From Altererythrobacter xiamenensis (GTDB lineage Bacteria; Pseudomonadota; Alphaproteobacteria; Sphingomonadales; Sphingomonadaceae): DNA of 64,000 nucleotides. The stretch covers positions 682,001 to 746,000 of the forward strand of contig NZ_FXWG01000003.1 of assembly GCF_900177715.1 (NCBI RefSeq), written 5' to 3'. A program made the translations under genes and the position numbers. The number at the start of each line of letters is the position of its first letter. Position 1 is the first letter of the stretch. The notes under the pieces were generated by a model. It saw only the letters and a program-made list of their open reading frames with translations. It searched no databases and was not told the origin of the DNA. This document shows positions 1 to 64,000 of this stretch, piece after piece.

Positions 1-1493
1 GTCGGCTCGCCCACGATGAGATTGCTGTCGTTTGCGGGTGTTGCGCGTGCGATCCGCGCATCGAGCGCAGCGATATCGGCGCGCATCGGGGCGAGGAAAC
101 TCTCAGGGTAGACGCCCATCCAGAGAACCGCTGCGGCAAGCGGTGCCAGCATCGCCCATTCGCGCGCGTTGAGATCGGGCATGGCCGCAGCATCTGCATT
201 CTTCTGCTCGCCAAACGCGACCCGGCGATAAAGATAGAGCATATAGCCGGCACCCAGGATGATACCGGTGGTGCAGACCAGCGTCACCAGGGTCGAGACC
301 TGGTAGATACCGGCCAGCGCGAGGAACTCGCCGACGAAGTTGCTGGTACCCGGCAGACCGACAGCCGCCATCGTGAAGAGCATGAAGAACAGCGCGTATT
401 TCGGCATGTTGGTGCTGAGGCCGCCGTAGCGGTCGATTTCGCGCGTGTGCAGACGGTCGTAGATAACGCCGACGCACAGGAAGAGCGCTCCCGATACCAA
501 GCCGTGACCGAGCATCACCATCATTGCGCCCTCAAGCCCTTGCACGTTGAAGGCGAACAGGCCGACCGTCACGATCGCCATATGGGCGACCGATGAATAG
601 GCGATCAGCTTCTTCATATCGTGCTGAACCAGCGCGACGAGCGATGTGTAAACCACAGCGATCATCGAGAGGATGAATACGAGCCAGGCGAACTGCGCGC
701 TCGCTTCCGGGAACATCGGCAGGCTGAAGCGGATGAAGCCGTAGCCTCCGAGCTTCAACAGCACGCCCGCGAGGATTACCGAGCCTGCGGTGGGCGCCTG
801 AACGTGGGCATCAGGCAGCCATGTGTGCACCGGCCACATCGGCATTTTCACGGCGAAGCTGGCGAAGAACGCCAGCCAGAGCCATGTCTGAGCCGCTGGC
901 GGGAAGTCGTATTGCATCAGCGTCGGGATGTCGCTGGTGCCGGCTTCTGCCACCACCCAGAACATCGCGATCAGCATCAGCACCGATCCGAGCAGCGTGT
1001 AGAGGAAGAATTTGTAGCTTGCGTAGATGCGGTTGTCGCCGCCCCACACGCCGATGATCAGGTACATCGGGATGAGGCCGGCTTCGAAGAAGATGTAGAA
1101 CAGGAAGAGGTCCTGCGCTGCAAAGACGCCGATCATCAGCGTTTCCATGATCAGGAACGCGGCCATGTATTCGCCGACGCGGTTCTTGATCCCGTCCATG
1201 CTGGCGAGGATGCAGATCGGCATCAGGAAAACGCTGAGCATGATCAGCATCAGCGCGATGCCATCGATCCCGAGCGCATAGGAGAAGCCTGCAAAAAGCT
1301 CGGCCCGTTCGACGAATTGCCACTGCGCGCCGCCGATCTCGTAATTCGCCCACAGCAGTATGCCGAGAACGAAATTGACCAGCGTTGCCGCAAGCGCGGT
1401 CACCCGCGAGGCGCCCGCATCGAGGAAGAAGCATGCGATCCCCGCAACGAGCGGGACGAGAAGCATCAGCGAGAGGATGGGAAAGCCTTCCAT
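1..1493 (-). CDS. nuoM: NADH-quinone oxidoreductase subunit M (partial, 3' end outside window)
   Basis: Membrane subunit of complex I, one of the three antiporter-like proton-pumping subunits (L, M, N). I translated it from the ATG at 1493, which overlaps the nuoL stop as ATGA. The frame stays open to the window edge with about 497 codons. The protein starts [12 protein letters not shown] and is a chain of hydrophobic segments, with the family pattern around KMPMWPVHTWLPDAHVQAPT and HDMKKLIAYSSVAHM (quinone oxidoreductase antiporter domain with its charged Lys/His). NuoM proteins are usually about 500-520 residues, so only the last few codons are missing. nuoN is expected just outside the window on the left. 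Confidence 0.96.
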   Translation of the reverse strand, partial: MEGFPILSLMLLVPLVAGIACFFLDAGASRVTALAATLVNFVLGILLWANYEIGGAQWQFVERAELFAGFSYALGIDGIALMLIMLSVFLMPICILASMDGIKNRVGEYMAAFLIMETLMIGVFAAQDLFLFYIFFEAGLIPMYLIIGVWGGDNRIYASYKFFLYTLLGSVLMLIAMFWVVAEAGTSDIPTLMQYDFPPAAQTWLWLAFFASFAVKMPMWPVHTWLPDAHVQAPTAGSVILAGVLLKLGGYGFIRFSLPMFPEASAQFAWLVFILSMIAVVYTSLVALVQHDMKKLIAYSSVAHMAIVTVGLFAFNVQGLEGAMMVMLGHGLVSGALFLCVGVIYDRLHTREIDRYGGLSTNMPKYALFFMLFTMAAVGLPGTSNFVGEFLALAGIYQVSTLVTLVCTTGIILGAGYMLYLYRRVAFGEQKNADAAAMPDLNAREWAMLAPLAAAVLWMGVYPESFLAPMRADIAALDARIARATPANDSNLIVGEP

Positions 1494-3556
1494 CAGAAGA
1501 GGACCCAGGTAATCGCGGCGATCAGCCCGAGCAGCATGATCAGCGCATAGCTATAGAGGTATCCGGACTGCACCTTCTTCGCGCCGAGCGCACCGCGCTG
1601 TACAATCCAGGCGACGCCGTTAGGTCCGAAGCGATCGATCGTGCCGACGTCACCAAGTTTCCAGAACTGACGACCGAGCCAGAACGCAGGCTTCACGAAT
1701 ACGGCGTTGTAGAGCTCGTCGAAGTACCACTTGTTGTAGACGAAATTGTGTACGTAGCGGAACTGCTCGACGAACTTGCCGGGAATCGAGGTGTCCTTGA
1801 TGTAGGCGAGCCAGGCGCCGAACAGGCCGAGCAGCATCACGAAGAAGGCCGAGTACTTTACCCAATAGGGCACGGCATGCATCGCATGGATCAGCGGTTC
1901 GTTATAGAAGATCGACCCGTTCCAGAACTCCGGACTGTCGAGGAAGGCAGGCGCGAAAAGCTGACCTGCGACGATCGCGCCGAGCGAAAGCACTCCAAGC
2001 GGAATGAGCATCGAGAGCGGGCTTTCGTGCGGATGATAGCCAGCGGTGCCATCGTACTCGTCTGGCGATGGAACATGGTGCTTCACGTCCTCACCGGAAT
2101 TTTCCTGGATCGGCGGATTGTCCGGATGCGGTTCATCATGGCCATGCGCAACAGCGTGCTGGATATGCTCGCTATCCGCCCAGCGCGGCTTGCCCCAGAA
2201 GGTAAGGAACATCAGGCGCCAGCTGTAGAAGCTGGTCAGCAGCGCGGCGAAAACGCCCATCCAGAAAGCGAAGGTGGCAACATCGGTGCCGCGCGCAAAG
2301 GCGACTTCGATGATTGCATCCTTCGACCAGAAACCGGCGAAACCTGCCCCGAGGTGATAGATACCGACGCCGGTGATCGCGAGCGTGCCGAACATCATCG
2401 CCCAGAAGGTGAACGGGATCTCCTTACGCAGGCCGCCATAGTAGCGCATGTCCTGCTCGTGGTGCATCGCGTGGATCACCGAGCCAGCGCCAAGGAACAG
2501 CAGCGCCTTGAAGAAGGCGTGCGTGAACAGGTGGAACATCGCCGCGCCATAAGCGCCGACGCCCGCAGCGAAGAACATGTAGCCGAGCTGCGAACAGGTC
2601 GAATAGGCGATGACGCGCTTGATGTCCCACTGCGTCGTGCCGATGGTTGCAGCGAAGATACAGGTTGCCGCACCGATGAAAGTGACGAAGCCGAGTGCAA
2701 TCGGCGCGGTTTCGAACATCGGCGACAGACGGCAAACCATGAAGACGCCGGCGGTGACCATCGTCGCGGCGTGGATCAGTGCGGAGACCGGAGTCGGACC
2801 TTCCATCGCGTCGGGAAGCCAGGTGTGCAGGCCAAGCTGCGCCGACTTACCCATCGCGCCGATGAACAAGAGGATGCACAGGATATCCATCGTGTGCATG
2901 CGGTAGCCGAGGAAGCCGATGGTCGATCCGGTCATGCCCGGTGCCGCCTCGAGGATCTCGGGGATCGAGGTCGTCTGGAACACCAGATAGGTACCGAAGA
3001 TACCTAGCATGAAGCCGAGGTCGCCCACGCGGTTGACCACGAATGCCTTGATTGCAGCAGCGTTGGCGCTCGGCTTCTTGTACCAGAAACCGATCAGCAG
3101 GTAGCTGGCGAGGCCCACTCCTTCCCATCCGAAGAACATCTGGACGAGGTTGTTGGCGGTCACCAGCATTAGCATGGCGAAAGTGAAGAGCGAGAGGTAG
3201 GCGAAGAAGCGCGGTTGATCCGGATCCTCCTCCATATAGCCCCAGCTATACAGGTGGACGAGCGCCGAAACGGTGGTGATCACCACCAGCATGACGGCGG
3301 TCAGCGTGTCCACGCGCAGCGCCCAGTCGAAGGTCAGCGTGCCGCTTTCGACCCATTTGAGCACGGGTACGACGGTCGCTTCCACGTCGCCGCCGAGGAA
3401 ACCGATGAAGATAGGCCAGCTCAGCGCGCTGGAAATGAACAGCGCGCCGGTCGTCAGCGATTTGACGACGGTGTTGCCAAGCGCCCGATTGCCCAGGCCG
3501 CCGACAATCGCAGCGAGCAGGGGCAGGAAGACGATGAGGAGGATGGAGGTCTGCAC
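1493..3556 (-). CDS. nuoL: NADH-quinone oxidoreductase subunit L
   Basis: Largest antiporter-like membrane subunit of complex I, carrying the distal proton channel and, in the family, the long lateral amphipathic helix. The start is GTG (3556), 8 bases after the nuoK stop. The product is 687 residues. The N-terminal region has [21 protein letters not shown] and [20 protein letters not shown], both typical of NuoL. The core has [20 protein letters not shown] and [21 protein letters not shown] charged loop of about 60 residues near residue 480 (many His, Asp and Pro) interrupts the C-terminal membrane part. The stop overlaps the nuoM start. Confidence 0.98.
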
Positions 3557-3564
3557 TTTTCAGC

Positions 3565-3882
3565 TTATCCCTTCATCTGGTTCGCATCGTCGACCGCGAT
3601 GGTGCCGCGGTTGCGGAAGTAGATCACCAGGATCGCCAGGCCGATGGCGGCTTCTGCCGCGGCGACGGTCAGGACCATCATCGCAAAAATCTGGCCTACG
3701 AGATCGTTCATGAAGGCGCTGAAGCCGACGAGATTGATATTCACCGCAAGCAGAATCAGCTCGATCGCCATGAGGATCACGATCACGTTCTTACGGTTGA
3801 GGAAAATGCCGAGCACGCCCAGCACGAACAGCGCCGCGCTGACCGTGACATAGTGCTCGATGCCGATGCCTGATTCCATCAT
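3565..3882 (-). CDS. nuoK: NADH-quinone oxidoreductase subunit K
   Basis: Small three-helix membrane subunit of complex I, related to MrpC and part of the proton pathway between the quinone site and the antiporter subunits. The product is 105 residues; the family is usually about 100. The conserved helix-2 glutamate lies in [17 protein letters not shown] and a second acidic residue in [13 protein letters not shown]. The start overlaps the nuoJ stop (the codons share ATGA). Two adjacent ATG codons exist, so the true start may be the second. Confidence 0.97.
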
Positions 3883-4502
3883 AGCTCGACTCCCTTGCCC
3901 ACTTCGGGCTGTTTCATGACGGTCGCATCTTCCGGACGGCGGCGGTTCTGCTTGCCGATATCCTGGCTGCTGCGGGTCCCCTCCGGACGCTGGCGATGGG
4001 TAAGGACGATGGCCCCGATCATCGCGACGAGCAGGATGATACCGGCAACTTCGAACAGCAGGACGTAGCGACTATAGAGCAGCGCGCCGACCGCCTCGAT
4101 ATTGCTTTCACCCATCGGCGTGGCAGATGCCCCGTCAGCCGTTGCGAGTTCCAGCCCGCCTGCATTGTATGCGGCAAGGCCGACGAACAGTTCGACGAAC
4201 AGGATCACCGCGATCGCGATGCCGAGCGGGAAGTTCTTGATGAAACCCGCCCGCATTTCGGCGAAATCGATGTCGAGCATCATCACCACGAACAGGAACA
4301 GCACAGCGACCGCGCCGACGTAAACGATCACCAGCAGCATCGCAATGAACTCTGCGCCGACGAGCACCATGAGGCCCGCACCGTTAAAGAATGCGAGGAT
4401 GAGCCACAGCACGCTGTGCACCGGGTTGCGGGCCATGATGACCATGACCGCGCTTGCCAGCACGAGGGCAGCGAACAGGTAAAAGGCGAGTGTCTGAATC
4501 AT
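3879..4502 (-). CDS. nuoJ: NADH-quinone oxidoreductase subunit J
   Basis: Five-helix membrane subunit of complex I. Its third helix, containing [19 protein letters not shown] here, holds the conserved Tyr/Gly stretch linked to pi-bulge movement during coupling. The product is 207 residues. The hydrophobic part ends near residue 170 and is followed by a polar basic and acidic tail ([16 protein letters not shown] and on). It starts 27 bases after nuoI and overlaps nuoK by four bases, so the pair is translationally coupled. Confidence 0.97.
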
Positions 4503-4529
4503 GAACCCCGTTTCCAGTTCCGGCGCCGC

Positions 4530-5018
4530 CTAGCGATAGGGCGCGTCGGCTTCAAGGTTCGCGGCAATCGCCCGCTCCCACTTGTCCCCGTTGGCCAGCA
4601 ATTTCGCCTTGTCGTAAAGCAGTTCTTCGCGAGTTTCGGTCGCGTATTCGAAATTCGGACCCTCGACGATGGCATCGACCGGGCAGGCTTCCTGGCAGAA
4701 GCCGCAGTAGATGCACTTCGTCATATCGATGTCGTATCGCGTGGTGCGGCGGCTGCCGTCATCGCGCGGTTCGCTCTCGATCGTGATCGCCTGCGCCGGG
4801 CAGATCGCCTCGCACAGCTTGCAGGCGATGCAGCGTTCCTCGCCATTGGGATAGCGACGCAGCGCATGCTCCCCGCGGAAACGCGGCGACAGCGGGTTCT
4901 TTTCGAACGGATAGTTGATCGTCACCTTGGGCTTGAAGAAGTACTTCAGCGTGAGGGCATGCGCCTTCACGAACTCCCAGAGGGTGAATGACTTGATGAG
5001 GTGAGAGACGGTGCTCAT
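4530..5018 (-). CDS. nuoI: NADH-quinone oxidoreductase subunit I
   Basis: Peripheral-arm ferredoxin-like subunit of complex I carrying clusters N6a and N6b. The product is 162 residues. Two CxxCxxCxxxC motifs are visible: Cys63, 66, 69, 73 ([11 protein letters not shown]) and Cys102, 105, 108, 112 ([11 protein letters not shown]). The frame is open further upstream, but the ATG at 5018 begins [11 protein letters not shown], the usual N-terminus, and overlaps the nuoH stop as ATGA, so the longer reading (to 5276) was not used. Confidence 0.97.
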
Positions 5019-6061
5019 CCGTAGTGTCCAGTTGCCATGAGGTAGCCGGAAATGACGGCGACGAAGATAAGGCTCATCGGCAGGAATACCTTCCAGCCAA
5101 GGCGCATCAGCTGATCGTAGCGGTAGCGCGGAACTGTCGCCATGACCCAGCTGAACATCAAGAAGAAGAAGAACGTCTTGAGCAGGAACCAGATGATTCC
5201 CGGCACGGCGTAAAGCGGTGCCCAGTCGATCGGCGGCAGCCAGCCACCGAAGAACAGGATCGTGTTGAGCGAACACATCAGCAGGATGTTGGCATACTCA
5301 CCCAACCAGAAGAGCGCGAAGCTCATCGAGCTGTATTCGGTCTGGTAACCCGCGACGAGTTCGGACTCCGCCTCGGTCAGGTCGAACGGAACGCGTGCCG
5401 TTTCTGCGAGGCTGGAGATGAAGAACACCACCCACATCGGGAACAGCAGCAGGTTGAAATAATATCCGTTGATGATCCCGAATCCGTGGCCCCGCTGGCC
5501 TTCGACGATCTCGGTCAGGTTGAAGGTACCTGCCCACAGCACGACGCAAACGAGGATGAAGCCAATCGAGACTTCATAGCTGATCATCTGAGCGGCGGCG
5601 CGCATGGCCGAGAAGAACGGGTATTTGGAATTCGACGCCCAACCGCTCATCACCACGCCGTAAACCGACAGCGAGCTGATCGCGAGGATGTAGAGCAGGC
5701 CGACATTGATATCCGCCAGCACCACGCCTGCATCGAACGGCACCACCGCCCAGGCGGCGAGCGCCACGGTGAAGGTGATGATCGGTGCGAGGAGGAAAAT
5801 GCCCTTGTTGGAAGCGGTCGGGATGATGGTTTCCTGGAGGAACACCTTCAAACCGTCGGCGAAACTTTGCAGGATGCCGAAGGGACCGACCACGTTCGGA
5901 CCGCGGCGCAGGTTGATTGCCGCCCAGACCTTGCGATCGACATAGATGACCATCGCAACTGCGAGCATGAGCGGCAGTGCGATCAGCAGGATACCGCTGA
6001 TCGTGGCGATGAACCACGCCCATTCGTAGGACATGCCGAGGGATTGGAAGAACTCGGTCAT
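5015..6061 (-). CDS. nuoH: NADH-quinone oxidoreductase subunit H
   Basis: Membrane subunit of complex I that forms much of the quinone-binding chamber next to NuoB and NuoD. The product is 348 residues with about eight hydrophobic helices. The conserved cytoplasmic loops are present: [20 protein letters not shown] after helix 1, and [19 protein letters not shown], whose acidic residues line the path from the quinone site. It overlaps nuoG upstream and nuoI downstream by four bases each. Confidence 0.98.
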
Positions 6062-8052
6062 TCCGCAGCCTCCTTCAGCTCATCGCCGTGGAGGAGTTCT
6101 GCCGAACACTGCTGCATCACCGCGCTGGCGCGGGCGATCGGGTTGGTCAGGTAGAAATCCTTGATCGGATAGCTTTCCATGACGCCTTCCGCTTTGGCAT
6201 TCGCGTCGGCTTTCGGAAGGTCGCCGTAATCCGCTAGCCCTTCTTCGCCCAATGCGGGCACTTCTGCGATCATCGCGTCCTGCAACTCGCCGAAGCTGTC
6301 GAAGCCGACCTCGACCTTCAGCGCATCGGCGAGCGCGCGCAGGATCGTCCAGTCTTCCCGCGCGTCACCCGGCGCAAATACGGCCTTTTCGGCGAATTGC
6401 ACGCGACCTTCAGTGTTGACGTAAGTCCCGTCCTTTTCAGCATAGCTGGCCGCCGGAAGGATGATATCTGCCGCATGCGCGCCCTTGTCGCCGTGATGGC
6501 CGATATAGACCTTGAGGCTGTCCGCGTAGGGTTCGAAATCCATCTCGTCCGCGCCAAGCGCCAGCAGCACCTTGGGCGATGCCTTGGCGATGTCGGCCAT
6601 GCCGCCCTTCTGCGCGAAGCCGAGCATCAGCCCGCCCATGCGCGCAGCCGAGAAATGCAGTACGTTGAAATCAGCGCCCCAACCCTGCGCCAACGCAAGC
6701 GCCTTGCCATGCGCACCCTTGAGCGCGCCGCCACCAACGATCACCGCGCTGCGATCGGCATTCCCGAAAGTTTCGGTCACTTCCGAAGGCAGATCGTTGA
6801 GTACACCAAGGTCGCTGCCGAGGAAGGTCGCCGGGAAAGTCGTTTCCCACTCGGGACCGACTACGAAGACCTTGGCACCGCGCTTCACCGCCTTGCGCAG
6901 GCGAACGTTCAAGAGCGGCGCTTCCCAGCGGATGTGGCTGCCGACGATCAGGATCGCTTCGGCTTCCTCGATACCGGCAAGCGTCGAGTTGAAATTGACG
7001 GCGGCGAGGTTCGACACGTCGTAATCCATGCCGGTCTGACGGCCTTCGATCAGCGTCGAACCGCAGGCCTTGAGGAGCGACTTCGCCGCGAACATCGTCT
7101 CACAATCGAGCATGTCGCCGGCTACAGCCGCGATGGATTTCTTGTCCGATTTGAGCTGCTTGGCGATCGCCTTGAACGCCTCTTCCCAGCTCGATTCAGT
7201 CAGCTTGCCGCGCTTGCGCATGTAGACCTTGTCGAGACGGCGTTTGGATAGCCCGTCAACCTGGTAGCGCGCCTTGTCGCTGATCCATTCCTCGTTGACC
7301 TCGTCATTGACGCGCGGGAGCGCGCGCATGACTTCGCGGCCACGGCTGTCGAGACGGATATTCGCACCGATCGCGTCGGAGACATCGATGCTGAGCGTGC
7401 GCTTCAGCTCCCAGGGGCGAGCCTCGAACGCATAGGGGCGCGAAGTCAGCGCACCGACCGGGCAGAGATCGATCACATTGGCGCTCAATTCATGCTCGGC
7501 AGCATGCTCGAGATAGGTCGTGATCTGCATGTCCTCGCCGCGATAGAGTGCGCCGATTTCGTCCACGCCTGCGATCTCTTCGGAGAAACGCACGCAGCGG
7601 GTACAGTGGATGCAGCGGGTCATGATCGTCTTGATCAGCGGGCCCATGTATTTCTCGGTGACGGCGCGCTTGTTTTCCTCATAGCGCGAACCGCCGCGGC
7701 CATAGGCCACCGCCTGGTCCTGCAGGTCGCATTCACCGCCCTGGTCGCAGATCGGGCAATCGAGCGGGTGGTTGATGAGGAGAAACTCCATCACCCCTTC
7801 GCGCGCGGTCTTCACCATTTCGGTGTCGGTGCGGATTTCCTGCCCCTCGGTCGCTGGCAGCGCGCAGCTCGCTTGTGGCTTGGGCGGCCCGGGCTTCACT
7901 TCGACCAGGCACATGCGGCAGTTGCCGGCGATGCTCAGCCGCTCATGATAGCAGAAGCGCGGAATCTCCTTGCCGGCCATTTCGCAGGCCTGAAGAACCG
8001 TTGCGCCATCGGGGGCGTCGATTTCCTGTCCGTCTACGGTGACTTTAGGCAT
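6058..8052 (-). CDS. nuoG: NADH-quinone oxidoreductase subunit G
   Basis: Peripheral-arm iron-sulfur subunit of complex I. The product is 664 residues, normal for alphaproteobacteria and shorter than the roughly 900-residue enterobacterial form. The N-terminal [2Fe-2S] domain has Cys34, Cys45, Cys48 and Cys63. The His/Cys cluster N5 site has His95, Cys99, Cys102 and Cys108. The N4 site has Cys147, Cys150, Cys153 and Cys197. The rest is a degenerate molybdopterin-oxidoreductase-like domain. It starts 3 bases after the stop of the inserted orf227 and overlaps nuoH by four. Confidence 0.98.
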
Positions 8053-8055
8053 AAT

Positions 8056-8739
8056 TCAGCTTTCAGGTTCCATACGCCGTAGGCGATGATAAACGGGCTC
8101 GTTCAACGCGATCTGCAACGCCTTGTGGGAAAGTTCGAGCTCCTGACCGGCAGCGACACATGGTGACAAGGCTGGCATAAGCTTCTGGATCGCCATACCC
8201 TCCTCCTTGCTGTCTTGTTCGGTCCTTAAATAATCGATCGTTGCCTGCGGACTCTTGAGGAACACACAATCTCCGAACTCCATGTAGGCCAAATATGCCG
8301 CGTCGGAACGTTCTCCTTCCGGTAGTCCGCCAAGCGAAACCAGATACCAGGGATCCGGTGCAGCAATCTGAGAAAGATCGATTTCTCGAGCCAGCTGCAA
8401 CTTCACCATTTCGGCAGCGAGCGCACGCCTGAATGGTCTTTGCGTAAAGGTCATCTTTATTCCGCCAACGGGCGTATCTGAACCGCCCATGCAAACTTCA
8501 ATGTCGCCCGCATTCTTTCTAATAAGTCGGAATTCTGCATCCGAACCCGGAACGGTTTCAAGGACTTTGGCCGCATAAGCTGGACCACGTTCGGCGATGC
8601 ACTCGACCGTCAATTGCATCAGTTCGACGCTGTCGGTCTTGCGGATATTGCCGCCGAGACGCGTGCCGGTCCACTGCGCAGAGACGCTGGTTGCGGCCAA
8701 GACCAACACAGAAAAGCCGGCAAGATATTTGCCAAGCAT
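8056..8739 (-). CDS. exported protein of unknown function inside the nuo operon (orf227)
   Basis: I do not recognise a named family. The 227-residue product starts with a signal peptide ([21 protein letters not shown], cleavage expected after Ala21), so the mature protein should be periplasmic. It has four cysteines, Cys47, Cys83, Cys158 and Cys194. Both pairs are 36 residues apart and the two segments share a pattern (Cys, then Pro, Ala, Leu, Thr, Ser, Glu, Lys, then Cys), which suggests an internal duplication with one disulfide per repeat. The ATG overlaps the nuoF stop by one base (TGATG) and the gene ends 3 bases before nuoG, so it is co-transcribed. No cofactor motif is visible. A role in complex I is possible only by position. 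Confidence 0.85.
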   Translation of the reverse strand: MLGKYLAGFSVLVLAATSVSAQWTGTRLGGNIRKTDSVELMQLTVECIAERGPAYAAKVLETVPGSDAEFRLIRKNAGDIEVCMGGSDTPVGGIKMTFTQRPFRRALAAEMVKLQLAREIDLSQIAAPDPWYLVSLGGLPEGERSDAAYLAYMEFGDCVFLKSPQATIDYLRTEQDSKEEGMAIQKLMPALSPCVAAGQELELSHKALQIALNEPVYHRLRRMEPES

Positions 8740-10031
8740 CACTCCGCAGCCTCCGCGAATTTCGCGTTGTGTTCTTCGATCCGGCGCTCCAGCTCCGGGC
8801 GGAAGTGGCGAAGCAGGCCCTGGATCGGCCAGGCTGCCGCATCGCCGAGCGCGCAGATCGTGTGGCCTTCGACCTGCTTGGTGACCTGGTACAGCATGTC
8901 GATCTCTTCGATCGCGGCGTCGCCGGTGCGCAGGCGCTCCATCACGCGCCACATCCAGCCCGTGCCTTCGCGACAGGGCGTGCACTGGCCGCAGCTCTCG
9001 TGCTTGTAGAAATAGCTGAGACGCGAAATCGCGCGGACGATGTCGGTCGACTTGTCCATCACGATAACCGCTGCAGTACCGAGGCCCGAGCCGACTTCCT
9101 TGAGCCCGTCGAAATCCATCGGCGCGTCCATGATTTCCTTGGCAGGGACCAGTGGGACAGACGAACCACCCGGGATCACGGCGAGGAGATTGTCCCATCC
9201 GCCGGTGACGCCGCCGCAATGCTTCTCGATCAGTTCGCGGAAGGGGATGCTCATCGCTTCCTCGACCACGCAGGGCTGTTCGACATGGCCGGAGATCTGG
9301 AAGAGCTTGGTCCCGTGGTTGTTCTCGCGGCCAAAGCTCGCGAACCACGAAGCGCCGCGCCGCAGGATCGTCGGTACGACCGCGATGCTTTCGACATTGT
9401 TGACCGTTGTGGGGCAGCCGTAGAGGCCTGCACCTGCCGGAAACGGCGGCTTGAGGCGCGGCTGGCCCTTCTTGCCTTCGAGGCTTTCGATCATCGCGGT
9501 CTCTTCGCCGCAGATGTAAGCGCCCGCACCGCGGTGCATGAACACGTCGAAGTCGTAACCCGAGCCGCTTGCATTCTTGCCGATCAGACCCGCGTCATAC
9601 GCCTCGTCGATCGCCGCCTGCAGCGTTTCGGCCTCGCGGATGTACTCGCCGCGAATGTAGATATAGGCCGCCCGCGCGCGCATGGCGAAGCCTGCGACCA
9701 GCGCGCCTTCGACCAGCTTGTGCGGATCATGACGGATGATCTCGCGATCCTTGCAGGAACCGGGTTCGGATTCGTCGGCATTGATAACGAGGAAGCTGGG
9801 ACGCCCGTCGGCGCTTTCCTTGGGCATGAACGACCACTTGAGGCCGGTGGGGAAGCCCGCCCCGCCCCGTCCGCGCAATCCCGAGGCCTTGATCTCCTCG
9901 ATAATGGTGTCCTGACCCTTCTCGATCAGCGCCTTGGTATTGTCCCAGTCACCGCGTTGCTGCGCAGCCTTCAGCCCCCAATCCTGGAAGCCATAGACAT
10001 TGGTGAAGATGCGGTCCTTGTCAGCGAGCAT
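8739..10031 (-). CDS. nuoF: NADH-quinone oxidoreductase subunit F
   Basis: Flavin- and NADH-binding subunit of complex I, where NADH is oxidised by FMN and electrons enter the iron-sulfur chain. The product is 430 residues from the ATG at 10031; an in-frame GTG three bases earlier is also possible. The glycine-rich NADH/FMN loop [16 protein letters not shown] is near residues 51-66. The second loop [19 protein letters not shown] is near residue 180. The N3 cluster site [12 protein letters not shown] lies near residue 350, with a further Cys in the GHTICALGD stretch. The start overlaps the stop of orf74. Confidence 0.98.
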
Positions 10032-10255
10032 CACTCAGGGTTCCCATCGAGATAGTCATCCATGTCCGTGTCACCGGTCGGCGTCTGGGCGAGCAGGATC
10101 ACGCCGATGATGAACAGCACGATCCCGGCGATCAGTACGCCGTCGCCAAAGTTCATCTCGCCATGCACCATGATTCCGGCCCCGGCGAGGATGCCGAGAC
10201 TGCCGACCATCATGATCTGGCGAGCATGCCTGCGCAAGGAAACGAGGTTGATCAT
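10031..10255 (-). CDS. small two-helix membrane protein in the nuo operon (orf74)
   Basis: A 74-residue protein I cannot assign. It has a basic N-terminus (SLRRHARQ), two hydrophobic segments at about residues 15-32 and 38-56, and an acidic C-terminal tail ([10 protein letters not shown]). Its ATG overlaps the stop of the preceding small gene by four bases and its stop overlaps the nuoF start, which argues that it is translated as part of the nuo mRNA. A complex I accessory or assembly role is inference from position only. Confidence 0.75.
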
Positions 10256-10470
10256 AGATCCCCCCGCTCGCCTTGGCCGGCACCGGCGAGTTCGTCCCGC
10301 GACGGCGCATTATTTCTGAGAGCACGCAATTGCTTGAGCGCAAGCGCCTGCCCCATCAGTCCGCCGATCATCAGCGCGATGCCGAGACCGCGATCGCCAC
10401 CTCCGGCAAAGGCAACGCCGGCGAGGAACAGACCGAGGCCTGCAACAGCAAGAGCGAAAACGCCGACCAT
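10252..10470 (-). CDS. small membrane protein in the nuo operon (orf72)
   Basis: A 72-residue protein of unknown function. The first half is hydrophobic and rich in Gly and Ala (two short membrane segments around residues 2-22 and 28-44). The second half is polar and charged (ALRNNAPSRDELAG and on). The start touches the nuoE stop and the end overlaps orf74 by four bases. With orf74 it forms a pair of tiny membrane genes between nuoE and nuoF. No family recognised. Confidence 0.7.
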   Translation of the reverse strand: MVGVFALAVAGLGLFLAGVAFAGGGDRGLGIALMIGGLMGQALALKQLRALRNNAPSRDELAGAGQGERGDL

Positions 10471-11138
10471 TACCAGTCACCCCGATAATCGTGGTTGGCT
10501 TCGACCATTTCCTTGAGCGTGGTCGGGCCATCCTTCGGCTCCGACGTATGGCGGCCGGGCTCTTGCGTTCCGGTCTTGGGGCTTTCCCCCTTGGCCAGCG
10601 CATCGAGCACGGCGTCGAGTCGCTCGGGCGTCAAATCTTCGTAGTTGTCGTCATTGATCTGGACCATCGGCGCGGTCGCGCAATTGCCCATGCACTCAAC
10701 CTCGGTAAGGGTCCAGAGGCCATCTTCCGACACATGGCCCTTCTCCATCCCGCGCTTCTTGCAGGTTTCGAACAGTCCGTCCGAACCGCGTAGCATGCAG
10801 GGCGTAGTGCCGCAGACCTGCACGTGATATTTCCCGACCGGCTTCATGTTGTACATGAAGTAGAAGGTCGCGACTTCGAGAACGCGGATCACCGGCATGT
10901 CGAGATAGGCGGCGACATATTCGATTACCGGCAGAGGCAGCCAGCCTTGCGTATCCGTTTCCTCACCGACCTGGCGCTGGGCAAGGTCGAGCAGCGGCAT
11001 CACCGCAGACTTCTGACGACCCTCGGGATACTTCGCGATGTGCTTGTCCGCCGCAGCCTTGTTGGCCTCGGTGAAAGCGAAATTGCCCCAGCGCTCGCGC
11101 AGCTCGGGCGTATCGGGTGCAGGTGTACGGTCAGCCAT
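10470..11138 (-). CDS. nuoE: NADH-quinone oxidoreductase subunit E
   Basis: Thioredoxin-fold [2Fe-2S] subunit of complex I carrying cluster N1a beside NuoF. The product is 222 residues. Cluster ligands are Cys109 and Cys114 (VCGTTPC) plus Cys149 and Cys153 (ECMGNC), the standard spacing. A hydrophilic tail of about 45 residues follows the fold. I chose the ATG at 11138 (MADRTPAPD). A GTG six codons upstream is possible but less likely. The start overlaps the end of orf70 by eight bases. Confidence 0.96.
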   Translation of the reverse strand: MADRTPAPDTPELRERWGNFAFTEANKAAADKHIAKYPEGRQKSAVMPLLDLAQRQVGEETDTQGWLPLPVIEYVAAYLDMPVIRVLEVATFYFMYNMKPVGKYHVQVCGTTPCMLRGSDGLFETCKKRGMEKGHVSEDGLWTLTEVECMGNCATAPMVQINDDNYEDLTPERLDAVLDALAKGESPKTGTQEPGRHTSEPKDGPTTLKEMVEANHDYRGDW

Positions 11139-11343
11139 TGCTATTCTCACTGGCACGGTAGCGGCGAGACCAAAGACCGAATCCGAAAAGGACGAATCCA
11201 GTCAGAGCAAGAAATCCACCCGCAAACCTTAGCGCGTCGAAAAGTTCCGTTCCGATCAGCATAAGAACCGCAAGGATGCCAAGCGACAGCAAGCTAAGCG
11301 CAGCATAGTACCGCCGAAATTGCATATCTGTCATACGCGTCAC
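11131..11343 (-). CDS. small two-helix membrane protein in the nuo operon (orf70)
   Basis: A 70-residue protein of unknown function. It begins [13 protein letters not shown], followed by two hydrophobic stretches at about residues 13-30 and 38-56, and ends in a basic then polar tail. The ATG overlaps the nuoD stop by four bases and its stop overlaps the nuoE start by eight. It is the third small membrane gene in this operon and resembles orf74 in size and topology. Any link to complex I is inferred from position. Confidence 0.7.
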
Positions 11344-12557
11344 CGGTCACACTCCCCGAAGACGACGTCGATCGCGCCGAGAATGGCGGTCGCGTCTGGC
11401 AGCATGTGGCCCTTGCTCATGAAATCCATTGCCTGAAGATGCGAAAAGGCCGTCGGGCGGATCTTGCAGCGATAGGGCTTGTTGGTGCCGTCGCTCACGA
11501 GATAGACGCCGAACTCACCCTTGGGGCTTTCGGTTGCGACGTAAACTTCGCCCGCGGGCACGTGGAAGCCCTCGGTATAGAGCTTGAAGTGATGGATCAG
11601 CGCTTCCATCGACTGCTTCATCTTCCCGCGGCTAGGCGGCGAAACCTTATTGGCCGTGCTGGCAACCGGCCCTTGCGGCATTTGCGCGATGCACTGCTTG
11701 ATGATCTTGGCGCTTTCGTAAACTTCCTTCACGCGCACCACGAAGCGGTCGTAGCAGTCCGAATTGGTGCCGACGGGAATGTCGAACTCCATCCGGTCGT
11801 AAACGTCATAAGGCTGCGACTTGCGCAAATCCCACGGGATACCGGCAGCGCGGATCATTGGGCCGGAGAAGCCCCACTTGATCGCATCTTCGCGGTTCAC
11901 CACCGCGATATCGACATTGCGCTGCTTGAAGATGCGGTTGTCGAGCACGAGGCTCATCGCGTCGCCGAACAGCTCCGGCAGGCGCGTATCGACCCATTCT
12001 CCGATATCGACCAGCAGCTTCTCGGGCACGTCCTGATGGACACCGCCAGGGCGATACCAGGCCGCGTGCATACGCGCGCCGGAAGCCCGTTCGAAGAAGT
12101 TCATGCAGTCTTCGCGCAGTTCGAACACCCAGAGGTTCGGCGTCATCGCGCCGACGTCCATCACGTGGGCGCCGATGTTGAGCATGTGGTTGCAGATGCG
12201 CGTCAGCTCGGCGAACAGCACGCGGAGGTATTGGGCACGCTCGGGAACTTCGAGATTGAGCAGCTTCTCGATCGCGAGGACATAGCTGTGCTCCATGCAG
12301 AGCGGCGAGCAGTAGTCGAGGCGGTCGAAATAGGGCAGCGCCTGCAGATAGGTCTTGTGCTCGATCAGCTTTTCGGTGCCGCGGTGGAGCAGGCCGACGT
12401 GCGGGTCGATCCGTTCGATGACCTCGCCGTCAAGCTCCATCACCATGCGCAGCACGCCGTGTGCCGCAGGGTGCTGGGGCCCGAAGTTGATCGTGTAGTT
12501 GGTGATGACGTCGTCGCCGGTGGTGGGCGACTCTTCGAGCTGCATGCCGTGGCTCAT
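11340..12557 (-). CDS. nuoD: NADH-quinone oxidoreductase subunit D
   Basis: 49-kDa subunit of complex I, related to the large subunit of NiFe hydrogenases, which with NuoB and NuoH forms the quinone site. The product is 405 residues. The quinone-site loop [20 protein letters not shown] is near residue 25, and the C-terminus ends in the usual form ([11 protein letters not shown]). The former metal-binding cysteines of hydrogenases are absent, as expected for NuoD. The start overlaps the nuoC stop by four bases. Confidence 0.98.
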
Positions 12558-13312
12558 GCGTCGTCCTCCTTCTCGTCCTTCTCATCCATTGCGGGCGGAT
12601 CGGCCGGAGTGTCCTCGGCAGCCTTTTCATCGGCCTTGGCGCCAGCGCCGGTCTGCGCGGGGCTTCCGGTCGTTTGCGGTTCATCCACCGGCGGAATTTC
12701 GGCCTTCTCGTCACCCGGAAGCGGCGGTGTCATGCCCTCCCATGGCGACAGGAAGTCGAACTGGCGAAGGTCCTGGGCCAACTCGACCGGTTCGTAAACG
12801 ACGCGCTTTTCCTCTTCGGAATAGCGCAGCTCGGTATAGCCGGTGAGCGGGAAATCCTTGCGGAACGGATGCCCCTCGAAACCGTAATCGGTCAGGATTC
12901 GGCGCAGGTCGTTATTGCCTGCGAACAGCACGCCATACATGTCGAACACTTCGCGTTCGAGCCAACCCGCATTGGGCCACAGCGTGGTCACCGTCGGCAC
13001 CGGCGTCGCTTCGTCGGTCGAGACCTTCACCATTACACGGTGGTTCTTGGTCACCGAAAGCAGCATGTAGACGACTTCGAAACGCTCGGCGCGCGACGGA
13101 TAGTCGACCCCGGCGATTTCCATCAGCTGCTGGTAATCATGCTCGTCGCGGAGAGTGCGCAGCACAACTTCGATCGCGTCACGCTTGACCGTGATGACGA
13201 TCTCGCCGTGCTCTTCCTTGGACGTGACGACATGATCGCCAAGCGCCTTTACCAGCGTTTCGCGAACACCTTCGTTCGAGGCGAATTTCGGAGCGGAGTG
13301 AACAACAGCCAT
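12554..13312 (-). CDS. nuoC: NADH-quinone oxidoreductase subunit C with acidic tail
   Basis: 30-kDa peripheral-arm subunit of complex I. The product is 252 residues from the ATG at 13312, two bases past the nuoB stop. A TTG four codons upstream also fits. The core has the family signature [23 protein letters not shown] and [18 protein letters not shown]. From about residue 200 the protein carries a tail rich in Pro, Asp, Glu, Ala and Lys, ending in [10 protein letters not shown]. This low-complexity tail is longer than in many NuoC proteins and is probably disordered. Confidence 0.96.
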
Positions 13313-13313
13313 A

Positions 13314-13934
13314 TCAGCGCGCAATCGTCCCTTCGCGGCGGATCTTCCGCTGCAGCTGCATCACGCCATAAAGGAGTGCTTCTGCAGTCGGAGGACAGCC
13401 GGGGATGTAGATATCGACCGGGACAATCCGGTCGCAGCCGCGAACGACCGAGTAGCTATAGTGGTAATAGCCGCCGCCGTTGGCGCAGCTGCCCATCGAG
13501 ATGACGTATTTCGGGTCCGACATCTGGTCGTAGACCTTGCGCAGCGCAGGCGCCATCTTGTTGCAGAGCGTCCCCGCAACGATCATCACGTCCGACTGGC
13601 GCGGCGAGGCGCGCGGGGCAACGCCAAACCGCTCCATGTCGTAGCGCGGCATGTTCACGTGGATCATCTCGACCGCGCAGCATGCAAGACCGAAGGTCAT
13701 CCACCACAGGCTGCCGGTGCGCGCCCACTGGAACAGCTCCTCGGTCGAAGTGACGAGGAAACCCTTGTCATTCACCTCGGTCTGCAGCGCGTTGAAGTAG
13801 TCCGCGTCAGGCTGGCGGACTTCGCCGCCCTTCGCGGTCGGTACGGCGGCATCACGCATCCGCTGCCCGTCGAGCGCGGGATTGAGTGCGGTTTCGCCGG
13901 CGAAAGCTGGGTCTTTGTCAGGGTTGATGCTCAT
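13314..13934 (-). CDS. nuoB: NADH-quinone oxidoreductase subunit B
   Basis: Subunit of complex I that holds cluster N2, the last electron carrier before quinone. The product is 206 residues. Ligands are the tandem Cys85-Cys86 (GLACCAVEM), Cys150 (MGSCANGGG) and Cys180 (IPGCPPTAE). About 50 residues precede the core and look hydrophilic. The ATG at 13934 (MSINPDKDP) overlaps the nuoA stop as ATGA. An upstream in-frame extension inside nuoA was rejected for that reason. Confidence 0.97.
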
Positions 13935-14305
13935 TCCCAGTCCAGAGCTCCCTTCTTCCATTCATAGGCGAGACCGATGGCGAGGATCCCCAGGAACGTC
14001 ATCATCGCGCCCCAGCCAACCCATCCGGTCTCGTCGAGGCTGACTGCCCAAGGAAACAGGAACGCCGCTTCCAGATCGAAGATGATGAAACTGATCGCGA
14101 CGAGGTAGAACCGCACGTCGAACTGGCTGCGCGAATCTTCGAACGCGGGAAACCCGCACTCATATTCGCTGAGCTTCTCGGCATCGGGATTGTGCGTGCC
14201 GGTGAGGTAGGAAACACCCATCGGCAGGAACACGAAGAGGCTCGACAGCGCGAGCGCGATGAAGAGGAAGATCAGAATTGGAAGATATTGGCTGAGATCG
14301 ACCAC
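13931..14305 (-). CDS. nuoA: NADH-quinone oxidoreductase subunit A
   Basis: Three-helix membrane subunit of complex I near the quinone chamber and the first gene of the operon. The product is 124 residues. The conserved loop is [20 protein letters not shown], followed by [11 protein letters not shown] at helix 2. The start codon is GTG (14305). The 116 bases between it and the next gene upstream presumably hold the nuo promoter. A weak candidate is TTGTGC and TACACG, 18 bases apart, on the minus strand near 14375-14405. Confidence 0.96.
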
Positions 14306-14421
14306 GCGGGAATCCTAGGGGCTAAAACTGCCGTGCCTCTAGGCCCCTCGCCCACGCTTCGCAAGGGCGCGAATCGTGTATTCCCTGTCGGTTATGTTGC
14401 ACAAAGAGCGACACAAGCCGC

Positions 14422-15675
14422 TCAATCGAGGGGAAGTCGCCTGATCTGGGTGGAAAGTGCCTCCTTGCCCTGGGCCAGTTCGCCATCGACATATCGGTCC
14501 CACTGGCCATTACCGATGTAAATCAGTGCATCGCCGTCGATGCTGCCCGACAGCGGTTCGGTCCATTCCGGATTGGATTGTTCGAGAATGCGATGGCCGA
14601 CGACGCGCATGCCATCCTCCGACAATTCGAATGCCGCGATGCGCATCGGACTGGTTCCGTTCTGTACCGCGATGAGCTCGTTCTTGTACCGCCACATGCC
14701 GTCGACCCCGTCGAGGATCAGCGGAAGGTCGCTGGCGAGCCGCGAGACTTTGCGGGTGGCGAGATCGACAATGGCAATTCCGTAGCGATAGTCGGAGACG
14801 TATAGCTTCGTTCCATCGGCGCTGGTGGCGAGCCCCTGAGGCGAACGGAATGTGCCGGGCGCGACAAGTTGTTCCATTTCGATCGCATCAGGACTGGCTC
14901 GGTATACTCCGCCGCCGAGCGGGTCGCTGGCATATATTCTTCCATCATCCGCGACGGTGATGTCAGAAATTGAAGCGTTGTCCGGTGTCGGGATACGAAA
15001 CTCTTGGAGTCCCACACGGCCAAGCCCGATCAATCCGTGGAATTCATCCTCCGCATCGGAGCCATCGATCCGCCCGGAAGCCATCCAGATCACCTGGCCA
15101 TCGGGCTGCGAAAGTCCGATTCCGCTGATGTTCGAAGCGTTTCTGGGTCGATAGCCTTCCCAAGTCTCAGTCCATTTGTGCCCGAAGACGGCCTTGTCGA
15201 TCACGCTGCTTACGATCAGCCGGTCGTCGATCGGATCGTGCAGAACGCTTTCCACAAGCCGCGCATCGGAGATGACAAAATCGATAACCTCGCTTGCCGC
15301 GATGACTTCGGCTTCTGCGCGCAGACGCTCGGCCACCCTGCCCGGCGCGACCGAGCCGACCAGCTTCTCGATCTGGGTTTGCGCCACGTCGCTGAAGACG
15401 TAGCCGCGGTCATAGAGCCACTCGAGCGTCTCGAGCACCTTGTCGATCTCGCCTGCATCGATAAGCGGCTGAAGCATACGAAGCCGTACGCTGCCGCTAT
15501 CGGGAAAATCGCGTGCGAGCTGTTCGAGCCCTTCGACATCGCCAATTTTCCCGGTCTCGGCATCGACCGCACGCCAAGCGGCGACAGAGGTTGCCTCTTC
15601 GGCGTCCTTCGCGACTACCGGTGCCGATAGCGCAAGCGCAAAACCTGCGATGAAAGGCCTTGCAAGACCTCTCAT
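14422..15675 (-). CDS. exported beta-propeller (SMP-30/gluconolactonase/NHL-like) protein
   Basis: About 417 residues, beginning with a signal peptide (about 23 residues, ending near VVAKDAEEA). Residues 30-140 are helical in character and may form TPR-like repeats. From about residue 150 there are blade-like repeats: NISGIGLSQPDGQVIW, SISDITVADDGRIYASDP and SPQGLATSADGTKLYVSDY, the pattern of SMP-30/NHL six-bladed propellers. Some relatives are lactonases, but I cannot show catalytic metal ligands. The start overlaps the aldehyde dehydrogenase stop (TGATG), so it is probably co-expressed with it; a GTG one codon earlier is also possible. Confidence 0.75.
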   Translation of the reverse strand: MRGLARPFIAGFALALSAPVVAKDAEEATSVAAWRAVDAETGKIGDVEGLEQLARDFPDSGSVRLRMLQPLIDAGEIDKVLETLEWLYDRGYVFSDVAQTQIEKLVGSVAPGRVAERLRAEAEVIAASEVIDFVISDARLVESVLHDPIDDRLIVSSVIDKAVFGHKWTETWEGYRPRNASNISGIGLSQPDGQVIWMASGRIDGSDAEDEFHGLIGLGRVGLQEFRIPTPDNASISDITVADDGRIYASDPLGGGVYRASPDAIEMEQLVAPGTFRSPQGLATSADGTKLYVSDYRYGIAIVDLATRKVSRLASDLPLILDGVDGMWRYKNELIAVQNGTSPMRIAAFELSEDGMRVVGHRILEQSNPEWTEPLSGSIDGDALIYIGNGQWDRYVDGELAQGKEALSTQIRRLPLD

Positions 15676-17105
15676 CACTTCATCATGGTCGCAATCGCCT
15701 TGTCCGTCGCCTTGCCATAGGGCGGCTTGAACCCGCCTAGCTTGGCGATGTCGATCTTGGGCTGGTGATAGACCGAGCGCGCATGGCTGAACTCGCGGAA
15801 GCCTTCGACCGCATGATAGGAACCGATGCCCGACGGCCCGACCCCGCCGAACGGCAGGTCTTCCATCGATACGTGGAAGATCACGTCATTGGTGGTCACG
15901 CCGCCGGAAATCGTGCGGGTCAGCACCTGCTCCTGCTCGCCCTTGTCCTCACCGAAATAATAAAGGCCGAGCGGACGGTCGTTCCGGTTCACATAGTCGA
16001 TCGCTTCGTCGATCTGCTTGTAGGTCTTGACCGGCAGGACAGGCCCGAAGATTTCCTCCTGCATTACCTTCATGTCATCGGTCGCCCCGCGAATGATGTT
16101 GAGCGGCATCTTGCGCTGGTTGGCGTTCGCGAAGTCCTCGCCGCCGGGATTGACCTCGATGACCTCCGCACCCTTCTCGCGCGCATCTTCCACGAGACCG
16201 TGGAGCCGCTCGAAATGGCGGTCGCTGACGACCGAGGCGTAGTCGTCATTGTCGAGCAATGTCGGATACATATTGGCGACGCCCTGGGTGACGCCGGCGA
16301 TCGCTTCGTCCTCCTTGTCGGCGGGCACATACATGTAATCGGGCGCAAGACAGATCTGGCCCGCGTTCATCATCTTGCCTAGGGCGATACGCTCGCCAGC
16401 CTTGGCGAAGTCGGCGCTGCGGCCCATGAAAACGGGGCTCTTGCCGCCCAGTTCGAGCGTTACGGGCACGAGGTTCGCAGAAGCTGCCTCCATGACGCGC
16501 CTCCCCGTTGCGGTCGAACCCGTGAACACGAGATGGTCGAACGGCAGCGAGGAGAAGGCAGCGGCGACTTCCGGGCCACCGGTAATCACTGCCAGTTCGT
16601 CGGGCGTGAAGTATTGATCGACGAGATTCTTCATCAGCAGGCTTGTTTTCTCGGTGAACTCGGACGGCTTGATCATCGCGCGGTTGCCCGCAGCGAAGAC
16701 CTGCATCAGCGGCCCGAAAGCGAGATTCACCGGAAAGTTCCACGGCGACAGGATGCCAATCACACCCTTGGGCTCATAGCGTAGCTCGGCCTTCGCGCCG
16801 AGCAGGCCGAGAGGAAACTGCACCTTGCGCTTTTCGGTCCTCGCCCACTTGTCCATCCGCTTGAGCGCATCCTTGCCCGCCCCCACGGTGGAGGCGATGT
16901 CGGTAATCATCGACTGCTGCATGCTGCGATTGCCGAAATCAGCGCTCATCGTCTTGGCAAGATCCTCGCCGTGATCGCTGAGCAGCGCGATGGCGCGCTT
17001 GATCCGGTCCTTGCGCTTCGACATCGGCTCGGGCCGCTGGTCGGTGAAGGTGTCGCGTTGCAGCTTGAGGATTCGCTCCATCTCTGCACGTTTGTCGTTT
17101 GCCAC
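15675..17105 (-). CDS. coniferyl-type aldehyde dehydrogenase
   Basis: NAD(P)-dependent aldehyde dehydrogenase oxidising an aldehyde to its acid in the cytoplasm. The product is 476 residues. The general base is Glu218 (LELGGKSP) and the nucleophile is Cys252 (NAGQICLAPDY). The Cys context and overall length match the coniferyl aldehyde dehydrogenase group better than the betaine or succinate semialdehyde groups, but the substrate is inferred. I chose the GTG at 17105, because a purine-rich GAGGAAG lies about 7 bases upstream. The open frame continues to 17264 without a good ribosome site. Divergent from the thiolase across 173 bases. Confidence 0.88.
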   Translation of the reverse strand: MANDKRAEMERILKLQRDTFTDQRPEPMSKRKDRIKRAIALLSDHGEDLAKTMSADFGNRSMQQSMITDIASTVGAGKDALKRMDKWARTEKRKVQFPLGLLGAKAELRYEPKGVIGILSPWNFPVNLAFGPLMQVFAAGNRAMIKPSEFTEKTSLLMKNLVDQYFTPDELAVITGGPEVAAAFSSLPFDHLVFTGSTATGRRVMEAASANLVPVTLELGGKSPVFMGRSADFAKAGERIALGKMMNAGQICLAPDYMYVPADKEDEAIAGVTQGVANMYPTLLDNDDYASVVSDRHFERLHGLVEDAREKGAEVIEVNPGGEDFANANQRKMPLNIIRGATDDMKVMQEEIFGPVLPVKTYKQIDEAIDYVNRNDRPLGLYYFGEDKGEQEQVLTRTISGGVTTNDVIFHVSMEDLPFGGVGPSGIGSYHAVEGFREFSHARSVYHQPKIDIAKLGGFKPPYGKATDKAIATMMK

Positions 17106-17278
17106 GGGGACTTCCTCTCTTTTTGGTTTCAATTTGCGATGGTTCTTGCCCATGCGCGGCGCTGTGACAAGGCCATACCTCACGGCCGAGGCCGTAACGC
17201 GGCGAACCGATTGCGTTTGCCGCATTGCAGCATTAGAGCCTTGCCGCACAAACTCATAACTCAAGCAGGAATAGCCCC

Positions 17279-18475
17279 ATGCCGCAGTTCTCCCAAGCCG
17301 ATCCGATCGTCATCCTGTCTTATGCCCGCACCCCCATGGGTGGCATGCAGGGCGCACTGGCCGACGCTTCGGCGACCGAACTCGGCGCAACTGCGGTGAA
17401 GGCCGCTGTCGAGCGGGCCGGTGTGAGCGGCGACAAATTCGACCGGATCTACATGGGCTGCGTTCTACCCGCCGGCCTCGGTCAGGCCCCTGCCCGCCAG
17501 GCTGCAATCAAGGCAGGTCTGCCCAAGTCGGTTCAGGCCACCACGGTCAACAAGGTCTGCGGCAGCGGAATGCAGACCGTCATCATGGGCGCCGAAGCCC
17601 TCGCCTCCGGCACGATCGACTACGTTATCTCGGGTGGGATGGAGAGCATGACCAATGCGCCGTACCTCCTGAAGAAGCATCGTTCGGGCGCGCGGATCGG
17701 CCACGATACGGCCTACGACCACATGTTCTTGGACGGGCTGGAAGATGCCTACGAAGAAGGTCGCGCCATGGGTACCTTCGCGCAGGAAACGGCCGACGAA
17801 TATCAGATGACGCGCGAGGAAATGGACGAATACTCCATCGAATCGCTGCGCCGCGCCAATGCCGCTATCGAAAGCGGCGCTTTCGCGGGCGAAGTCGTTC
17901 CGGTTACTATCTCCAGTCGCAAGGGCGATGTCACCGTCGAGCATGACGAGCAGCCCGGTCGTGGCCGTCCGGACAAGATCCCGACGCTTCGGCCGGCTTT
18001 CGCCAAGGACGGCACGATTACGGCCGCTACTTCGAGCTCGATCTCCGACGGCGCGGCGGCACTCGTGCTGACCCGCGAAAGCGTGGCGAAGGCAGAGGGC
18101 AAGGAGCCGGTGGCAAAGATTGTCGCGATGGCAGCCCACGCCCACGAGCCGGCAAAGTTCACCACCGCCCCCATCGGCGCAATCGAGAAAGTCCTCGAGC
18201 GCGCGGGCTGGGACAAGGACGAGGTCGATCTCTGGGAAGTCAACGAGGCTTTCGCCTGCGTCGCGATGTTCGCCATGCGCGACATCGGCATCCCGCACGA
18301 GAAGATCAACGTTAACGGAGGCGGTACTGCGCTCGGCCACCCGATCGGCGCGAGCGGCACCCGCATCATCGTGACCCTGCTCAACGCGCTGAAGGAACAG
18401 GGCAAGACAAAGGGTGTCGCCAGCCTCTGCATCGGCGGCGGCGAAGCGACTGCAGTTGCGGTCGAACTGACCTAG
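17279..18475 (+). CDS. acetyl-CoA C-acetyltransferase (thiolase)
   Basis: Type II thiolase of 398 residues that condenses or cleaves acyl-CoA and acetyl-CoA. The acyl-accepting cysteine is Cys94 (NKVCGSGMQ), the histidine is His354 (GGGTALGHPIGASG) and the second catalytic cysteine is Cys384 (SLCIGGGEA). All three active-site blocks are intact. The size and lack of extra domains suit an acetoacetyl-CoA thiolase, but beta-oxidation use is possible. It stands alone on the plus strand with its own upstream region, divergent from the aldehyde dehydrogenase. Confidence 0.93.
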   Translation: MPQFSQADPIVILSYARTPMGGMQGALADASATELGATAVKAAVERAGVSGDKFDRIYMGCVLPAGLGQAPARQAAIKAGLPKSVQATTVNKVCGSGMQTVIMGAEALASGTIDYVISGGMESMTNAPYLLKKHRSGARIGHDTAYDHMFLDGLEDAYEEGRAMGTFAQETADEYQMTREEMDEYSIESLRRANAAIESGAFAGEVVPVTISSRKGDVTVEHDEQPGRGRPDKIPTLRPAFAKDGTITAATSSSISDGAAALVLTRESVAKAEGKEPVAKIVAMAAHAHEPAKFTTAPIGAIEKVLERAGWDKDEVDLWEVNEAFACVAMFAMRDIGIPHEKINVNGGGTALGHPIGASGTRIIVTLLNALKEQGKTKGVASLCIGGGEATAVAVELT

Positions 18476-18608
18476 CAATTTCCGGAATGCCCCGGCCAAG
18501 GGGCTGCGTGCAAAAATCCCTCGACAATCGGCCTGCGAAAGCTGAAAATGTCCGCTTCGCGCCAGCTATGGCACAGCGGAACGGGTCGCATTGAAGAGGG
18601 GAAATGCG

Positions 18609-19031
18609 ATGAAGAAGCTGATTGCGATTGCCTCCATTGCGGCACTGGCTGCCTGCCAGTCTGAGCCGGCTGAAGAGCCAGTCGTCGAGGAAACTGTCAC
18701 CGAAGCACCCGAAGCGGTCACCGTTGCTAACGGTTCGGCTCCCGGCACCTACGAGGCAACCGCAGCCGATGGCACGGTGATGACCACCGTGATCAACGAG
18801 GACGGCACCTATACGGACAGCGATGCCGAGGGGAATGTCGTTGCGGAAGGCAGCTGGGCCGTTGTCGACGGGAAGACCTGCTTCACGCCTACGACAGAAG
18901 GCGTTGAGGCGATGTGCTTTACCGAAAGCGAGCCTGCCGAAGACGGGTCATTTACGGCAACCCCCGACGAAGGCGATCCGGTTACCGTCAGACCTGCAGC
19001 AGCAGCGGTTGAAGAAGTCGCGGCGGAATAA
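18609..19031 (+). CDS. small lipoprotein of unknown function
   Basis: A 140-residue protein with a lipoprotein signal, MKKLIAIASIAALAAC, where Cys16 follows a lipobox (LAAC). The mature part is acidic and Thr-rich, with a section reading GTYEATAADGTVMTTVINEDGTY and then a GSWAVVDGKTCFTP segment that may form a small beta sandwich. Two more Cys flank that segment and could form a disulfide. The ATG at 18609 has a good ribosome site (gaggggaa) and follows a TTG that I rejected. Homologous short lipoproteins are common in Sphingomonadales, but the function is unknown. Confidence 0.82.
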   Translation: MKKLIAIASIAALAACQSEPAEEPVVEETVTEAPEAVTVANGSAPGTYEATAADGTVMTTVINEDGTYTDSDAEGNVVAEGSWAVVDGKTCFTPTTEGVEAMCFTESEPAEDGSFTATPDEGDPVTVRPAAAAVEEVAAE

Positions 19032-19050
19032 GCAGCCTTTAATATCAAAG

Positions 19051-19082
19051 CGGGCGGCCAGTTTGGCCGTCCGTCTTTGTTT
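19051..19082. terminator. bidirectional intrinsic terminator
   Basis: A 9-bp GC-rich stem (19051-19059 with 19065-19073, one G-T wobble on the plus strand) with a 5-base loop, followed by the T-rich run tctttgttt on the plus strand. It lies between the convergent lipoprotein and SH3-like genes. On the minus strand the stem is followed by a weaker T-containing stretch, so it probably serves both genes. Confidence 0.75.
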
Positions 19083-19087
19083 AGGGA

Positions 19088-19564
19088 TCAAGGCTCGCCC
19101 GCGCCCCACAAGCGGTCGGCCTGTACCCATCCCTTGTGTCCATCGGTGTTGAACTGGCAGAAGCCGTTCTCGCATTTTCCGAGATAGCCCACCACACCCG
19201 GTTCCGCATTCCATTTGAGCTTGGATCCCGGATCGGGTTCGGCGCGAATCGCCGCCAATCCATCACCGATGATGATGGCCGAACGTTCCGGGCTCAACAG
19301 GCTTGCGCTGACCCAGCCTTGCGCGCCATCGGGGTCTTCGACGAACCGCCAGGCCTCGACGCGACGGATGACCCTGAGCGGCAGTCCCTTGCGCTTATAG
19401 ACCCACTCTATGCGATAGTCCTGGCTCGGCCCGACACGCATGTTCAGTACATCTGCCCGGATCGAGGCCCAGTAAGGCACATCGCGGTCCTGCCCATGCG
19501 CAGGAAGGCTGGCCATGGCGCAAAGGCCGGCGACAAGGAGCATGAGGAAGCGATACATCGCCAT
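19088..19564 (-). CDS. exported SH3-like domain protein
   Basis: About 158 residues with a signal peptide (MAMYRFLMLLVAGLCAMASLPAHG, cleavage near residue 24). The mature protein looks like two bacterial SH3 (SH3b) modules: IRADVLNMRVGPSQDYRIEWVY with VEAWRFVEDPDGAQGWVSA, then a second with IRAEPDPGSKLKWNAEPG and FCQFNTDGHKGWVQ. SH3b domains often bind cell-wall peptides. The start codon is uncertain: ATG at 19564 or 19558, and no strong ribosome site was seen. Convergent with the lipoprotein gene. Confidence 0.8.
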   Translation of the reverse strand: MAMYRFLMLLVAGLCAMASLPAHGQDRDVPYWASIRADVLNMRVGPSQDYRIEWVYKRKGLPLRVIRRVEAWRFVEDPDGAQGWVSASLLSPERSAIIIGDGLAAIRAEPDPGSKLKWNAEPGVVGYLGKCENGFCQFNTDGHKGWVQADRLWGAGEP

Positions 19565-19647
19565 GCAGTTACTTGCCCACGGCAATTCCTTCAAGACACG
19601 TGACAGATAGCTTGACCGCCCCGCCCTACCCGTCCTAGCCCGCAGAA

Positions 19648-20664
19648 ATGGCAGGCCACGAAGCGCATTCGAGAAAACCGATCGACGGCAAACCCAAGGT
19701 AATCGTCACGCGCCATCTCATGCCATCGGTCGAGCTACGCATGTGCGAGCTCTTCGACACGACCCTCAACACCGATGATGCGCCGATGTCTCGCGAAGAA
19801 TTGATCGCGGCGATGCAGTCTGCCGACGTGCTGGTCCCGACCGTTACCGACACGATCGATGCCGATATGATCGAGGCGGCCGGAGACAAGCTCAAGCTGA
19901 TCGCAAGCTTTGGAGCGGGCACCGAACATATCGATCTCACCGCCGCCGCTCGGCGCAAGATCATGGTCACCAACACCCCCGGTGTTTTTACCGATGACAC
20001 CGCCGACATCGCGATGGAGATGGTGATCGGCGTCCCGCGCCGTGTTCGCGAAGGCGTGGCGTTGGTGCGTCGCGGAGAATGGACCGGATGGGCACCCTCT
20101 GGCCTGCTGGGGCGCAAGCTGGGTGGCAAGGTCCTCGGCATCATCGGGATGGGCCGGATCGGACAAGCCGTTGCACACCGTGCGAAGGCCTTCGGGCTGG
20201 AGATCATTTATCACAATCGCAAGCCCCTGCCAGAAGCGCTCGAGCAGATGTTCGGCGCGCGTCATGTGGACAGCCTGGAAGATTTGCTCGGGCAAGCGGA
20301 CATCGTTTCCCTCCATTGTCCTTTGACCGAACAAACGCGCGGCATGATCGATTCCCGTCGGATCGGGCTGATGAAACGGGGTTCGTGCATCATCAACACC
20401 GCGCGCGGCGAATTGATCGATCAGGAAGCATTGATCGAGGCTCTAGCCAGTGGCCATCTCGTCGGAGCGGGGCTCGACGTCTATCCAGACGAGCCGAACG
20501 TGGACAAGCGCCTGCTCGAACATCCCAACGTCATGACCTTGCCTCATATCGGCAGTGCGACGGCAGAGGGACGCGAAGCTTCGGGCGAGAAGGTCATTGC
20601 CAACATCCGTTTCTGGATGGACGGCCACAGACCACCCGACCAGGTTCTCGAAGGGCTGGTTTAA
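19648..20664 (+). CDS. D-2-hydroxyacid dehydrogenase (glyoxylate/hydroxypyruvate reductase family)
   Basis: NAD(P)-dependent reductase of 2-oxo acids to D-2-hydroxy acids; 338 residues. The Rossmann motif is LGIIGMGRIGQAVA. The family blocks SLHCPLTEQTRGMI, NTARGELIDQEALI and LVGAGLDVYPDEP, followed by LPHIGSAT, carry the catalytic Arg, Glu and His. The N-terminal 15 residues are basic and may be an overlong start. It stands alone between the SH3-like gene and the ammonium transporter. The exact substrate (glyoxylate, hydroxypyruvate or other) cannot be told from sequence. Confidence 0.9.
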   Translation: MAGHEAHSRKPIDGKPKVIVTRHLMPSVELRMCELFDTTLNTDDAPMSREELIAAMQSADVLVPTVTDTIDADMIEAAGDKLKLIASFGAGTEHIDLTAAARRKIMVTNTPGVFTDDTADIAMEMVIGVPRRVREGVALVRRGEWTGWAPSGLLGRKLGGKVLGIIGMGRIGQAVAHRAKAFGLEIIYHNRKPLPEALEQMFGARHVDSLEDLLGQADIVSLHCPLTEQTRGMIDSRRIGLMKRGSCIINTARGELIDQEALIEALASGHLVGAGLDVYPDEPNVDKRLLEHPNVMTLPHIGSATAEGREASGEKVIANIRFWMDGHRPPDQVLEGLV

Positions 20665-20767
20665 GCCTCGGAGACGAATTTCCGCACGATCCTTGCGCGG
20701 ACACTTGTGCCAGCCTCAGATTCTGTCCAATGGCCTTCAACCATTATAACGGGGTGGGGGAAGACAC

Positions 20768-22072
20768 GTGCTTGCAAGATGGATCGCCGGGTTTGGCGCG
20801 CTGTTGACGATCGCGACTGCGGCTAGCGCACAAGACACAGTGCAGGTGGCGGTAAGCGACAGCGGCGATACCGCCTGGATCCTCACTTCCTCGGCGCTCG
20901 TCCTGATGATGACGCTCCCTGGCCTGGCGCTGTTTTACGGCGGGCTGGTCCGCACGAAGAACGTGCTGTCCGTCGTGCTGCAATGCGGAGCCATCGCTGC
21001 GGTCGCCTCGGTACTCTGGATCGTGGTCGGCTACACGCTCGCCTTCGGCGGGTTGACCAATGGATGGCTCGGTGCAGGCAATGCATGGATGATGATCGAG
21101 ATGGGCGCGCTGCGCGAAGGCACGACCATGCCGGAAAGCACTTTCGGCCTGTTTCAGATGACCTTCGCCGTGATTACCCCCGCCCTGATGGTCGGCGCCT
21201 GGGTGGAGCGGGCACGGTTCGGCTGGGTAATCGGCTTTTGCGCGCTGTGGGGCCTTATCGTTTACGCACCTGTCGCGCATTGGATCTGGGGCGGCGGCTG
21301 GATGGCGCAACAATTCGGCGTGCTCGATTTCGCTGGCGGCATCGTGGTCCATACGACTGCGGGTGTCTCGGCACTGGTCATCGCCCTGCTGCTCGGCCGC
21401 AGGGAAGGTTTCCCCGAAAAACCGCTGCTGCCGCATGCGCCAACGCTCACCATGATGGGTGCGGCGATGCTGTGGGTCGGCTGGTTCGGCTTCAACGGCG
21501 GCTCTGCTTTCGCCGCGACCGACGATGCTTCGACCGCGATAATCAACACCCATGTCGCAGCAAGTGCGGCAGCGCTGACCTGGCTGCTGGTCGAGAAGTT
21601 CATGATCGGGAAGCCGACAGGTATCGGCTGGGCAACAGGCGCAATTGCCGGCCTTGCCACCGTCACTCCTGCGGCAGGCTTTATCTCCCCCGGCGCGGCA
21701 ATTCTCTTCGGCATTCTGGCCGGTGTGATCTGCTACGGCGCGATCCAGCTCGTGAAGCACCGCATGAATATCGACGACTCGCTCGATGTCTTCGCGGTCC
21801 ACGGCGTCGGAGGAATCCTCGGCACCTTGCTGCTCGGCATCTTCCTCGCGCCGGAGTTTGGCGGCACCGGTTACGCCGAGGGCATGGGAATGGGCAGCCA
21901 GCTTGGCGGCCAGGCGATCTCGGTCGTCATCGTCGCGATCTGGAGCGCGATTGCGAGCGCGATCATCGCGCTGATGGTAAGCCTCGTGTTTCCGATGCGT
22001 GTTTCGAGCGATGCGGAACGCGAAGGCCTCGACATCACCAGCCACGGCGAACGCGGCTGGGAGTTCGATTGA
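20768..22072 (+). CDS. amtB: ammonium transporter
   Basis: Amt/MEP/Rh family channel for ammonium; 434 residues from a GTG start at 20768 preceded by a strong ribosome site (gggggaag). It has an N-terminal signal-like helix (ending ASAQDTVQV) and about eleven membrane helices. Diagnostic stretches are PGLALFYGGLVRTKNVLSV, DFAGGIVVHTTAGVSALV (with one of the pore His) and FAVHGVGGILGTLLLG. The C-terminus ends HGERGWEF-Asp, a typical cytoplasmic tail. No glnK gene is adjacent, which is less usual since amtB often follows glnK. Confidence 0.96.
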   Translation: MLARWIAGFGALLTIATAASAQDTVQVAVSDSGDTAWILTSSALVLMMTLPGLALFYGGLVRTKNVLSVVLQCGAIAAVASVLWIVVGYTLAFGGLTNGWLGAGNAWMMIEMGALREGTTMPESTFGLFQMTFAVITPALMVGAWVERARFGWVIGFCALWGLIVYAPVAHWIWGGGWMAQQFGVLDFAGGIVVHTTAGVSALVIALLLGRREGFPEKPLLPHAPTLTMMGAAMLWVGWFGFNGGSAFAATDDASTAIINTHVAASAAALTWLLVEKFMIGKPTGIGWATGAIAGLATVTPAAGFISPGAAILFGILAGVICYGAIQLVKHRMNIDDSLDVFAVHGVGGILGTLLLGIFLAPEFGGTGYAEGMGMGSQLGGQAISVVIVAIWSAIASAIIALMVSLVFPMRVSSDAEREGLDITSHGERGWEFD

Positions 22073-22102
22073 GCCCGGCCCGCGTTCGCACGTTGCGGGT
22101 GA

Positions 22103-23506
22103 TCAGTCGCCGGTCAGGATACGCTCGACCAGTTCCTTCACCGTCGGGGTGAAATTGTTCGAGTAGAACGGGTCCTGCTTGAAGCGGTATGCGGCATGAC
22201 CGGCGAAAGCGAGGTTGTCATCCGGATCACCGCCATGGGCGATGTCCTGCAGTGTCTTCTGGATGCAGAAGCTGCGCGGATCGGCGAGGCGACCGGTGGT
22301 GTGGTCGTCATGATCCTTCCAGCTTGAGAACTGGCAGTGCGACAGGCAGCCCATGCAACCCTGCTGGTCCGCGCGGATCTGCTCGGCGCTTTCGGGCGTG
22401 GTGAATACGACCGTATTGTCAGGCGTCTTGAGCGCTTCGGTGAAGCCTTCCTGCATCCACGACTGAGCCTTGCGCTGGTCGCCGGGATGGACCCAGAAAT
22501 ACTTCGCCTTGCCGTGATCGGAGAGTGGGATCGTGCCCTCCTCCTCGTCACGCTTGAAGATCGGGATCTGGCGCTCCGAGCGGTGCATAAGGTCGTAGAG
22601 GAACGGCGTTTTCACAGCTGACGAGTAGAACCCGGTCGGCGAGAACTTGTGCAGCAGCACATCGCCCGGCTCGACCGTCCGCAGCATGTCCTTCCAGACC
22701 TGCGGGATCGGGCTCTCCTTCGTCAGCAGAGGCCGCGTACCGAACTGGAAAGCGATCTTGCCAAGCTCGGGATTGTCGATCCAGTCGTTCCATTCGCGCA
22801 GGAACCAGACACCGCCTGCCATGACGATGGCGGTATCTTCCGAAACGCCCTCGTTGCGCATGGTTTCGCGCAGCGCCTTGACGCGCGGATAGGGATCTTC
22901 GGGCTTGGTCGGATCCTCTGCATTGGAGAGGCCATTGTGACCGCCTGCAAGCCAGGGGTCCTCATAGACCACCGCCGCCATCAGGTCAGGCACCTTCGAA
23001 TAGCTGCGCTTCCACAGCGCGCGGAAAGCGCGCGCCGAGCTGATGATTGGGAGATAGTTGACGTTGTAGCGCGCGGCGATCTCGGCGAGCTTGTAAGGCA
23101 TGCCCGCACCGCAGGTAACGCCTGTGACGAGGCCGGGGCAATTCTCGAGAATGCCTTCGAGAACCTGCTGCGCGCCGCCCATTTCCCACAGCACATTGAT
23201 GTTGATGGCGCCCTGGCCATTGGCAATCTCATGAGCGCGCTTGACCTGTTCGGTCCCGCCTTCGATGCCATAGCGTACGAGCTGCTCGAACCGCTCCTTG
23301 CGGGTTGCCTGCGGATAGACCTGCGGGATCGGATTGCCGTCTTCGTCATAGCTGTCGGCGTTGACCGCACTGACTGTGCCGATGCCGCCTGCAGCGGCCC
23401 ATGCACCCGAACTCATGTGATTGGTCGCCGATACGCCCTTGCCGCCTTCTACTATCGGCCATACCTCACGGCCGCCATAGTTGATCGGCTGAAGTCCCTT
23501 GAACAA
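22103..23506 (-). CDS. nitronate monooxygenase / 2-nitropropane dioxygenase-like flavoprotein
   Basis: A 467-residue TIM-barrel FMN protein of the nitronate monooxygenase superfamily. The barrel carries GVTCGAGMPYKLAEIAARYN (the phosphate/FMN side) and IVMAGGVWFLREW. The protein is about 100 residues longer than common NMO enzymes and its C-terminal part has a Cys-rich stretch, QQGCMGCLSHCQFSSW, that could bind a metal or cluster; this belongs to a distinct subgroup. The reaction is not certain: denitration of nitronates is known for the family, but this subgroup could act on another substrate. Convergent with amtB, starting at ATG 23506. Confidence 0.82.
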   Translation of the reverse strand: MFKGLQPINYGGREVWPIVEGGKGVSATNHMSSGAWAAAGGIGTVSAVNADSYDEDGNPIPQVYPQATRKERFEQLVRYGIEGGTEQVKRAHEIANGQGAININVLWEMGGAQQVLEGILENCPGLVTGVTCGAGMPYKLAEIAARYNVNYLPIISSARAFRALWKRSYSKVPDLMAAVVYEDPWLAGGHNGLSNAEDPTKPEDPYPRVKALRETMRNEGVSEDTAIVMAGGVWFLREWNDWIDNPELGKIAFQFGTRPLLTKESPIPQVWKDMLRTVEPGDVLLHKFSPTGFYSSAVKTPFLYDLMHRSERQIPIFKRDEEEGTIPLSDHGKAKYFWVHPGDQRKAQSWMQEGFTEALKTPDNTVVFTTPESAEQIRADQQGCMGCLSHCQFSSWKDHDDHTTGRLADPRSFCIQKTLQDIAHGGDPDDNLAFAGHAAYRFKQDPFYSNNFTPTVKELVERILTGD

Positions 23507-23591
23507 TGAAAAGCTCCCTTAACTGCCGCGCTCCGGTGGCTGCGGCTGAATATCGGCCCCGCCCTAGCTGACTGATCGCCCGAAGCGTAGG

Positions 23592-23622
23592 AAAAACTGG
23601 CGCACGCTTGTGGACATGCGCC
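23592..23622 (-). terminator. intrinsic terminator of the amidase-PBP1A-prfB run
   Basis: On the minus strand, an 8-bp stem (one G-T wobble) with an 8-base loop, followed by a run of five T. It starts 9 bases after the stop of the lipoprotein-methyltransferase gene and so ends the transcript that includes prfB. Confidence 0.75.
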
Positions 23623-23630
23623 CGGAGGTA

Positions 23631-24344
23631 TCACCCCTGAAGGGCGCAGGCTTCGATTTGTTCCGGCTCCGGTCTTTCATCCGCGCGTTCGAACCGCGCG
23701 AAATAGCCGCGGATGTCCGGTTTCTCGACGAACTCGACCAGTCGGTAGCCGACGGCCTTGAACTCGCAAGTTAGCAGAAGCGGCGGAATTCCATGCTGAT
23801 CGGTGGGCCGATCCGTGTCGACAACGATTACCTGTCCACCCTGCGTCAGCGCGGGCCAGAGATGCCAGAGGAACGAATAGGGTTCGGCCACTTCGTGATA
23901 CATGTGAACGAGGAAAATCCGGTCGAAACTGTCGACCGGCAATTGCGGATCGGCCGGCTTGCCGAGCTTGATCGAGACATTATCGAACCGCTCGCGTTCG
24001 ATCCTCTCGCCAAGCCGCCCCAGCGCATCCCGGTCGATATCCTGAGCAAGGACGCGACCGCCCTCGCCCACCCGCTCCGCCAGGCGAACGGTATAATAGC
24101 CTTCGCCCGCCCCGATATCGGCAACGGTCATGCCGGCACTGATATCGGCGAGGTCCATTACCTTTTGCGCTTCGCCACGGCTGTCGCGCACATCCTCGGT
24201 CTGGAACTGGTTCGCGGTTATTTCGGATACCGGACGGTCCGGCATTGGAAACCGCGATGCGCTGTCGGAACGGACGATGTCCGGCACGGACGGCTCACAG
24301 GCGCTCAGCGCGAACAGGACAGCAAGGATTGCCGCCGCCCTCAC
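23631..24344 (-). CDS. lipoprotein with a class I SAM-methyltransferase fold
   Basis: A 237-residue protein with a lipoprotein signal (MRAAAILAVLFALSAC, Cys16) and then a Rossmann methyltransferase domain: motif I VADIGAGEGYYTVRLAERVG, an acidic residue in LAQDID, and motif IV RIFLVHMYHEV. SAM is not known in the periplasm, so either the signal is not used as such, the protein faces inward, or the domain has another role. The start is GTG (24344), overlapping the prfB stop by one base (TAGTG), so translation is probably coupled to prfB. An intrinsic terminator follows. Confidence 0.8.
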   Translation of the reverse strand: MRAAAILAVLFALSACEPSVPDIVRSDSASRFPMPDRPVSEITANQFQTEDVRDSRGEAQKVMDLADISAGMTVADIGAGEGYYTVRLAERVGEGGRVLAQDIDRDALGRLGERIERERFDNVSIKLGKPADPQLPVDSFDRIFLVHMYHEVAEPYSFLWHLWPALTQGGQVIVVDTDRPTDQHGIPPLLLTCEFKAVGYRLVEFVEKPDIRGYFARFERADERPEPEQIEACALQG

Positions 24345-25471
24345 TATTCGACGTCCTCCACCTCGACCTTCTCGCCGGTCACGCGCTGGGCGAGCGAAGC
24401 CGCGATAAACTCGTCAAGTGCGCCGTCGAGCACATTGTCAGGTGAGGTCGAGGTCACGCCCGTGCGGAGGTCCTTCACCATCTGATAGGGCTGGAGAACA
24501 TAGCTGCGGATCTGGTGGCCCCAGCCAATATCGCTCTTTTCCTGGTACTCACCCGAGGCTGCTGCCTCGCGCTCTGCCATCTCGCGCTCGAACAGTCGCG
24601 CCTTCAGCATGTTCATGGCGGTGGCGCGGTTCTTGTGCTGGCTGCGGTCGTTCTGGCTCGCAACGACGATGCCGGTCGGCTGGTGGGTAATGCGCACAGC
24701 ACTGTCGGTCGTGTTGACGTGCTGACCGCCTGCGCCGCTAGCGCGGTAGGTATCGATCTTGAGGTCGCTCTCGTTGATCTCGATCTCGATGTTGTCATCG
24801 ATTACGGGATAGACCCAGACCGAGCTGAAACTGGTGTGTCGCCGCGCAGAGCTGTCATAGGGGCTTATGCGGACGAGGCGGTGAACACCGCTTTCGGTCT
24901 TGGCATAGCCGTAGGCGTTCTCGCCCTTGACCAGCAGCGTAGCCGACTTGATCCCCGCCTGATCGCCGGCCTGGTATTCGACCGTCTCGACCTTGAAGCC
25001 TTTCCGCTCGGCCCAGCGGCCATACATCCGGAAAAGCATTTCGGCCCAGTCCTGGCTTTCGGTCCCGCCTGCGCCTGCGTGGATCTCGATATAGGTGTCA
25101 TTGCCGTCGGCCTCACCGGAAAGCAGCGCCTGAACCTTGTCGGCATCGGCACGTTCGGCCAATCTTTCGAGGCTCTTGAGGCCATCCTCGACAACGCTTT
25201 CCTCGCCTTCAGCCTCGCCCATCTCCACGAACTCGATCGCATCGCCCATTTCGGCGGAAATCTCGTTCACGGTGTTGATCGCGCTTTCGAGCTGTTTCTG
25301 TTCACGGCTGACCGCCTGTGCCTCCTTGGGATTGTCCCAAAGAGTTGGATCCTGCACGCGCGCATTCAACTCGTCGAGGCGGCGCAGCGCCACTTCCCAG
25401 TCAAGCGACTGGCGCACCAGCGCAAGTGCGGCTTCGATACGATCAATCTGGGCCTGCCCTTCGGCACGCAT
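24344..25471 (-). CDS. prfB: peptide chain release factor 2
   Basis: Reads UGA and UAA stop codons on the ribosome and triggers peptide release; 375 residues. The GGQ motif is in SGAGGQHVNTTDSAV, and the codon-recognition region is HRLVRISPYDSSARRHTSFS, where SPY replaces the SPF tripeptide of enterobacterial RF2. The frame is open from the ATG at 25471 (ribosome site aaggat), and I saw no in-frame UGA, so the programmed frameshift of E. coli prfB is absent. Confidence 0.98.
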   Translation of the reverse strand: MRAEGQAQIDRIEAALALVRQSLDWEVALRRLDELNARVQDPTLWDNPKEAQAVSREQKQLESAINTVNEISAEMGDAIEFVEMGEAEGEESVVEDGLKSLERLAERADADKVQALLSGEADGNDTYIEIHAGAGGTESQDWAEMLFRMYGRWAERKGFKVETVEYQAGDQAGIKSATLLVKGENAYGYAKTESGVHRLVRISPYDSSARRHTSFSSVWVYPVIDDNIEIEINESDLKIDTYRASGAGGQHVNTTDSAVRITHQPTGIVVASQNDRSQHKNRATAMNMLKARLFEREMAEREAAASGEYQEKSDIGWGHQIRSYVLQPYQMVKDLRTGVTSTSPDNVLDGALDEFIAASLAQRVTGEKVEVEDVE

Positions 25472-25493
25472 AAATTATCCTTCAGTCAATTTC

Positions 25494-25514
25494 GCTGCCC
25501 GCTTAGCGGACAGC
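25494..25514 (-). other. hairpin upstream of prfB
   Basis: On the minus strand an 8-bp stem (one G-U wobble) with a 5-base loop, about 12 bases before the prfB ribosome site, in the 85-base gap after the peroxiredoxin gene. No T-run follows, so it is not a simple terminator. It could protect the mRNA end, be processed, or be chance. Confidence 0.4.
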
Positions 25515-25556
25515 ATGCGATTGTAAAGAAACGAGGGCGATCGTCCCGCGGATAGC

Positions 25557-26102
25557 TCAGTCGGCCAGCGCCTTTACCGCCGCCAGCGTCTTGGAGACAT
25601 GATCGCGATAATCCATGTCCGAATGGACCATCACGATCCGGCCATCTTGCGCGATGACATAGCTTGTTCGGCTGGTGACCCCGGTGTCCTTGCCGTCACG
25701 AACAAGCGCCACGTCATAAGCCTCGATGAGCTTGGGATTGGCGACGCCCACTGCGAAGGCATCGCGGCATTCTTCGCGGCTGAACCGCTTGAGCGTTTCG
25801 ATGTCGTCATTCGACATGCCGACAACGCTTGCCCCCGCCTTGCGAAACTCGGGCATTGCCTCGGCAAAGGCGTTTGCCTCCAGCGTGCACCCCTTGGTGA
25901 AAGCCTTGGGATAGAAATAGAGCACGACCGGCCCCTTCGCGAGCGCGGTACGCAGGTTGAAGCCGAAGCTTTGCCCGGCGAGCGCCGCCTGCGTCGAAAA
26001 GACAGGTGCCTTGGCTCCTTTGGGCAGCTCGGCCCAAGCGGGTGCGGCAAACATCGAGGATGCTGCCAGTGCCAGCGCGATACTCTTGAATGTCCTGCTC
26101 AT
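25557..26102 (-). CDS. exported peroxiredoxin (AhpC/TSA, Bcp-like)
   Basis: Thiol peroxidase of 181 residues with a signal peptide (MSRTFKSIALALAASSMFAAPAWA, cleavage after Ala24), so it acts in the periplasm. The peroxidatic Cys72 is in FTKGCTLEANAF. The Bcp-type resolving Cys, normally five residues later, is Ala77 here; the only other cysteine is Cys112. This suggests either a 1-Cys mechanism or an unusual resolving position. The ATG at 26102 follows a ribosome site (AGAGAGG). Same strand as PBP1A and prfB; 32 bases from PBP1A. Confidence 0.88.
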   Translation of the reverse strand: MSRTFKSIALALAASSMFAAPAWAELPKGAKAPVFSTQAALAGQSFGFNLRTALAKGPVVLYFYPKAFTKGCTLEANAFAEAMPEFRKAGASVVGMSNDDIETLKRFSREECRDAFAVGVANPKLIEAYDVALVRDGKDTGVTSRTSYVIAQDGRIVMVHSDMDYRDHVSKTLAAVKALAD

Positions 26103-26134
26103 ATCAACCTCTCTTTCGCACGGGATTGCGCGCG

Positions 26135-28651
26135 TCAGTAAATGCCGCCCTGATCTTCGACGAAATCGGCGGGTTCGCCATCGCCATCGGTCACGACGAC
26201 CTGCTGCTCGCCTGCGCCCTGCCTGCCGGACCGAATGAGAGCGAGGATTTCTTCTCGCTTTGCCGCAATCGCATCCTGACGCGTGGCGCGCGGTGGCTCG
26301 GTATCGGGTTTGAATGCCTCCCATATGATCGAGGCCCGGGGATCATCGCTCGGCGTTCCGTCAAACACGCGCTTGCCGGAGAGGCGATCGATCCGGACCA
26401 TCCGCACGCCCGGAGGCGCGACGGCGGGCTCATCAGCCCACTTATCCTTGGTCGCCTGGACGAACTCCTTAAAAATCGGCGCGGCGGTATTGCCGCCCTG
26501 CACCCATCCGCCGAGATTGCGCGGCTGATCGTGCCCGACATAGACACCGGCGACAATCTCGGGAGAGCCACCCACGAACCATGCGTTGGTCGGACCCGAA
26601 GTCGTACCGGTCTTGCCGAACAGCGGCAATTCCAGATCGCGCAGACGGGTTGCGGTTCCGCGGGTTACCACGCCTTCGAGCATATGGACGACCTGATAGG
26701 CCGTACGGGGGTCGAGCACCTGTTTGCCCATCGGGCCGAAGCGCGGCATCGGCTGGCCGTCCCATTGCGGCATGTTGCAGCCGTCGCATTTACGCTTGTC
26801 GGCGCGCCAGATGACCTTGCCCCGGCGATCCTGCACATAATCGATGACGGTCGGTTGATGCAGCCGGCCGTGGTTGGCTAGCGCAGCATAGGCATTCACC
26901 ATTTTCTCTACCGTTGTATCGCCTGCGCCCAGCGCAAAGGCGGGATAGGGCTGGTATGATCCGATGCCGACCTTCTCGAAGGTTTCGATTACGGCGGGCA
27001 TTCCGGCGTCCATCGCGACGTGAACGGTCATGAGGTTGCGAGACTGTTCGAGACCCCAGCGCATGGTGTGCGTGCCGCCTCCCCCGCCGCCAAAGTTGCG
27101 GAAGCATTTTTCGCCCAGGTTCGCACCTTGGTAATAGCAGAATGTCTGGTCGGGAACTTCGCTGGCCGGGGTCATGCCATTGTCGAGACCCGTTGCGTAA
27201 ACGAAGGGCTTGATGGTCGACCCGGGCTGCCGCTGCGCCTGCGTGGCGCGATTGAAATCGCTCAGCCGATGATCGAAACCGCCCTGCATCGCAAGGATGC
27301 GACCGGTTTGCACGGACTCGGCAAGGAAGCCTCCCGAGACCTCGGGGATGGTCCGCACGCGGTAACCCGAACCACTTGGAGATACGGCAATGACATCGCC
27401 TACCTTGAGCGCATCGGGAAGGCCGCTGAGCGGTGCCTCGTCACCGTTGGAAAAACCGATCGTCGCGCTTGAGCCGGAACGCTGCGTCACGACGCCAACG
27501 CGCCAATCCTTGTAGCGCACACCAAGATAGGAGCTGGCAAGCTGGCTCGCCCAGTTCCCCTCGCTGACGTCGATCGTGGCGATCGGGCCGGTCCAGCCCC
27601 TGTTGCCGTGATAGCGGAGCAGGCCGGCGCGCAAGGCTTCGCGTCCCGCTTCCTGCAGTTCGGTGTCGAGCGAAGTGCGAACCCACAGACCGCCGGCGTA
27701 GACGCTATTGGGGCTTTCTTCCGCGGTTTCGCCGAACTGGTCGATCAATTGGCGGCGCACTTCTTCGAGAAAGTAGCCGGCATCGGCCGAGCGTTCCTGC
27801 CGCTGGGTGACGAGACCAAGCGGCTTTGCCTGCGCAGCGCGCATCTGCTGTTCGTTGATGAAGCCATTGTCTTCCATCTGGCGCAGCGCAAAATTGCGGC
27901 GCTCGATCGCCAGCGCCTCGTTCGCCTTGCGGCCGTAACGCTCTGGCGCCTTGGGCAGGATGGAGAGGAACGCCATCTCATGCAGGTCGAGATCGGCGAC
28001 GTCCTTGTCGAAATAGGCACGCGCAGCTGCCTGGACACCGAAGCTGCGGCGACCCAGTGGGATTTCGTTGAGATAGAGTTCGAGGATTTCCTGCTTGTCG
28101 AGCACACCCTCGATACGCCGTGCGAGGATCATTTCCTTGAGCTTGCGCGTGACCGAATACTCGTCGCCCAACAGGAGGTTCTTTGCCACCTGTTGGGTGA
28201 TCGTCGAGCCACCAACTGCGCGCTCGCCGGAACCGAACTTGCTGACATAGTCGACCACGGCATTTGCGGTGCCGGTCAGATCGACCCCGCCATGGCTGAA
28301 GAACGTCTCATCCTCGACCGCGAGGAAGGCTTCGATCAATTGCTCGGGAAAATCACGATATTGCAGCTGCACGCGCCGTTCGCGAGCGTAGGAATGGACG
28401 ATTTCGCCATCGATCCCGCGCACGACGGACGGAAGCGGTGTCTCGTATTCGAGCAGCGATTCAGCATCCGGCAAGCCTCGCGCAAGCAGCGCCCACGCAA
28501 TGATCCAGACGAGCAGCGACACACCCACCAGCGCTGCGCCCCAGCGGAACAGGCGGCGCTCGCGCCAATTGTCGCGGAACCACGCGAGGGCCCGGGAGCT
28601 GTCACGCTTCACGCGATAGCGCACATATTCGATTGTCGATTGGTCTTCCAT
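26135..28651 (-). CDS. mrcA: penicillin-binding protein 1A (bifunctional glycosyltransferase/transpeptidase)
   Basis: Peptidoglycan polymerase and cross-linker of 838 residues, anchored by one N-terminal membrane helix (about 38-58). The glycosyltransferase domain has the catalytic Glu in AVEDETFFSHGGVD and GGSTITQQVAKNLLL. The transpeptidase domain has the SxxK serine in QPGSTIKPF, SRN in EQSRNLMTV, and KTGTT. All catalytic motifs are intact. The C-terminal tail is polar (about 60 residues). It follows the amidase gene on the same strand by 72 bases, a functional pairing of wall synthesis and hydrolysis. Confidence 0.97.
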   Translation of the reverse strand: MEDQSTIEYVRYRVKRDSSRALAWFRDNWRERRLFRWGAALVGVSLLVWIIAWALLARGLPDAESLLEYETPLPSVVRGIDGEIVHSYARERRVQLQYRDFPEQLIEAFLAVEDETFFSHGGVDLTGTANAVVDYVSKFGSGERAVGGSTITQQVAKNLLLGDEYSVTRKLKEMILARRIEGVLDKQEILELYLNEIPLGRRSFGVQAAARAYFDKDVADLDLHEMAFLSILPKAPERYGRKANEALAIERRNFALRQMEDNGFINEQQMRAAQAKPLGLVTQRQERSADAGYFLEEVRRQLIDQFGETAEESPNSVYAGGLWVRTSLDTELQEAGREALRAGLLRYHGNRGWTGPIATIDVSEGNWASQLASSYLGVRYKDWRVGVVTQRSGSSATIGFSNGDEAPLSGLPDALKVGDVIAVSPSGSGYRVRTIPEVSGGFLAESVQTGRILAMQGGFDHRLSDFNRATQAQRQPGSTIKPFVYATGLDNGMTPASEVPDQTFCYYQGANLGEKCFRNFGGGGGGTHTMRWGLEQSRNLMTVHVAMDAGMPAVIETFEKVGIGSYQPYPAFALGAGDTTVEKMVNAYAALANHGRLHQPTVIDYVQDRRGKVIWRADKRKCDGCNMPQWDGQPMPRFGPMGKQVLDPRTAYQVVHMLEGVVTRGTATRLRDLELPLFGKTGTTSGPTNAWFVGGSPEIVAGVYVGHDQPRNLGGWVQGGNTAAPIFKEFVQATKDKWADEPAVAPPGVRMVRIDRLSGKRVFDGTPSDDPRASIIWEAFKPDTEPPRATRQDAIAAKREEILALIRSGRQGAGEQQVVVTDGDGEPADFVEDQGGIY

Positions 28652-28723
28652 GATCTGGGTGGGGCCTTAGCACGGGGATTTGTCGCTACGCTAGCGCGAT
28701 TGCGCTGAACGGTTTCCGAACGA

Positions 28724-29593
28724 TCAGCCCTGCGACCGGCGCGCGAAATAGATGCGGATGGCTCGCGCCATCGTTTCGGCAAATTCTTGACGCCATTCCT
28801 CGGAAGTAAGCCGCTGCGCCTCTTCGGGATTGGTCACGAAGCCCGATTCGAACAGGACCGATGGCATGTCGGGCGCGCGCAACACGGCAAGAGCCGCGGA
28901 GCGCTTCGGACTGGGATGAAACGCCAATCGCCCCTCCCCCTCGCGCAAGATGAGCGAGGCGAACTCGTTGGATTGTTCCTGCGACCTGCGCTGCGACAAT
29001 TCCACGAGGATCGAGCTTACTTCCTCGCTCTGCCCCTCGATCGATATGCCGTTGAGGCGGTCCGCATCGTTCTCGCGCGCTGCAAATCTTGCCGCTGCCT
29101 GCGACGATGCCCTGTTCGAAAGAGTGTAGATGCTCGCCCCGCCGACGTCGCTCTTCTCGCCAGCTGAATCCGCGTGAATGGAGAGGAAGAGATCGGCATC
29201 CATTCGCCGCGCTATCTCGGGCCGCTCTCCAAGCACCAGAAGCCGATCGTCGCTGCGGGTCAGTGCGATGCGCGTACCGCCCTGTTCGAGCAGTTCGTCA
29301 CGCAGCGCGAGAGCTAACGCCAAGGTAATATCCTTCTCGCGCACACCCTGGCCCACTGCACCCGGATCGCGGCCGCCGTGCCCGGCATCGATTACGACGA
29401 GCGGGCGCGACGGATCATCGGGGCCCAGCACATTGGGCAGCGCAACGCGTTCTGCGGTGTCGGGCATTAACAGCCGCAGCACATATTCTCGCCCCAAAGC
29501 CGGCACCGATAGCTTCGTCCCTGTAGCGGCAAGCCCGGCGAACAGCAGCACCGGCAGCAGCACGATCAGCAGGATATGTGCGCGAAGCGTCAT
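28724..29593 (-). CDS. N-acetylmuramoyl-L-alanine amidase (Amidase_3)
   Basis: Zinc-dependent peptidoglycan amidase of 289 residues that cleaves the stem peptide from muramic acid and commonly takes part in cell separation. A hydrophobic N-terminal segment (residues 5-25) should act as signal or anchor. Zinc ligands are in VVIDAGHGGRDPGA, REKDI and FLSIHADS, and the catalytic Glu in VLFESGFVTNPEE. No separate AMIN or LysM wall-binding domain is present. It is the first gene of the minus-strand run, divergent from rne across a 434-base gap. Confidence 0.94.
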   Translation of the reverse strand: MTLRAHILLIVLLPVLLFAGLAATGTKLSVPALGREYVLRLLMPDTAERVALPNVLGPDDPSRPLVVIDAGHGGRDPGAVGQGVREKDITLALALALRDELLEQGGTRIALTRSDDRLLVLGERPEIARRMDADLFLSIHADSAGEKSDVGGASIYTLSNRASSQAAARFAARENDADRLNGISIEGQSEEVSSILVELSQRRSQEQSNEFASLILREGEGRLAFHPSPKRSAALAVLRAPDMPSVLFESGFVTNPEEAQRLTSEEWRQEFAETMARAIRIYFARRSQG

Positions 29594-30027
29594 GACCGCA
29601 TTTGGTTACGTTGTTGCGCAGGACAAACGCAATATGGTTGCGAGGCGTAATACACGATGCTAGCAGGACAAACCGGTAACGAGTTTGCCCGTTTGCACAG
29701 TTTTTACTTGCTGCGGCTATTCCTACCGAAGCCTCGGGAAACAATTTCCCAGGGCCCCGTAACAGGTTGATGCAGTGACGCGACGTTCCTCCCCGCAATT
29801 CCAGCAGCAGCGCTTGTCGCGCGCGGCGGATTACGCGGGCCGGACGGCACAATGGATGTGCAGTCTCGCCCCTGCAGACACGAAGCTTTCCTCCCCGTCG
29901 TTAATCTTCGGGGATATCCTCACATCAAAATATGCCGCGGGCGCAACGCTCCCGCCAGGCAATCATATAGACGCGCCGCCCACTCGGGATGAAACTCCCT
30001 TGCGAAGCGGCGCCTGGAGACAATTAC
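29594..30027. other. intergenic region between amidase and rne, with a hairpin
   Basis: A 434-base gap with divergent promoters expected. On the plus strand a weak sigma-70-like pair is TTGCAC (29693-29698) and CTATTC (29717-29722), 18 bases apart. A 6-bp stem (29892-29897 with 29909-29914, loop 11) lies in what would be the rne leader. RNase E messages in other bacteria have long leaders with hairpins used for self-regulation. I see no convincing open reading frame here with a good ribosome site. Confidence 0.5.
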
Positions 30028-32712
30028 ATGGCAACGCGCATGCTAATCGACGCGCGCCACTCGGAAGAGACCCGGGTAGCGGTGCTCAAAGGCAACCGGA
30101 TCGACGAATTTGATTTCGAATCTGCTGAACACAAGCAGATCAAAGGAAATATCTACCTCGCCAAGGTAACCCGAGTAGAACCATCGCTGCAGGCGGCATT
30201 CGTCGATTTTGGCGGCAATCGCCACGGCTTCCTCGCCTTCAACGAAATCCACCCCGATTACTACCAGATCCCTCATGAGGATCGCGCAAGACTGCTCGCC
30301 GAAGAGGCAGAAGCGGCTGAAGAAGAAGCGCGTCTGCGCGCCGAAGAAGAAGATCGCGGCGAAATTCCCGGCGATGAATACGATGCCGATGATGAAGAAT
30401 CGGCCGAGGCGCTGGCAGAAGACCTCGCCGAGGACGGGGTCGAGGAAATCGACACCAGCGAGAAGGACAAGGTCGCAACCATCGAAGACGGACATGTCGA
30501 TGGGAATGGCGATGAAGATGATGACGACGAAGATGATGATGATTCTGACTCCTCGGACGATGACAACAATCAAGGTCGTGGCCGGCGTGGGCGCGGTCGC
30601 CGGCGCCAAGGCGCCAAGAACAAGGGCGGTCGTTCGCGCTCCAAGGAAGTCGACGAAGTCCGCGCAAAGCGCATGGCGCTGCGTCGCCGCTACAAGATTC
30701 AGGACGTTATTCAGCGCCGCCAGGTACTGCTCGTCCAGGTCGTGAAGGAAGAACGCGGCAACAAGGGTGCCGCGCTGACCACTTATCTCAGCCTCGCCGG
30801 GCGTTACACCGTGCTCATGCCGAACTCGTCGCATGGCGGCGGGATCAGTCGCAAGATCAACTCCGCCAGCGACCGCAAGCGGTTGAAGCAGGTCGTCTCC
30901 GACCTCAAGCTGCCCAAGACGATGGGCCTGATCGTTCGTACGGCGGGCCTCAGCCGCACCAAGACCGAGATCAAGCGCGATTTCGATTACCTTGCGCGGC
31001 TGTGGGACGAAATACGCGAGAAGACTCTGTCCTCCACCGCCCCTGCACTGATCCACTCGGACAGCGACCTGATCAAACGTGCGATCCGCGACATCTACAA
31101 TCGCGACATCGAGGAAGTCGTGGTCGAGGGTGAGGAAGGTTATAAGTCTGCCAAGCAGTTCATGAAGCTGCTGATGCCGAGCCATGCCCGAAGGGTGAAA
31201 GCCTATTCGGACCCGGTTCCGCTGTTCCAGCGGTATGGCGCGGAGGACCAGTTGCGGGCCATGTATGACCCGATGGTCCAGCTCAAATCGGGCGGCTATC
31301 TGATCATTAACCCGACCGAGGCGTTGGTTTCGATCGACATCAACTCCGGCCGTTCGACCAAGGAACACGGGATCGAGCAGACCGCGCTCCACACCAATCT
31401 CGAAGCAGCGCGAGAAATTGCACGCCAGCTGCGCCTGCGCGACATGGCGGGCCTCGTGGTGATCGACTTCATCGACATGGAATACAATTCCAACGTCCGG
31501 AAGGTCGAGCGCGCGATGAAGGACGCGCTCAAGACCGACCGCGCGCGGATCCAGGTCGGCCGCATTTCGGGCTTCGGCCTCATGGAAATGAGCCGCCAGC
31601 GTCTGCGCACGGGCGTGCTCGAAGCGACGACACGCGAATGTCCTCACTGCGACGGGACCGGTCTCGTCCGCACCGCCTCCTCGGCCGGACTTTCGGCCCT
31701 GCGTCTTATCGAGGACGAGGCGGCCAAGGGCAAAGGCACGATCATCAAGCTGGGTGCGAGCACCGAAGCGGCGATCTATCTGCTCAACGAAAAGCGCAAC
31801 GATCTCGTGGAGATCGAGCAGCGCTATGGCGTCACCGTGGAAGTATGCCCGGAAGGCGAAGACGAAGGCGCCAAGATGAGCGTTTCGAGTGCGGGGCCCC
31901 GCCCCTCCGAAGCGCCGAAGTTCGATCCGATTGTCGATGATGATGACGATGACGACATCCTCGACGACGAGGATGAGAATGAGACCGACGCCGACACAGA
32001 CAATGATGACGACGATGCACCGAAGAAGAAGCGTCGCCGCCGCCGTCGTGGCGGCCGAGGTCGCGGGAAGAAGCGCCAGGACGATCAATCGCAGGAAGGA
32101 GAGGACAACGACAGCAACCAGTCAACGGAGGACTCCGAGGAATCTCCCGGTGATGGTGATGACGATCAGCCGAAGAAAAAACGCCGCAGCCGCGGTGGAC
32201 GCCGCCGGAAGAAGAAAGACGACGGCGAAGCGGTGAGCAAGTCCGACGCCGAGAACCTCGAAGAGGTTTCGGAACAGGTGGTCGAGGACATGCCGGTCGT
32301 CGCCGGTCCCGATGACGCACCGGAAACCGCCGAAGAGATGGCTGAGGAGAAGCCGAAGAAGAAGCGCGCTCCCCGCAAGAAAAAGGCTGACGCGACTTCG
32401 GAAGCCGATGCCGATGCCGATGCCGATGCGGATAAAACTGCGGAGGAAAAGCCGAAGAAAAAGCGCGCGCCGCGGAAAAAGAAATCCGATGATGCGACCG
32501 ACGAGGTCGCCAAGCAGGATGCGGCAGCACCATCTGAAGAGCCAAAGCCGAAGCGCAAATCGCCGGCCAAGTCGAAACCCAAGGAATCTCCCGCGGAAGA
32601 AACCAAAGCAGCGGAAGCATCCAACGACGACGGTTCAGGCGACGCATCCCCCACGACAGCGGATGACGGCAAACCACGCCGCGGTTGGTGGCAGCGTACG
32701 TTTGGTGAGTAA
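30028..32712 (+). CDS. rne: ribonuclease E/G
   Basis: Endoribonuclease of the degradosome, 894 residues from the ATG at 30028 (ribosome site ggaga). The N-terminal S1 domain has a large insertion (about residues 90-215) that is first very acidic and then basic. The catalytic region contains RTAGLSRTKTEIK and the Mg site near VSIDINSGRSTKEH, with Asp in VVIDFIDM. The zinc-link is ECPHCDGTG. The C-terminal half (from about residue 625) is low-complexity with alternating acidic and Lys/Arg-rich blocks, including two copies of a 14-residue EEKPKKKRAPRKKK motif. These are probably RNA- or partner-binding scaffolds. The neighbourhood does not include degradosome partners. Confidence 0.97.
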   Translation: MATRMLIDARHSEETRVAVLKGNRIDEFDFESAEHKQIKGNIYLAKVTRVEPSLQAAFVDFGGNRHGFLAFNEIHPDYYQIPHEDRARLLAEEAEAAEEEARLRAEEEDRGEIPGDEYDADDEESAEALAEDLAEDGVEEIDTSEKDKVATIEDGHVDGNGDEDDDDEDDDDSDSSDDDNNQGRGRRGRGRRRQGAKNKGGRSRSKEVDEVRAKRMALRRRYKIQDVIQRRQVLLVQVVKEERGNKGAALTTYLSLAGRYTVLMPNSSHGGGISRKINSASDRKRLKQVVSDLKLPKTMGLIVRTAGLSRTKTEIKRDFDYLARLWDEIREKTLSSTAPALIHSDSDLIKRAIRDIYNRDIEEVVVEGEEGYKSAKQFMKLLMPSHARRVKAYSDPVPLFQRYGAEDQLRAMYDPMVQLKSGGYLIINPTEALVSIDINSGRSTKEHGIEQTALHTNLEAAREIARQLRLRDMAGLVVIDFIDMEYNSNVRKVERAMKDALKTDRARIQVGRISGFGLMEMSRQRLRTGVLEATTRECPHCDGTGLVRTASSAGLSALRLIEDEAAKGKGTIIKLGASTEAAIYLLNEKRNDLVEIEQRYGVTVEVCPEGEDEGAKMSVSSAGPRPSEAPKFDPIVDDDDDDDILDDEDENETDADTDNDDDDAPKKKRRRRRRGGRGRGKKRQDDQSQEGEDNDSNQSTEDSEESPGDGDDDQPKKKRRSRGGRRRKKKDDGEAVSKSDAENLEEVSEQVVEDMPVVAGPDDAPETAEEMAEEKPKKKRAPRKKKADATSEADADADADADKTAEEKPKKKRAPRKKKSDDATDEVAKQDAAAPSEEPKPKRKSPAKSKPKESPAEETKAAEASNDDGSGDASPTTADDGKPRRGWWQRTFGE
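32344..32484 (+). repeat. repeats in the RNase E tail
   Basis: Within rne, two 42-base copies (32344-32385 and 32443-32484) encode the same 14 residues (EEKPKKKRAPRKKK) but differ at synonymous positions. Between them five GCNGAT units (32404-32433) encode an Asp-Ala run. The silent differences show that the protein motif is being kept by selection. Confidence 0.8.
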
Positions 32713-32755
32713 TGCGCCGGTTATGTGAGTCGATGGCGCGCGGCGCAGTGTGGCT

Positions 32756-33391
32756 TCAGGCCCCTGCTCTGCGCGCCACACCCCACTCGTTCCAACTGGC
32801 AAACCTGGGCGCCTTCGGGAGATAGCCCTGCCCCAGCGGTTCCACATCGAAACCCGCGCTGCGAAGCGCGGCCCCGATCGGACGCGTCAGGTGGCAGCCG
32901 CCAGCCATGCGCTTCCAGATCGGCTCGATCCGATCCTGCCATTTTGCAACATCGGTGTCGGGTGCACGCCCGTGCTCGAGAAAGAGGAGCTTTCCACCCG
33001 GCTTCAAAATGCGGCGCATTTCCTTCATTACCCTCGCCGGGTCTTCCACCGAGCACAGCGTAAAAGTGCACACAACCGTGTCGAAGCGGCTGTCGGCAAA
33101 GGGAATATCCTCCCCTGCTCCCTGCTTGATGTCGGCACGCAGCCCCTTGGCGCGGGCGCGTTCGCGTGCGGCATCGAGCAACCCGCCATGCGGATCGATA
33201 CCGGAAAAGCTGGAAACCAGACTGGTCTGGTAAAATTGCTGATTGAGTCCGCCGCCACAGCCAAGCTCGAAAACATCGCCTGAAGCCAGCGGCACCAATT
33301 GCGAGCGCCGCTTCATGATCTGACCCTGACTACAAGCCATGGTGACCAGTTTCGGCATCACATGCGCGTCATACCAACTCTGTAATCCCAT
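32756..33391 (-). CDS. class I SAM-dependent methyltransferase
   Basis: A 211-residue cytoplasmic methyltransferase. Motif I is VFELGCGGGLNQQFYQT, the acidic SAM ligand is in GIDPHG, motif IV is DTVVCTFTLCSVED, and the post motif is LKPGGKLLFLEHG, all typical of the UbiE/Erg6 superfamily. The family acts on small molecules or lipids, and the substrate cannot be read here. It follows the PLP enzyme gene by 74 bases on the same strand and is convergent with rne. Confidence 0.85.
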   Translation of the reverse strand: MGLQSWYDAHVMPKLVTMACSQGQIMKRRSQLVPLASGDVFELGCGGGLNQQFYQTSLVSSFSGIDPHGGLLDAARERARAKGLRADIKQGAGEDIPFADSRFDTVVCTFTLCSVEDPARVMKEMRRILKPGGKLLFLEHGRAPDTDVAKWQDRIEPIWKRMAGGCHLTRPIGAALRSAGFDVEPLGQGYLPKAPRFASWNEWGVARRAGA

Positions 33392-33465
33392 CGGGCATCC
33401 TCTGCCAGATCAACCATCCTGCAACTTTCTAGCGCGAAAATGCCCTCTGGGAACGCCAAAAAGGA

Positions 33466-34938
33466 TCAGGGTCGGTAAGAGCTGATCGCTTTGGCGATCT
33501 GAGCCATGTCCGTTGAAAGCCGGTCGGCAAGCGCATCATCGTCAAGCATGGCGAAACTCGCGAACTGTGGCATCGACATACCGATACGCAATGTGCCGCC
33601 CCATTCGCCATCCTTGCGTACACTTTTGACCGGTTGACCCAGACGCAGGCCACTCAAAGCCAACTCGCGGTGGCACTTTTGTGCATCGGCAAAGGTCGCA
33701 AGGCCTGGCAGGCTGCTGACATCCACCGTCGCCAGGGTTTGCATTTCTATCGGGTGTTCGGCGGGCTCGCCAATCTCACCGGCCGCATGCGGTGCCACCA
33801 GCGACAGGCCGAGCGGTGCGAGGATCTGATCCTCGAGCGCTTGCGAGAACGCCGCGATGATCCGTTCGATCTGCGCCAAGGGCAGCTTCTGAAATCGCTC
33901 GAGCTCGAAAACGGAGGCTTCGTAGCGAAGCGCAAGCGAGATGTTCTCGCTATCGTTCAGGCTCTCGCAGCCAGCCCAGTGCGCCGGAAACTCCGCTCTC
34001 CGGAAAATGCGCGCAAATCCCTCAGGTAGCTTAGCCGCGTTTTGTACCGCCTCCCTGCGCATCAGGGCAAAGCCGTTGAACGGAGGGCCGCCCATGAACT
34101 TCGATCCGGTCAGGAATACTATGGCATCGCGATCGAGATAGTCATGCAAGGCTTCTGTCGTGATCCGTGCCTGGCAGGCATCGATCACGAAGGTCGTATT
34201 ATCGGAATAGCGCTGTTGCAGAGCATCCATCTGCACGATGTCAGGCAAAATCAGTCCGGTCTTGGAGCCATGCACGACATGGATGAGCGCATGCCTTCCC
34301 GCCATTTGCGCGATCGTGATTTCCTGCTCGATCGCCTGCGCAATCTGTACACTCGATCTGGCGAGCCCGTAGCCGCAACGCACCGGGACATCGGCAAGGC
34401 TGATCGAGGCGAAACCTTCGACTTCCTGTCCCACCTCGCTTGCGAGGCCCAGCGCGGTCTCGCTGGCGAAATAGCAACCGTGGGCCGAATGGATGCAGCC
34501 GCTACCGACCTCGTCCGCACCCAAAAGGATATTGTGCACGCCGCCCGATGCTTTTTCCTGCACTGCGGCAAGCGCTACATATTCGAGATCGGTTCCGGAT
34601 GGCGCGAATACCACCTCAATGTCGGAGCCGAGTCGATAAGCTGCACGGATTCGCGCGCGTATCTGTTCGAGCCAAGCAGAATATTCTGGAAAACCCTCTG
34701 CCTGCATCGCCAAGAGATGCGCAAAGGCGTCAGGCGACAAGTCGTTGGCGGTCGACGATGCATATGCCAGCGTCTTGCGCGGATAAGGCGCTGAGAAATA
34801 ACGGTTGAGCCCCGACACCGGATCGAGCGTGATGCGTGCATCCCCACCGCATGAGAGAGCCTCGATCAGCTCAACCGCCTCGACAGATGCATCGACACTC
34901 CCCGCTAAATCGGGGAATATTGCGATTCTGGTGCTCAT
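33466..34938 (-). CDS. PLP-dependent fold-type-I enzyme of unknown substrate
   Basis: A 490-residue protein that I can place in the aspartate aminotransferase fold but not in a named family. The Schiff-base lysine is probably Lys280 (LTGSKFMGGPPFNG), the Asp that binds the pyridine nitrogen is Asp253 (IDACQAR), and the phosphate loop is at Ser114-Gly115-Thr116. The early segment RYFSAPYPRKTLAYASSTANDLSP is unusual. It could be a lyase, decarboxylase or aminotransferase. The start at 34938 was chosen because a longer frame has no ribosome site. Divergent from the ATP-grasp gene across only 56 bases, which suggests shared regulation. Confidence 0.8.
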   Translation of the reverse strand: MSTRIAIFPDLAGSVDASVEAVELIEALSCGGDARITLDPVSGLNRYFSAPYPRKTLAYASSTANDLSPDAFAHLLAMQAEGFPEYSAWLEQIRARIRAAYRLGSDIEVVFAPSGTDLEYVALAAVQEKASGGVHNILLGADEVGSGCIHSAHGCYFASETALGLASEVGQEVEGFASISLADVPVRCGYGLARSSVQIAQAIEQEITIAQMAGRHALIHVVHGSKTGLILPDIVQMDALQQRYSDNTTFVIDACQARITTEALHDYLDRDAIVFLTGSKFMGGPPFNGFALMRREAVQNAAKLPEGFARIFRRAEFPAHWAGCESLNDSENISLALRYEASVFELERFQKLPLAQIERIIAAFSQALEDQILAPLGLSLVAPHAAGEIGEPAEHPIEMQTLATVDVSSLPGLATFADAQKCHRELALSGLRLGQPVKSVRKDGEWGGTLRIGMSMPQFASFAMLDDDALADRLSTDMAQIAKAISSYRP

Positions 34939-34994
34939 TACGTCTCGTTTCTCTTGGCGACCTTCGCGCGCCGCTTTATGGGCCTGCGCCAATT

Positions 34995-36023
34995 ATGGAA
35001 AGGCCCAACCTCGTGCAATTCACCCATTCGCCCCTGGTGCTCGACGAAGCGACCAAGCGCGACACCCACATCCTGTTTATCGCAAAGAACGCGCTGTGGG
35101 ACGGCACGGGCAGCCCTGAAGACGGCAATCACGCCAAATACCATCGCGAAATGCGCCAGGTGCTGGAGGGGCTCGGCCTGAACCTCACCATCGGCAACCG
35201 GTTCGAACATCTGCTCGAAGATCCGAATTTCGATTTCGTCTTCCCGCTCCTCAATCGCGCCGGCTTCTTCAATTCGGAGATGTTCGGCCCCCTGCTGTGC
35301 GAACGCGCGGGCATTCCCTATCTCGGCGCAAGTCCGATCCTGCGCGGCCTGTCGGACGATAAACACCTCGCCAAGCATATGGTGCGCGAGGCCGGGGTGC
35401 CGACGGCCCCTTGGGCAATATACCGCAAGGGCGCGCCGATCGATCCGGCGAAGTGCCCGCAGGGCGAGCGCTACGTGGTCAAGCCAAACGCATCCTCAGC
35501 CAGTTGGGGCGTCAACGATGCGACTGATTGGGACAGCGTTCTCGAAGCGGTGAACAGCGTCCATGCGCTCGGTCACGATGCATTGGTCGAGCCCTTCATC
35601 GATGGCAGCGATGTCGAGGTTCCGGTCGTCACCATCAATGGCGAACCCATGATCCTTCCGATGATGATCTTCCGCCAGGCCGATCCGTCGCACCTGCGGA
35701 CATACCAGGAGAAGCGCGACCTGGTGGACCGCAGCCAGAAATACTCGCTCGACCCGTTCGAGAACGAGGACATGATCGCGACCATTGCCGAATACACGCG
35801 CAAGGCGATGCAGGAGTATCGCCCGTTCGATTACGGTCGCTTCGAGTTCCGGGTCAACGAAGAGACCGGCGAGGTGACCTTCCTCGAGCTCAATCTGAAC
35901 TGCAATCTGTGGTCGGAAAAGGTCTTCGGTCGTGCCGCTAAACTGGCTGGCTGGACGCAAGATCAGTTGATCGAGACGATCCTCGCCGAGAGCCTGCGCC
36001 GCAACGGCCTGACGAAGGGCTAG
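34995..36023 (+). CDS. ATP-grasp ligase, D-Ala-D-Ala-ligase-like
   Basis: A 342-residue ATP-grasp protein. The ATP-binding lysine region is YVVKPNASSASWGVNDA, a second ATP-site acid is in DALVEPFIDGSDVEVPVV, and the metal site is FLELNLNCNLW (acidic residue and Asn). The N-terminal half, with VFPLLNRAGFFNSEMFGPLL and IPYLGASPILRGLSDDKHLAK, follows the D-alanine-D-alanine ligase layout. It is not obviously the housekeeping Ddl, because there is no mur or fts neighbour and the substrate region differs. It probably joins an amino acid or small carboxylate to an amine. It ends in a 4-base convergent overlap with the receiver gene. Confidence 0.85.
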   Translation: MERPNLVQFTHSPLVLDEATKRDTHILFIAKNALWDGTGSPEDGNHAKYHREMRQVLEGLGLNLTIGNRFEHLLEDPNFDFVFPLLNRAGFFNSEMFGPLLCERAGIPYLGASPILRGLSDDKHLAKHMVREAGVPTAPWAIYRKGAPIDPAKCPQGERYVVKPNASSASWGVNDATDWDSVLEAVNSVHALGHDALVEPFIDGSDVEVPVVTINGEPMILPMMIFRQADPSHLRTYQEKRDLVDRSQKYSLDPFENEDMIATIAEYTRKAMQEYRPFDYGRFEFRVNEETGEVTFLELNLNCNLWSEKVFGRAAKLAGWTQDQLIETILAESLRRNGLTKG

Positions 36024-36394
36024 TGGGTCTCGACCGGCGGTTTCGTCGAACCGAGAAGTGTTAGCAGCGCTGCGATAACGTCATCGGCAGGGCGCGGCTT
36101 GGCTATCACGGGAGCATCGATAGCACGAAGCGACTCGCCGACCCTATCGAGGTCGCCCGTGTGCAGGATGAACGGGATTTTCCGTTCCGACAGGCAATCT
36201 GCCGTCTTCCTGCAGGTTTCCCCGCCGCCAAGGCTCACATCGAGGATAGCACCTTCGATGTTCGATTGTTCGATGCATGAAATTGCTTCGGAATTGTCGA
36301 TGGTCGTTACAGCGGCATAGCCTGCGTCTTCGAAAGCCATCTTGAGATCCATCGCGATCAATGGCTCGTCTTCGAGAATTAGAAATGTCTGCAT
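36020..36394 (-). CDS. single-domain response regulator (LovR-like)
   Basis: A stand-alone receiver of 124 residues with no output domain. The acidic pocket is Glu8-Asp9 (LILEDEP), the phosphoacceptor is Asp52 (AILDVSL), the switch Thr is Thr79 (FILHTG), and the lysine is Lys99 (IAKPRP). The P-F-x-x-x-T-G stretch resembles the FATGUY class of receivers that work with HWE kinases. It follows the LOV kinase by 8 bases on the same strand. Known Erythrobacter LOV kinases have a partner receiver called LovR that acts as a phosphate sink; this gene fits that role by position and form. Confidence 0.9.
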   Translation of the reverse strand: MQTFLILEDEPLIAMDLKMAFEDAGYAAVTTIDNSEAISCIEQSNIEGAILDVSLGGGETCRKTADCLSERKIPFILHTGDLDRVGESLRAIDAPVIAKPRPADDVIAALLTLLGSTKPPVETH

Positions 36395-36402
36395 TAGGTG
36401 GC

Positions 36403-37482
36403 CTATCTACTGCCGATCGGCACGGTAATTACCGCGCGCAATCCGGCCGGATTCCATTCTCGCTCCAAGGTGCCTCGCGAATGGGACAAGAGGGTATCGG
36501 CAATGTCGAAACCTGTACCACCGGGATCCGGCTCGCCCTTGATCGGCGGTCCGCCATTCTCAACCCATTCGATCTCCAGTGAATTGCGATCGAATTTGTC
36601 TTTGCGGTGGACCCAGGAAACTTCGACCACCCCGTTTTCATTGGACAGCGCGCCGTATTTGGTAGCGTTGGCCGCAAGCTCGTGCAGGGCCAATCCGATC
36701 GCCGAGATAGCGTTTGGCTCTGTACGTACGCCATTGCCGTTGAACTTTATGCGATCGCCTTCCGGATCGTAGGGTGCGAGCACAGCGCGAATCGCCTGGC
36801 CGACCTGGATCGTCCCGAGCACGGCATCATCAAGCGTCGGCTCGTAAGAACGCCCCAGCGCCTGGACCCGGTCGTTGATCTTGTTGGCAACGTTTTTCGC
36901 ATCCATCGAGCGGCCGGTGATGTTCACGATGCCGCCGATAACGGCGAAGACGTTTTTCATGCGGTGCGAAATTTCACGTGCCAGCGCCTTCGCATGGCGT
37001 TCCTCTGCACGGGATTGGTGAATGTCGGTGACGTCCCATTGGCTACCGAAGAAGTAAGTGAGGTTGCCTTCTGCATCATAAATCGGGCCGAGGTGAAGCG
37101 TGTTCCAGAAGCTGGAACCGTCTTTCCGATAATTCAGAATTTCGACCACGACGACGTCTTCCTCCTGGATCGCCTCGCGGATCTTGGTGACTTGTCGTTG
37201 GTCGGTATCCGGACCCTGCAGGAAGCGGCAGTTTCGACCGATGATTTCTTCGCGGCGATACCCGGTGAGTTGCTCGAACGCCTCGTTGCAGAAGATGATG
37301 GGGTCGTCAGGCAGCCGTGGATCCGTCAGACAGACCGCCATGCGCGTCTGCGCCATGGCCTGCTCGAAAAGCAGACCACTCGCGCCTTCGAAGCCCATTC
37401 TCGTGCCCTGATTGGGGTGTATGGGACGATGGGCCTGGCCCGATCCTCTCAGACCACCCCTGCTGTCGTCGCTGCTACTCAT
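36403..37482 (-). CDS. blue-light LOV-domain histidine kinase (HWE class)
   Basis: Soluble sensor kinase of 359 residues with no membrane segment. Residues 36-150 form a LOV/PAS domain with the flavin-adduct motif GRNCRFLQG, Cys85. The H-box is EISHRMKN with phosphoacceptor His173. The N-box HELAANATKYG has Asn272, the HWE signature pair Trp306/Glu308 lies in IEWVENGG, and the G-box is GGTGF (321-325). The size and layout match the LOV kinases EL346, EL362 and EL368 of Erythrobacter litoralis, known from structural work. The ATG at 37482 has a ribosome site (aggaaa); the frame extends upstream but includes the promoter region. An adjacent receiver follows. Confidence 0.95.
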   Translation of the reverse strand: MSSSDDSRGGLRGSGQAHRPIHPNQGTRMGFEGASGLLFEQAMAQTRMAVCLTDPRLPDDPIIFCNEAFEQLTGYRREEIIGRNCRFLQGPDTDQRQVTKIREAIQEEDVVVVEILNYRKDGSSFWNTLHLGPIYDAEGNLTYFFGSQWDVTDIHQSRAEERHAKALAREISHRMKNVFAVIGGIVNITGRSMDAKNVANKINDRVQALGRSYEPTLDDAVLGTIQVGQAIRAVLAPYDPEGDRIKFNGNGVRTEPNAISAIGLALHELAANATKYGALSNENGVVEVSWVHRKDKFDRNSLEIEWVENGGPPIKGEPDPGGTGFDIADTLLSHSRGTLEREWNPAGLRAVITVPIGSR

Positions 37483-37525
37483 CGAACTCTGTTTCCTGAC
37501 CGACCCTTTTTTTGGACCTTCACAA

Positions 37526-37551
37526 AACGCCCAATTCGCAATCTGGGTCCC
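37526..37551 (-). promoter_or_regulatory. candidate EcfG (general stress) promoter
   Basis: On the minus strand GGGAC, 17 bases, then CGTT, one mismatch from the known alphaproteobacterial EcfG consensus GGAAC-N16/17-CGTT. It would place transcription start roughly 35-40 bases before the LOV kinase ATG. HWE kinases often feed the PhyR-NepR-EcfG cascade, so feedback is plausible. Short motif, so only moderate support. Confidence 0.45.
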
Positions 37552-37587
37552 GGGATTTCCAAAAATCACTCCTTCAGGGCGTCCGCG

Positions 37588-37620
37588 AAAAAAGGTCACT
37601 TGGGCGAGCCAAGCGACCTT
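37588..37620 (-). terminator. intrinsic terminator of the SDR gene
   Basis: A 12-bp stem on the minus strand (one G-T wobble, 37592-37603 with 37609-37620) with a 5-base loop, continuing into a T-rich run. It lies about 50 bases after the stop of the short-chain dehydrogenase and separates it from the LOV kinase. Confidence 0.8.
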
Positions 37621-37670
37621 AGATTATTTTCGATTACGGCCACATCGGGACAATAAAAATGTGCGAACGC

Positions 37671-38426
37671 TCAGGCGGGAATTTCCTCGCCTTTCCAATC
37701 GAAGCACTTGCCGCTGTCTGTCGGGGTCAAGGCTGAAATAACATCGAGCAAATGGTTGGCAGACCGTTCGGGCGTGAAGAGCTGGCTTTCGGGGACGTTG
37801 CCCTGAAATGGCTCCGAGAGCCGCGTGTCTACGGTCCCCGGATGGAGACCCACCACTGTGGCTTGCTCATGGGTACGGCCCAACTCGATCGCATAGTTGC
37901 GGATGAGCATATTCAGCGCCGCCTTCGAGGCGCGATAGCTATGCCAACCGCCAAGACGGTTGTCGGAGATCGAACCGACGCGGGCGGAGAGAGCTGCAAA
38001 AACACTGCGTCGGTTGCGCGGGAAAAGCGGTAGCATGTGCTTTGCGACCAGCGCAGGTCCGACCGTGTTGAGCATGAGCGTGCGAGCCATGACCTCAGGC
38101 TCGATCTGCTTGAAGCTCTTTTCCGGCCCGCTGCCGTCGTCCAGCGTCAGAACGCCAGTCGCCACGATCACCAGAGCTGGAGGGTTCTCACCCATGCCCT
38201 CTACGGCATCGGCGATGCTGGCGGGATCATCATAATCGAAGCGGAAAGGAATGATCCCATCGCTTTCCAGCGCAGCCCCGCTACGCGATCCGGCATGGAT
38301 TTTCGACACGCCGCCGGCGGCCAGCCCTTCGACCAGTGCTTTGCCAATGCCGCCGCTTGCCCCGAAGACCGCCGCGCAGCTGAAATCCTGTCCTATATCG
38401 CCCATCACCGGTAGAGCGCCGGACAT
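37671..38426 (-). CDS. short-chain dehydrogenase/reductase (C-factor-like)
   Basis: NAD(P)-dependent SDR of 251 residues. The cofactor loop is VFGASGGIGKAL, and catalytic residues are Ser in AALSARVGS and Tyr/Lys in WHSYRASKAAL. The pattern HPGTVDTRLSEPF is typical of the C-factor group. The usual NNAG motif is replaced by VATGVLTLD. The substrate is unknown. I used the ATG at 38426 rather than the TTG two codons upstream. Its terminator is at 37588-37620. Divergent from sdhB. Confidence 0.9.
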   Translation of the reverse strand: MSGALPVMGDIGQDFSCAAVFGASGGIGKALVEGLAAGGVSKIHAGSRSGAALESDGIIPFRFDYDDPASIADAVEGMGENPPALVIVATGVLTLDDGSGPEKSFKQIEPEVMARTLMLNTVGPALVAKHMLPLFPRNRRSVFAALSARVGSISDNRLGGWHSYRASKAALNMLIRNYAIELGRTHEQATVVGLHPGTVDTRLSEPFQGNVPESQLFTPERSANHLLDVISALTPTDSGKCFDWKGEEIPA

Positions 38427-38627
38427 GGCCAACAGGTTCCCGCTCGCTCTTTCCTTGCCGCGCTTCGCATATGCTCCTCATTTCTTTTGCCAGAACTGCG
38501 TTCCATGTGTTCCATCCAGTAGGACTTGTGTTGCACAATTGGCCACAAACACACGCTTTCCCGCCCTTGTGCCATGCGGCGAAATCGTTAGATAGGCACC
38601 AGCAATTTACCCGGGAAACCAAGCGAT

Positions 38628-39410
38628 ATGGCCACTTTCACCCTCCCCAAGAACTCGAAGATCACGGGCAAGACCCGCGAGCATAGGGCGGAAGGCGCTG
38701 GCCGCATAAAGAAGTTCAAGATCTATCGCTTTGATCCCGACAGCGGAGAGAATCCGCGGTACGACACGTTCGAGCTCGACCTCGATAATTGCGGGCCGAT
38801 GGTTCTCGACGCACTGTTCAAGATCAAGAACGAAGTCGATCCGACGCTGACCTTCCGTCGTTCTTGCCGCGAGGGGATCTGCGGATCCTGCGCGATGAAC
38901 ATGAACGGCAAGAACGGTCTCGCCTGCACCACGGCGATCGAAGATCTAAAGGGCGAGATTCGCATCACGCCGCTTCCGCATATGGACGTGATCAAGGATC
39001 TCGTGCCCGACTTCACGCATTTCTACGCGCAATACGCCTCGATCCGTCCCTGGCTGCAGACCGTCAGCCCGACGCCGAGCGGCAAGGAACGGCTGCAGTC
39101 GCCCGAACAGCGCGAGAAGCTCGACGGGCTGTATGAGTGCATCCTGTGCGCCTGCTGCTCGACCAGTTGCCCGAGCTATTGGTGGAATAGCGACAAGTTT
39201 CTTGGCCCGGCGATCCTGCTTCAGGCCTATCGCTGGCTGGCCGACAGCCGCGACGAAATGACCGGCGAACGGCTCGACCAGCTGGAAGACCCCTTCCGCC
39301 TCTATCGTTGCCACACGATCATGAACTGCGCGAATGTCTGCCCGAAGGGTCTCTCGCCCGCCAAGGCGATCGCCGAGACGAAGAAGATGATGGCCGAGCG
39401 TCAGATCTGA
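38628..39410 (+). CDS. sdhB: succinate dehydrogenase iron-sulfur subunit
   Basis: Electron-transfer subunit of complex II, 260 residues. [2Fe-2S]: Cys80, Cys85, Cys88, Cys100. [4Fe-4S]: Cys171, Cys174, Cys177 with Cys238. [3Fe-4S]: Cys181, Cys228, Cys234. The [13 protein letters not shown] stretch is typical. sdhB usually follows sdhC, sdhD and sdhA, but here the upstream gene is a divergent SDR, so sdhB has its own promoter. A possible pair TTGTGC and GATAGG, 18 bases apart, lies upstream of the ATG. The thioesterase and zapE genes follow. Confidence 0.97.
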
Positions 39411-39417
39411 TCCCTTG

Positions 39418-39885
39418 ATGGCGCTGAAAGACGACGTATTCGAGCACGGGCCCGATCCGGACAACCCCGGCTGGAATCACTGGAACCTGAAGGACGACAC
39501 GCTGTTTAATGGCGCGGTGATGGGTAAGCTCATCACCCGGCGTGAAGGTGACAAGTGTCGCTTGCGGATGTTCCCGGAACGCAAGCATGAGAACCTTCAG
39601 GGCATCATTCATGGCGCGATCTCGCTCGCGTTGATCGACATATCGCTCTTCACGACCATGCATGTGGTCGGGAGCGGTAATGCCGGACCTTCTGTCACGC
39701 TGGAGCTTTCGACGCAGTTCATCGGCGGGGGTGACCCGAAGAAGCCGCTCGATGCGGTGACCGAGATCACGCGCGAGACCGGCAAGCTCGTGTTCGTGCG
39801 CGGCGAAGTGGTGCAGGAAGACGAAACGATCTGCGCCTACAGCGGCATCATCCGCAAGTTTCCGCCGCGCCCGCTCAACGCATGA
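39418..39885 (+). CDS. PaaI-type hotdog-fold thioesterase
   Basis: A 155-residue single hotdog domain that hydrolyses acyl-CoA thioesters in the family. The active-site helix begins ENLQGIIHGAISLALIDIS, with the catalytic acid and the HGG-like turn. The second half has LELSTQFIGGGDPKKPLD and RGEVVQEDETIC. The substrate is not defined. It starts 7 bases after sdhB (ATG at 39418) and overlaps zapE by four bases (ATGA), so all three are probably co-transcribed. Confidence 0.85.
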   Translation: MALKDDVFEHGPDPDNPGWNHWNLKDDTLFNGAVMGKLITRREGDKCRLRMFPERKHENLQGIIHGAISLALIDISLFTTMHVVGSGNAGPSVTLELSTQFIGGGDPKKPLDAVTEITRETGKLVFVRGEVVQEDETICAYSGIIRKFPPRPLNA

Positions 39886-40994
39886 GCGGAGTGCTGGCCC
39901 GCTACGAGCGGCTGGTCGAAGCCGGTGAGCTACGGCCCGATCCCGACCAGCGCAAAGCGGCCGAACGTCTCAACCAGCTGCAGAAAGAACTGGAAGCCGA
40001 AACATCGGGAGGGCTTCTCTCGCAGCTCTTCGCGCGCAAGCAATCGAACCCGCGCGGGGTCTACATGTGGGGCGGCGTCGGTCGCGGCAAATCGATGCTA
40101 ATGGACCTGTTCGTCGAGACCTTGGGGATCGACGAGAAGCGGCGCGTCCATTTTCACGAATTCATGCTCGAGGTGGACCAGCGCATGCGCGCCTGGCGCG
40201 AAGCCGATCCGGGCGATCCCATCGCCAAGACGGCGCGCGACATTGCAGAGGGCGTCCGCTGCCTCGCCTTTGACGAGATGGTTGTCACCAATACGGCCGA
40301 CGCAGCGATCATGGCGCGGCTTTTCACCGCACTCATGGTCGATCATTCGGTGACCGTGGTCACCACCAGCAACCGGCCACCGAAGGACCTCTACAAGGAC
40401 GGTCTCAATCGCTCGCTATTCCTGCCATTCATCGATCTGGTCGAAGCCGAACTCGACGTCCTCGCGCTCGATGGGCCGGTTGACTACAGGCTCGACCGGT
40501 TGGGTGATATCGAAAGCTGGCACACCCCGCTCGGTGATGCGGCAACCCGGCAGGTGCGCGAAGCGTTCTTCCGTCTGACCGACTACAAGCCCGAGGACGC
40601 CGACCATGTGCCGAGCGGGGAATTGGAGCTAGGCGGGGGACGAACGCTCTTCGTGCCCAAGAGCCTCAAAGGCGTGGCAGTCTTCAGCTTCAAGCGCCTC
40701 TGCGGTCAGAACCGGGGATCGTCCGACTACCTCGCGATCGCCCGCAGCTATCACACCGTGATCCTCGTAGGCATCCCGCAGATGGGCCCCGACATGCGCA
40801 ATGAAGCAATCCGCTTTACCAAGCTGATCGATGCGCTCTACGAGATGAAGGTCAAGCTTTTCGCGACCGCCGATGCCGAGCCCGAAGAGCTGTATCAGGC
40901 GGGCGACGGAAGTTTCGAGTTCGAACGCACCGCAAGCCGCCTCAGGGAAATGCAGAGCGACGAGTACATGGCGCGCGGCCACGGCGCGGGTTAA
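39882..40994 (+). CDS. zapE: cell division ATPase ZapE (AFG1-like)
   Basis: AAA-like P-loop ATPase of 370 residues. Walker A is WGGVGRGKSMLM, and Walker B is CLAFDEMVVT. The sensor region TTSNRPPKDLYKDGLNR is conserved in the AFG1/ZapE family. In E. coli it modulates the Z-ring; in mitochondria the homologue aids respiratory complex turnover. A gene order sdhB-zapE occurs in other alphaproteobacteria to my knowledge, so a link to complex II is conceivable. The start overlaps the thioesterase stop. Confidence 0.93.
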   Translation: MSGVLARYERLVEAGELRPDPDQRKAAERLNQLQKELEAETSGGLLSQLFARKQSNPRGVYMWGGVGRGKSMLMDLFVETLGIDEKRRVHFHEFMLEVDQRMRAWREADPGDPIAKTARDIAEGVRCLAFDEMVVTNTADAAIMARLFTALMVDHSVTVVTTSNRPPKDLYKDGLNRSLFLPFIDLVEAELDVLALDGPVDYRLDRLGDIESWHTPLGDAATRQVREAFFRLTDYKPEDADHVPSGELELGGGRTLFVPKSLKGVAVFSFKRLCGQNRGSSDYLAIARSYHTVILVGIPQMGPDMRNEAIRFTKLIDALYEMKVKLFATADAEPEELYQAGDGSFEFERTASRLREMQSDEYMARGHGAG

Positions 40995-41009
40995 CTGGCC
41001 GCAAGCGCT

Positions 41010-41933
41010 TCAGGCAGCAGCCATTCTCTCGGCCAGGCGCGCCTGGGCGGAAACAAGACGGTTCATCACCTTGAGATCCTGCTCACGCAGTTGCAGCGCG
41101 GTATCGGCCCACAGTTCCGTGATGCGATTGAGTTCTTCCAGTTCCAGCCCCCAGACATGCTTCATCGCCTTGCGCGAGCCGACCAGGCCGGCATGGCGGC
41201 GCTCGGATTTCTTGATGAAGTCGCGGCAGGCATTCACACCGTCGCCAGGTTCGGCGAGATGGTGAACGATGCCGAGGTCGTACATTTGTTCGGCGGTGAA
41301 GGTCTCGTTCGACACGATCAGACGATCAGCCATCGCGCTGCCGATCTTCCGCGAAAGCAGAGCATGTGCCCCCATCCCCGGGAAAAGACCGAACATCACT
41401 TCAGGCAATCCGAAAGTCGCAGTGCGTTCGGCGACGATGTAATCGAACGAAAGCAGCGCTTCGAAGCCGCCACCGAGCGCCGCGCCCTGCACCAGACCGA
41501 TGGTCAGCATCGGAATGCCGAGCGTGTTGATGTTGCGATGGAGAATAGCGCAGCACCGATGGCCGTACTCGACCAGCGAATCGCGATCGCCCTTGCGAAT
41601 GAGGGACTGGAACAAGTCCAGATCGCCGCCGAAACAGAACACATCCTGCGCCCTGCTGCCCAGGACGAGGTACCGCAAGGGCACACCACCCTCTCCGAAG
41701 CCTTGCGTTATGATGCTCTGCCAGCTTTCGAAATCGTGCAGCATGGACGGCGTAAAGCTCGGCCGGCCTTCCGGATTCATGAAAGTCCACAAGGTATTCG
41801 AAGCGTCCTCGTACAGGACGTCGAGCTCCTTGAGCTGAAATAGTTCTGCCGGAATTGTCGCGTGCAGCGCACTTTCCGCGAAGATTTCTTCCTCGCTCGA
41901 CAAGGGAATGGCTCTGCTTACCGCACCATCCAT
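41010..41933 (-). CDS. rpfF: RpfF-like crotonase (candidate DSF synthase)
   Basis: Crotonase-fold protein of 307 residues. The oxyanion-hole stretches are VFCFGGDLDLFQSLIRKGDR and VQGAALGGGFEALLS. Glu158 and Glu178 are 20 residues apart, the same spacing as the two catalytic glutamates (141 and 161) of Xanthomonas RpfF, and FGLPEVMFGLFPGMGAH and TAEQMYDLGIVHHL also match. RpfF makes cis-2 fatty-acid signals (DSF). Typical enoyl-CoA hydratases are shorter and lack LRYLVLGS. No RpfC or RpfG is in the window. It ends 15 bases from zapE (convergent), upstream of an AT-rich gap. Confidence 0.82.
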   Translation of the reverse strand: MDGAVSRAIPLSSEEEIFAESALHATIPAELFQLKELDVLYEDASNTLWTFMNPEGRPSFTPSMLHDFESWQSIITQGFGEGGVPLRYLVLGSRAQDVFCFGGDLDLFQSLIRKGDRDSLVEYGHRCCAILHRNINTLGIPMLTIGLVQGAALGGGFEALLSFDYIVAERTATFGLPEVMFGLFPGMGAHALLSRKIGSAMADRLIVSNETFTAEQMYDLGIVHHLAEPGDGVNACRDFIKKSERRHAGLVGSRKAMKHVWGLELEELNRITELWADTALQLREQDLKVMNRLVSAQARLAERMAAA

Positions 41934-42130
41934 TACTAGCGCCCCCAGGTCACTGAACCGGCTAGCTGATTACTAGTCAGGGTCAGAAAATCTCAAAAAC
42001 CAATTCCCGCTGAACCGAATCTTGGCCTTCAGGCGCTTGCTTTGCAAATATAATTTTACATTTTAACGATAGCCGAGTCCCTGATCGGGACATCGCAGGG
42101 CCCTGTTGTGGCTAATCTACCACAGGCCAT

Positions 42131-44029
42131 TCATTCACTGATTGCGAGACCCGACAGGGATTTTTCGAGCATGATCAATTGCCACAAGGTTCTGGAATTG
42201 TCCTGCTTTCCGGCAATATGCGCCTCGGCCAGATCGCTTATCCGGCGCGCGTCGAACCAGCCGGTTTGCGCCACCATTTCGCTTTTCGCGATGGCACGGG
42301 CACTATTTGCGAGCGGCCCGCGCAACCATTGCGCGATTGGCGTAACAAAGCCCTGTTTCGGTCGATAGAGTATGTCGTCGGGCAGATATCGCTCCATGCT
42401 CTTCTTGAGCAGATACTTGCCTGTGCTTCTCCTCACCCGCATCCGGTCGGGCAGGCTCGCCGCGAACTCGATCAAGCGATGGTCGAGCAGCGGTTCGCGT
42501 GCTTCGAGGCTGACGGCCATGCTCGTGCGATCGACCTTGGTCAGGATATCTCCGGGCAGCCAGAACATGAGATCGGCATATTGCGCACGGTCCAAGCCGC
42601 TGCGAGCTGGCGCTTCGCGCATTAGCCGGGTCAGGGCATCCTCCGCGCGATAGTTCCCGAGCACATGGCGCGCGCGATCACCATACAGGCGCTGACGCTG
42701 CGGAGCGGTGAGCACCGAAAGTCCCCGCGCGTACCCCTCCTCGCCGCTTTCCGCGAGTGCGAGCAGGGTTGCCTTGGCTCGCAATGACCGCGGCGCCCAG
42801 TCCGCCTTGGGCCAAGCGCGCCCAAGCGTACCGAAGATTGAACTGCGCAATCCGGGGGGCATGAGCGCTCTCGCCCGCTCCTCATGCGCATGGAAGACCT
42901 GCCGGCGATACCCGGCAAAGGCCTCGTCCGCCCCGTCGCCCGACAAGGCCACGGTGACGTTTTCGCGCGCAAGCTGGCATACACGCCAAGTCGGCAAGGC
43001 AGAGGCATCGGCGAAGGGTTCATCGAACATCGCCGCAATCCGGTCGATCTCGGCGAAGTCATCCTGCCCGACCGTGCGGCTGCGATGCTCCGTCGCATAG
43101 CGCTGCGCGATGGTCTCGGCATAGGATGTCTCGTCTACCGAGGCGACGTCGAAACCGATCGAGCATGTCTTTACCGGTGAGTTGCTCGCTTCGCTCATCA
43201 GCGCCACGACCGAAGAGGAATCGACCCCGCCCGATAGAAACGCGCCGAGCGGAACATCGGCGACCATCCGGCTTCTCACCGCTTCGCGCAGCAAGTGGAC
43301 CAGTTCCGCCGACAGGTCAGCTTCGGAACCCTTGCGGCGCTCGGCAAAGCTGACGTCCCACCAACGCCTCGGTTCGCTCACGCGCTTGCCCTGCTCGAGC
43401 AGCATGAAATGGCCGGCGGGAAGCTTGTGCACCCCTTCGAGGATGGAGCGCGTATCGGGGACATAGCCCCAGGCGAGGAAGTCATCGACGGCCGCGAGAT
43501 CGACGCGGCGGCGTAATAGCGGGTGGGCCAGCAACCCCTTTAGCTCGGAGGCGAAGGCGATGCTGCCATCGCTCAGCCGCGTGTAGAACAGCGGCTTCAC
43601 GCCTAGCCTGTCGCGGGCGAGGAACAGCGTGCGCTTCTCTGTATCCCAGATGGCGAAGGCGAACATTCCGTCGAGCCGCGAAAGGCAATTGACACCCCAG
43701 CGCTGCCACGCGGCGAGGATCACCTCGCTGTCGCCATCGGTTTTGAAGCGCGCGCCCTCACGCTCGAGCTCGCGGCGCAGCTCTCGGAAGTTATAGATCT
43801 CGCCGTTGAAGCTGAGCACTGCGCGCCCGTCTGCCGAGTGCATCGGCTGGGGCGATCCTGCGAGGTCGATGATCGACAGGCGGCGATGGCCGAGGCCTAT
43901 ACCCGGCGCTGTCCAGACGCCTGAACCATCGGGGCCGCGATGGACCATGGCATCGCACATGCGCTCGACCCGGACGGGATCGACCGGCTTCACCGTCTCA
44001 GGATGGAATATTCCCGCAATCCCGCACAT
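42131..44029 (-). CDS. asnB: XrtA system-associated amidotransferase (asparagine synthetase type)
   Basis: A 632-residue asparagine-synthetase-like protein. The N-terminal glutaminase has Cys2 (MCGIAGIF) and HRGPDGSG. The synthetase domain has SGGVDSSS (ATP pyrophosphatase loop) and SGDGADEAFAGY. Homologues in XrtA loci are thought to modify a polysaccharide or peptide by amidation rather than to supply asparagine. It begins 9 bases after the exosortase gene and is the last gene of the minus operon. No intrinsic terminator with a T-run was seen downstream. Confidence 0.9.
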   Translation of the reverse strand: MCGIAGIFHPETVKPVDPVRVERMCDAMVHRGPDGSGVWTAPGIGLGHRRLSIIDLAGSPQPMHSADGRAVLSFNGEIYNFRELRRELEREGARFKTDGDSEVILAAWQRWGVNCLSRLDGMFAFAIWDTEKRTLFLARDRLGVKPLFYTRLSDGSIAFASELKGLLAHPLLRRRVDLAAVDDFLAWGYVPDTRSILEGVHKLPAGHFMLLEQGKRVSEPRRWWDVSFAERRKGSEADLSAELVHLLREAVRSRMVADVPLGAFLSGGVDSSSVVALMSEASNSPVKTCSIGFDVASVDETSYAETIAQRYATEHRSRTVGQDDFAEIDRIAAMFDEPFADASALPTWRVCQLARENVTVALSGDGADEAFAGYRRQVFHAHEERARALMPPGLRSSIFGTLGRAWPKADWAPRSLRAKATLLALAESGEEGYARGLSVLTAPQRQRLYGDRARHVLGNYRAEDALTRLMREAPARSGLDRAQYADLMFWLPGDILTKVDRTSMAVSLEAREPLLDHRLIEFAASLPDRMRVRRSTGKYLLKKSMERYLPDDILYRPKQGFVTPIAQWLRGPLANSARAIAKSEMVAQTGWFDARRISDLAEAHIAGKQDNSRTLWQLIMLEKSLSGLAISE

Positions 44030-44038
44030 TTGGGCGGC

Positions 44039-45067
44039 CTAGATCAGCGCATCGGTGGCGTAAATCGCGACGAGCGCGAAAATGAGGACAAGTGCGAGAA
44101 CTGCGGCAAGTGCTGTCGTGGCGCGGATGGGACGTTCCTCGGCTTTGCCCACCAGTACCTGGGCGTCGATCTGGTCGAGTGACCACCCTGCATCCTCCGG
44201 CTCACGCTCGATGAAACGCCACGCAGCGCCGAGCAGGATCGCCACGACGATGGCGAAGAAGATCCAGCCATAGAAAATGTGGTCGAAACCCTCTGCAAAC
44301 TCCACCCCCTGGCTTTGCGCGATGTAGATCGTGCCCCATGCGCGCACGCCATTGGCGAGGATCGGGACGATGACGCAGGCAAGCATGAACAGCGCCCGCT
44401 TCATCCAGCTTTCGAAGGCCGTGAAGCAGACGAGCGTCCCCAAAGCGACCATGGCGACAAGGAATTTCACACCCGAACAGGCTTCGGCAACGATAAACAG
44501 GCCGACTGGAGTATCGATGAAAATGCCGTCGATGGCAGCAGGGACGCCGCTCCAATGCGTGAGCGTGATGGCGATATCTGCGGTGATCATCTGGAGCGTG
44601 GGAACGAGCTCGTCGCCGAAGGGCACGAGGAAGACCATGAAGGTGAGTGGCAAAAACAGCAAAGCGCTGGTGCGCAGACCGAGGACCGCAATCACCGCAG
44701 CCTGAAGCGCCGCAACAGCGCCCGCATGGGCAATCAGGTTGATGCCGGTGGCGCGTCCGATCAGCCACAGCGTGAGCGCGCCAAGAACCAGAGCCAGCCC
44801 GGGCAACCATGCCTTCGGTTCGATCCGAACCAATTCGTCGCGGCGCAGCGCCACGAGCCATGCGATGATCGGCGGGATCAGCAGTATGTGATTATAGGTA
44901 TCGATGTTCCACCACTGGTGGAGAATCTCGCCCCATTCGCGCGCGGCAAGACCAATCAGGGCTAGCCACGCGATCGCGAGCGAGCCGAGGGGCACACGCC
45001 AACCATCGGGCAAACGCCCGGCCAGTCCGCGCTCGCGCCAGTCGTTCGAGATCACCTCAGGCTGCAT
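44039..45067 (-). CDS. xrtA: exosortase A
   Basis: Membrane cysteine transpeptidase-like enzyme of 342 residues with about eight or more hydrophobic helices. Catalytic residues are Cys197 (VAEACSGVKFL), Arg242 (NGVRAWGTIY) and His263 (FDHIFYGWIFF), the exosortase triad. It sorts proteins with a C-terminal PEP-CTERM signal. Many proteobacterial XrtA proteins are fused to or followed by an EpsI domain. Here about 80 residues follow His263: helices and a polar loop with no EpsI pattern. ATG at 45067; overlaps the glycosyltransferase gene by 11 bases. Confidence 0.95.
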   Translation of the reverse strand: MQPEVISNDWRERGLAGRLPDGWRVPLGSLAIAWLALIGLAAREWGEILHQWWNIDTYNHILLIPPIIAWLVALRRDELVRIEPKAWLPGLALVLGALTLWLIGRATGINLIAHAGAVAALQAAVIAVLGLRTSALLFLPLTFMVFLVPFGDELVPTLQMITADIAITLTHWSGVPAAIDGIFIDTPVGLFIVAEACSGVKFLVAMVALGTLVCFTAFESWMKRALFMLACVIVPILANGVRAWGTIYIAQSQGVEFAEGFDHIFYGWIFFAIVVAILLGAAWRFIEREPEDAGWSLDQIDAQVLVGKAEERPIRATTALAAVLALVLIFALVAIYATDALI

Positions 45068-46280
45068 CGCGCGCCTCTGCGGATGCCGCGACCATCGCAT
45101 CGAGCGGGGCCAGCATGGCCGGCCAGCTGTGATGCTCCAGCACGAAGCGCCGGGCGGCTTTGCCCATGGTATGATGCGCCGTCCGGTCGGACCACAGCGC
45201 TCCGAACCGCTCCACCATCGCGTCAGCGTCGGCAGGCGCGACCAGCCAGTCCTGACCGTCCTGCGCGGCGATGCCGGTCGCGGCCTGCTCGGTCAGCAGG
45301 ACCGGCAGTTCCATCGCCATCGCCTCAAGCACCTTGTTCTGCACCCCGCGCGCGATGGTGAGCGGCGTGAGTGCAATATCGGCGGCGGCGAGGAAAGGCC
45401 GGACATCGGGCACCTCCCCCCATACCGTCACACCCGGCGCGTTCGCTATCGTCAGCAAGGCAGCGGTCGGATTGCGGCCGACCACATGGTACTCGGCTTG
45501 CGGATAGCGTGTGTGCACCGCCGGCATGAAATGCTCGATCGTCCAGAGCGCCGCAGCCTCGTTCGGGCGGTAATCCATCTGCCCGGTGAAGACGAAATGC
45601 GGTCCTGGCCGCGAGGCAATCTCGCCATGCGGCTCGACAACCGAAGGATCGAAGAAGCCTGCGTCGATACCATTGCCAATCGCTGCAATGCGCGCACCTG
45701 CCGCATTACCGAGACGGGTTTGAAACACCGCCTTCTCATTCTCGCTGATCAGGAGCGTCGTATCGGCGCGGTGCGCGAGGCGTTCCTCTTCCTGCCGCAG
45801 CAAGCGCCCTTCACGGCGGTTGAGCCAGACACGCTCGCCAGCCTCGGCATAATCCTCGAACTTGACTGAATCCACGTCGCACAAGTCGACGATCACCTGT
45901 CCGGCAAAATCTTGCGGGATGTACTGCCCCATCTGACCCGAAAAGACGAAGATCGTCGTGATGTCGCGTTCGGCAATTGTGCGTGTGACCCATTCGGCGA
46001 TTGTGCGATGATGAAATGCGGTCAGGCTGACCGGACGCGCCGAAAGCACCGCCTCGACACCCGCCAGGGCTAGCGGCTTCGCCCGCCGGAGGAGGCAATG
46101 GCTCGCCGCGACCTGAGCCAGATCGCCCTCGGCCTCGCGGTCTTTCTCGGTTTCCCAGAAACAGCCGACGTGCACCGGCGCGAAGCCGGCAAGGTGCTTG
46201 AGCAGATGATGTGCGCGGATCTTGTCGCCGCGGTCGGGCGGGAACGGAATGCGGTGCGCAAGGAAGAGGATATCGCCCAT
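45057..46280 (-). CDS. XrtA system glycosyltransferase (GT4-like)
   Basis: A 407-residue GT-B glycosyltransferase of the TIGR03087 type found in exosortase loci. It begins MGDILFLAHRIPFPPDRGDKI and has an acceptor-side cluster FSGQMGQYIP and DLCDVDSVKFEDYA, then donor-side HFVFTGQMDYRPN and LTPLTIARGVQNKVLEAMAM, the nucleotide-sugar loop. It probably extends the exopolysaccharide. The frame is open upstream, but the ATG at 46280 overlaps the FemAB stop (TGATG) and gives the family's usual N-terminus. Confidence 0.92.
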   Translation of the reverse strand: MGDILFLAHRIPFPPDRGDKIRAHHLLKHLAGFAPVHVGCFWETEKDREAEGDLAQVAASHCLLRRAKPLALAGVEAVLSARPVSLTAFHHRTIAEWVTRTIAERDITTIFVFSGQMGQYIPQDFAGQVIVDLCDVDSVKFEDYAEAGERVWLNRREGRLLRQEEERLAHRADTTLLISENEKAVFQTRLGNAAGARIAAIGNGIDAGFFDPSVVEPHGEIASRPGPHFVFTGQMDYRPNEAAALWTIEHFMPAVHTRYPQAEYHVVGRNPTAALLTIANAPGVTVWGEVPDVRPFLAAADIALTPLTIARGVQNKVLEAMAMELPVLLTEQAATGIAAQDGQDWLVAPADADAMVERFGALWSDRTAHHTMGKAARRFVLEHHSWPAMLAPLDAMVAASAEARDAA

Positions 46281-47341
46281 CACGCCAATCCGCGGGCGAT
46301 ATGGGGTCCGATCAGATTGGCGACGCGCAGGGGAAGCTTCTTCCACAGCGCGATCTTGGCAGCATAGGAGGCATCGGTCGGGTCGAGATCGCGCGGCTCG
46401 CTTCCGGGCGCACTCCACAGGCCATAGGTCAGTGCTTCGGGTTCAAAGCCCCAGTTCTTCTTGTATTTGAACGGACCGCTGCCGGTTTTCGAACGTCCGA
46501 AATCGAAGCGGGTCATGCCCCGCCTGCGTGCATGGAGCATCAGTTCGTAATACATCCGCTCATTGGCCTTGAGCGCGCGCGCGGCAAACACACCGCCGCC
46601 CCAGAACGGCATGACGGTTTCGCGATGATAGAAGGACAGCACGCTCGCGATCGGCTCGCCTGCATGGTGGACGGTCAGGATATCGGCATTATCGCCAAAC
46701 GCGTCGAGCATCGCGTCGAACAGCGAACGGGGAAAAACAGGCGTGCCGAGATTGTGCACGCTGGCCGCATAGATCGCATAATGCGCGGCGCGATGCGGCT
46801 CGTCGCTTCCGGTCGTAACCGTCAGATCGGTATCGAGGCTCTTGCGAATGTCGGCGCGCTGTTTGCGCGGCACCCACAGCAGTTGCGCCTCTTCATCATC
46901 AGCCAAATCGGCAGCAAAATTGGCATGGCGATCGTCCCAACTATCCCAATCAGCCGGTATCGCCCCGCCCCGCAGTTCGATCGAGGCATGCGACGTGCGC
47001 ACCGCATATTCCTGAACGGCGCGGCAAAGCGCCTCGCCCGTGTCCGGACCAACGGCCAGCACGCCGCCGCCAACGCCGAACCCGCTCGACACCAGCGCGC
47101 GCCCAAACAGCGGCGACTGCACAGATGACAGCGGCAACCACCCCGTCACTGTGCCGAGTTTTTCCGCCACAAGCCCCGTTGCAGCCTGCCCCGTTCCACG
47201 CTCCACCGCTTGTAGCCAGAGCGGGCGCTGGAACAGCGATCCGCCGTTATCGCGCACGAAGCCCTCGATCCGCGACGTTTCGTTCGGATCGCTCAGATCG
47301 ATGGCGCGAATGCGGGTAGAATGGCGGAGCGGCGCATTCAC
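46280..47341 (-). CDS. FemAB-family protein, XrtA system-associated
   Basis: A 353-residue protein of the FemAB/GNAT-fold superfamily with two acyltransferase subdomains. Key stretches are SGFGVGGGVLAVGPDTGEAL, VPRKQRADIRKSL, and FDFGRSKTGSGPFKYKKNWGFEPEAL, the latter characteristic of the XrtA-associated group. Related FemX enzymes transfer amino acids from tRNA; in this group the acceptor is unknown. The start is GTG at 47341 (no in-frame ATG nearby), overlapping the deacetylase stop as GTGA. Confidence 0.9.
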   Translation of the reverse strand: MNAPLRHSTRIRAIDLSDPNETSRIEGFVRDNGGSLFQRPLWLQAVERGTGQAATGLVAEKLGTVTGWLPLSSVQSPLFGRALVSSGFGVGGGVLAVGPDTGEALCRAVQEYAVRTSHASIELRGGAIPADWDSWDDRHANFAADLADDEEAQLLWVPRKQRADIRKSLDTDLTVTTGSDEPHRAAHYAIYAASVHNLGTPVFPRSLFDAMLDAFGDNADILTVHHAGEPIASVLSFYHRETVMPFWGGGVFAARALKANERMYYELMLHARRRGMTRFDFGRSKTGSGPFKYKKNWGFEPEALTYGLWSAPGSEPRDLDPTDASYAAKIALWKKLPLRVANLIGPHIARGLA

Positions 47342-48264
47342 TCGGCAGGCTCCAATTCGTCGGAGACATTGAAGCGCGTAGCGCGAGTGGCTTCCAACGT
47401 CGCGATCTCATCCATCCGGCCCCAGGCGAACTCGTTCGTGAGCGCGCGCAGCTTGCCGGCCATCCGGTTCAGATTGGTGTAGTGCCGGAAGCGCGACCGC
47501 AGCGGCGCATTCTCGACGCGCGGCTGATCGGGATCGACTTCCCAAGGATGAAAATAGAACACCGCCGGACGCCCTGCGACGCGGTTGACCTGACGGATCG
47601 CCCAGCGCGAAAAACCGTAGGGCAGGACGCGGAAGAAGCCCCCTCCCCCGGCTGCAAGGCGGCGATTGCGAAACAGGGCGGTCGTGACCGGAATCTCGAT
47701 CAGCTTCGCATGCGCGATCGGCTTGAAAGCAAATCGCGGGGCCTCGGGCCAGCCATAATGGTCATGGACCACAGGCGCGACGCTGGAAGAGTAGGCATAG
47801 CCATGCTCGGCCAGCACATCGAAGGCCCAGGGGGTGCGCTGGTCGATCGAAAAGCTCGGCGCGCGGTAGCCGGTGACAGCTTGCCCCGTGGTCTCCTGCA
47901 GAATGTCGCGGGCGAGCTGGATGTCCTCGGCAAACTGCTTGGGGTCGAAGGTGAACACGCGCGCATGGTCGTAACCATGGCTCGCGACCTCGTGACCAGC
48001 TGCGACGATGCGGCGCATCATCGCCGGATGGCGCTTCGCCACCCAACCCAGCGTGAAGAAGGTCGCTTTCACATCGGCCTCGGCAAACAGGTCGATGATT
48101 GCATCGACATTGCTCTCGACGCGGGTCGCAATCGAGTCCCAGTCGTCGCGGTCGATGACGTTTTCGAATGCGCCGACCTGGAACCAGTCCTCGACATCGA
48201 CCGACAGGCCGTTGACGACGGGTCGCGGCGCGTCGGACGCGGGAAAGCCGCTCATGTCGTTCAT
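47338..48264 (-). CDS. XrtA system polysaccharide deacetylase
   Basis: NodB-fold deacetylase of 308 residues. The metal Asp is in GLSVDVEDWFQV, the two His are in SHGYDHARV, and the family motifs GYRAPSFSID and FYFHPWEVDP are present. It removes acetyl groups from sugars in the polymer. No signal peptide is seen, so it may act in the cytoplasm, as in other XrtA loci. The start at 48264 overlaps the ATPase stop (TGATG); a longer frame was rejected. Confidence 0.93.
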   Translation of the reverse strand: MNDMSGFPASDAPRPVVNGLSVDVEDWFQVGAFENVIDRDDWDSIATRVESNVDAIIDLFAEADVKATFFTLGWVAKRHPAMMRRIVAAGHEVASHGYDHARVFTFDPKQFAEDIQLARDILQETTGQAVTGYRAPSFSIDQRTPWAFDVLAEHGYAYSSSVAPVVHDHYGWPEAPRFAFKPIAHAKLIEIPVTTALFRNRRLAAGGGGFFRVLPYGFSRWAIRQVNRVAGRPAVFYFHPWEVDPDQPRVENAPLRSRFRHYTNLNRMAGKLRALTNEFAWGRMDEIATLEATRATRFNVSDELEPAE

Positions 48265-49403
48265 CAGGCAGCCTCGCGCGTGATTCCGTCCTCGAACCAC
48301 TCGATCAGCATGGTCAGCACATGACGCAGCGATTGCTCCTGGTCTTCGAAACGCGATGCAAGCTCCGCAATCGCAGCCTTGCTCTCGTCATCGATCGGGG
48401 CGGGCTCGGTTGCCTTCGAGCGGGCAAGCTGCGCCACCGTCTGTTCGAGCTGGAGGATTCGATCGTCACGCTGTTTCAGAAGCGCAGCGATCTCGGCGCG
48501 GTTGTCAGTCTGGGGCTGAGCACTGGCGGACGCCAGCTGCGCCTTCGCGGGTGCCACGGCGCGGACAGGTGCGTTTTGAGAACCGTGCTGCGTATCGCCC
48601 GCCATTTCGGCGATGACAGCTGCAAGCATGTCGGGCGTGAACTCGGTCCGTTCTTCGACGGCGCCGAACAGCAGCATGCGGTTCATCACCTGGTTGACGC
48701 GGCGCGGAATGCCGGCACTCGCCTTGTAGAGCGCGGCGAAGAAATCAGCGTCGAGCGCCGGATTGCCCTGCCACCCGACCTGCGTCATGCGGTGTTCGAC
48801 ATAGGCCTGCAGCTCGCCCTGCTTCAGCGCATCGAGATGATGCGAAGCGATGATGCGCTGGCGCAGTTGTTCAAGCTCCGGATGATTGGCTACGAGTGCA
48901 CGGAACTCCGGCTGACCCAGCAGCAGGCTCTGCAGCAGCGGATGCGAACCAAGCTGGAAGTTCGAGAGCATGCGCAGCTCTTCCAGCGCCTCGATATCGA
49001 GGTTCTGGCATTCGTCGACGACCAGCAGGCAGCGGCGGCCTGCGCGCGCCTCATCCTGCAGGAATCGTTCGATTACGCCGAGCGCCGTCGCCTTGTCGTG
49101 GCCCTGGACCTGGAGACCGAAGCTCTGCGCGACGACGTGGATCAGTTCCTCGCCGTCGAGCGCGCTGGTCACCACGTGAGCGATGGTCAGCTCCGCCGGA
49201 TTGATGCGCCCCATCAGGTGCGCGACCAGCGTGGATTTGCCCGCCCCGATTTCGCCCGTGATGACGATGAAGCCCTCACCCTGCGCAAGGCCATAGCCGA
49301 GGTAGGACAGCGCCTTCCGGTGGGTTGCGCTTTCGAAGTAGAAATCGGGATCGGGCGTCAGCTGGAACGGGCGTCCGCTCAGGCCATAGAAATGCTCGTA
49401 CAC
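48264..49403 (-). CDS. XrtA-associated ATPase
   Basis: ExeA/GspA-like AAA ATPase of 379 residues (the TIGR03015 type). It begins MYEHFYGLSGRPFQLTPDPDF in the way typical of ExeA-like proteins. Walker A is TGEIGAGKST (residues 49-58), Walker B is CLLVVDECQNL, and a sensor lies in LLLGQPEFR. The C-terminal 110 residues are a coiled-coil-like region with DDRILQLEQTVAQL. It has been linked to secretion or export steps in such loci. GTG start at 49403, 12 bases after the outer-membrane gene. Confidence 0.92.
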   Translation of the reverse strand: MYEHFYGLSGRPFQLTPDPDFYFESATHRKALSYLGYGLAQGEGFIVITGEIGAGKSTLVAHLMGRINPAELTIAHVVTSALDGEELIHVVAQSFGLQVQGHDKATALGVIERFLQDEARAGRRCLLVVDECQNLDIEALEELRMLSNFQLGSHPLLQSLLLGQPEFRALVANHPELEQLRQRIIASHHLDALKQGELQAYVEHRMTQVGWQGNPALDADFFAALYKASAGIPRRVNQVMNRMLLFGAVEERTEFTPDMLAAVIAEMAGDTQHGSQNAPVRAVAPAKAQLASASAQPQTDNRAEIAALLKQRDDRILQLEQTVAQLARSKATEPAPIDDESKAAIAELASRFEDQEQSLRHVLTMLIEWFEDGITREAA

Positions 49404-49415
49404 TGCAAAGCCCCT

Positions 49416-51056
49416 TTAGAAGTCGTAGCGAAGACCAAGCAGCCCGCTCGCTGCCTTGATGTCTTCGGGCGAAAGATCGGAATCGAGATAATCGAGCGAC
49501 ACTGCGGCGCGCGCCGAGAGGTTCGGTGTCAGCGTGCGGCGATACGAAGCCGACGAACCCATCGCGACGACATCGCCGCCATCGGCAAAGCCGCTCTCGA
49601 ACCAGTTTACATAGCTGCCGACGGTGAAACCTGCGTTGGCACCGAGCTCGCCCGAAACCGATGTCGTGATGTAATAGCTTTCATCGGTCACGCCGTTTGC
49701 CGCAGCGAGGATCGTGCCCGGCGCAGCGATGAACTTGCGGCGGTCATAACCGGCGGCGACAGCGGCGCTGTACCTGCCGACCTGTCGCGAATAACTCGCC
49801 TGCACGCCGCGACCACGGAAGGTCGAGCTGCGGATCGAACCGAATACGCCGAGGCAGTTTGCGCCGGTTTCCCCCGCGACACATCCGCTGAAGTCGCCGG
49901 TCAGCGCGTTGCGCGTCGCTTCGAACTTCGTCGGCAGAGCGGCCAGCGAGTTGGTCAGCACGCCGCCGAAGCCGGTGACGCCGTCATAGACCGAGAGGTT
50001 GAAGGCGCTGCGCGGGCTCGGCGCCCAGGCGAAGCTGCCGTAATATGTGGTCGAGCCATAGCGGCGGCCGACATGCGCCTCGAGCGAAGTGCGGCGGCTC
50101 GGGCGCCAGATGACACCGGCATCCCAGATCAGGCCGTCGACGTCGAAGGCAATCCGGCGCGGGGCGGATGTGTCGGTTACGAAACGTCCATCGCTGCCGA
50201 CAACCGGTGTACCATTGGCATCGCGCAGCACGTCGCGGCTCGATATCTCGACATCCTCGTAACCGACGCCGCCGACCACGGCGAGCGTCGGGGACACCGG
50301 CACGGTTACATCGGAGCGCCAGTGGATATCACGCACGCGCTGGTCGAGGTTTGAGATGTCTTCCTGGAAGATCCCCCCGCCTACGGCAATTCCGACAGGC
50401 AGCGGTTCACCCGGCTTGGTCGCCAGGTGCACTTCACCGCGATAGGTCACGCTGTCATCGAACACGTCGAGCGGTTCTGCGCCCGCTGTCGTCACGATCG
50501 CATCGGGCGATTCGACGCGAGTGTAACCCACGCGGCCCAGCGCGTTGACGTGAACGTCGCCCGCACGGGTGGTCACGTTGGGCCCGGCATAGGCCGAATA
50601 GATGCGGCTTTCCTGGTCTTGCACGACGAGCGGATTGGCAGAGGTGCCGCCGCTGCCGTCGACCGTGGTGCGGCTCGCCAGAGCGCCGGCCTCCAGCGTG
50701 ACCGTATTGGGCACGATCGACATGTAGCCGCGCGCAACGCCGCTGATCGTGTCGGAATCGAGCTGATCGTCGCCGTAGCTGATATTTCGTTCGTAACGCA
50801 GCGAGACCGAACCGCCGCTGTTGCGACCGGTGAGGACCGCGTCGACGCCGGCCGCGACCTGGGTGTAGGTGAGCACGTCGTCGCCCGGCGAAAGCTCGGC
50901 GAGAACCACCTGCGAGACCTCGATATAGGGCGACAGCTCCACCGCACGGCCCGACTGGCCTCGTTGCGGCGCTCCGGCATTGTCCTGCGCAAGGGCGGGC
51001 GAGGCGATCATCGCCAGGGCCGTCATTGCAGCGCCGAATGAGTGAGTGAGACGCAT
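49416..51056 (-). CDS. outer-membrane beta-barrel protein of the XrtA locus
   Basis: A 546-residue exported protein: signal peptide MRLTHSFGAAMTALAMIASPALA, then many alternating hydrophobic and polar strands (VGGVGYEDVEISS, SVSLRYERNISYGDD, FTVGSYVNWFESG) and a C-terminal Phe (LLGLRYDF), the usual signal for outer-membrane barrel insertion. In XrtA loci this position is held by TIGR03016-like barrel proteins that probably let the polymer out. The central loop has two Cys. It starts 3 bases after the tyrosine-kinase stop. Confidence 0.85.
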   Translation of the reverse strand: MRLTHSFGAAMTALAMIASPALAQDNAGAPQRGQSGRAVELSPYIEVSQVVLAELSPGDDVLTYTQVAAGVDAVLTGRNSGGSVSLRYERNISYGDDQLDSDTISGVARGYMSIVPNTVTLEAGALASRTTVDGSGGTSANPLVVQDQESRIYSAYAGPNVTTRAGDVHVNALGRVGYTRVESPDAIVTTAGAEPLDVFDDSVTYRGEVHLATKPGEPLPVGIAVGGGIFQEDISNLDQRVRDIHWRSDVTVPVSPTLAVVGGVGYEDVEISSRDVLRDANGTPVVGSDGRFVTDTSAPRRIAFDVDGLIWDAGVIWRPSRRTSLEAHVGRRYGSTTYYGSFAWAPSPRSAFNLSVYDGVTGFGGVLTNSLAALPTKFEATRNALTGDFSGCVAGETGANCLGVFGSIRSSTFRGRGVQASYSRQVGRYSAAVAAGYDRRKFIAAPGTILAAANGVTDESYYITTSVSGELGANAGFTVGSYVNWFESGFADGGDVVAMGSSASYRRTLTPNLSARAAVSLDYLDSDLSPEDIKAASGLLGLRYDF

Positions 51057-51059
51057 CGG

Positions 51060-52052
51060 TTAGCTCCCGAAACCCTCGTAGGTGCCGAAACTGCGGCCCG
51101 AGGGAGAGAAGTGGGTTGCGTTGAGAAGAAGCTTGATGTCCGGACAGGCCGAGAGCAGCTGGTGCGCGTCTTCGAGCGCGCTTTGCCCGGTGGAATCCGC
51201 CCGTGCGACAAGCAGGGCCTGGCCGACATGCTTGGCCAGCTCTGCGGCAGGAGAAGCAGCCAGTGCAGGCGGCGTGTCGAACACGAGGAAACGGTTGGGC
51301 GCGCCCTGCGTCAGACGCCTCAGCACTTCGCTGGTGCGCTCGCTCGCGAGATACTCTGCATCGCTCGTCGTGCGAGAGCCCGAGGGCAGGACGAAAAGCC
51401 CCTCGATATCGGTCTCGAGGACGAGACTTTCGGGCGCGATCGAGGGATCGGCCAGCGTATCCATAAACCCTGCCTGCGACTCGAATCCGAGCACGCGCGG
51501 AACGGACGGCTTGTGGAAATCGGCATCGACCAGAACGACTTCAATGTCGCGCTCTGCCGCCATCGCGATTGCGAGATTGGTCGCGCAATAGGTCTTGCCC
51601 TCGCCCGAATGCGGCGAACATACGAGAATGCAGCGCGCAGCATCGGTGCCGGTTTCGCGCGCATCGCCCAGGATCTCGCGCTTCACGATGCGGAATTCCT
51701 CAAGCAGCGCGGTAACCGGGCCGTCGGGCACGATCATGCCTCCGGCGCGCAGATGCTCTCGGTCGATCGCGACATGCCCGCCAGAAAGCGCCACGCGCTG
51801 CGCTTGCGGTTTTACCGGCGCATCCGGTGTAACCGGTGCTTCTGCGACGCCTGCGAAGGGCGTTTGCCGAGCGACAGGCTGAGGAGCCTGCCTCGGCACC
51901 GGGGCTACGTTGTGCGCGGGCGGCAGATTGCGCGGCGGCGCGTTCGGGCGCAGCGAATCGAAGCCGTAAATGCCGTTGGCCCGCTCGTAGAGCGAACCGG
52001 CGGCGTCTACGGGCTTGGCACCCTTGGTGGGGATCTTGCTCTGATCGGTCAT
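51060..52052 (-). CDS. XrtA-associated tyrosine autokinase (CpsD/Wzc C-terminal domain type)
   Basis: A 330-residue BY-kinase. Walker A is CSPHSGEGKTYCATN, Walker A' is VVLVDADFHKPSV, and Walker B is FLVFDTPPALAAS. The first 90 residues are Pro-rich and disordered. The usual tyrosine cluster at the C-terminus is reduced to a single Tyr in FGTYEGFGS. It works with the separate chain-length determinant encoded just upstream, in place of a fused Wzc. The start is 11 bases after that gene. Confidence 0.93.
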   Translation of the reverse strand: MTDQSKIPTKGAKPVDAAGSLYERANGIYGFDSLRPNAPPRNLPPAHNVAPVPRQAPQPVARQTPFAGVAEAPVTPDAPVKPQAQRVALSGGHVAIDREHLRAGGMIVPDGPVTALLEEFRIVKREILGDARETGTDAARCILVCSPHSGEGKTYCATNLAIAMAAERDIEVVLVDADFHKPSVPRVLGFESQAGFMDTLADPSIAPESLVLETDIEGLFVLPSGSRTTSDAEYLASERTSEVLRRLTQGAPNRFLVFDTPPALAASPAAELAKHVGQALLVARADSTGQSALEDAHQLLSACPDIKLLLNATHFSPSGRSFGTYEGFGS

Positions 52053-52063
52053 CGTCTATCCCC

Positions 52064-53587
52064 TCACGCCACGCTGCCGACCTGGACGAACTCGATCGCG
52101 AGCAGGATCACGAAGACCCCGCCCAGCGCCGCAGTTGCGCCCACGAATTGCTTGAACCGCTTGGCCTGGAGCGCTTTCGCGCCCTCCTTCACCGTGTGCG
52201 AAATCGATCCCACGACCGGCAGTTTGAGCGTGCGTTCGAGCTTGCTCGCAGTGCTGAAGGTCGAGCGCAGTTGGCCCATGGCGTAGGCGACACCGGCCCC
52301 TGCACCGAGGCCCGCCAGCAGCACGCCTAGCAGCAGCAGCGGACGGTTGGGCGCAGCGGGTTTGCGCGGCACCACCGGCGGATCGATCACGTCGAATTTG
52401 AGCGAGGACCGCTCGTTTTCGACCTGGCCGCGCAGGCGGATTTCCTCTCGGTCCTGCAGAAGCTCGTCATACTTGGTCTTGAGAACCTCGTAATCGCGGC
52501 TGATCCGGTTGGCTTCGGCAGCGACTTCGGGTTCGGTTGCCTGACTGCCGAGCAGTGCGGCAATGTCCGACTGAAGCGCGGCGCGGCGCGCCTGCATGGC
52601 TTCGACATTGGCCTGGCGTTCCGCGCGGATCGAAATGAGCGATGTATAGGCCGGATTGGGTGTGCCGGACGCGCTGTTCGGCCCTTCGGCCTGGACCTGG
52701 CGGCGCAGCAGCTCGATCTGGCGCGTGGTGGCCACGATATCGGGATGTTCGTCGGTCAGCCCGCGCCCGCGCAACTGGGCAAGCTGCGACTGCGCCTGCA
52801 TCAGCGCTCCGCGTGCCCCGCCCGCATCGCTAGAGGTCACGATGGTGCGCGGCGTACCGGCGATCTGGCCGTTGATGGCCGCAAGCGCACTCTGCGCAGC
52901 GGCGAGGTCACCTTCGACCCCGCGCAACTCGGTGCGGACCTGCTGGATCTTGGTGGCGAGCGTGCTCGAACCGCCGATCAACTCGGGATATTGCGCTTCG
53001 AAAGCAAGGCGGCGCTGTTCGGCCGCTTCAAGCTCGCGTTTGCGATCTTCGAGCTGCTGGTCGAGGAATACCATGGTGCCCGCGACTTCGCTGCGGTTGC
53101 CGGCGATGTTCTCCTCGCGGAAAATATCGATCAGTTTCTGGACGACGTCGCGTGCGAGCACCGCGTTCTCGGCGTCGGAGAAGTCGCTCTTGCCGACGGT
53201 CGCGTTGAGTTCGAAGAGGTTGTCCTCTTCGCTCTTGATCTCGACCTTCTTCGTTAGGTCGGCGATTGCCGCGTCCATCTGGCCGCGATCCTGTATCTCT
53301 TCGCCGAGGCGCGTCGAACGGATCACCTTCTCGAGATTGACCGAACTGGCGAGCGTCTGGCGCACGCGCATGATTTCCTGCTTGCCGTCCCCGGCAATGC
53401 CGATCTGCTCGGACAGCACATCGTCGAGGTCGACATAGATACGCGCCCGCGACTGGTAGCTGTTCGGGATCATTGCCACTACGAGCCATCCGAGCAGGCA
53501 CACGCTCCAGGCGACGCCAAGCGCCAGCCAGCGGCGGTGCCACACCGAATAGAGCGCGGCGCGCAATTCTTCGAAGACTTCGCTCAT
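52064..53587 (-). CDS. polysaccharide chain-length determinant (Wzz/XrtA type)
   Basis: Inner-membrane co-polymerase of 507 residues with two membrane helices (about 22-42 and 419-440) and a third hydrophobic stretch near the C-terminus, framing a large periplasmic coiled-coil. Hallmarks are SYQSRARIYVDLDDVL near the first helix and PPVVPRKPAAPNRPLLLLGV at the second, the Wzz proline motif. The periplasmic part has long helices such as LEDRKRELEAAEQRRLAFE. It partners with the tyrosine kinase that follows. Confidence 0.93.
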   Translation of the reverse strand: MSEVFEELRAALYSVWHRRWLALGVAWSVCLLGWLVVAMIPNSYQSRARIYVDLDDVLSEQIGIAGDGKQEIMRVRQTLASSVNLEKVIRSTRLGEEIQDRGQMDAAIADLTKKVEIKSEEDNLFELNATVGKSDFSDAENAVLARDVVQKLIDIFREENIAGNRSEVAGTMVFLDQQLEDRKRELEAAEQRRLAFEAQYPELIGGSSTLATKIQQVRTELRGVEGDLAAAQSALAAINGQIAGTPRTIVTSSDAGGARGALMQAQSQLAQLRGRGLTDEHPDIVATTRQIELLRRQVQAEGPNSASGTPNPAYTSLISIRAERQANVEAMQARRAALQSDIAALLGSQATEPEVAAEANRISRDYEVLKTKYDELLQDREEIRLRGQVENERSSLKFDVIDPPVVPRKPAAPNRPLLLLGVLLAGLGAGAGVAYAMGQLRSTFSTASKLERTLKLPVVGSISHTVKEGAKALQAKRFKQFVGATAALGGVFVILLAIEFVQVGSVA

Positions 53588-53603
53588 GCCCCCGTCAGCC
53601 CCC

Positions 53604-54248
53604 TCAGAACGTGCTTTCCGGGATGATGATCACATCCCCGGGCTTGAGCATGACGTTGGCCTTGCTGTCGCCGCGCTTAAGCAGGTCGGTCAGGCGCAGG
53701 CCGAACTCTTCCTGTTTGCCGCTCTGCTTGTCGAAGCGGATCAGCTTGGCGCGGTTGCCAGCGGCAAACTCGCTGAGGCCGCCCACCGCGATCATCGCAT
53801 CGAGCACGGTCATGTTCGCGCGGTAGGGCAGCGAGGCCGGCTTCTCGGTCGAACCGACGATCCGAACCTGCTGGCTGAAGGTGCCGGCGAACTCGTTCAC
53901 GATCACCGAAACGATCGGCTCCTGGATGTATTGCGACAGCTGGAGGCGGATATCCTCCTGCAGCATGGTCGGCGTCTTGCCGACGGCCGGCATATCGCGG
54001 ACCAGCGGGATGGTGATCCGCCCATCGGGGCGAACCTGGATTTTCTCCGCGCTCAGTTCGGGATTGCGCCACACGTGGATCGTCAGCTCGTCGAGCGGAC
54101 CGATCACATATTCTTCGCCCGGACCCTCTTGCAGGGCGACGAAAGAAGCGGGCGGAAGCTCCTGACCGCTACCCCCGGCACAGCCGGTGAGAGCGAGCAC
54201 GGCCAGCGCGCAGCCAGCGTGAAGCGAGCGGAGTTTGAAACCTTGCAT
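53604..54248 (-). CDS. polysaccharide export lipoprotein (Wza/EpsE-like), XrtA type
   Basis: First gene of the exopolysaccharide operon; 214 residues. It has a lipoprotein signal (LAVLALTGCAGG, Cys24 as lipid site), then the PES domain (YVIGPLDELTIHVWRNPELS) and a SLBB-like repeat (VRIVGSTEKPASLPYRANMTVLDAM). It probably forms the periplasmic part of the export channel and needs the separate barrel at 49416-51056 for the outer-membrane pore. I chose the ATG at 54248 (ribosome site aagga). The upstream 172 bases hold the operon promoter. Confidence 0.93.
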   Translation of the reverse strand: MQGFKLRSLHAGCALAVLALTGCAGGSGQELPPASFVALQEGPGEEYVIGPLDELTIHVWRNPELSAEKIQVRPDGRITIPLVRDMPAVGKTPTMLQEDIRLQLSQYIQEPIVSVIVNEFAGTFSQQVRIVGSTEKPASLPYRANMTVLDAMIAVGGLSEFAAGNRAKLIRFDKQSGKQEEFGLRLTDLLKRGDSKANVMLKPGDVIIIPESTF

Positions 54249-54420
54249 CAATGCACATCCTTGCCTTGGCATGCGGGATCGATGCGTCCGGCAGGAGCGA
54301 CCTGCCTGCTCCGAACCCGCGGAACAGGCACTTTCCCTCGCTTAAAAGGGTGAACATCTCGTTAGTGATGCTAGGTCTTTGTTGTAACATTCCCGTTTCG
54401 GGACAGGGTCTTAACGCTTT

Positions 54421-55647
54421 CTAAACAAGCAACTCGGCAGCCGGACCCTGGCCGAGGAATTGCGCAGGACTTGCTGTCGCGCCATATGCTCCGGCGCAGA
54501 ACACCGCGACGATATCGCCGACGTCGGCTCGCGGCAGGTGCGCCGCATCGGCAAGCCGGTCGAGCGGGGTGCACAGGCAGCCAATAACGTTTGCTTCCTC
54601 CTCCGGTTCGGCGGTGAATTTCGAAGCGATCGCGACAGGATAGTTGCGGCGGACGACCGTGCCGAAATTGCCCGATGCGGCAAGCTGATGGTGGAGCCCG
54701 CCGTCGGTCACCAGATAGGTCGTCCCGTGGCTTTCCTTCCGATCGACGATGCGCGTGAGGTAAACTCCGGCTTCGCCTACGAGGTAGCGACCGAGTTCGA
54801 TACAGAACTCCGCTTCCCCAAGCTCGGCAGGCAAATGCGCGAGTTTCTCCCCCAGTTCTGAGCCGATTGCAGCGATATCTAGCGGCTCATCGCCCGGGAA
54901 ATAGGGGATGCCGAAACCACCGCCCATGTTCAGCTTCGGCAGGGGATTTCCAACAGCGTGTGCGATTTTTCCGGCCAATTCCAAAGTCTTGGCCTGCGTT
55001 TCTACCAGTGCCTCTGCCGAAAGCGCCTGCGATCCGGCGAAGATATGCAGCCCGCGCCATTCGGCACCGTTCACGAGCGCGCGCGCGATCATTTCAGGGA
55101 CCAAATCGACATCGCTGCCGAAGGGCTTGGCGCCGCCCCCCATCTTCATGCCCGAGCCCTTGATCTCGAAACTTGGGTTTACGCGGAAGGCGATGCGCGG
55201 GGTCGTCCCCATGCGCTTTGCCAGGTCCAGCGTGCGGTCGAGTTCGCCCGGGGATTCGCAATTCAGCGTCACGCCCGCCGCAATCGCAGCCTGCAATTCC
55301 TCGTCGCGCTTGCCGGGCCCTGCAAAACTGACCTTGGCAGGGTCGATACCAGCCTTGCGTACAATCTCGAGCTCGCCGCCCGAGGCAATGTCGAATCCGT
55401 CCACCAACGTCGCCATGTGCTCGAGCACCGGGCCATAGGGATTGGCCTTCACTGCGTAGTTGATGCCGAGCCGTTCGGGCATCGCGGCGCGCAATTCGGC
55501 GACACGCTGGCTCAGGCGCTCGCGCGAATAGACAAACAGCGGCGTCGAGCCCGCCTCCTCGACCAGCGCGCTGACCGGCTTGCCGCCCACGGCAAGTTCG
55601 CCGCCGATCGCCTCGAAACCTTTAGGTATGGGACCAAGCGGCTTCAT
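54421..55647 (-). CDS. XrtA-associated pyridoxal-dependent decarboxylase
   Basis: Alanine-racemase-fold (fold type III) decarboxylase of 408 residues, of the lysA/ornithine type but in the XrtA group (TIGR03099-like). The PLP lysine is Lys67 (INYAVKANPYGPVLEHM). Later come GGFGIPYFPGDEP and, near the end, CLCTPLDRLADAAHL and AGAYGATASPAQFLG. In the family an amino acid is decarboxylated, and the amine is probably attached to the ACP by the adjacent ligase; the substrate is not known. The start overlaps the ligase stop by four bases. Confidence 0.92.
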   Translation of the reverse strand: MKPLGPIPKGFEAIGGELAVGGKPVSALVEEAGSTPLFVYSRERLSQRVAELRAAMPERLGINYAVKANPYGPVLEHMATLVDGFDIASGGELEIVRKAGIDPAKVSFAGPGKRDEELQAAIAAGVTLNCESPGELDRTLDLAKRMGTTPRIAFRVNPSFEIKGSGMKMGGGAKPFGSDVDLVPEMIARALVNGAEWRGLHIFAGSQALSAEALVETQAKTLELAGKIAHAVGNPLPKLNMGGGFGIPYFPGDEPLDIAAIGSELGEKLAHLPAELGEAEFCIELGRYLVGEAGVYLTRIVDRKESHGTTYLVTDGGLHHQLAASGNFGTVVRRNYPVAIASKFTAEPEEEANVIGCLCTPLDRLADAAHLPRADVGDIVAVFCAGAYGATASPAQFLGQGPAAELLV

Positions 55648-57170
55648 TGCGAAAGCTCCTTAAGCAAGGCTGTGCGGTCGATTTTGCCATTGGGGTTGAG
55701 CGGCATGGCTTCGCGCCAGTGAATTTCCTGAGGGTTCATGAAGTTAGGCAGCTCTTTTGATAGAAGTTTTGGCAATTGCACTTCTGCATCCTGTGCACCT
55801 GGCTCTGCCCGCACCACCAGATGCACCGCATGGCCAACCCGCTCGTCGGGAATGCCGAGCGCGACCGCTTCGGCGACAAATCCGGTGGCCAGCGCCGCTT
55901 CTTCGACTTCCTGTGGGCTTATGCGATTGCCCGCGCTCTTGATCATCGCATCTCGCCGCCCGACGAAATACAGCAACCCGTCCGCTTCGCGCTTCACGCG
56001 ATCCCCGGACCAGACCGCCGTTCCGCCATAGGTGCTTGCCGTCGGCGCGGGCCTGAACCTTTGGGCCGTCGGCTCGGCATCCTGCCAATAGCCATGAGCC
56101 ACCAGCGGACCGCAATGGACCAGCTCACCCTCCTCACCCGGCGCGGCAACATCGCCAGCGTCATTGATCACGAGAATCTCTGCGAAGGGTATCGCGTTAC
56201 CCATTGAAGTTGGATGTGAATCCACCAGTTTCGGGTCAAGGAAGGTCGAGCGGAAAGCCTCCGTCAGGCCATACATCGGAAACAGCCGCGCATCGGGAAA
56301 GATACCCCGCAAATCGCGCACCAGATCGACGGTCAACGCGCCGCCACTATTGGTCAGCCGCCGCATGGTCTGCGTCGCATCATCGCTCCACTCGAGCTCG
56401 GTCAATTGCACCCAGAGAGGCGGCACCGCTGCAAGCGTCGTCACACCATGCTTCGCACAGGCTTTCATCACGTCGCGCGGAAACAGGTAATCGAGCGGAA
56501 CCACGCTGCCGCCAGCATACCAGGTCGAAAGCAGCTGGTTCTGGCCATAGTCGAACGACAGCGGCAGAACGCCGAGCGTTACGTCATCGCTTTCCATGCC
56601 GAGATAATGCGCCACGCTCACCGCACCGAGCCACATGTTCGCATGGCTGAGCATCACGCCCTTGGGCCGCCCCGTGGATCCGCTGGTATAGAGTATCGCA
56701 GCGAGATCGTCCGTGTCGGCCTCGCTCGGACCAAGGCTGCCATCATGCGCGGCGACAGCATCGAGCGCCTCCTGCTCCTCGAGCACGCGGCACCCCTCGG
56801 GAACATTGCCATCCTCCAGCGTCGCGAGCCGCGCCTTGGTCCCGATCAGCATCACCGCGCCGCTGTCAGCCAGGATATGCGCCACCTGCGCGTGCTTGAG
56901 CAGCGGATTGATCGGCACATGGACCAGCCCTGCGCGAGCCGCTGCCAGAGGCATAAGACAAGTCAGCTCGCCCTTGGCAGCCCAGGTCGCGACCCGCGCG
57001 CCCCTCTCGGGCACTTCGCTCACCAGCCACGAAGCAAGCCGCGCGACACGATGCCTTAACTCCTCATGGTTAAGGGTCTCGTGTTTGAGAACCAGCGCAG
57101 GGTCGTTTTCCCGGCCACGTTCGGCAAGATGGTCGAGCGGCAAGGGAACGGGATCAGGCGCAGATTTCAT
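55644..57170 (-). CDS. XrtA-associated acyl-CoA ligase (AMP-forming)
   Basis: ANL-family adenylate-forming enzyme of 508 residues (TIGR03098-like). Motif A3 is AAILYTSGSTGRPKGVMLSH, with LFPMYGLTEAFRST, VWSGDRVKREADGLLYFVGRRD, and the C-terminal Lys in NPNGKIDRTAL. It probably activates an acyl or amino-acyl group and hands it to the ACP encoded at 58217. The ATG at 57170 is 32 bases from the divergent GNAT gene. It is followed by the decarboxylase. Confidence 0.94.
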   Translation of the reverse strand: MKSAPDPVPLPLDHLAERGRENDPALVLKHETLNHEELRHRVARLASWLVSEVPERGARVATWAAKGELTCLMPLAAARAGLVHVPINPLLKHAQVAHILADSGAVMLIGTKARLATLEDGNVPEGCRVLEEQEALDAVAAHDGSLGPSEADTDDLAAILYTSGSTGRPKGVMLSHANMWLGAVSVAHYLGMESDDVTLGVLPLSFDYGQNQLLSTWYAGGSVVPLDYLFPRDVMKACAKHGVTTLAAVPPLWVQLTELEWSDDATQTMRRLTNSGGALTVDLVRDLRGIFPDARLFPMYGLTEAFRSTFLDPKLVDSHPTSMGNAIPFAEILVINDAGDVAAPGEEGELVHCGPLVAHGYWQDAEPTAQRFRPAPTASTYGGTAVWSGDRVKREADGLLYFVGRRDAMIKSAGNRISPQEVEEAALATGFVAEAVALGIPDERVGHAVHLVVRAEPGAQDAEVQLPKLLSKELPNFMNPQEIHWREAMPLNPNGKIDRTALLKELSQ

Positions 57171-57202
57171 TGGGTTTCCAGGAGCGGTATCACGTGACGG
57201 CG

Positions 57203-58180
57203 ATGAGCTACCATAAGACGGTTAACGTCTTGCAAGGCGTGTGTCAGCCTGCGCCCTCACCTTTTGAACGTTCCGAGTGGTTCGCATTGCTTGCCGACGC
57301 GGGGCTCGATCCGCTGGTGGTTCTGGCGAGTGACGACGAGGGCTCCGCCGCGCTCGCCCTCACTGAAACAGGTCACCGGATCGAGCCGCTTCGCCACTGG
57401 TACAGCTTTACCTGGCGGCAATTGGCACCGGAAGGCCCCGGCGGGGATGCGATGCTGACGGAGATTGCGCGACAGCTGCGGTCGCGTTCGCACCGCGTAA
57501 CGCTGTGGCCCGTGCCGGATGAAGATGGCTCGGCGACGAGGCTCGATGCCGCATTCCGCAAGGCCGGATGGTCGGTCACACGCAAGCAGTGCGACTACAA
57601 CCACGTTCTGCCCGTGAAGGGACGCAGCTTCGCCCAATATTGGGAATCGCGGGCCGGCCGGATGCGCACCACGCTCAAACGTAAGGCCAAGAAGGTAGAT
57701 GTCGAAATTCTGACGCGATTCGATGCAGATGTCTGGGCAAGCTACGAGGAAATCTACTCGGAGAGCTGGAAGCCTGCGGAAGACCGCCCGGATCTGTTGC
57801 GACGCTTCGCCGAAGAAGAAGGCGCTGCCGGTCGCATCCGGCTCGGCATAGCGCGTCACGAGGGCGTCCCCGTCGCCGCGCAGTTCTGGACCGTCGAGAA
57901 CGGCCAAGCCTATATTCACAAGCTCGCCCATCTCGAAAGTCACAAGCCGCTTTCGGCCGGAACGACGCTGACCGCAGCGCTTTTCGAGCATGTCATCGAC
58001 GTCGATCGCGTCGACCTGGTCGACTTTGGCACCGGTAACGATCCGTACAAGGCGGACTGGATGGAAGAGGTCCGCCCGCGCTTCGAGATCGACTGCCTCG
58101 ATCTGCGCCAGACCCGCAGCTGGCCTGAGTTAGCCAAGCGTAAACTGCGCCCGCTTGCACAGCGCTTTCGCCAAGGCTAA
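57203..58180 (+). CDS. GNAT/FemAB-fold acyltransferase of the XrtA locus
   Basis: A 325-residue protein with a C-terminal acyltransferase domain of the CelD/FemAB type: YWESRAGRMRTTLKRKAKKV, then VASYEEIYSESW-like helices, and VAAQFWTVENGQAYIHKLAH with LVDFGTGNDPYKADWM. The family transfers acyl groups to sugars or peptides. I chose the ATG at 57203; a longer frame from a TTG overlaps the ligase start. The 32-base divergent gap to the ligase shows a shared promoter. Next gene: ACP, 36 bases downstream. Confidence 0.85.
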   Translation: MSYHKTVNVLQGVCQPAPSPFERSEWFALLADAGLDPLVVLASDDEGSAALALTETGHRIEPLRHWYSFTWRQLAPEGPGGDAMLTEIARQLRSRSHRVTLWPVPDEDGSATRLDAAFRKAGWSVTRKQCDYNHVLPVKGRSFAQYWESRAGRMRTTLKRKAKKVDVEILTRFDADVWASYEEIYSESWKPAEDRPDLLRRFAEEEGAAGRIRLGIARHEGVPVAAQFWTVENGQAYIHKLAHLESHKPLSAGTTLTAALFEHVIDVDRVDLVDFGTGNDPYKADWMEEVRPRFEIDCLDLRQTRSWPELAKRKLRPLAQRFRQG

Positions 58181-58216
58181 GGCGAGCGCCCGTTGACGCA
58201 GGGGATTGGCTTCAGA

Positions 58217-58555
58217 ATGACCGGCGATACCGCAAGGAGCACTGACGAGAACGCGGAAGGCGCGAATGCCGCCGATTCCGCTGTTGGACCGAGCCGCGCC
58301 CAGATAGATCGCGAGCTCAAGTCCGTCCTGTGCGACGTGCTCGGCCTCGAACCTTCGGTCGTTGCCGAATTCGACAATGAAACCGGCCTGTTCGGACATA
58401 TTCCTGAACTCGATTCGATGGCCGTCGCGGGGCTTCTCACGGAAATGGAAGATCGGCTCGACATCCTGATCGAAGATGACGACGTCGATGGTGAAATGCT
58501 CGAGACTTATGGCGGATTGCTCGCCTTTGCCGAGGCCAAGGTGATCGAGGGCTAG
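58217..58555 (+). CDS. acyl carrier protein of the XrtA locus
   Basis: ACP of 112 residues with a hydrophilic N-terminal extension of about 25 residues. The phosphopantetheine serine is Ser67 in PELDSMAVAGLLTEME, the standard DS[ML] context at the start of helix II. It is acidic overall. In XrtA loci this protein is thought to carry an amino-acyl or acyl group made by the adjacent ligase and decarboxylase. ATG at 58217; a TTG eight codons upstream is possible. It ends 5 bases before the next gene. Confidence 0.88.
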   Translation: MTGDTARSTDENAEGANAADSAVGPSRAQIDRELKSVLCDVLGLEPSVVAEFDNETGLFGHIPELDSMAVAGLLTEMEDRLDILIEDDDVDGEMLETYGGLLAFAEAKVIEG

Positions 58556-58560
58556 AGCCT

Positions 58561-59256
58561 TTGCTGGTCACCAGCTGGACCTGCGCGCTGCCCAATGGGC
58601 AGACAAGCGAGGAATTGGCGGTCCAGATCGATGAGAGCCGCGATGCGCGAGTGCTCGTACTCCCGGCCCTGTTCGATGAAGCCAACAAACTCAGGCGACA
58701 GGCCGTCGAAGTGATGCGTAGGCTCGATCTGGCGGGCATCGACACATTCCTGCCCGGCTTGCCGGGAATGAACGAGAGCCTCGTTCCTCTCGATAGCCTT
58801 TCCCTCACCCATTGGACCGCAGCCGCCGATGCCGCTGGCCAGCACTGCAATGCGACCCATGTGCTTACATGGCGTGGCGGTGCCATCCTCGCGCCGGCAA
58901 ATCTCCCGGGTTGGCAATATGCGCCAGTGGGCGGCGCGAAACTGCTCCGCAGCATGCTCAGGGCGCGCACGATTTCCGCACGCGAGGCTGGCCGCGAGGA
59001 GACACTGGCCGAATTGCAGGAACTGGGTCGCACACAGGGCATCGAACTGGCCGGATGGCAGCTTTCGGCGGCGATGTTTTCCGCCCTTGAGACCGCCGAG
59101 CCTGTGTCTACGCCCCAGCAATTGACAATTGCTCAGTCGGATTTGGGCGGAACGGGCCTTTGGCTACGCGCAGAACCCGACGAGAACCTTGAACAGGCCG
59201 ATGCGCTCGCCGAAATCATCGCACGCTCGCTAGGTGTGGGCGAGGCAGACGCATGA
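58561..59256 (+). CDS. XrtA-associated hydrolase 2-like protein
   Basis: A 231-residue alpha/beta-hydrolase-fold protein of the XrtA hydrolase-2 type. The strand and helix VLVLPALFDEANKLRRQAVEVM is the family pattern, followed by LPGLPGMNESLVPLDSLSL. The nucleophile elbow region reads HVLTWRGGAILA, with no Ser or Cys at the usual position, and no clear catalytic His is near the end, so it may be inactive or use another mechanism. It is shorter than most relatives. The start is TTG at 58561 and its end overlaps hydrolase 1 by four bases. Confidence 0.75.
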   Translation: MLVTSWTCALPNGQTSEELAVQIDESRDARVLVLPALFDEANKLRRQAVEVMRRLDLAGIDTFLPGLPGMNESLVPLDSLSLTHWTAAADAAGQHCNATHVLTWRGGAILAPANLPGWQYAPVGGAKLLRSMLRARTISAREAGREETLAELQELGRTQGIELAGWQLSAAMFSALETAEPVSTPQQLTIAQSDLGGTGLWLRAEPDENLEQADALAEIIARSLGVGEADA

Positions 59257-60035
59257 GCCGCCTCCATCTCCAGTTCGGCTGTGGCACGCACAAGCTTGCT
59301 GGCACGCTCGATACAGCACCCGGCACGAGCGGCTTGCTCATTGTGACGGGCGGGAATGAACTCCGGTCGGGGGCGTTCTCCGGTCAGGCCATGCTCGCGC
59401 AGCAGGTCGCAAAGGCGGGATTTCCCGTCTTCCGCTTCGACCGGCGCGGCATAGGCGACAGCGAGGGCGAGAACCGCGGCTTCCGCAAGTCGAAAAAGGA
59501 TATGCGCGCTGCAATCGAAGCATTCCGCGCGATCGCTCCACAGGTGGATCGGGTCGTCGGCTTCGGCAATTGCGATGCAGCCTCGGCTCTGATGCTTGCC
59601 TCAGGGTCCGAATGCGACGCGCTGGTGCTATCGAATCCCTGGACCATCGAGGACGAAGCCGAGGGGAGCGACCTGCCCCCGCCCGATGCGATCCGTTCGC
59701 GCTATCTCGACAAGCTGCGTAATCCGGCGGAGCTGAAGCGCCTCGTCACCGGCGGCGTCGACCTCCGCAAGCTGGCGCGCGGACTGGCGTCCTCGGTTGT
59801 GTCCAGAACAGCGCCGACCGGTCTCGCCGAAGAAATGCGCGTTGGACTCGAGGCATTCGTCGGCGATACCCGTATTCTTCTCGCGAGTTCAGATCGCACC
59901 GCTCAGCTGTTCGACAACGCGTGGGACAAAGCAGACCCGCGTATTGCCCGCTGCGAAGGGGGCAGCCACGCCTATGTCGAGCCGGAAGCGCGCAAATGGC
60001 TGCTTGAGCAGATACTGGCTGCGTTGCGCAGCTAG
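59253..60035 (+). CDS. XrtA-associated hydrolase 1
   Basis: Alpha/beta-hydrolase of 260 residues. The oxyanion region is VTGGNELRSG and the second conserved block is FRFDRRGIGDSEG. The nucleophile elbow is GFGNCDAAS, so Cys107 stands in place of the usual Ser, as in dienelactone-type hydrolases. The later Asp lies in RILLASSDRT and the His is His239 (GGSHAYVE). The likely substrate is a thioester, perhaps on the adjacent ACP; that is inference. It ends in a 4-base convergent overlap with the RNA methyltransferase gene. Confidence 0.88.
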   Translation: MSRLHLQFGCGTHKLAGTLDTAPGTSGLLIVTGGNELRSGAFSGQAMLAQQVAKAGFPVFRFDRRGIGDSEGENRGFRKSKKDMRAAIEAFRAIAPQVDRVVGFGNCDAASALMLASGSECDALVLSNPWTIEDEAEGSDLPPPDAIRSRYLDKLRNPAELKRLVTGGVDLRKLARGLASSVVSRTAPTGLAEEMRVGLEAFVGDTRILLASSDRTAQLFDNAWDKADPRIARCEGGSHAYVEPEARKWLLEQILAALRS

Positions 60036-61228
60036 CGCGTGAAATAGCTGGTTAGTTCCACGTGGGTCGACCAGCGGAACTGGCCGACAGGGCGTAATTT
60101 CTTGAGCGTGAATCCTGCTTCGACCAGGCGCTTGGCATCGCGTGCCCAGCTTGACGGATTGCAGCTGACATAGACCACCCGCTCCAGCGTGCTTTCCGCT
60201 ATCCGGTCGATCTGATCCTTGGCCCCGGCACGAGGCGGATCGAGCAACACGGCTCCGAACCGGTTCAGTTCGTCGGGCTGCAACGGATTGCGAAACAGGT
60301 CGCGGTGAAGAGCATGGACGGGTTTCCCGCTGCGCCCGGCGGCGCTCTTGCATGCCAGAAAAGCATCGCGCGCCGCCTCCACCGCCAGCAACTTGGCCGG
60401 GTCCGCCAGCGAATATGCAAAAGTTCCGAGACCCGAAAAGAGGTCCGCAATCGGCGAGGCCCCTTGCAGCCACTCGCGCGTATCTGCGATCATCACCGCT
60501 TCTGCATCTTGCGTCGCTTGCAGGAACGAGCCGGATGGAAAGCCGACCGGCACACCGCCCAGTGTGATGGTGACCGGCTCCGGCTCCCACATCGCCTCCG
60601 GCCCGAAGCCCATGTCGAGAGTGAGACGCGCAAATCCGTTGCGCTGTGCCAGTTCGAGCGCCGCCTCCGTCGCCTCCAGCCCCTCGACCGTCAGATTTTT
60701 GAGGCCGCAGTCCACACCCTGATCGGTGAGTGTGAGTTCGACATCGACAGCGCCTTTCCCGCCATGCTTGCCGACGAAATCGCGAATAGGCGCAATCGTA
60801 TCGAACAATTCGGGCGCGATGACATGACATTCTGCCAGATCGACGATGCGGTGCGAACCGCTTTCGCGAAAACCCAGCACCGCGCCGTCGGCGATGCGCA
60901 TGGCATGAAGCGTTGCACGGCGCCGACTGCGCGGCGGCGAGAGATGCGTCTCCAGCACCTCTTCTGGCGTTATCTCCTGCCCCTCAGCAGCGTTCAACAC
61001 CCTGTCGGTGACGAACTGCCGAAGGGTCACCTCGTCCGCGTGTTGCAGTTGGCAACCACCACACGTGCCGAAGTGACGGCAGGGCGGCGAAACGTGGTGC
61101 GGTCCGAGATCGAGCGAACCGTCAGAGCGCAGGACATCACCCGGGACCGCGCCCGAAACATGCTTTCCGTCCGCCGTGACGCCATCCCCCTTCGCGGCGA
61201 TGCGGATAATTTCGGAAGTGTCGCTCAA
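60032..61228 (-). CDS. RlmD/TrmA-type RNA (uracil-C5) methyltransferase
   Basis: SAM-dependent 23S rRNA or tRNA uracil-5 methyltransferase of 398 residues. An iron-sulfur site is suggested by CRHFGTCGGCQLQH and CHVI. SAM motif I is IADLFSGLGTFAYSL, the catalytic Cys is in VVYVSCNPSSWARD, and the DPPRAG block is present. I chose a TTG at 61228 (ribosome site gagg 8 bases upstream) since it gives the family N-terminus MSDTSEIIRIAAKGDG. The open frame runs much further into nnr, which I rejected. TrmA, RlmC and RlmD cannot be separated here. Confidence 0.9.
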   Translation of the reverse strand: MSDTSEIIRIAAKGDGVTADGKHVSGAVPGDVLRSDGSLDLGPHHVSPPCRHFGTCGGCQLQHADEVTLRQFVTDRVLNAAEGQEITPEEVLETHLSPPRSRRRATLHAMRIADGAVLGFRESGSHRIVDLAECHVIAPELFDTIAPIRDFVGKHGGKGAVDVELTLTDQGVDCGLKNLTVEGLEATEAALELAQRNGFARLTLDMGFGPEAMWEPEPVTITLGGVPVGFPSGSFLQATQDAEAVMIADTREWLQGASPIADLFSGLGTFAYSLADPAKLLAVEAARDAFLACKSAAGRSGKPVHALHRDLFRNPLQPDELNRFGAVLLDPPRAGAKDQIDRIAESTLERVVYVSCNPSSWARDAKRLVEAGFTLKKLRPVGQFRWSTHVELTSYFTR

Positions 61229-61238
61229 GTGGTGCGCC

Positions 61239-62630
61239 TCATAGTGCGGCGGCGATAGCACCCGATACCGCATCCGCAAGCTCGTCTGCCGTAAACGCCG
61301 GTCCGCATTGCCGAGCCGCCTCGCCATGGAGCCATACCGCTTCGCGGGCAGCCTCGAATGGATCGCGTCCCGTCGCCATGCGGCTCGCTGCAATTCCCGC
61401 CAGAACATCGCCGGTTCCGGCGGTTGAAAGCCAGCTTGGAGAAGGTGTTGCGAGAGCCAATCTGCCGTCGGGCGCTGCGATAATGGTGTCAGGGCCCTTG
61501 GCGCAGACCACCATGCCGCTGACCTTGGCAAGCGCCTGCGCCCGTTCCTGCCTACCAGTAGCGACGACCGCAAATGTGCGGCAGAGTGTTTCAAGTTCCC
61601 CGTCATGCGGCGTCGCAAGAAAGCCCGCCGCTTCTCCCAGCATGTCCGGATCAAGGAGCACCAGCGCATCGGCATCAAGCACCGCCGGCCGATCATGCTT
61701 CAACACCGCGCGCAGTCGATCAGCCGCGTCGGCGTCCCGGCCCAGACCGGGGCCGGCAAGCACGGCATCAATCCGCTCATCAGCCAGATTCTGGTCGAGC
61801 GAGCCCTCGTCGATCACCAGCCCTGCAGGCGCCGCCGGATGGGAATGCGGAGCGAACAACTTCACATAGCCTGCCCCGCCCCGCATCGCGGCCTTGCTCG
61901 CCAGCAGCGCTGCGCCGGCCATTGCACCTCCCACGACCGCGCAGAGCCCGCGCTTGTATTTGTGTGCGTCATCGGCGGGTGGATTGAGCGCAGGCTTCTC
62001 GATCAGTTCCGCGGCACCGGGCGTAGCCGGGACTCCGATTTCTACGAGCCGCAATTCGCCCATGTTCGTTCTGGCGGGCAGACGCCAATGCGCAAACTTC
62101 CACGCGCCGAGAGCCAGTGTGAGATGGTAAGTGGGCAGGCGTTCGTTCAACTGGTTACCGCTATCGCTTTCGACACCGGAAGGCAGGTCGATCGCGATAC
62201 GGGTGCCATGCCGCGCAGCGAGATCGCGCAGCAACAGGTGGTGCTCGGGAGAAAGCTCGCGCGTCAGGCCCGAACCGAACAGGCAATCAACCAGAACCTG
62301 ACCCTTGGCATCCTTGCCCGAGCTCAGCGTATTGCCGCGAAAGGCACGGTGCGCGTTCCGCGCGGCATCGGTTTTTGGAGCGATCGGCGCGACAACCTGC
62401 ACTGGAAGCCCGCGCTTGCGCAGAGTTTCCGCTATAACATAGCCATCGCCGCCATTGTTTCCGGGGCCGCACAGGACAGTGACAGAACGACTCGCCGCGA
62501 CGCGCCAAACCCATTCGGCCGCGCCGGTCCCGGCAATGCGCATAAGTTCGTCGACGCTGGTGCCTTCGTCGAAGATCGCCTGCTCGGCGGCCTGCATCTG
62601 CGAAACCGTGAGAACCTGAGAGTTACTCAC
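61239..62630 (-). CDS. nnr: bifunctional NAD(P)H-hydrate epimerase / ADP-dependent dehydratase
   Basis: Repairs damaged NAD(P)HX; 463 residues. The N-terminal epimerase domain has SVTVLCGPGNNGGDGYVIAE and VDCLFGSGL. The C-terminal dehydratase (ribokinase-like) has HKYKRGLCAVVGG, DADALVLLD, ATPHDGELETL and the phosphate loop STAGTGDVLAGI. I chose the GTG at 62630 (VSNSQVLTVSQM), with a ribosome site ggaga. The frame extends upstream past it but overlaps the lipoprotein gene. The start overlaps that gene by eight bases. Confidence 0.95.
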   Translation of the reverse strand: MSNSQVLTVSQMQAAEQAIFDEGTSVDELMRIAGTGAAEWVWRVAASRSVTVLCGPGNNGGDGYVIAETLRKRGLPVQVVAPIAPKTDAARNAHRAFRGNTLSSGKDAKGQVLVDCLFGSGLTRELSPEHHLLLRDLAARHGTRIAIDLPSGVESDSGNQLNERLPTYHLTLALGAWKFAHWRLPARTNMGELRLVEIGVPATPGAAELIEKPALNPPADDAHKYKRGLCAVVGGAMAGAALLASKAAMRGGAGYVKLFAPHSHPAAPAGLVIDEGSLDQNLADERIDAVLAGPGLGRDADAADRLRAVLKHDRPAVLDADALVLLDPDMLGEAAGFLATPHDGELETLCRTFAVVATGRQERAQALAKVSGMVVCAKGPDTIIAAPDGRLALATPSPSWLSTAGTGDVLAGIAASRMATGRDPFEAAREAVWLHGEAARQCGPAFTADELADAVSGAIAAAL

Positions 62631-62973
62631 GGGTCGCTGTCTCCATCGGCTTCGCTGGCAGGCGGTAGCGATCTCCATCGATTGAAACTTCAAGACGGTT
62701 GCCGGAAAGATTTTGCGCCAGGGCACCAGCGCCATCGGCAGGCTCGACACCCTTGCCATCCGGAAGAAGTGTCAGCCTGCGAAAACCGCCATCGGGATGG
62801 TGAAGAATTATCTGCTGCGCGCCATCTTCGCTCGCGCGCTCCATGGTGCACACCGCTTCGAATTCTGCACCCTGCCCGAGCGCACATTCGATCGCGTCAC
62901 CAGGTGTGGGCGCGCTTTCCGCGGCACATGCAACCGCACCGAACGTGGCAAAGCAGGCAAACGCAGTGCGCAT
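62623..62973 (-). CDS. small exported protein, probable lipoprotein
   Basis: A 116-residue protein with a signal MRTAFACFATFGAVAC, where the last Cys could be the lipid site (VAC). Two further Cys lie in IECALGQG and AVCTMERA. The rest, QQIILHHPDGGFRRLTLLPDGKGVEP, looks beta-rich. Function unknown. It starts 3 bases after the ilvD stop and overlaps nnr by eight, so it belongs to the ilvD-nnr transcript. Confidence 0.78.
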   Translation of the reverse strand: MRTAFACFATFGAVACAAESAPTPGDAIECALGQGAEFEAVCTMERASEDGAQQIILHHPDGGFRRLTLLPDGKGVEPADGAGALAQNLSGNRLEVSIDGDRYRLPAKPMETATRE

Positions 62974-62976
62974 ATG

Positions 62977-64000
62977 TCAGCGCCGTTTGAGCTGCGAGAT
63001 ATCCCGCACCGCTCCGCGGGCCGCGCTTGTCGTCATCATCGCATAGGCCTGCAGCGCCTCGCTGACCTTGCGTTCGCGCTGTTCGGCTGGCTGGAATGCT
63101 TCGTCGCCCTTCGCCTCCATGGCTTCGCGACGCTGCGCCAGCACATCGTCCGAAACCTCGAGCATGATTGTGCGACCCGGAATATCGATCGCTATGGTGT
63201 CACCGTTCTCGACCAGAGCAATTTCACCACCTTCGGCCGCCTCGGGCGACACATGGCCGATCGACAGGCCCGACGTTCCACCCGAGAAGCGTCCGTCTGT
63301 CAGCAGAGCGCAGGCAGCACCCAGCCCCTTCGATTTGAGATAGCTGGTGGGATAGAGCATTTCCTGCATACCCGGTCCGCCACGCGGTCCTTCGTAGCGA
63401 ATGACGACCACGTCGCCTTCAACCACCTGACCGGTGAGGATCGCGGTCACAGCATCGTCCTGGCTCTCGTATACCTTGGCGGGACCTGAGAACTTGAGGA
63501 TGCTTTCATCCACGCCCGCGGTCTTCACGATGCAACCGTCGCGCGCGATATTTCCGTAAAGCACCGCAAGACCGCCATCCTTGCTGAAGGCATGCTCGGC
63601 GCTGCGGATCACGCCATTCTCGCGGTCGAGATCGAGTTCCGCCCAGCGACGATCCTGGCTGAAGGCGGTCTGTGTCGGCACGCCGCCCGGCGCTGCGGAA
63701 TAGAGTTCGCGCACGTTGTTGTTCTTCGTACGCCCGATGTCCCAATCGTCGAGCGCATCGCCCATCGTCGGACTGTGCACGGTAGGCACGGCGGTGTGCA
63801 GCAACCCGGCTTTCTCGAGCTCCCCTAGGATCGCCATGATCCCGCCCGCCCGGTGAACGTCTTCCATGTGCACGTCCGACTTTGCCGGAGCGACTTTCGA
63901 CAGGCACGGCACCTTGCGGCTCAGCCGGTCGATGTCGCGCATGGTGAAATCGATGCCCGCTTCGTGCGCAGCGGCGAGCAGGTGCAGCACGGTGTTGGTC
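62977..64000 (-). CDS. ilvD: dihydroxy-acid dehydratase (partial, 5' end outside window)
   Basis: Iron-sulfur dehydratase of the branched-chain amino acid pathway, turning 2,3-dihydroxy acids into 2-keto acids. Only about 340 C-terminal residues are in the window; the family is about 570-620. Visible blocks are [32 protein letters not shown] (a Cys of the cluster), [14 protein letters not shown], and the catalytic Ser region [24 protein letters not shown]. The protein ends QLKRR. The frame is open to position 64000. Confidence 0.96.

Follow-up and report, generated by a model that had tools for sequence, protein, structure and literature searches.

How does blue light reach the general stress response of an alphaproteobacterium, and does it switch that response on or hold it back? 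The window, i.e. the whole stretch of 64,000 nt analysed here, offers a natural case in the marine bacterium Altererythrobacter xiamenensis, in whose genome one LOV kinase was found as opposed to the three of Erythrobacter litoralis. A sequence-only reading of the window had proposed that a LOV-HWE kinase and a partner receiver convey light to the stress response, with feedback. Much of this proposal stood, namely the LOV-HWE kinase, a LovR, the genes nepR, phyR and ecfG, and EcfG-type sites upstream of the operon in many relatives; a direct signal from the kinase to PhyR did not, as the orthologous kinase EL362 reportedly transfers its phosphate to LovR alone (PMC4438053, in its available part) and no second LOV protein was found in the genome. 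The kinase-receiver pair falls within a known family that is linked to the general stress response; we infer both the sink role of LovR and the sign of the light effect.

Table 1. Features of the kinase-receiver operon, in positions of the window.
Feature	Position	Strand	Basis and remarks
Candidate EcfG promoter	37526..37551	-	GGGAC-N17-CGTT, or GGACC-N16-CGTT one base on; 43 bases lie between its end and the kinase ATG
LOV-HWE histidine kinase	36403..37482	-	359 aa plus stop; assigned as EL362 ortholog
LOV domain, about residues 40-153	37024..37365	-	Pfam PAS_9 58-153 (2.2e-22), PAS 40-147; PDB LOV matches
Cys85 codon of the kinase	37230-37228	-	
HWE phosphotransfer helix region, residues 170-250, phospho-acceptor His173	36733..36975	-	Pfam HWE_HK and alignment
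LovR, receiver-only, 124 aa, expected phospho-acceptor Asp52	36020..36394	-	2msw match, key residues

The ATG that we adopted for the kinase agrees with the numbering of the earlier reading and aligns with the starts of 6 relatives. By its sequence the protein is a predicted LOV photoreceptor, carrying the adduct-cysteine motif GRNCRFLQG with Cys85, and an HWE kinase, with a Pfam HWE_HK score of 42.8 bits (cut-off 22.8) and with His173, Asn272, Trp306 and Glu308. All these residues are at the positions first given for them and are conserved in an alignment of 84 LOV kinases. Precisely, Cys85, Gln148, His173, Asn177, Asn272, Trp306 and Glu308 are identical in the window kinase, in EL362 and in 52 of the 53 LovR-linked relatives listed, the exception being the Blastomonas marina kinase, which has M272 and D308. 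The partner receiver begins 8 bases after the kinase stop (36395-36402), as had been noted, and its description as a LovR-type protein was borne out by the ORF positions, by the phmmer match to PDB 2msw (4e-31; SdrG 5ieb, 4e-17) and by the receiver residues E8, D9, D52, T79 and K99, all present. It is a single receiver near EL_LovR, with the phospho-acceptor Asp and without an output domain, and it scores 27.5 bits against Pfam Response_reg, under the cut-off of 30.2. No Rfam match was found in 30000-44000 at gathering cut-offs.

Aligned with the three E. litoralis LOV kinases, as the same reading had advised, the window kinase is nearest to EL362 (71% identity over 328 residues, same clade), as against 45% for EL368 and 33% for EL346; in the phosphotransfer helix, over 51 residues, it is 78% identical to EL362 and 22% to EL368. 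Orthology to EL346 or EL368 is ruled out by identity and tree. A receiver 100% identical to 2msw over 118 aa was found in one genome, G305. We take 2msw to be EL_LovR and G305 to be E. litoralis HTCC2594, two assignments that agree with each other. Possible starts of the LOV kinases of G305 give exactly 362, 368 and 346 aa, as in the published names, and its 362-aa kinase directly precedes LovR, with GGAAC-N16-GGTT upstream; EL362 and lovR are reported as one operon (PMC4438053, in part). On this sequence evidence, the window pair is the ortholog of EL362 and EL_LovR.

The wider family was obtained by scanning named genomes with two LOV-domain peptides and examining the best 80 of 492 relatives, a search in which LOV-less and distant operons are under-counted. 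In 53 of these 80 loci LovR adjoins the LOV kinase, directly downstream. The linkage holds in 52 of 52 loci of the same best 80 at a kinase identity of at least 49%, and at 44% identity it is present in L070 and absent from L078 and L079. The other 27 of the best 80 (kinase 32-44%) include 22 with no receiver match and 5 with weak ones; the weak adjoining matches of L093, L094, L095, L097 and L098 ('other' in the tree), at 25-45 bits, were excluded from the LovR count. LovR starts are uncertain in L063, L067, L068 and L082 (75-112 bits). In the tree of 84 kinases, the 53 LovR-linked kinases listed, the window kinase and EL362 lie on one side of a branch (100/98), and EL362 and the window share a 16-row subclade (100/100), the nearest kin of the window kinase among the best 80 relatives being Erythrobacter sp. 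SD-21 and Qipengyuania xiamenensis (100/99). EL368 is in a neighbouring group and EL346 is far off on a long branch; five other rows have long branches too. Seven of the 53 LovR-linked kinases listed belong to Roseobacteraceae or Paracoccaceae and not to Sphingomonadales (L045, L047, L061, L063, L067, L068, L082), hinting at spread between orders.

Seven genes that neighbour the operon in the window (32756-40994) were looked for around 17 related loci (L019-L030, L136, L054, L042, L070 and L073), the 12 nearest among those listed included, and none turned up in their flanks. In 16 of the 17, LovR is nevertheless next to the kinase; the two genes seem to travel together. Acquisition by horizontal transfer was considered and dropped, as it is not needed: Qipengyuania copies resemble the window kinase more than that of Erythrobacter rubeus does, and a marker, the zapE-like gene at 39882-40994, gives the same affinity (78-80% in 5 genomes of the Qipengyuania and SD-21 side, 74% in E. 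rubeus, 69-72% in the other 6 of 12).

We also searched the genome for the stress pathway. One locus (L099) groups nepR and phyR with an ecfG-like sigma gene and a CHASE-HWE kinase gene, and GGAAC-N16-CGTT precedes both nepR and phyR, so that the three genes whose presence the sequence-only reading had thought worth checking were all recovered, in one cluster. The genome has 8 HWE matches, the window kinase among them. When it was searched with the window's LOV domain, no second LOV protein was found, the next match (24%, 1.3e-4) being a weak one to a PAS domain without the cysteine motif; with SdrG as query, no free SdrG/MrrA-type hub was found. Just upstream of phyR there is a 141-aa receiver-only protein (L099, 7741-8166, minus strand; contig G000:C4), the best PDB matches of which include PhyR receivers. 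Two further genes are on contig G000:C5, both on the plus strand: a bacteriophytochrome-HWE kinase with a C-terminal receiver containing LATGYG (L103, 3222-5996), which is a candidate red-light input to the same stress pathway, and a 1488-codon frame with CheB, CheR, PAS, GAF and HWE kinase domains (L104, 1141-5604), in which similarity to SdrG revealed a receiver-like stretch containing FVTGYG.

The promoter motif upstream of the kinase reads as had been stated, one base from the EcfG consensus, and the second register of the same bases (Table 1) was absent from the earlier reading. In either register the site is one base off GGAAC-N16/17-C/GGTT, and this single site is weak evidence alone. 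For the family, we searched up to 400 nt before the fixed codon in 55 loci and compared the counts with shuffled sequences. Perfect GGAAC-N16/17-C/GGTT sites are upstream in 25 of the 55 loci (other strand 1; shuffle mean 0.49, maximum 3), and GGACC sites in 5 (other strand 1; shuffle mean 0.45, maximum 4). These comprise the window, SD-21 and Q. xiamenensis, where GGACC-N16-CGTT is 179-183 nt before the fixed codon, and two further loci. Neither kind was present in 25 of the 55 loci, including the remaining five of the window's 8-row subclade. EcfG control is thus supported for the family by the perfect sites upstream of the aligned operons.

Counts in the 3.08-Mb genome were rejected as a means of judging the promoter, as neither GGRAC-N16-18-CGTT (97, against 235 for the reversed pattern) nor the GGACC pattern (33, against 46) is in excess over its reversed form; for this reason, we tested the position of the sites relative to genes. 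A promoter-like position was occupied by 26/49 GGAAC sites, 14/33 GGACC-N16/17-CGTT sites and 44/1500 random positions, and by 1/25 GGACC sites with wrong spacing (against 14/33; one-sided Fisher 0.0007). Strand-flipped sites still counted as promoter-like in 14/49 and 5/33 cases for GGAAC and GGACC, respectively (p 0.012 and 0.014), which means that intergenic location alone accounts for part of the excess. Gene starts in this test came from a codon-usage script trained on the window, which puts the window kinase start 127 nt after the site and not at the 37482 ATG. An identical 26-base GGAAC...CGTT site is at the ends of two contigs (G000:C3:844120-844145 and G000:C5:1077129-1077154), probably one repeated element at assembly breaks. 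As regards departures from the consensus, the literature points both ways. Only 3 of 79 -35 boxes in Sphingopyxis break the AAC triplet (PMC7083833). A lacZ assay in Sphingomonas melonis, on the other hand, showed EcfG dependence for the region upstream of glgX, which contains GGGACC...CGTT, although its motif score is low and the authors class glgX as a putative indirect target (PMC6599016).

For the window operon, we consider EcfG control probable, through a promoter of lower strength. The alternative, that EcfG does not act at this site in the present strain and that the operon is constitutive or otherwise controlled, we regard as rather unlikely. It would accord with the one-base departure, with the genome counts, with the five subclade members devoid of a site and with Brucella lovhk, reported not to be under the stress sigma factor (PMC4438053, in part); against it, GGACC-N16-CGTT is kept at the same distance in both sister genomes, GGACC sites prefer promoter-like positions over those with wrong spacing, and no sigma-70-like site was found in 35900-37800.

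With somewhat more than even confidence, we propose that the operon, the ortholog of EL362-lovR, serves the general stress response as a feedback module of the LovK-LovR kind and works in five steps. Under stress, phosphorylated PhyR would free EcfG from NepR, by an established pathway whose genes are present here. EcfG would raise transcription of the operon from the off-consensus site. Blue light would form the flavin-Cys85 adduct and alter kinase activity, as the motif and the studied relatives suggest. The kinase would then pass its phosphate to Asp52 of LovR and not to PhyR, in line with the reported behaviour of EL362. Finally, LovR would shed phosphate and drain the kinases that feed PhyR, so that the response is damped and light sets its strength, as for Caulobacter LovKR. 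By analogy, the module more likely damps or tunes the stress response than switches it on.

The sequence-only reading had called LovR the reported phosphate sink for Erythrobacter LOV kinases, which is loose, since a sink is proposed for Brucella LovR (PMC4438053, in part) and in-vitro support is for Caulobacter LovK/LovR, where the pair draws on MrrA and starves PhyK-PhyR (PMC5964349, in part). The latter report regards lovKR as probable negative feedback because it is SigT-controlled. In E. litoralis, PhyR is reported to lose phosphate faster with LovR present (PMC4438053). By analogy with Caulobacter and Brucella, the window LovR would be a phosphate sink too. A light-dependent brake would explain the seemingly dark-activated stress response of E. 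litoralis DSM 8509, which is partly under a LOV kinase, not named in the available part of the report (PMC12148442). On the other side, the absence of a detectable SdrG/MrrA-type hub for the sink to drain counts against the model, as do the one-base departure of the upstream site, the 25 of 55 loci with neither kind of site, the Brucella lovR deletion, reported to have barely altered the stress regulon (PMC4438053), and the control of attachment by Caulobacter LovKR through a separate route (PMC6530869).

The model first suggested, in which the kinase under blue light phosphorylates PhyR directly and LovR merely trims the signal, seems to us unlikely, although PhyR is present, no LOV protein other than the window kinase was found, and phosphorylation of PhyR, besides that of LovR, is reported for both EL368 and EL346 (PMC4438053, in part). 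These two kinases are, however, outside the LovR-linked clade and far off, respectively, and it is the ortholog, EL362, for which LovR is the sole target in the available account. In favour of direct input, that assay may have lacked NepR, reported as a strong aid to PhyR phosphorylation in other species. Alternatively, LovR could act as a hub of the SdrG/MrrA type, relaying phosphate from several kinases to one that phosphorylates PhyR, which would make the operon positive in the stress pathway. LovR is the best SdrG match of the genome (45%, 7.5e-17), no free SdrG/MrrA was seen and a CHASE-HWE kinase adjoins phyR. A FATGUY-type motif marks SdrG/MrrA hub receivers, but LovR has ILHTGD where SdrG has FATGG, and LATGYG and FVTGYG sit in fused receivers of two hybrid kinases. 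As LovR is, moreover, far closer to EL_LovR, and Caulobacter LovR is reported as a sink (PMC5964349), a hub is quite improbable here.

A further locus suits a feedback role independent of light. Among 15 genomes with LovR, 13 have a LOV kinase, one was left out (G069) and one, of the same genus, is LOV-less (G021): here a 229-aa HWE kinase without a LOV domain (L018, 2178-1492, minus strand) is followed by LovR and preceded by a perfect GGAAC-N16-CGTT. An S41-peptidase-like gene (named by eye) adjoins L018 and also five of six LOV-bearing loci read from the genus, which suggests that L018 is the corresponding locus after loss of its LOV portion. We advance, tentatively and as more doubtful than not, that EL362-type operons are a distinct stress-induced brake, in which the kinase-LovR sink is essential and the LOV domain an optional light dial; in this genome the sole LOV photoreceptor would feed only the brake, from an EcfG promoter weakened, in the window and near relatives, by a GGACC -35. 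If so, blue light reaches the stress response solely via how hard the brake is pressed.

Thanks to the LOV-less operon and to the EcfG-type sites found in many relatives, the feedback role is testable without light. The one LOV kinase found here is of a type that reportedly leaves PhyR alone; should blue light alter the stress regulon of this strain through this kinase, LovR would be the likely route. By title and abstract opening, we found no literature on EL362-type operons across Erythrobacteraceae or on their promoters; key older papers are outside that search, and absence from print is not claimed.

Among known systems, EL362/EL_LovR of E. litoralis HTCC2594 resembles the window pair in gene order, clade and an EcfG-type site upstream, with LovR 51% identical; it differs in its two further LOV kinases and in its site, GGAAC-N16-GGTT as against GGACC-N16-CGTT. 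EL346 and EL368 are soluble LOV-HWE/HisKA2 kinases, like that of the window, but are reported orphans acting on both LovR and PhyR (PMC4438053, in part), and EL346 has V and D at the positions of W306 and E308. Brucella LOVHK (PDB 6ph4 match, 1e-60) is likewise a LOV-HWE kinase with a LovR partner, whereas the genes of the Brucella system (LOVHK, LovR and PhyR) are spread over different chromosomes and the kinase is reported to reach PhyR (PMC4438053). The LovK-LovR pair of Caulobacter crescentus, compared by description, is also a LOV-HWE kinase and a receiver-only partner in one operon, reported to be controlled by the stress sigma factor and to act as a phosphate sink (PMC5964349), two properties that the window pair would share; the LOV kinase of Caulobacter zeae (38%) is outside the LovR-linked clade, with no LovR match in its flanks, and Caulobacter has the MrrA hub, of which no counterpart was found in the window's genome.
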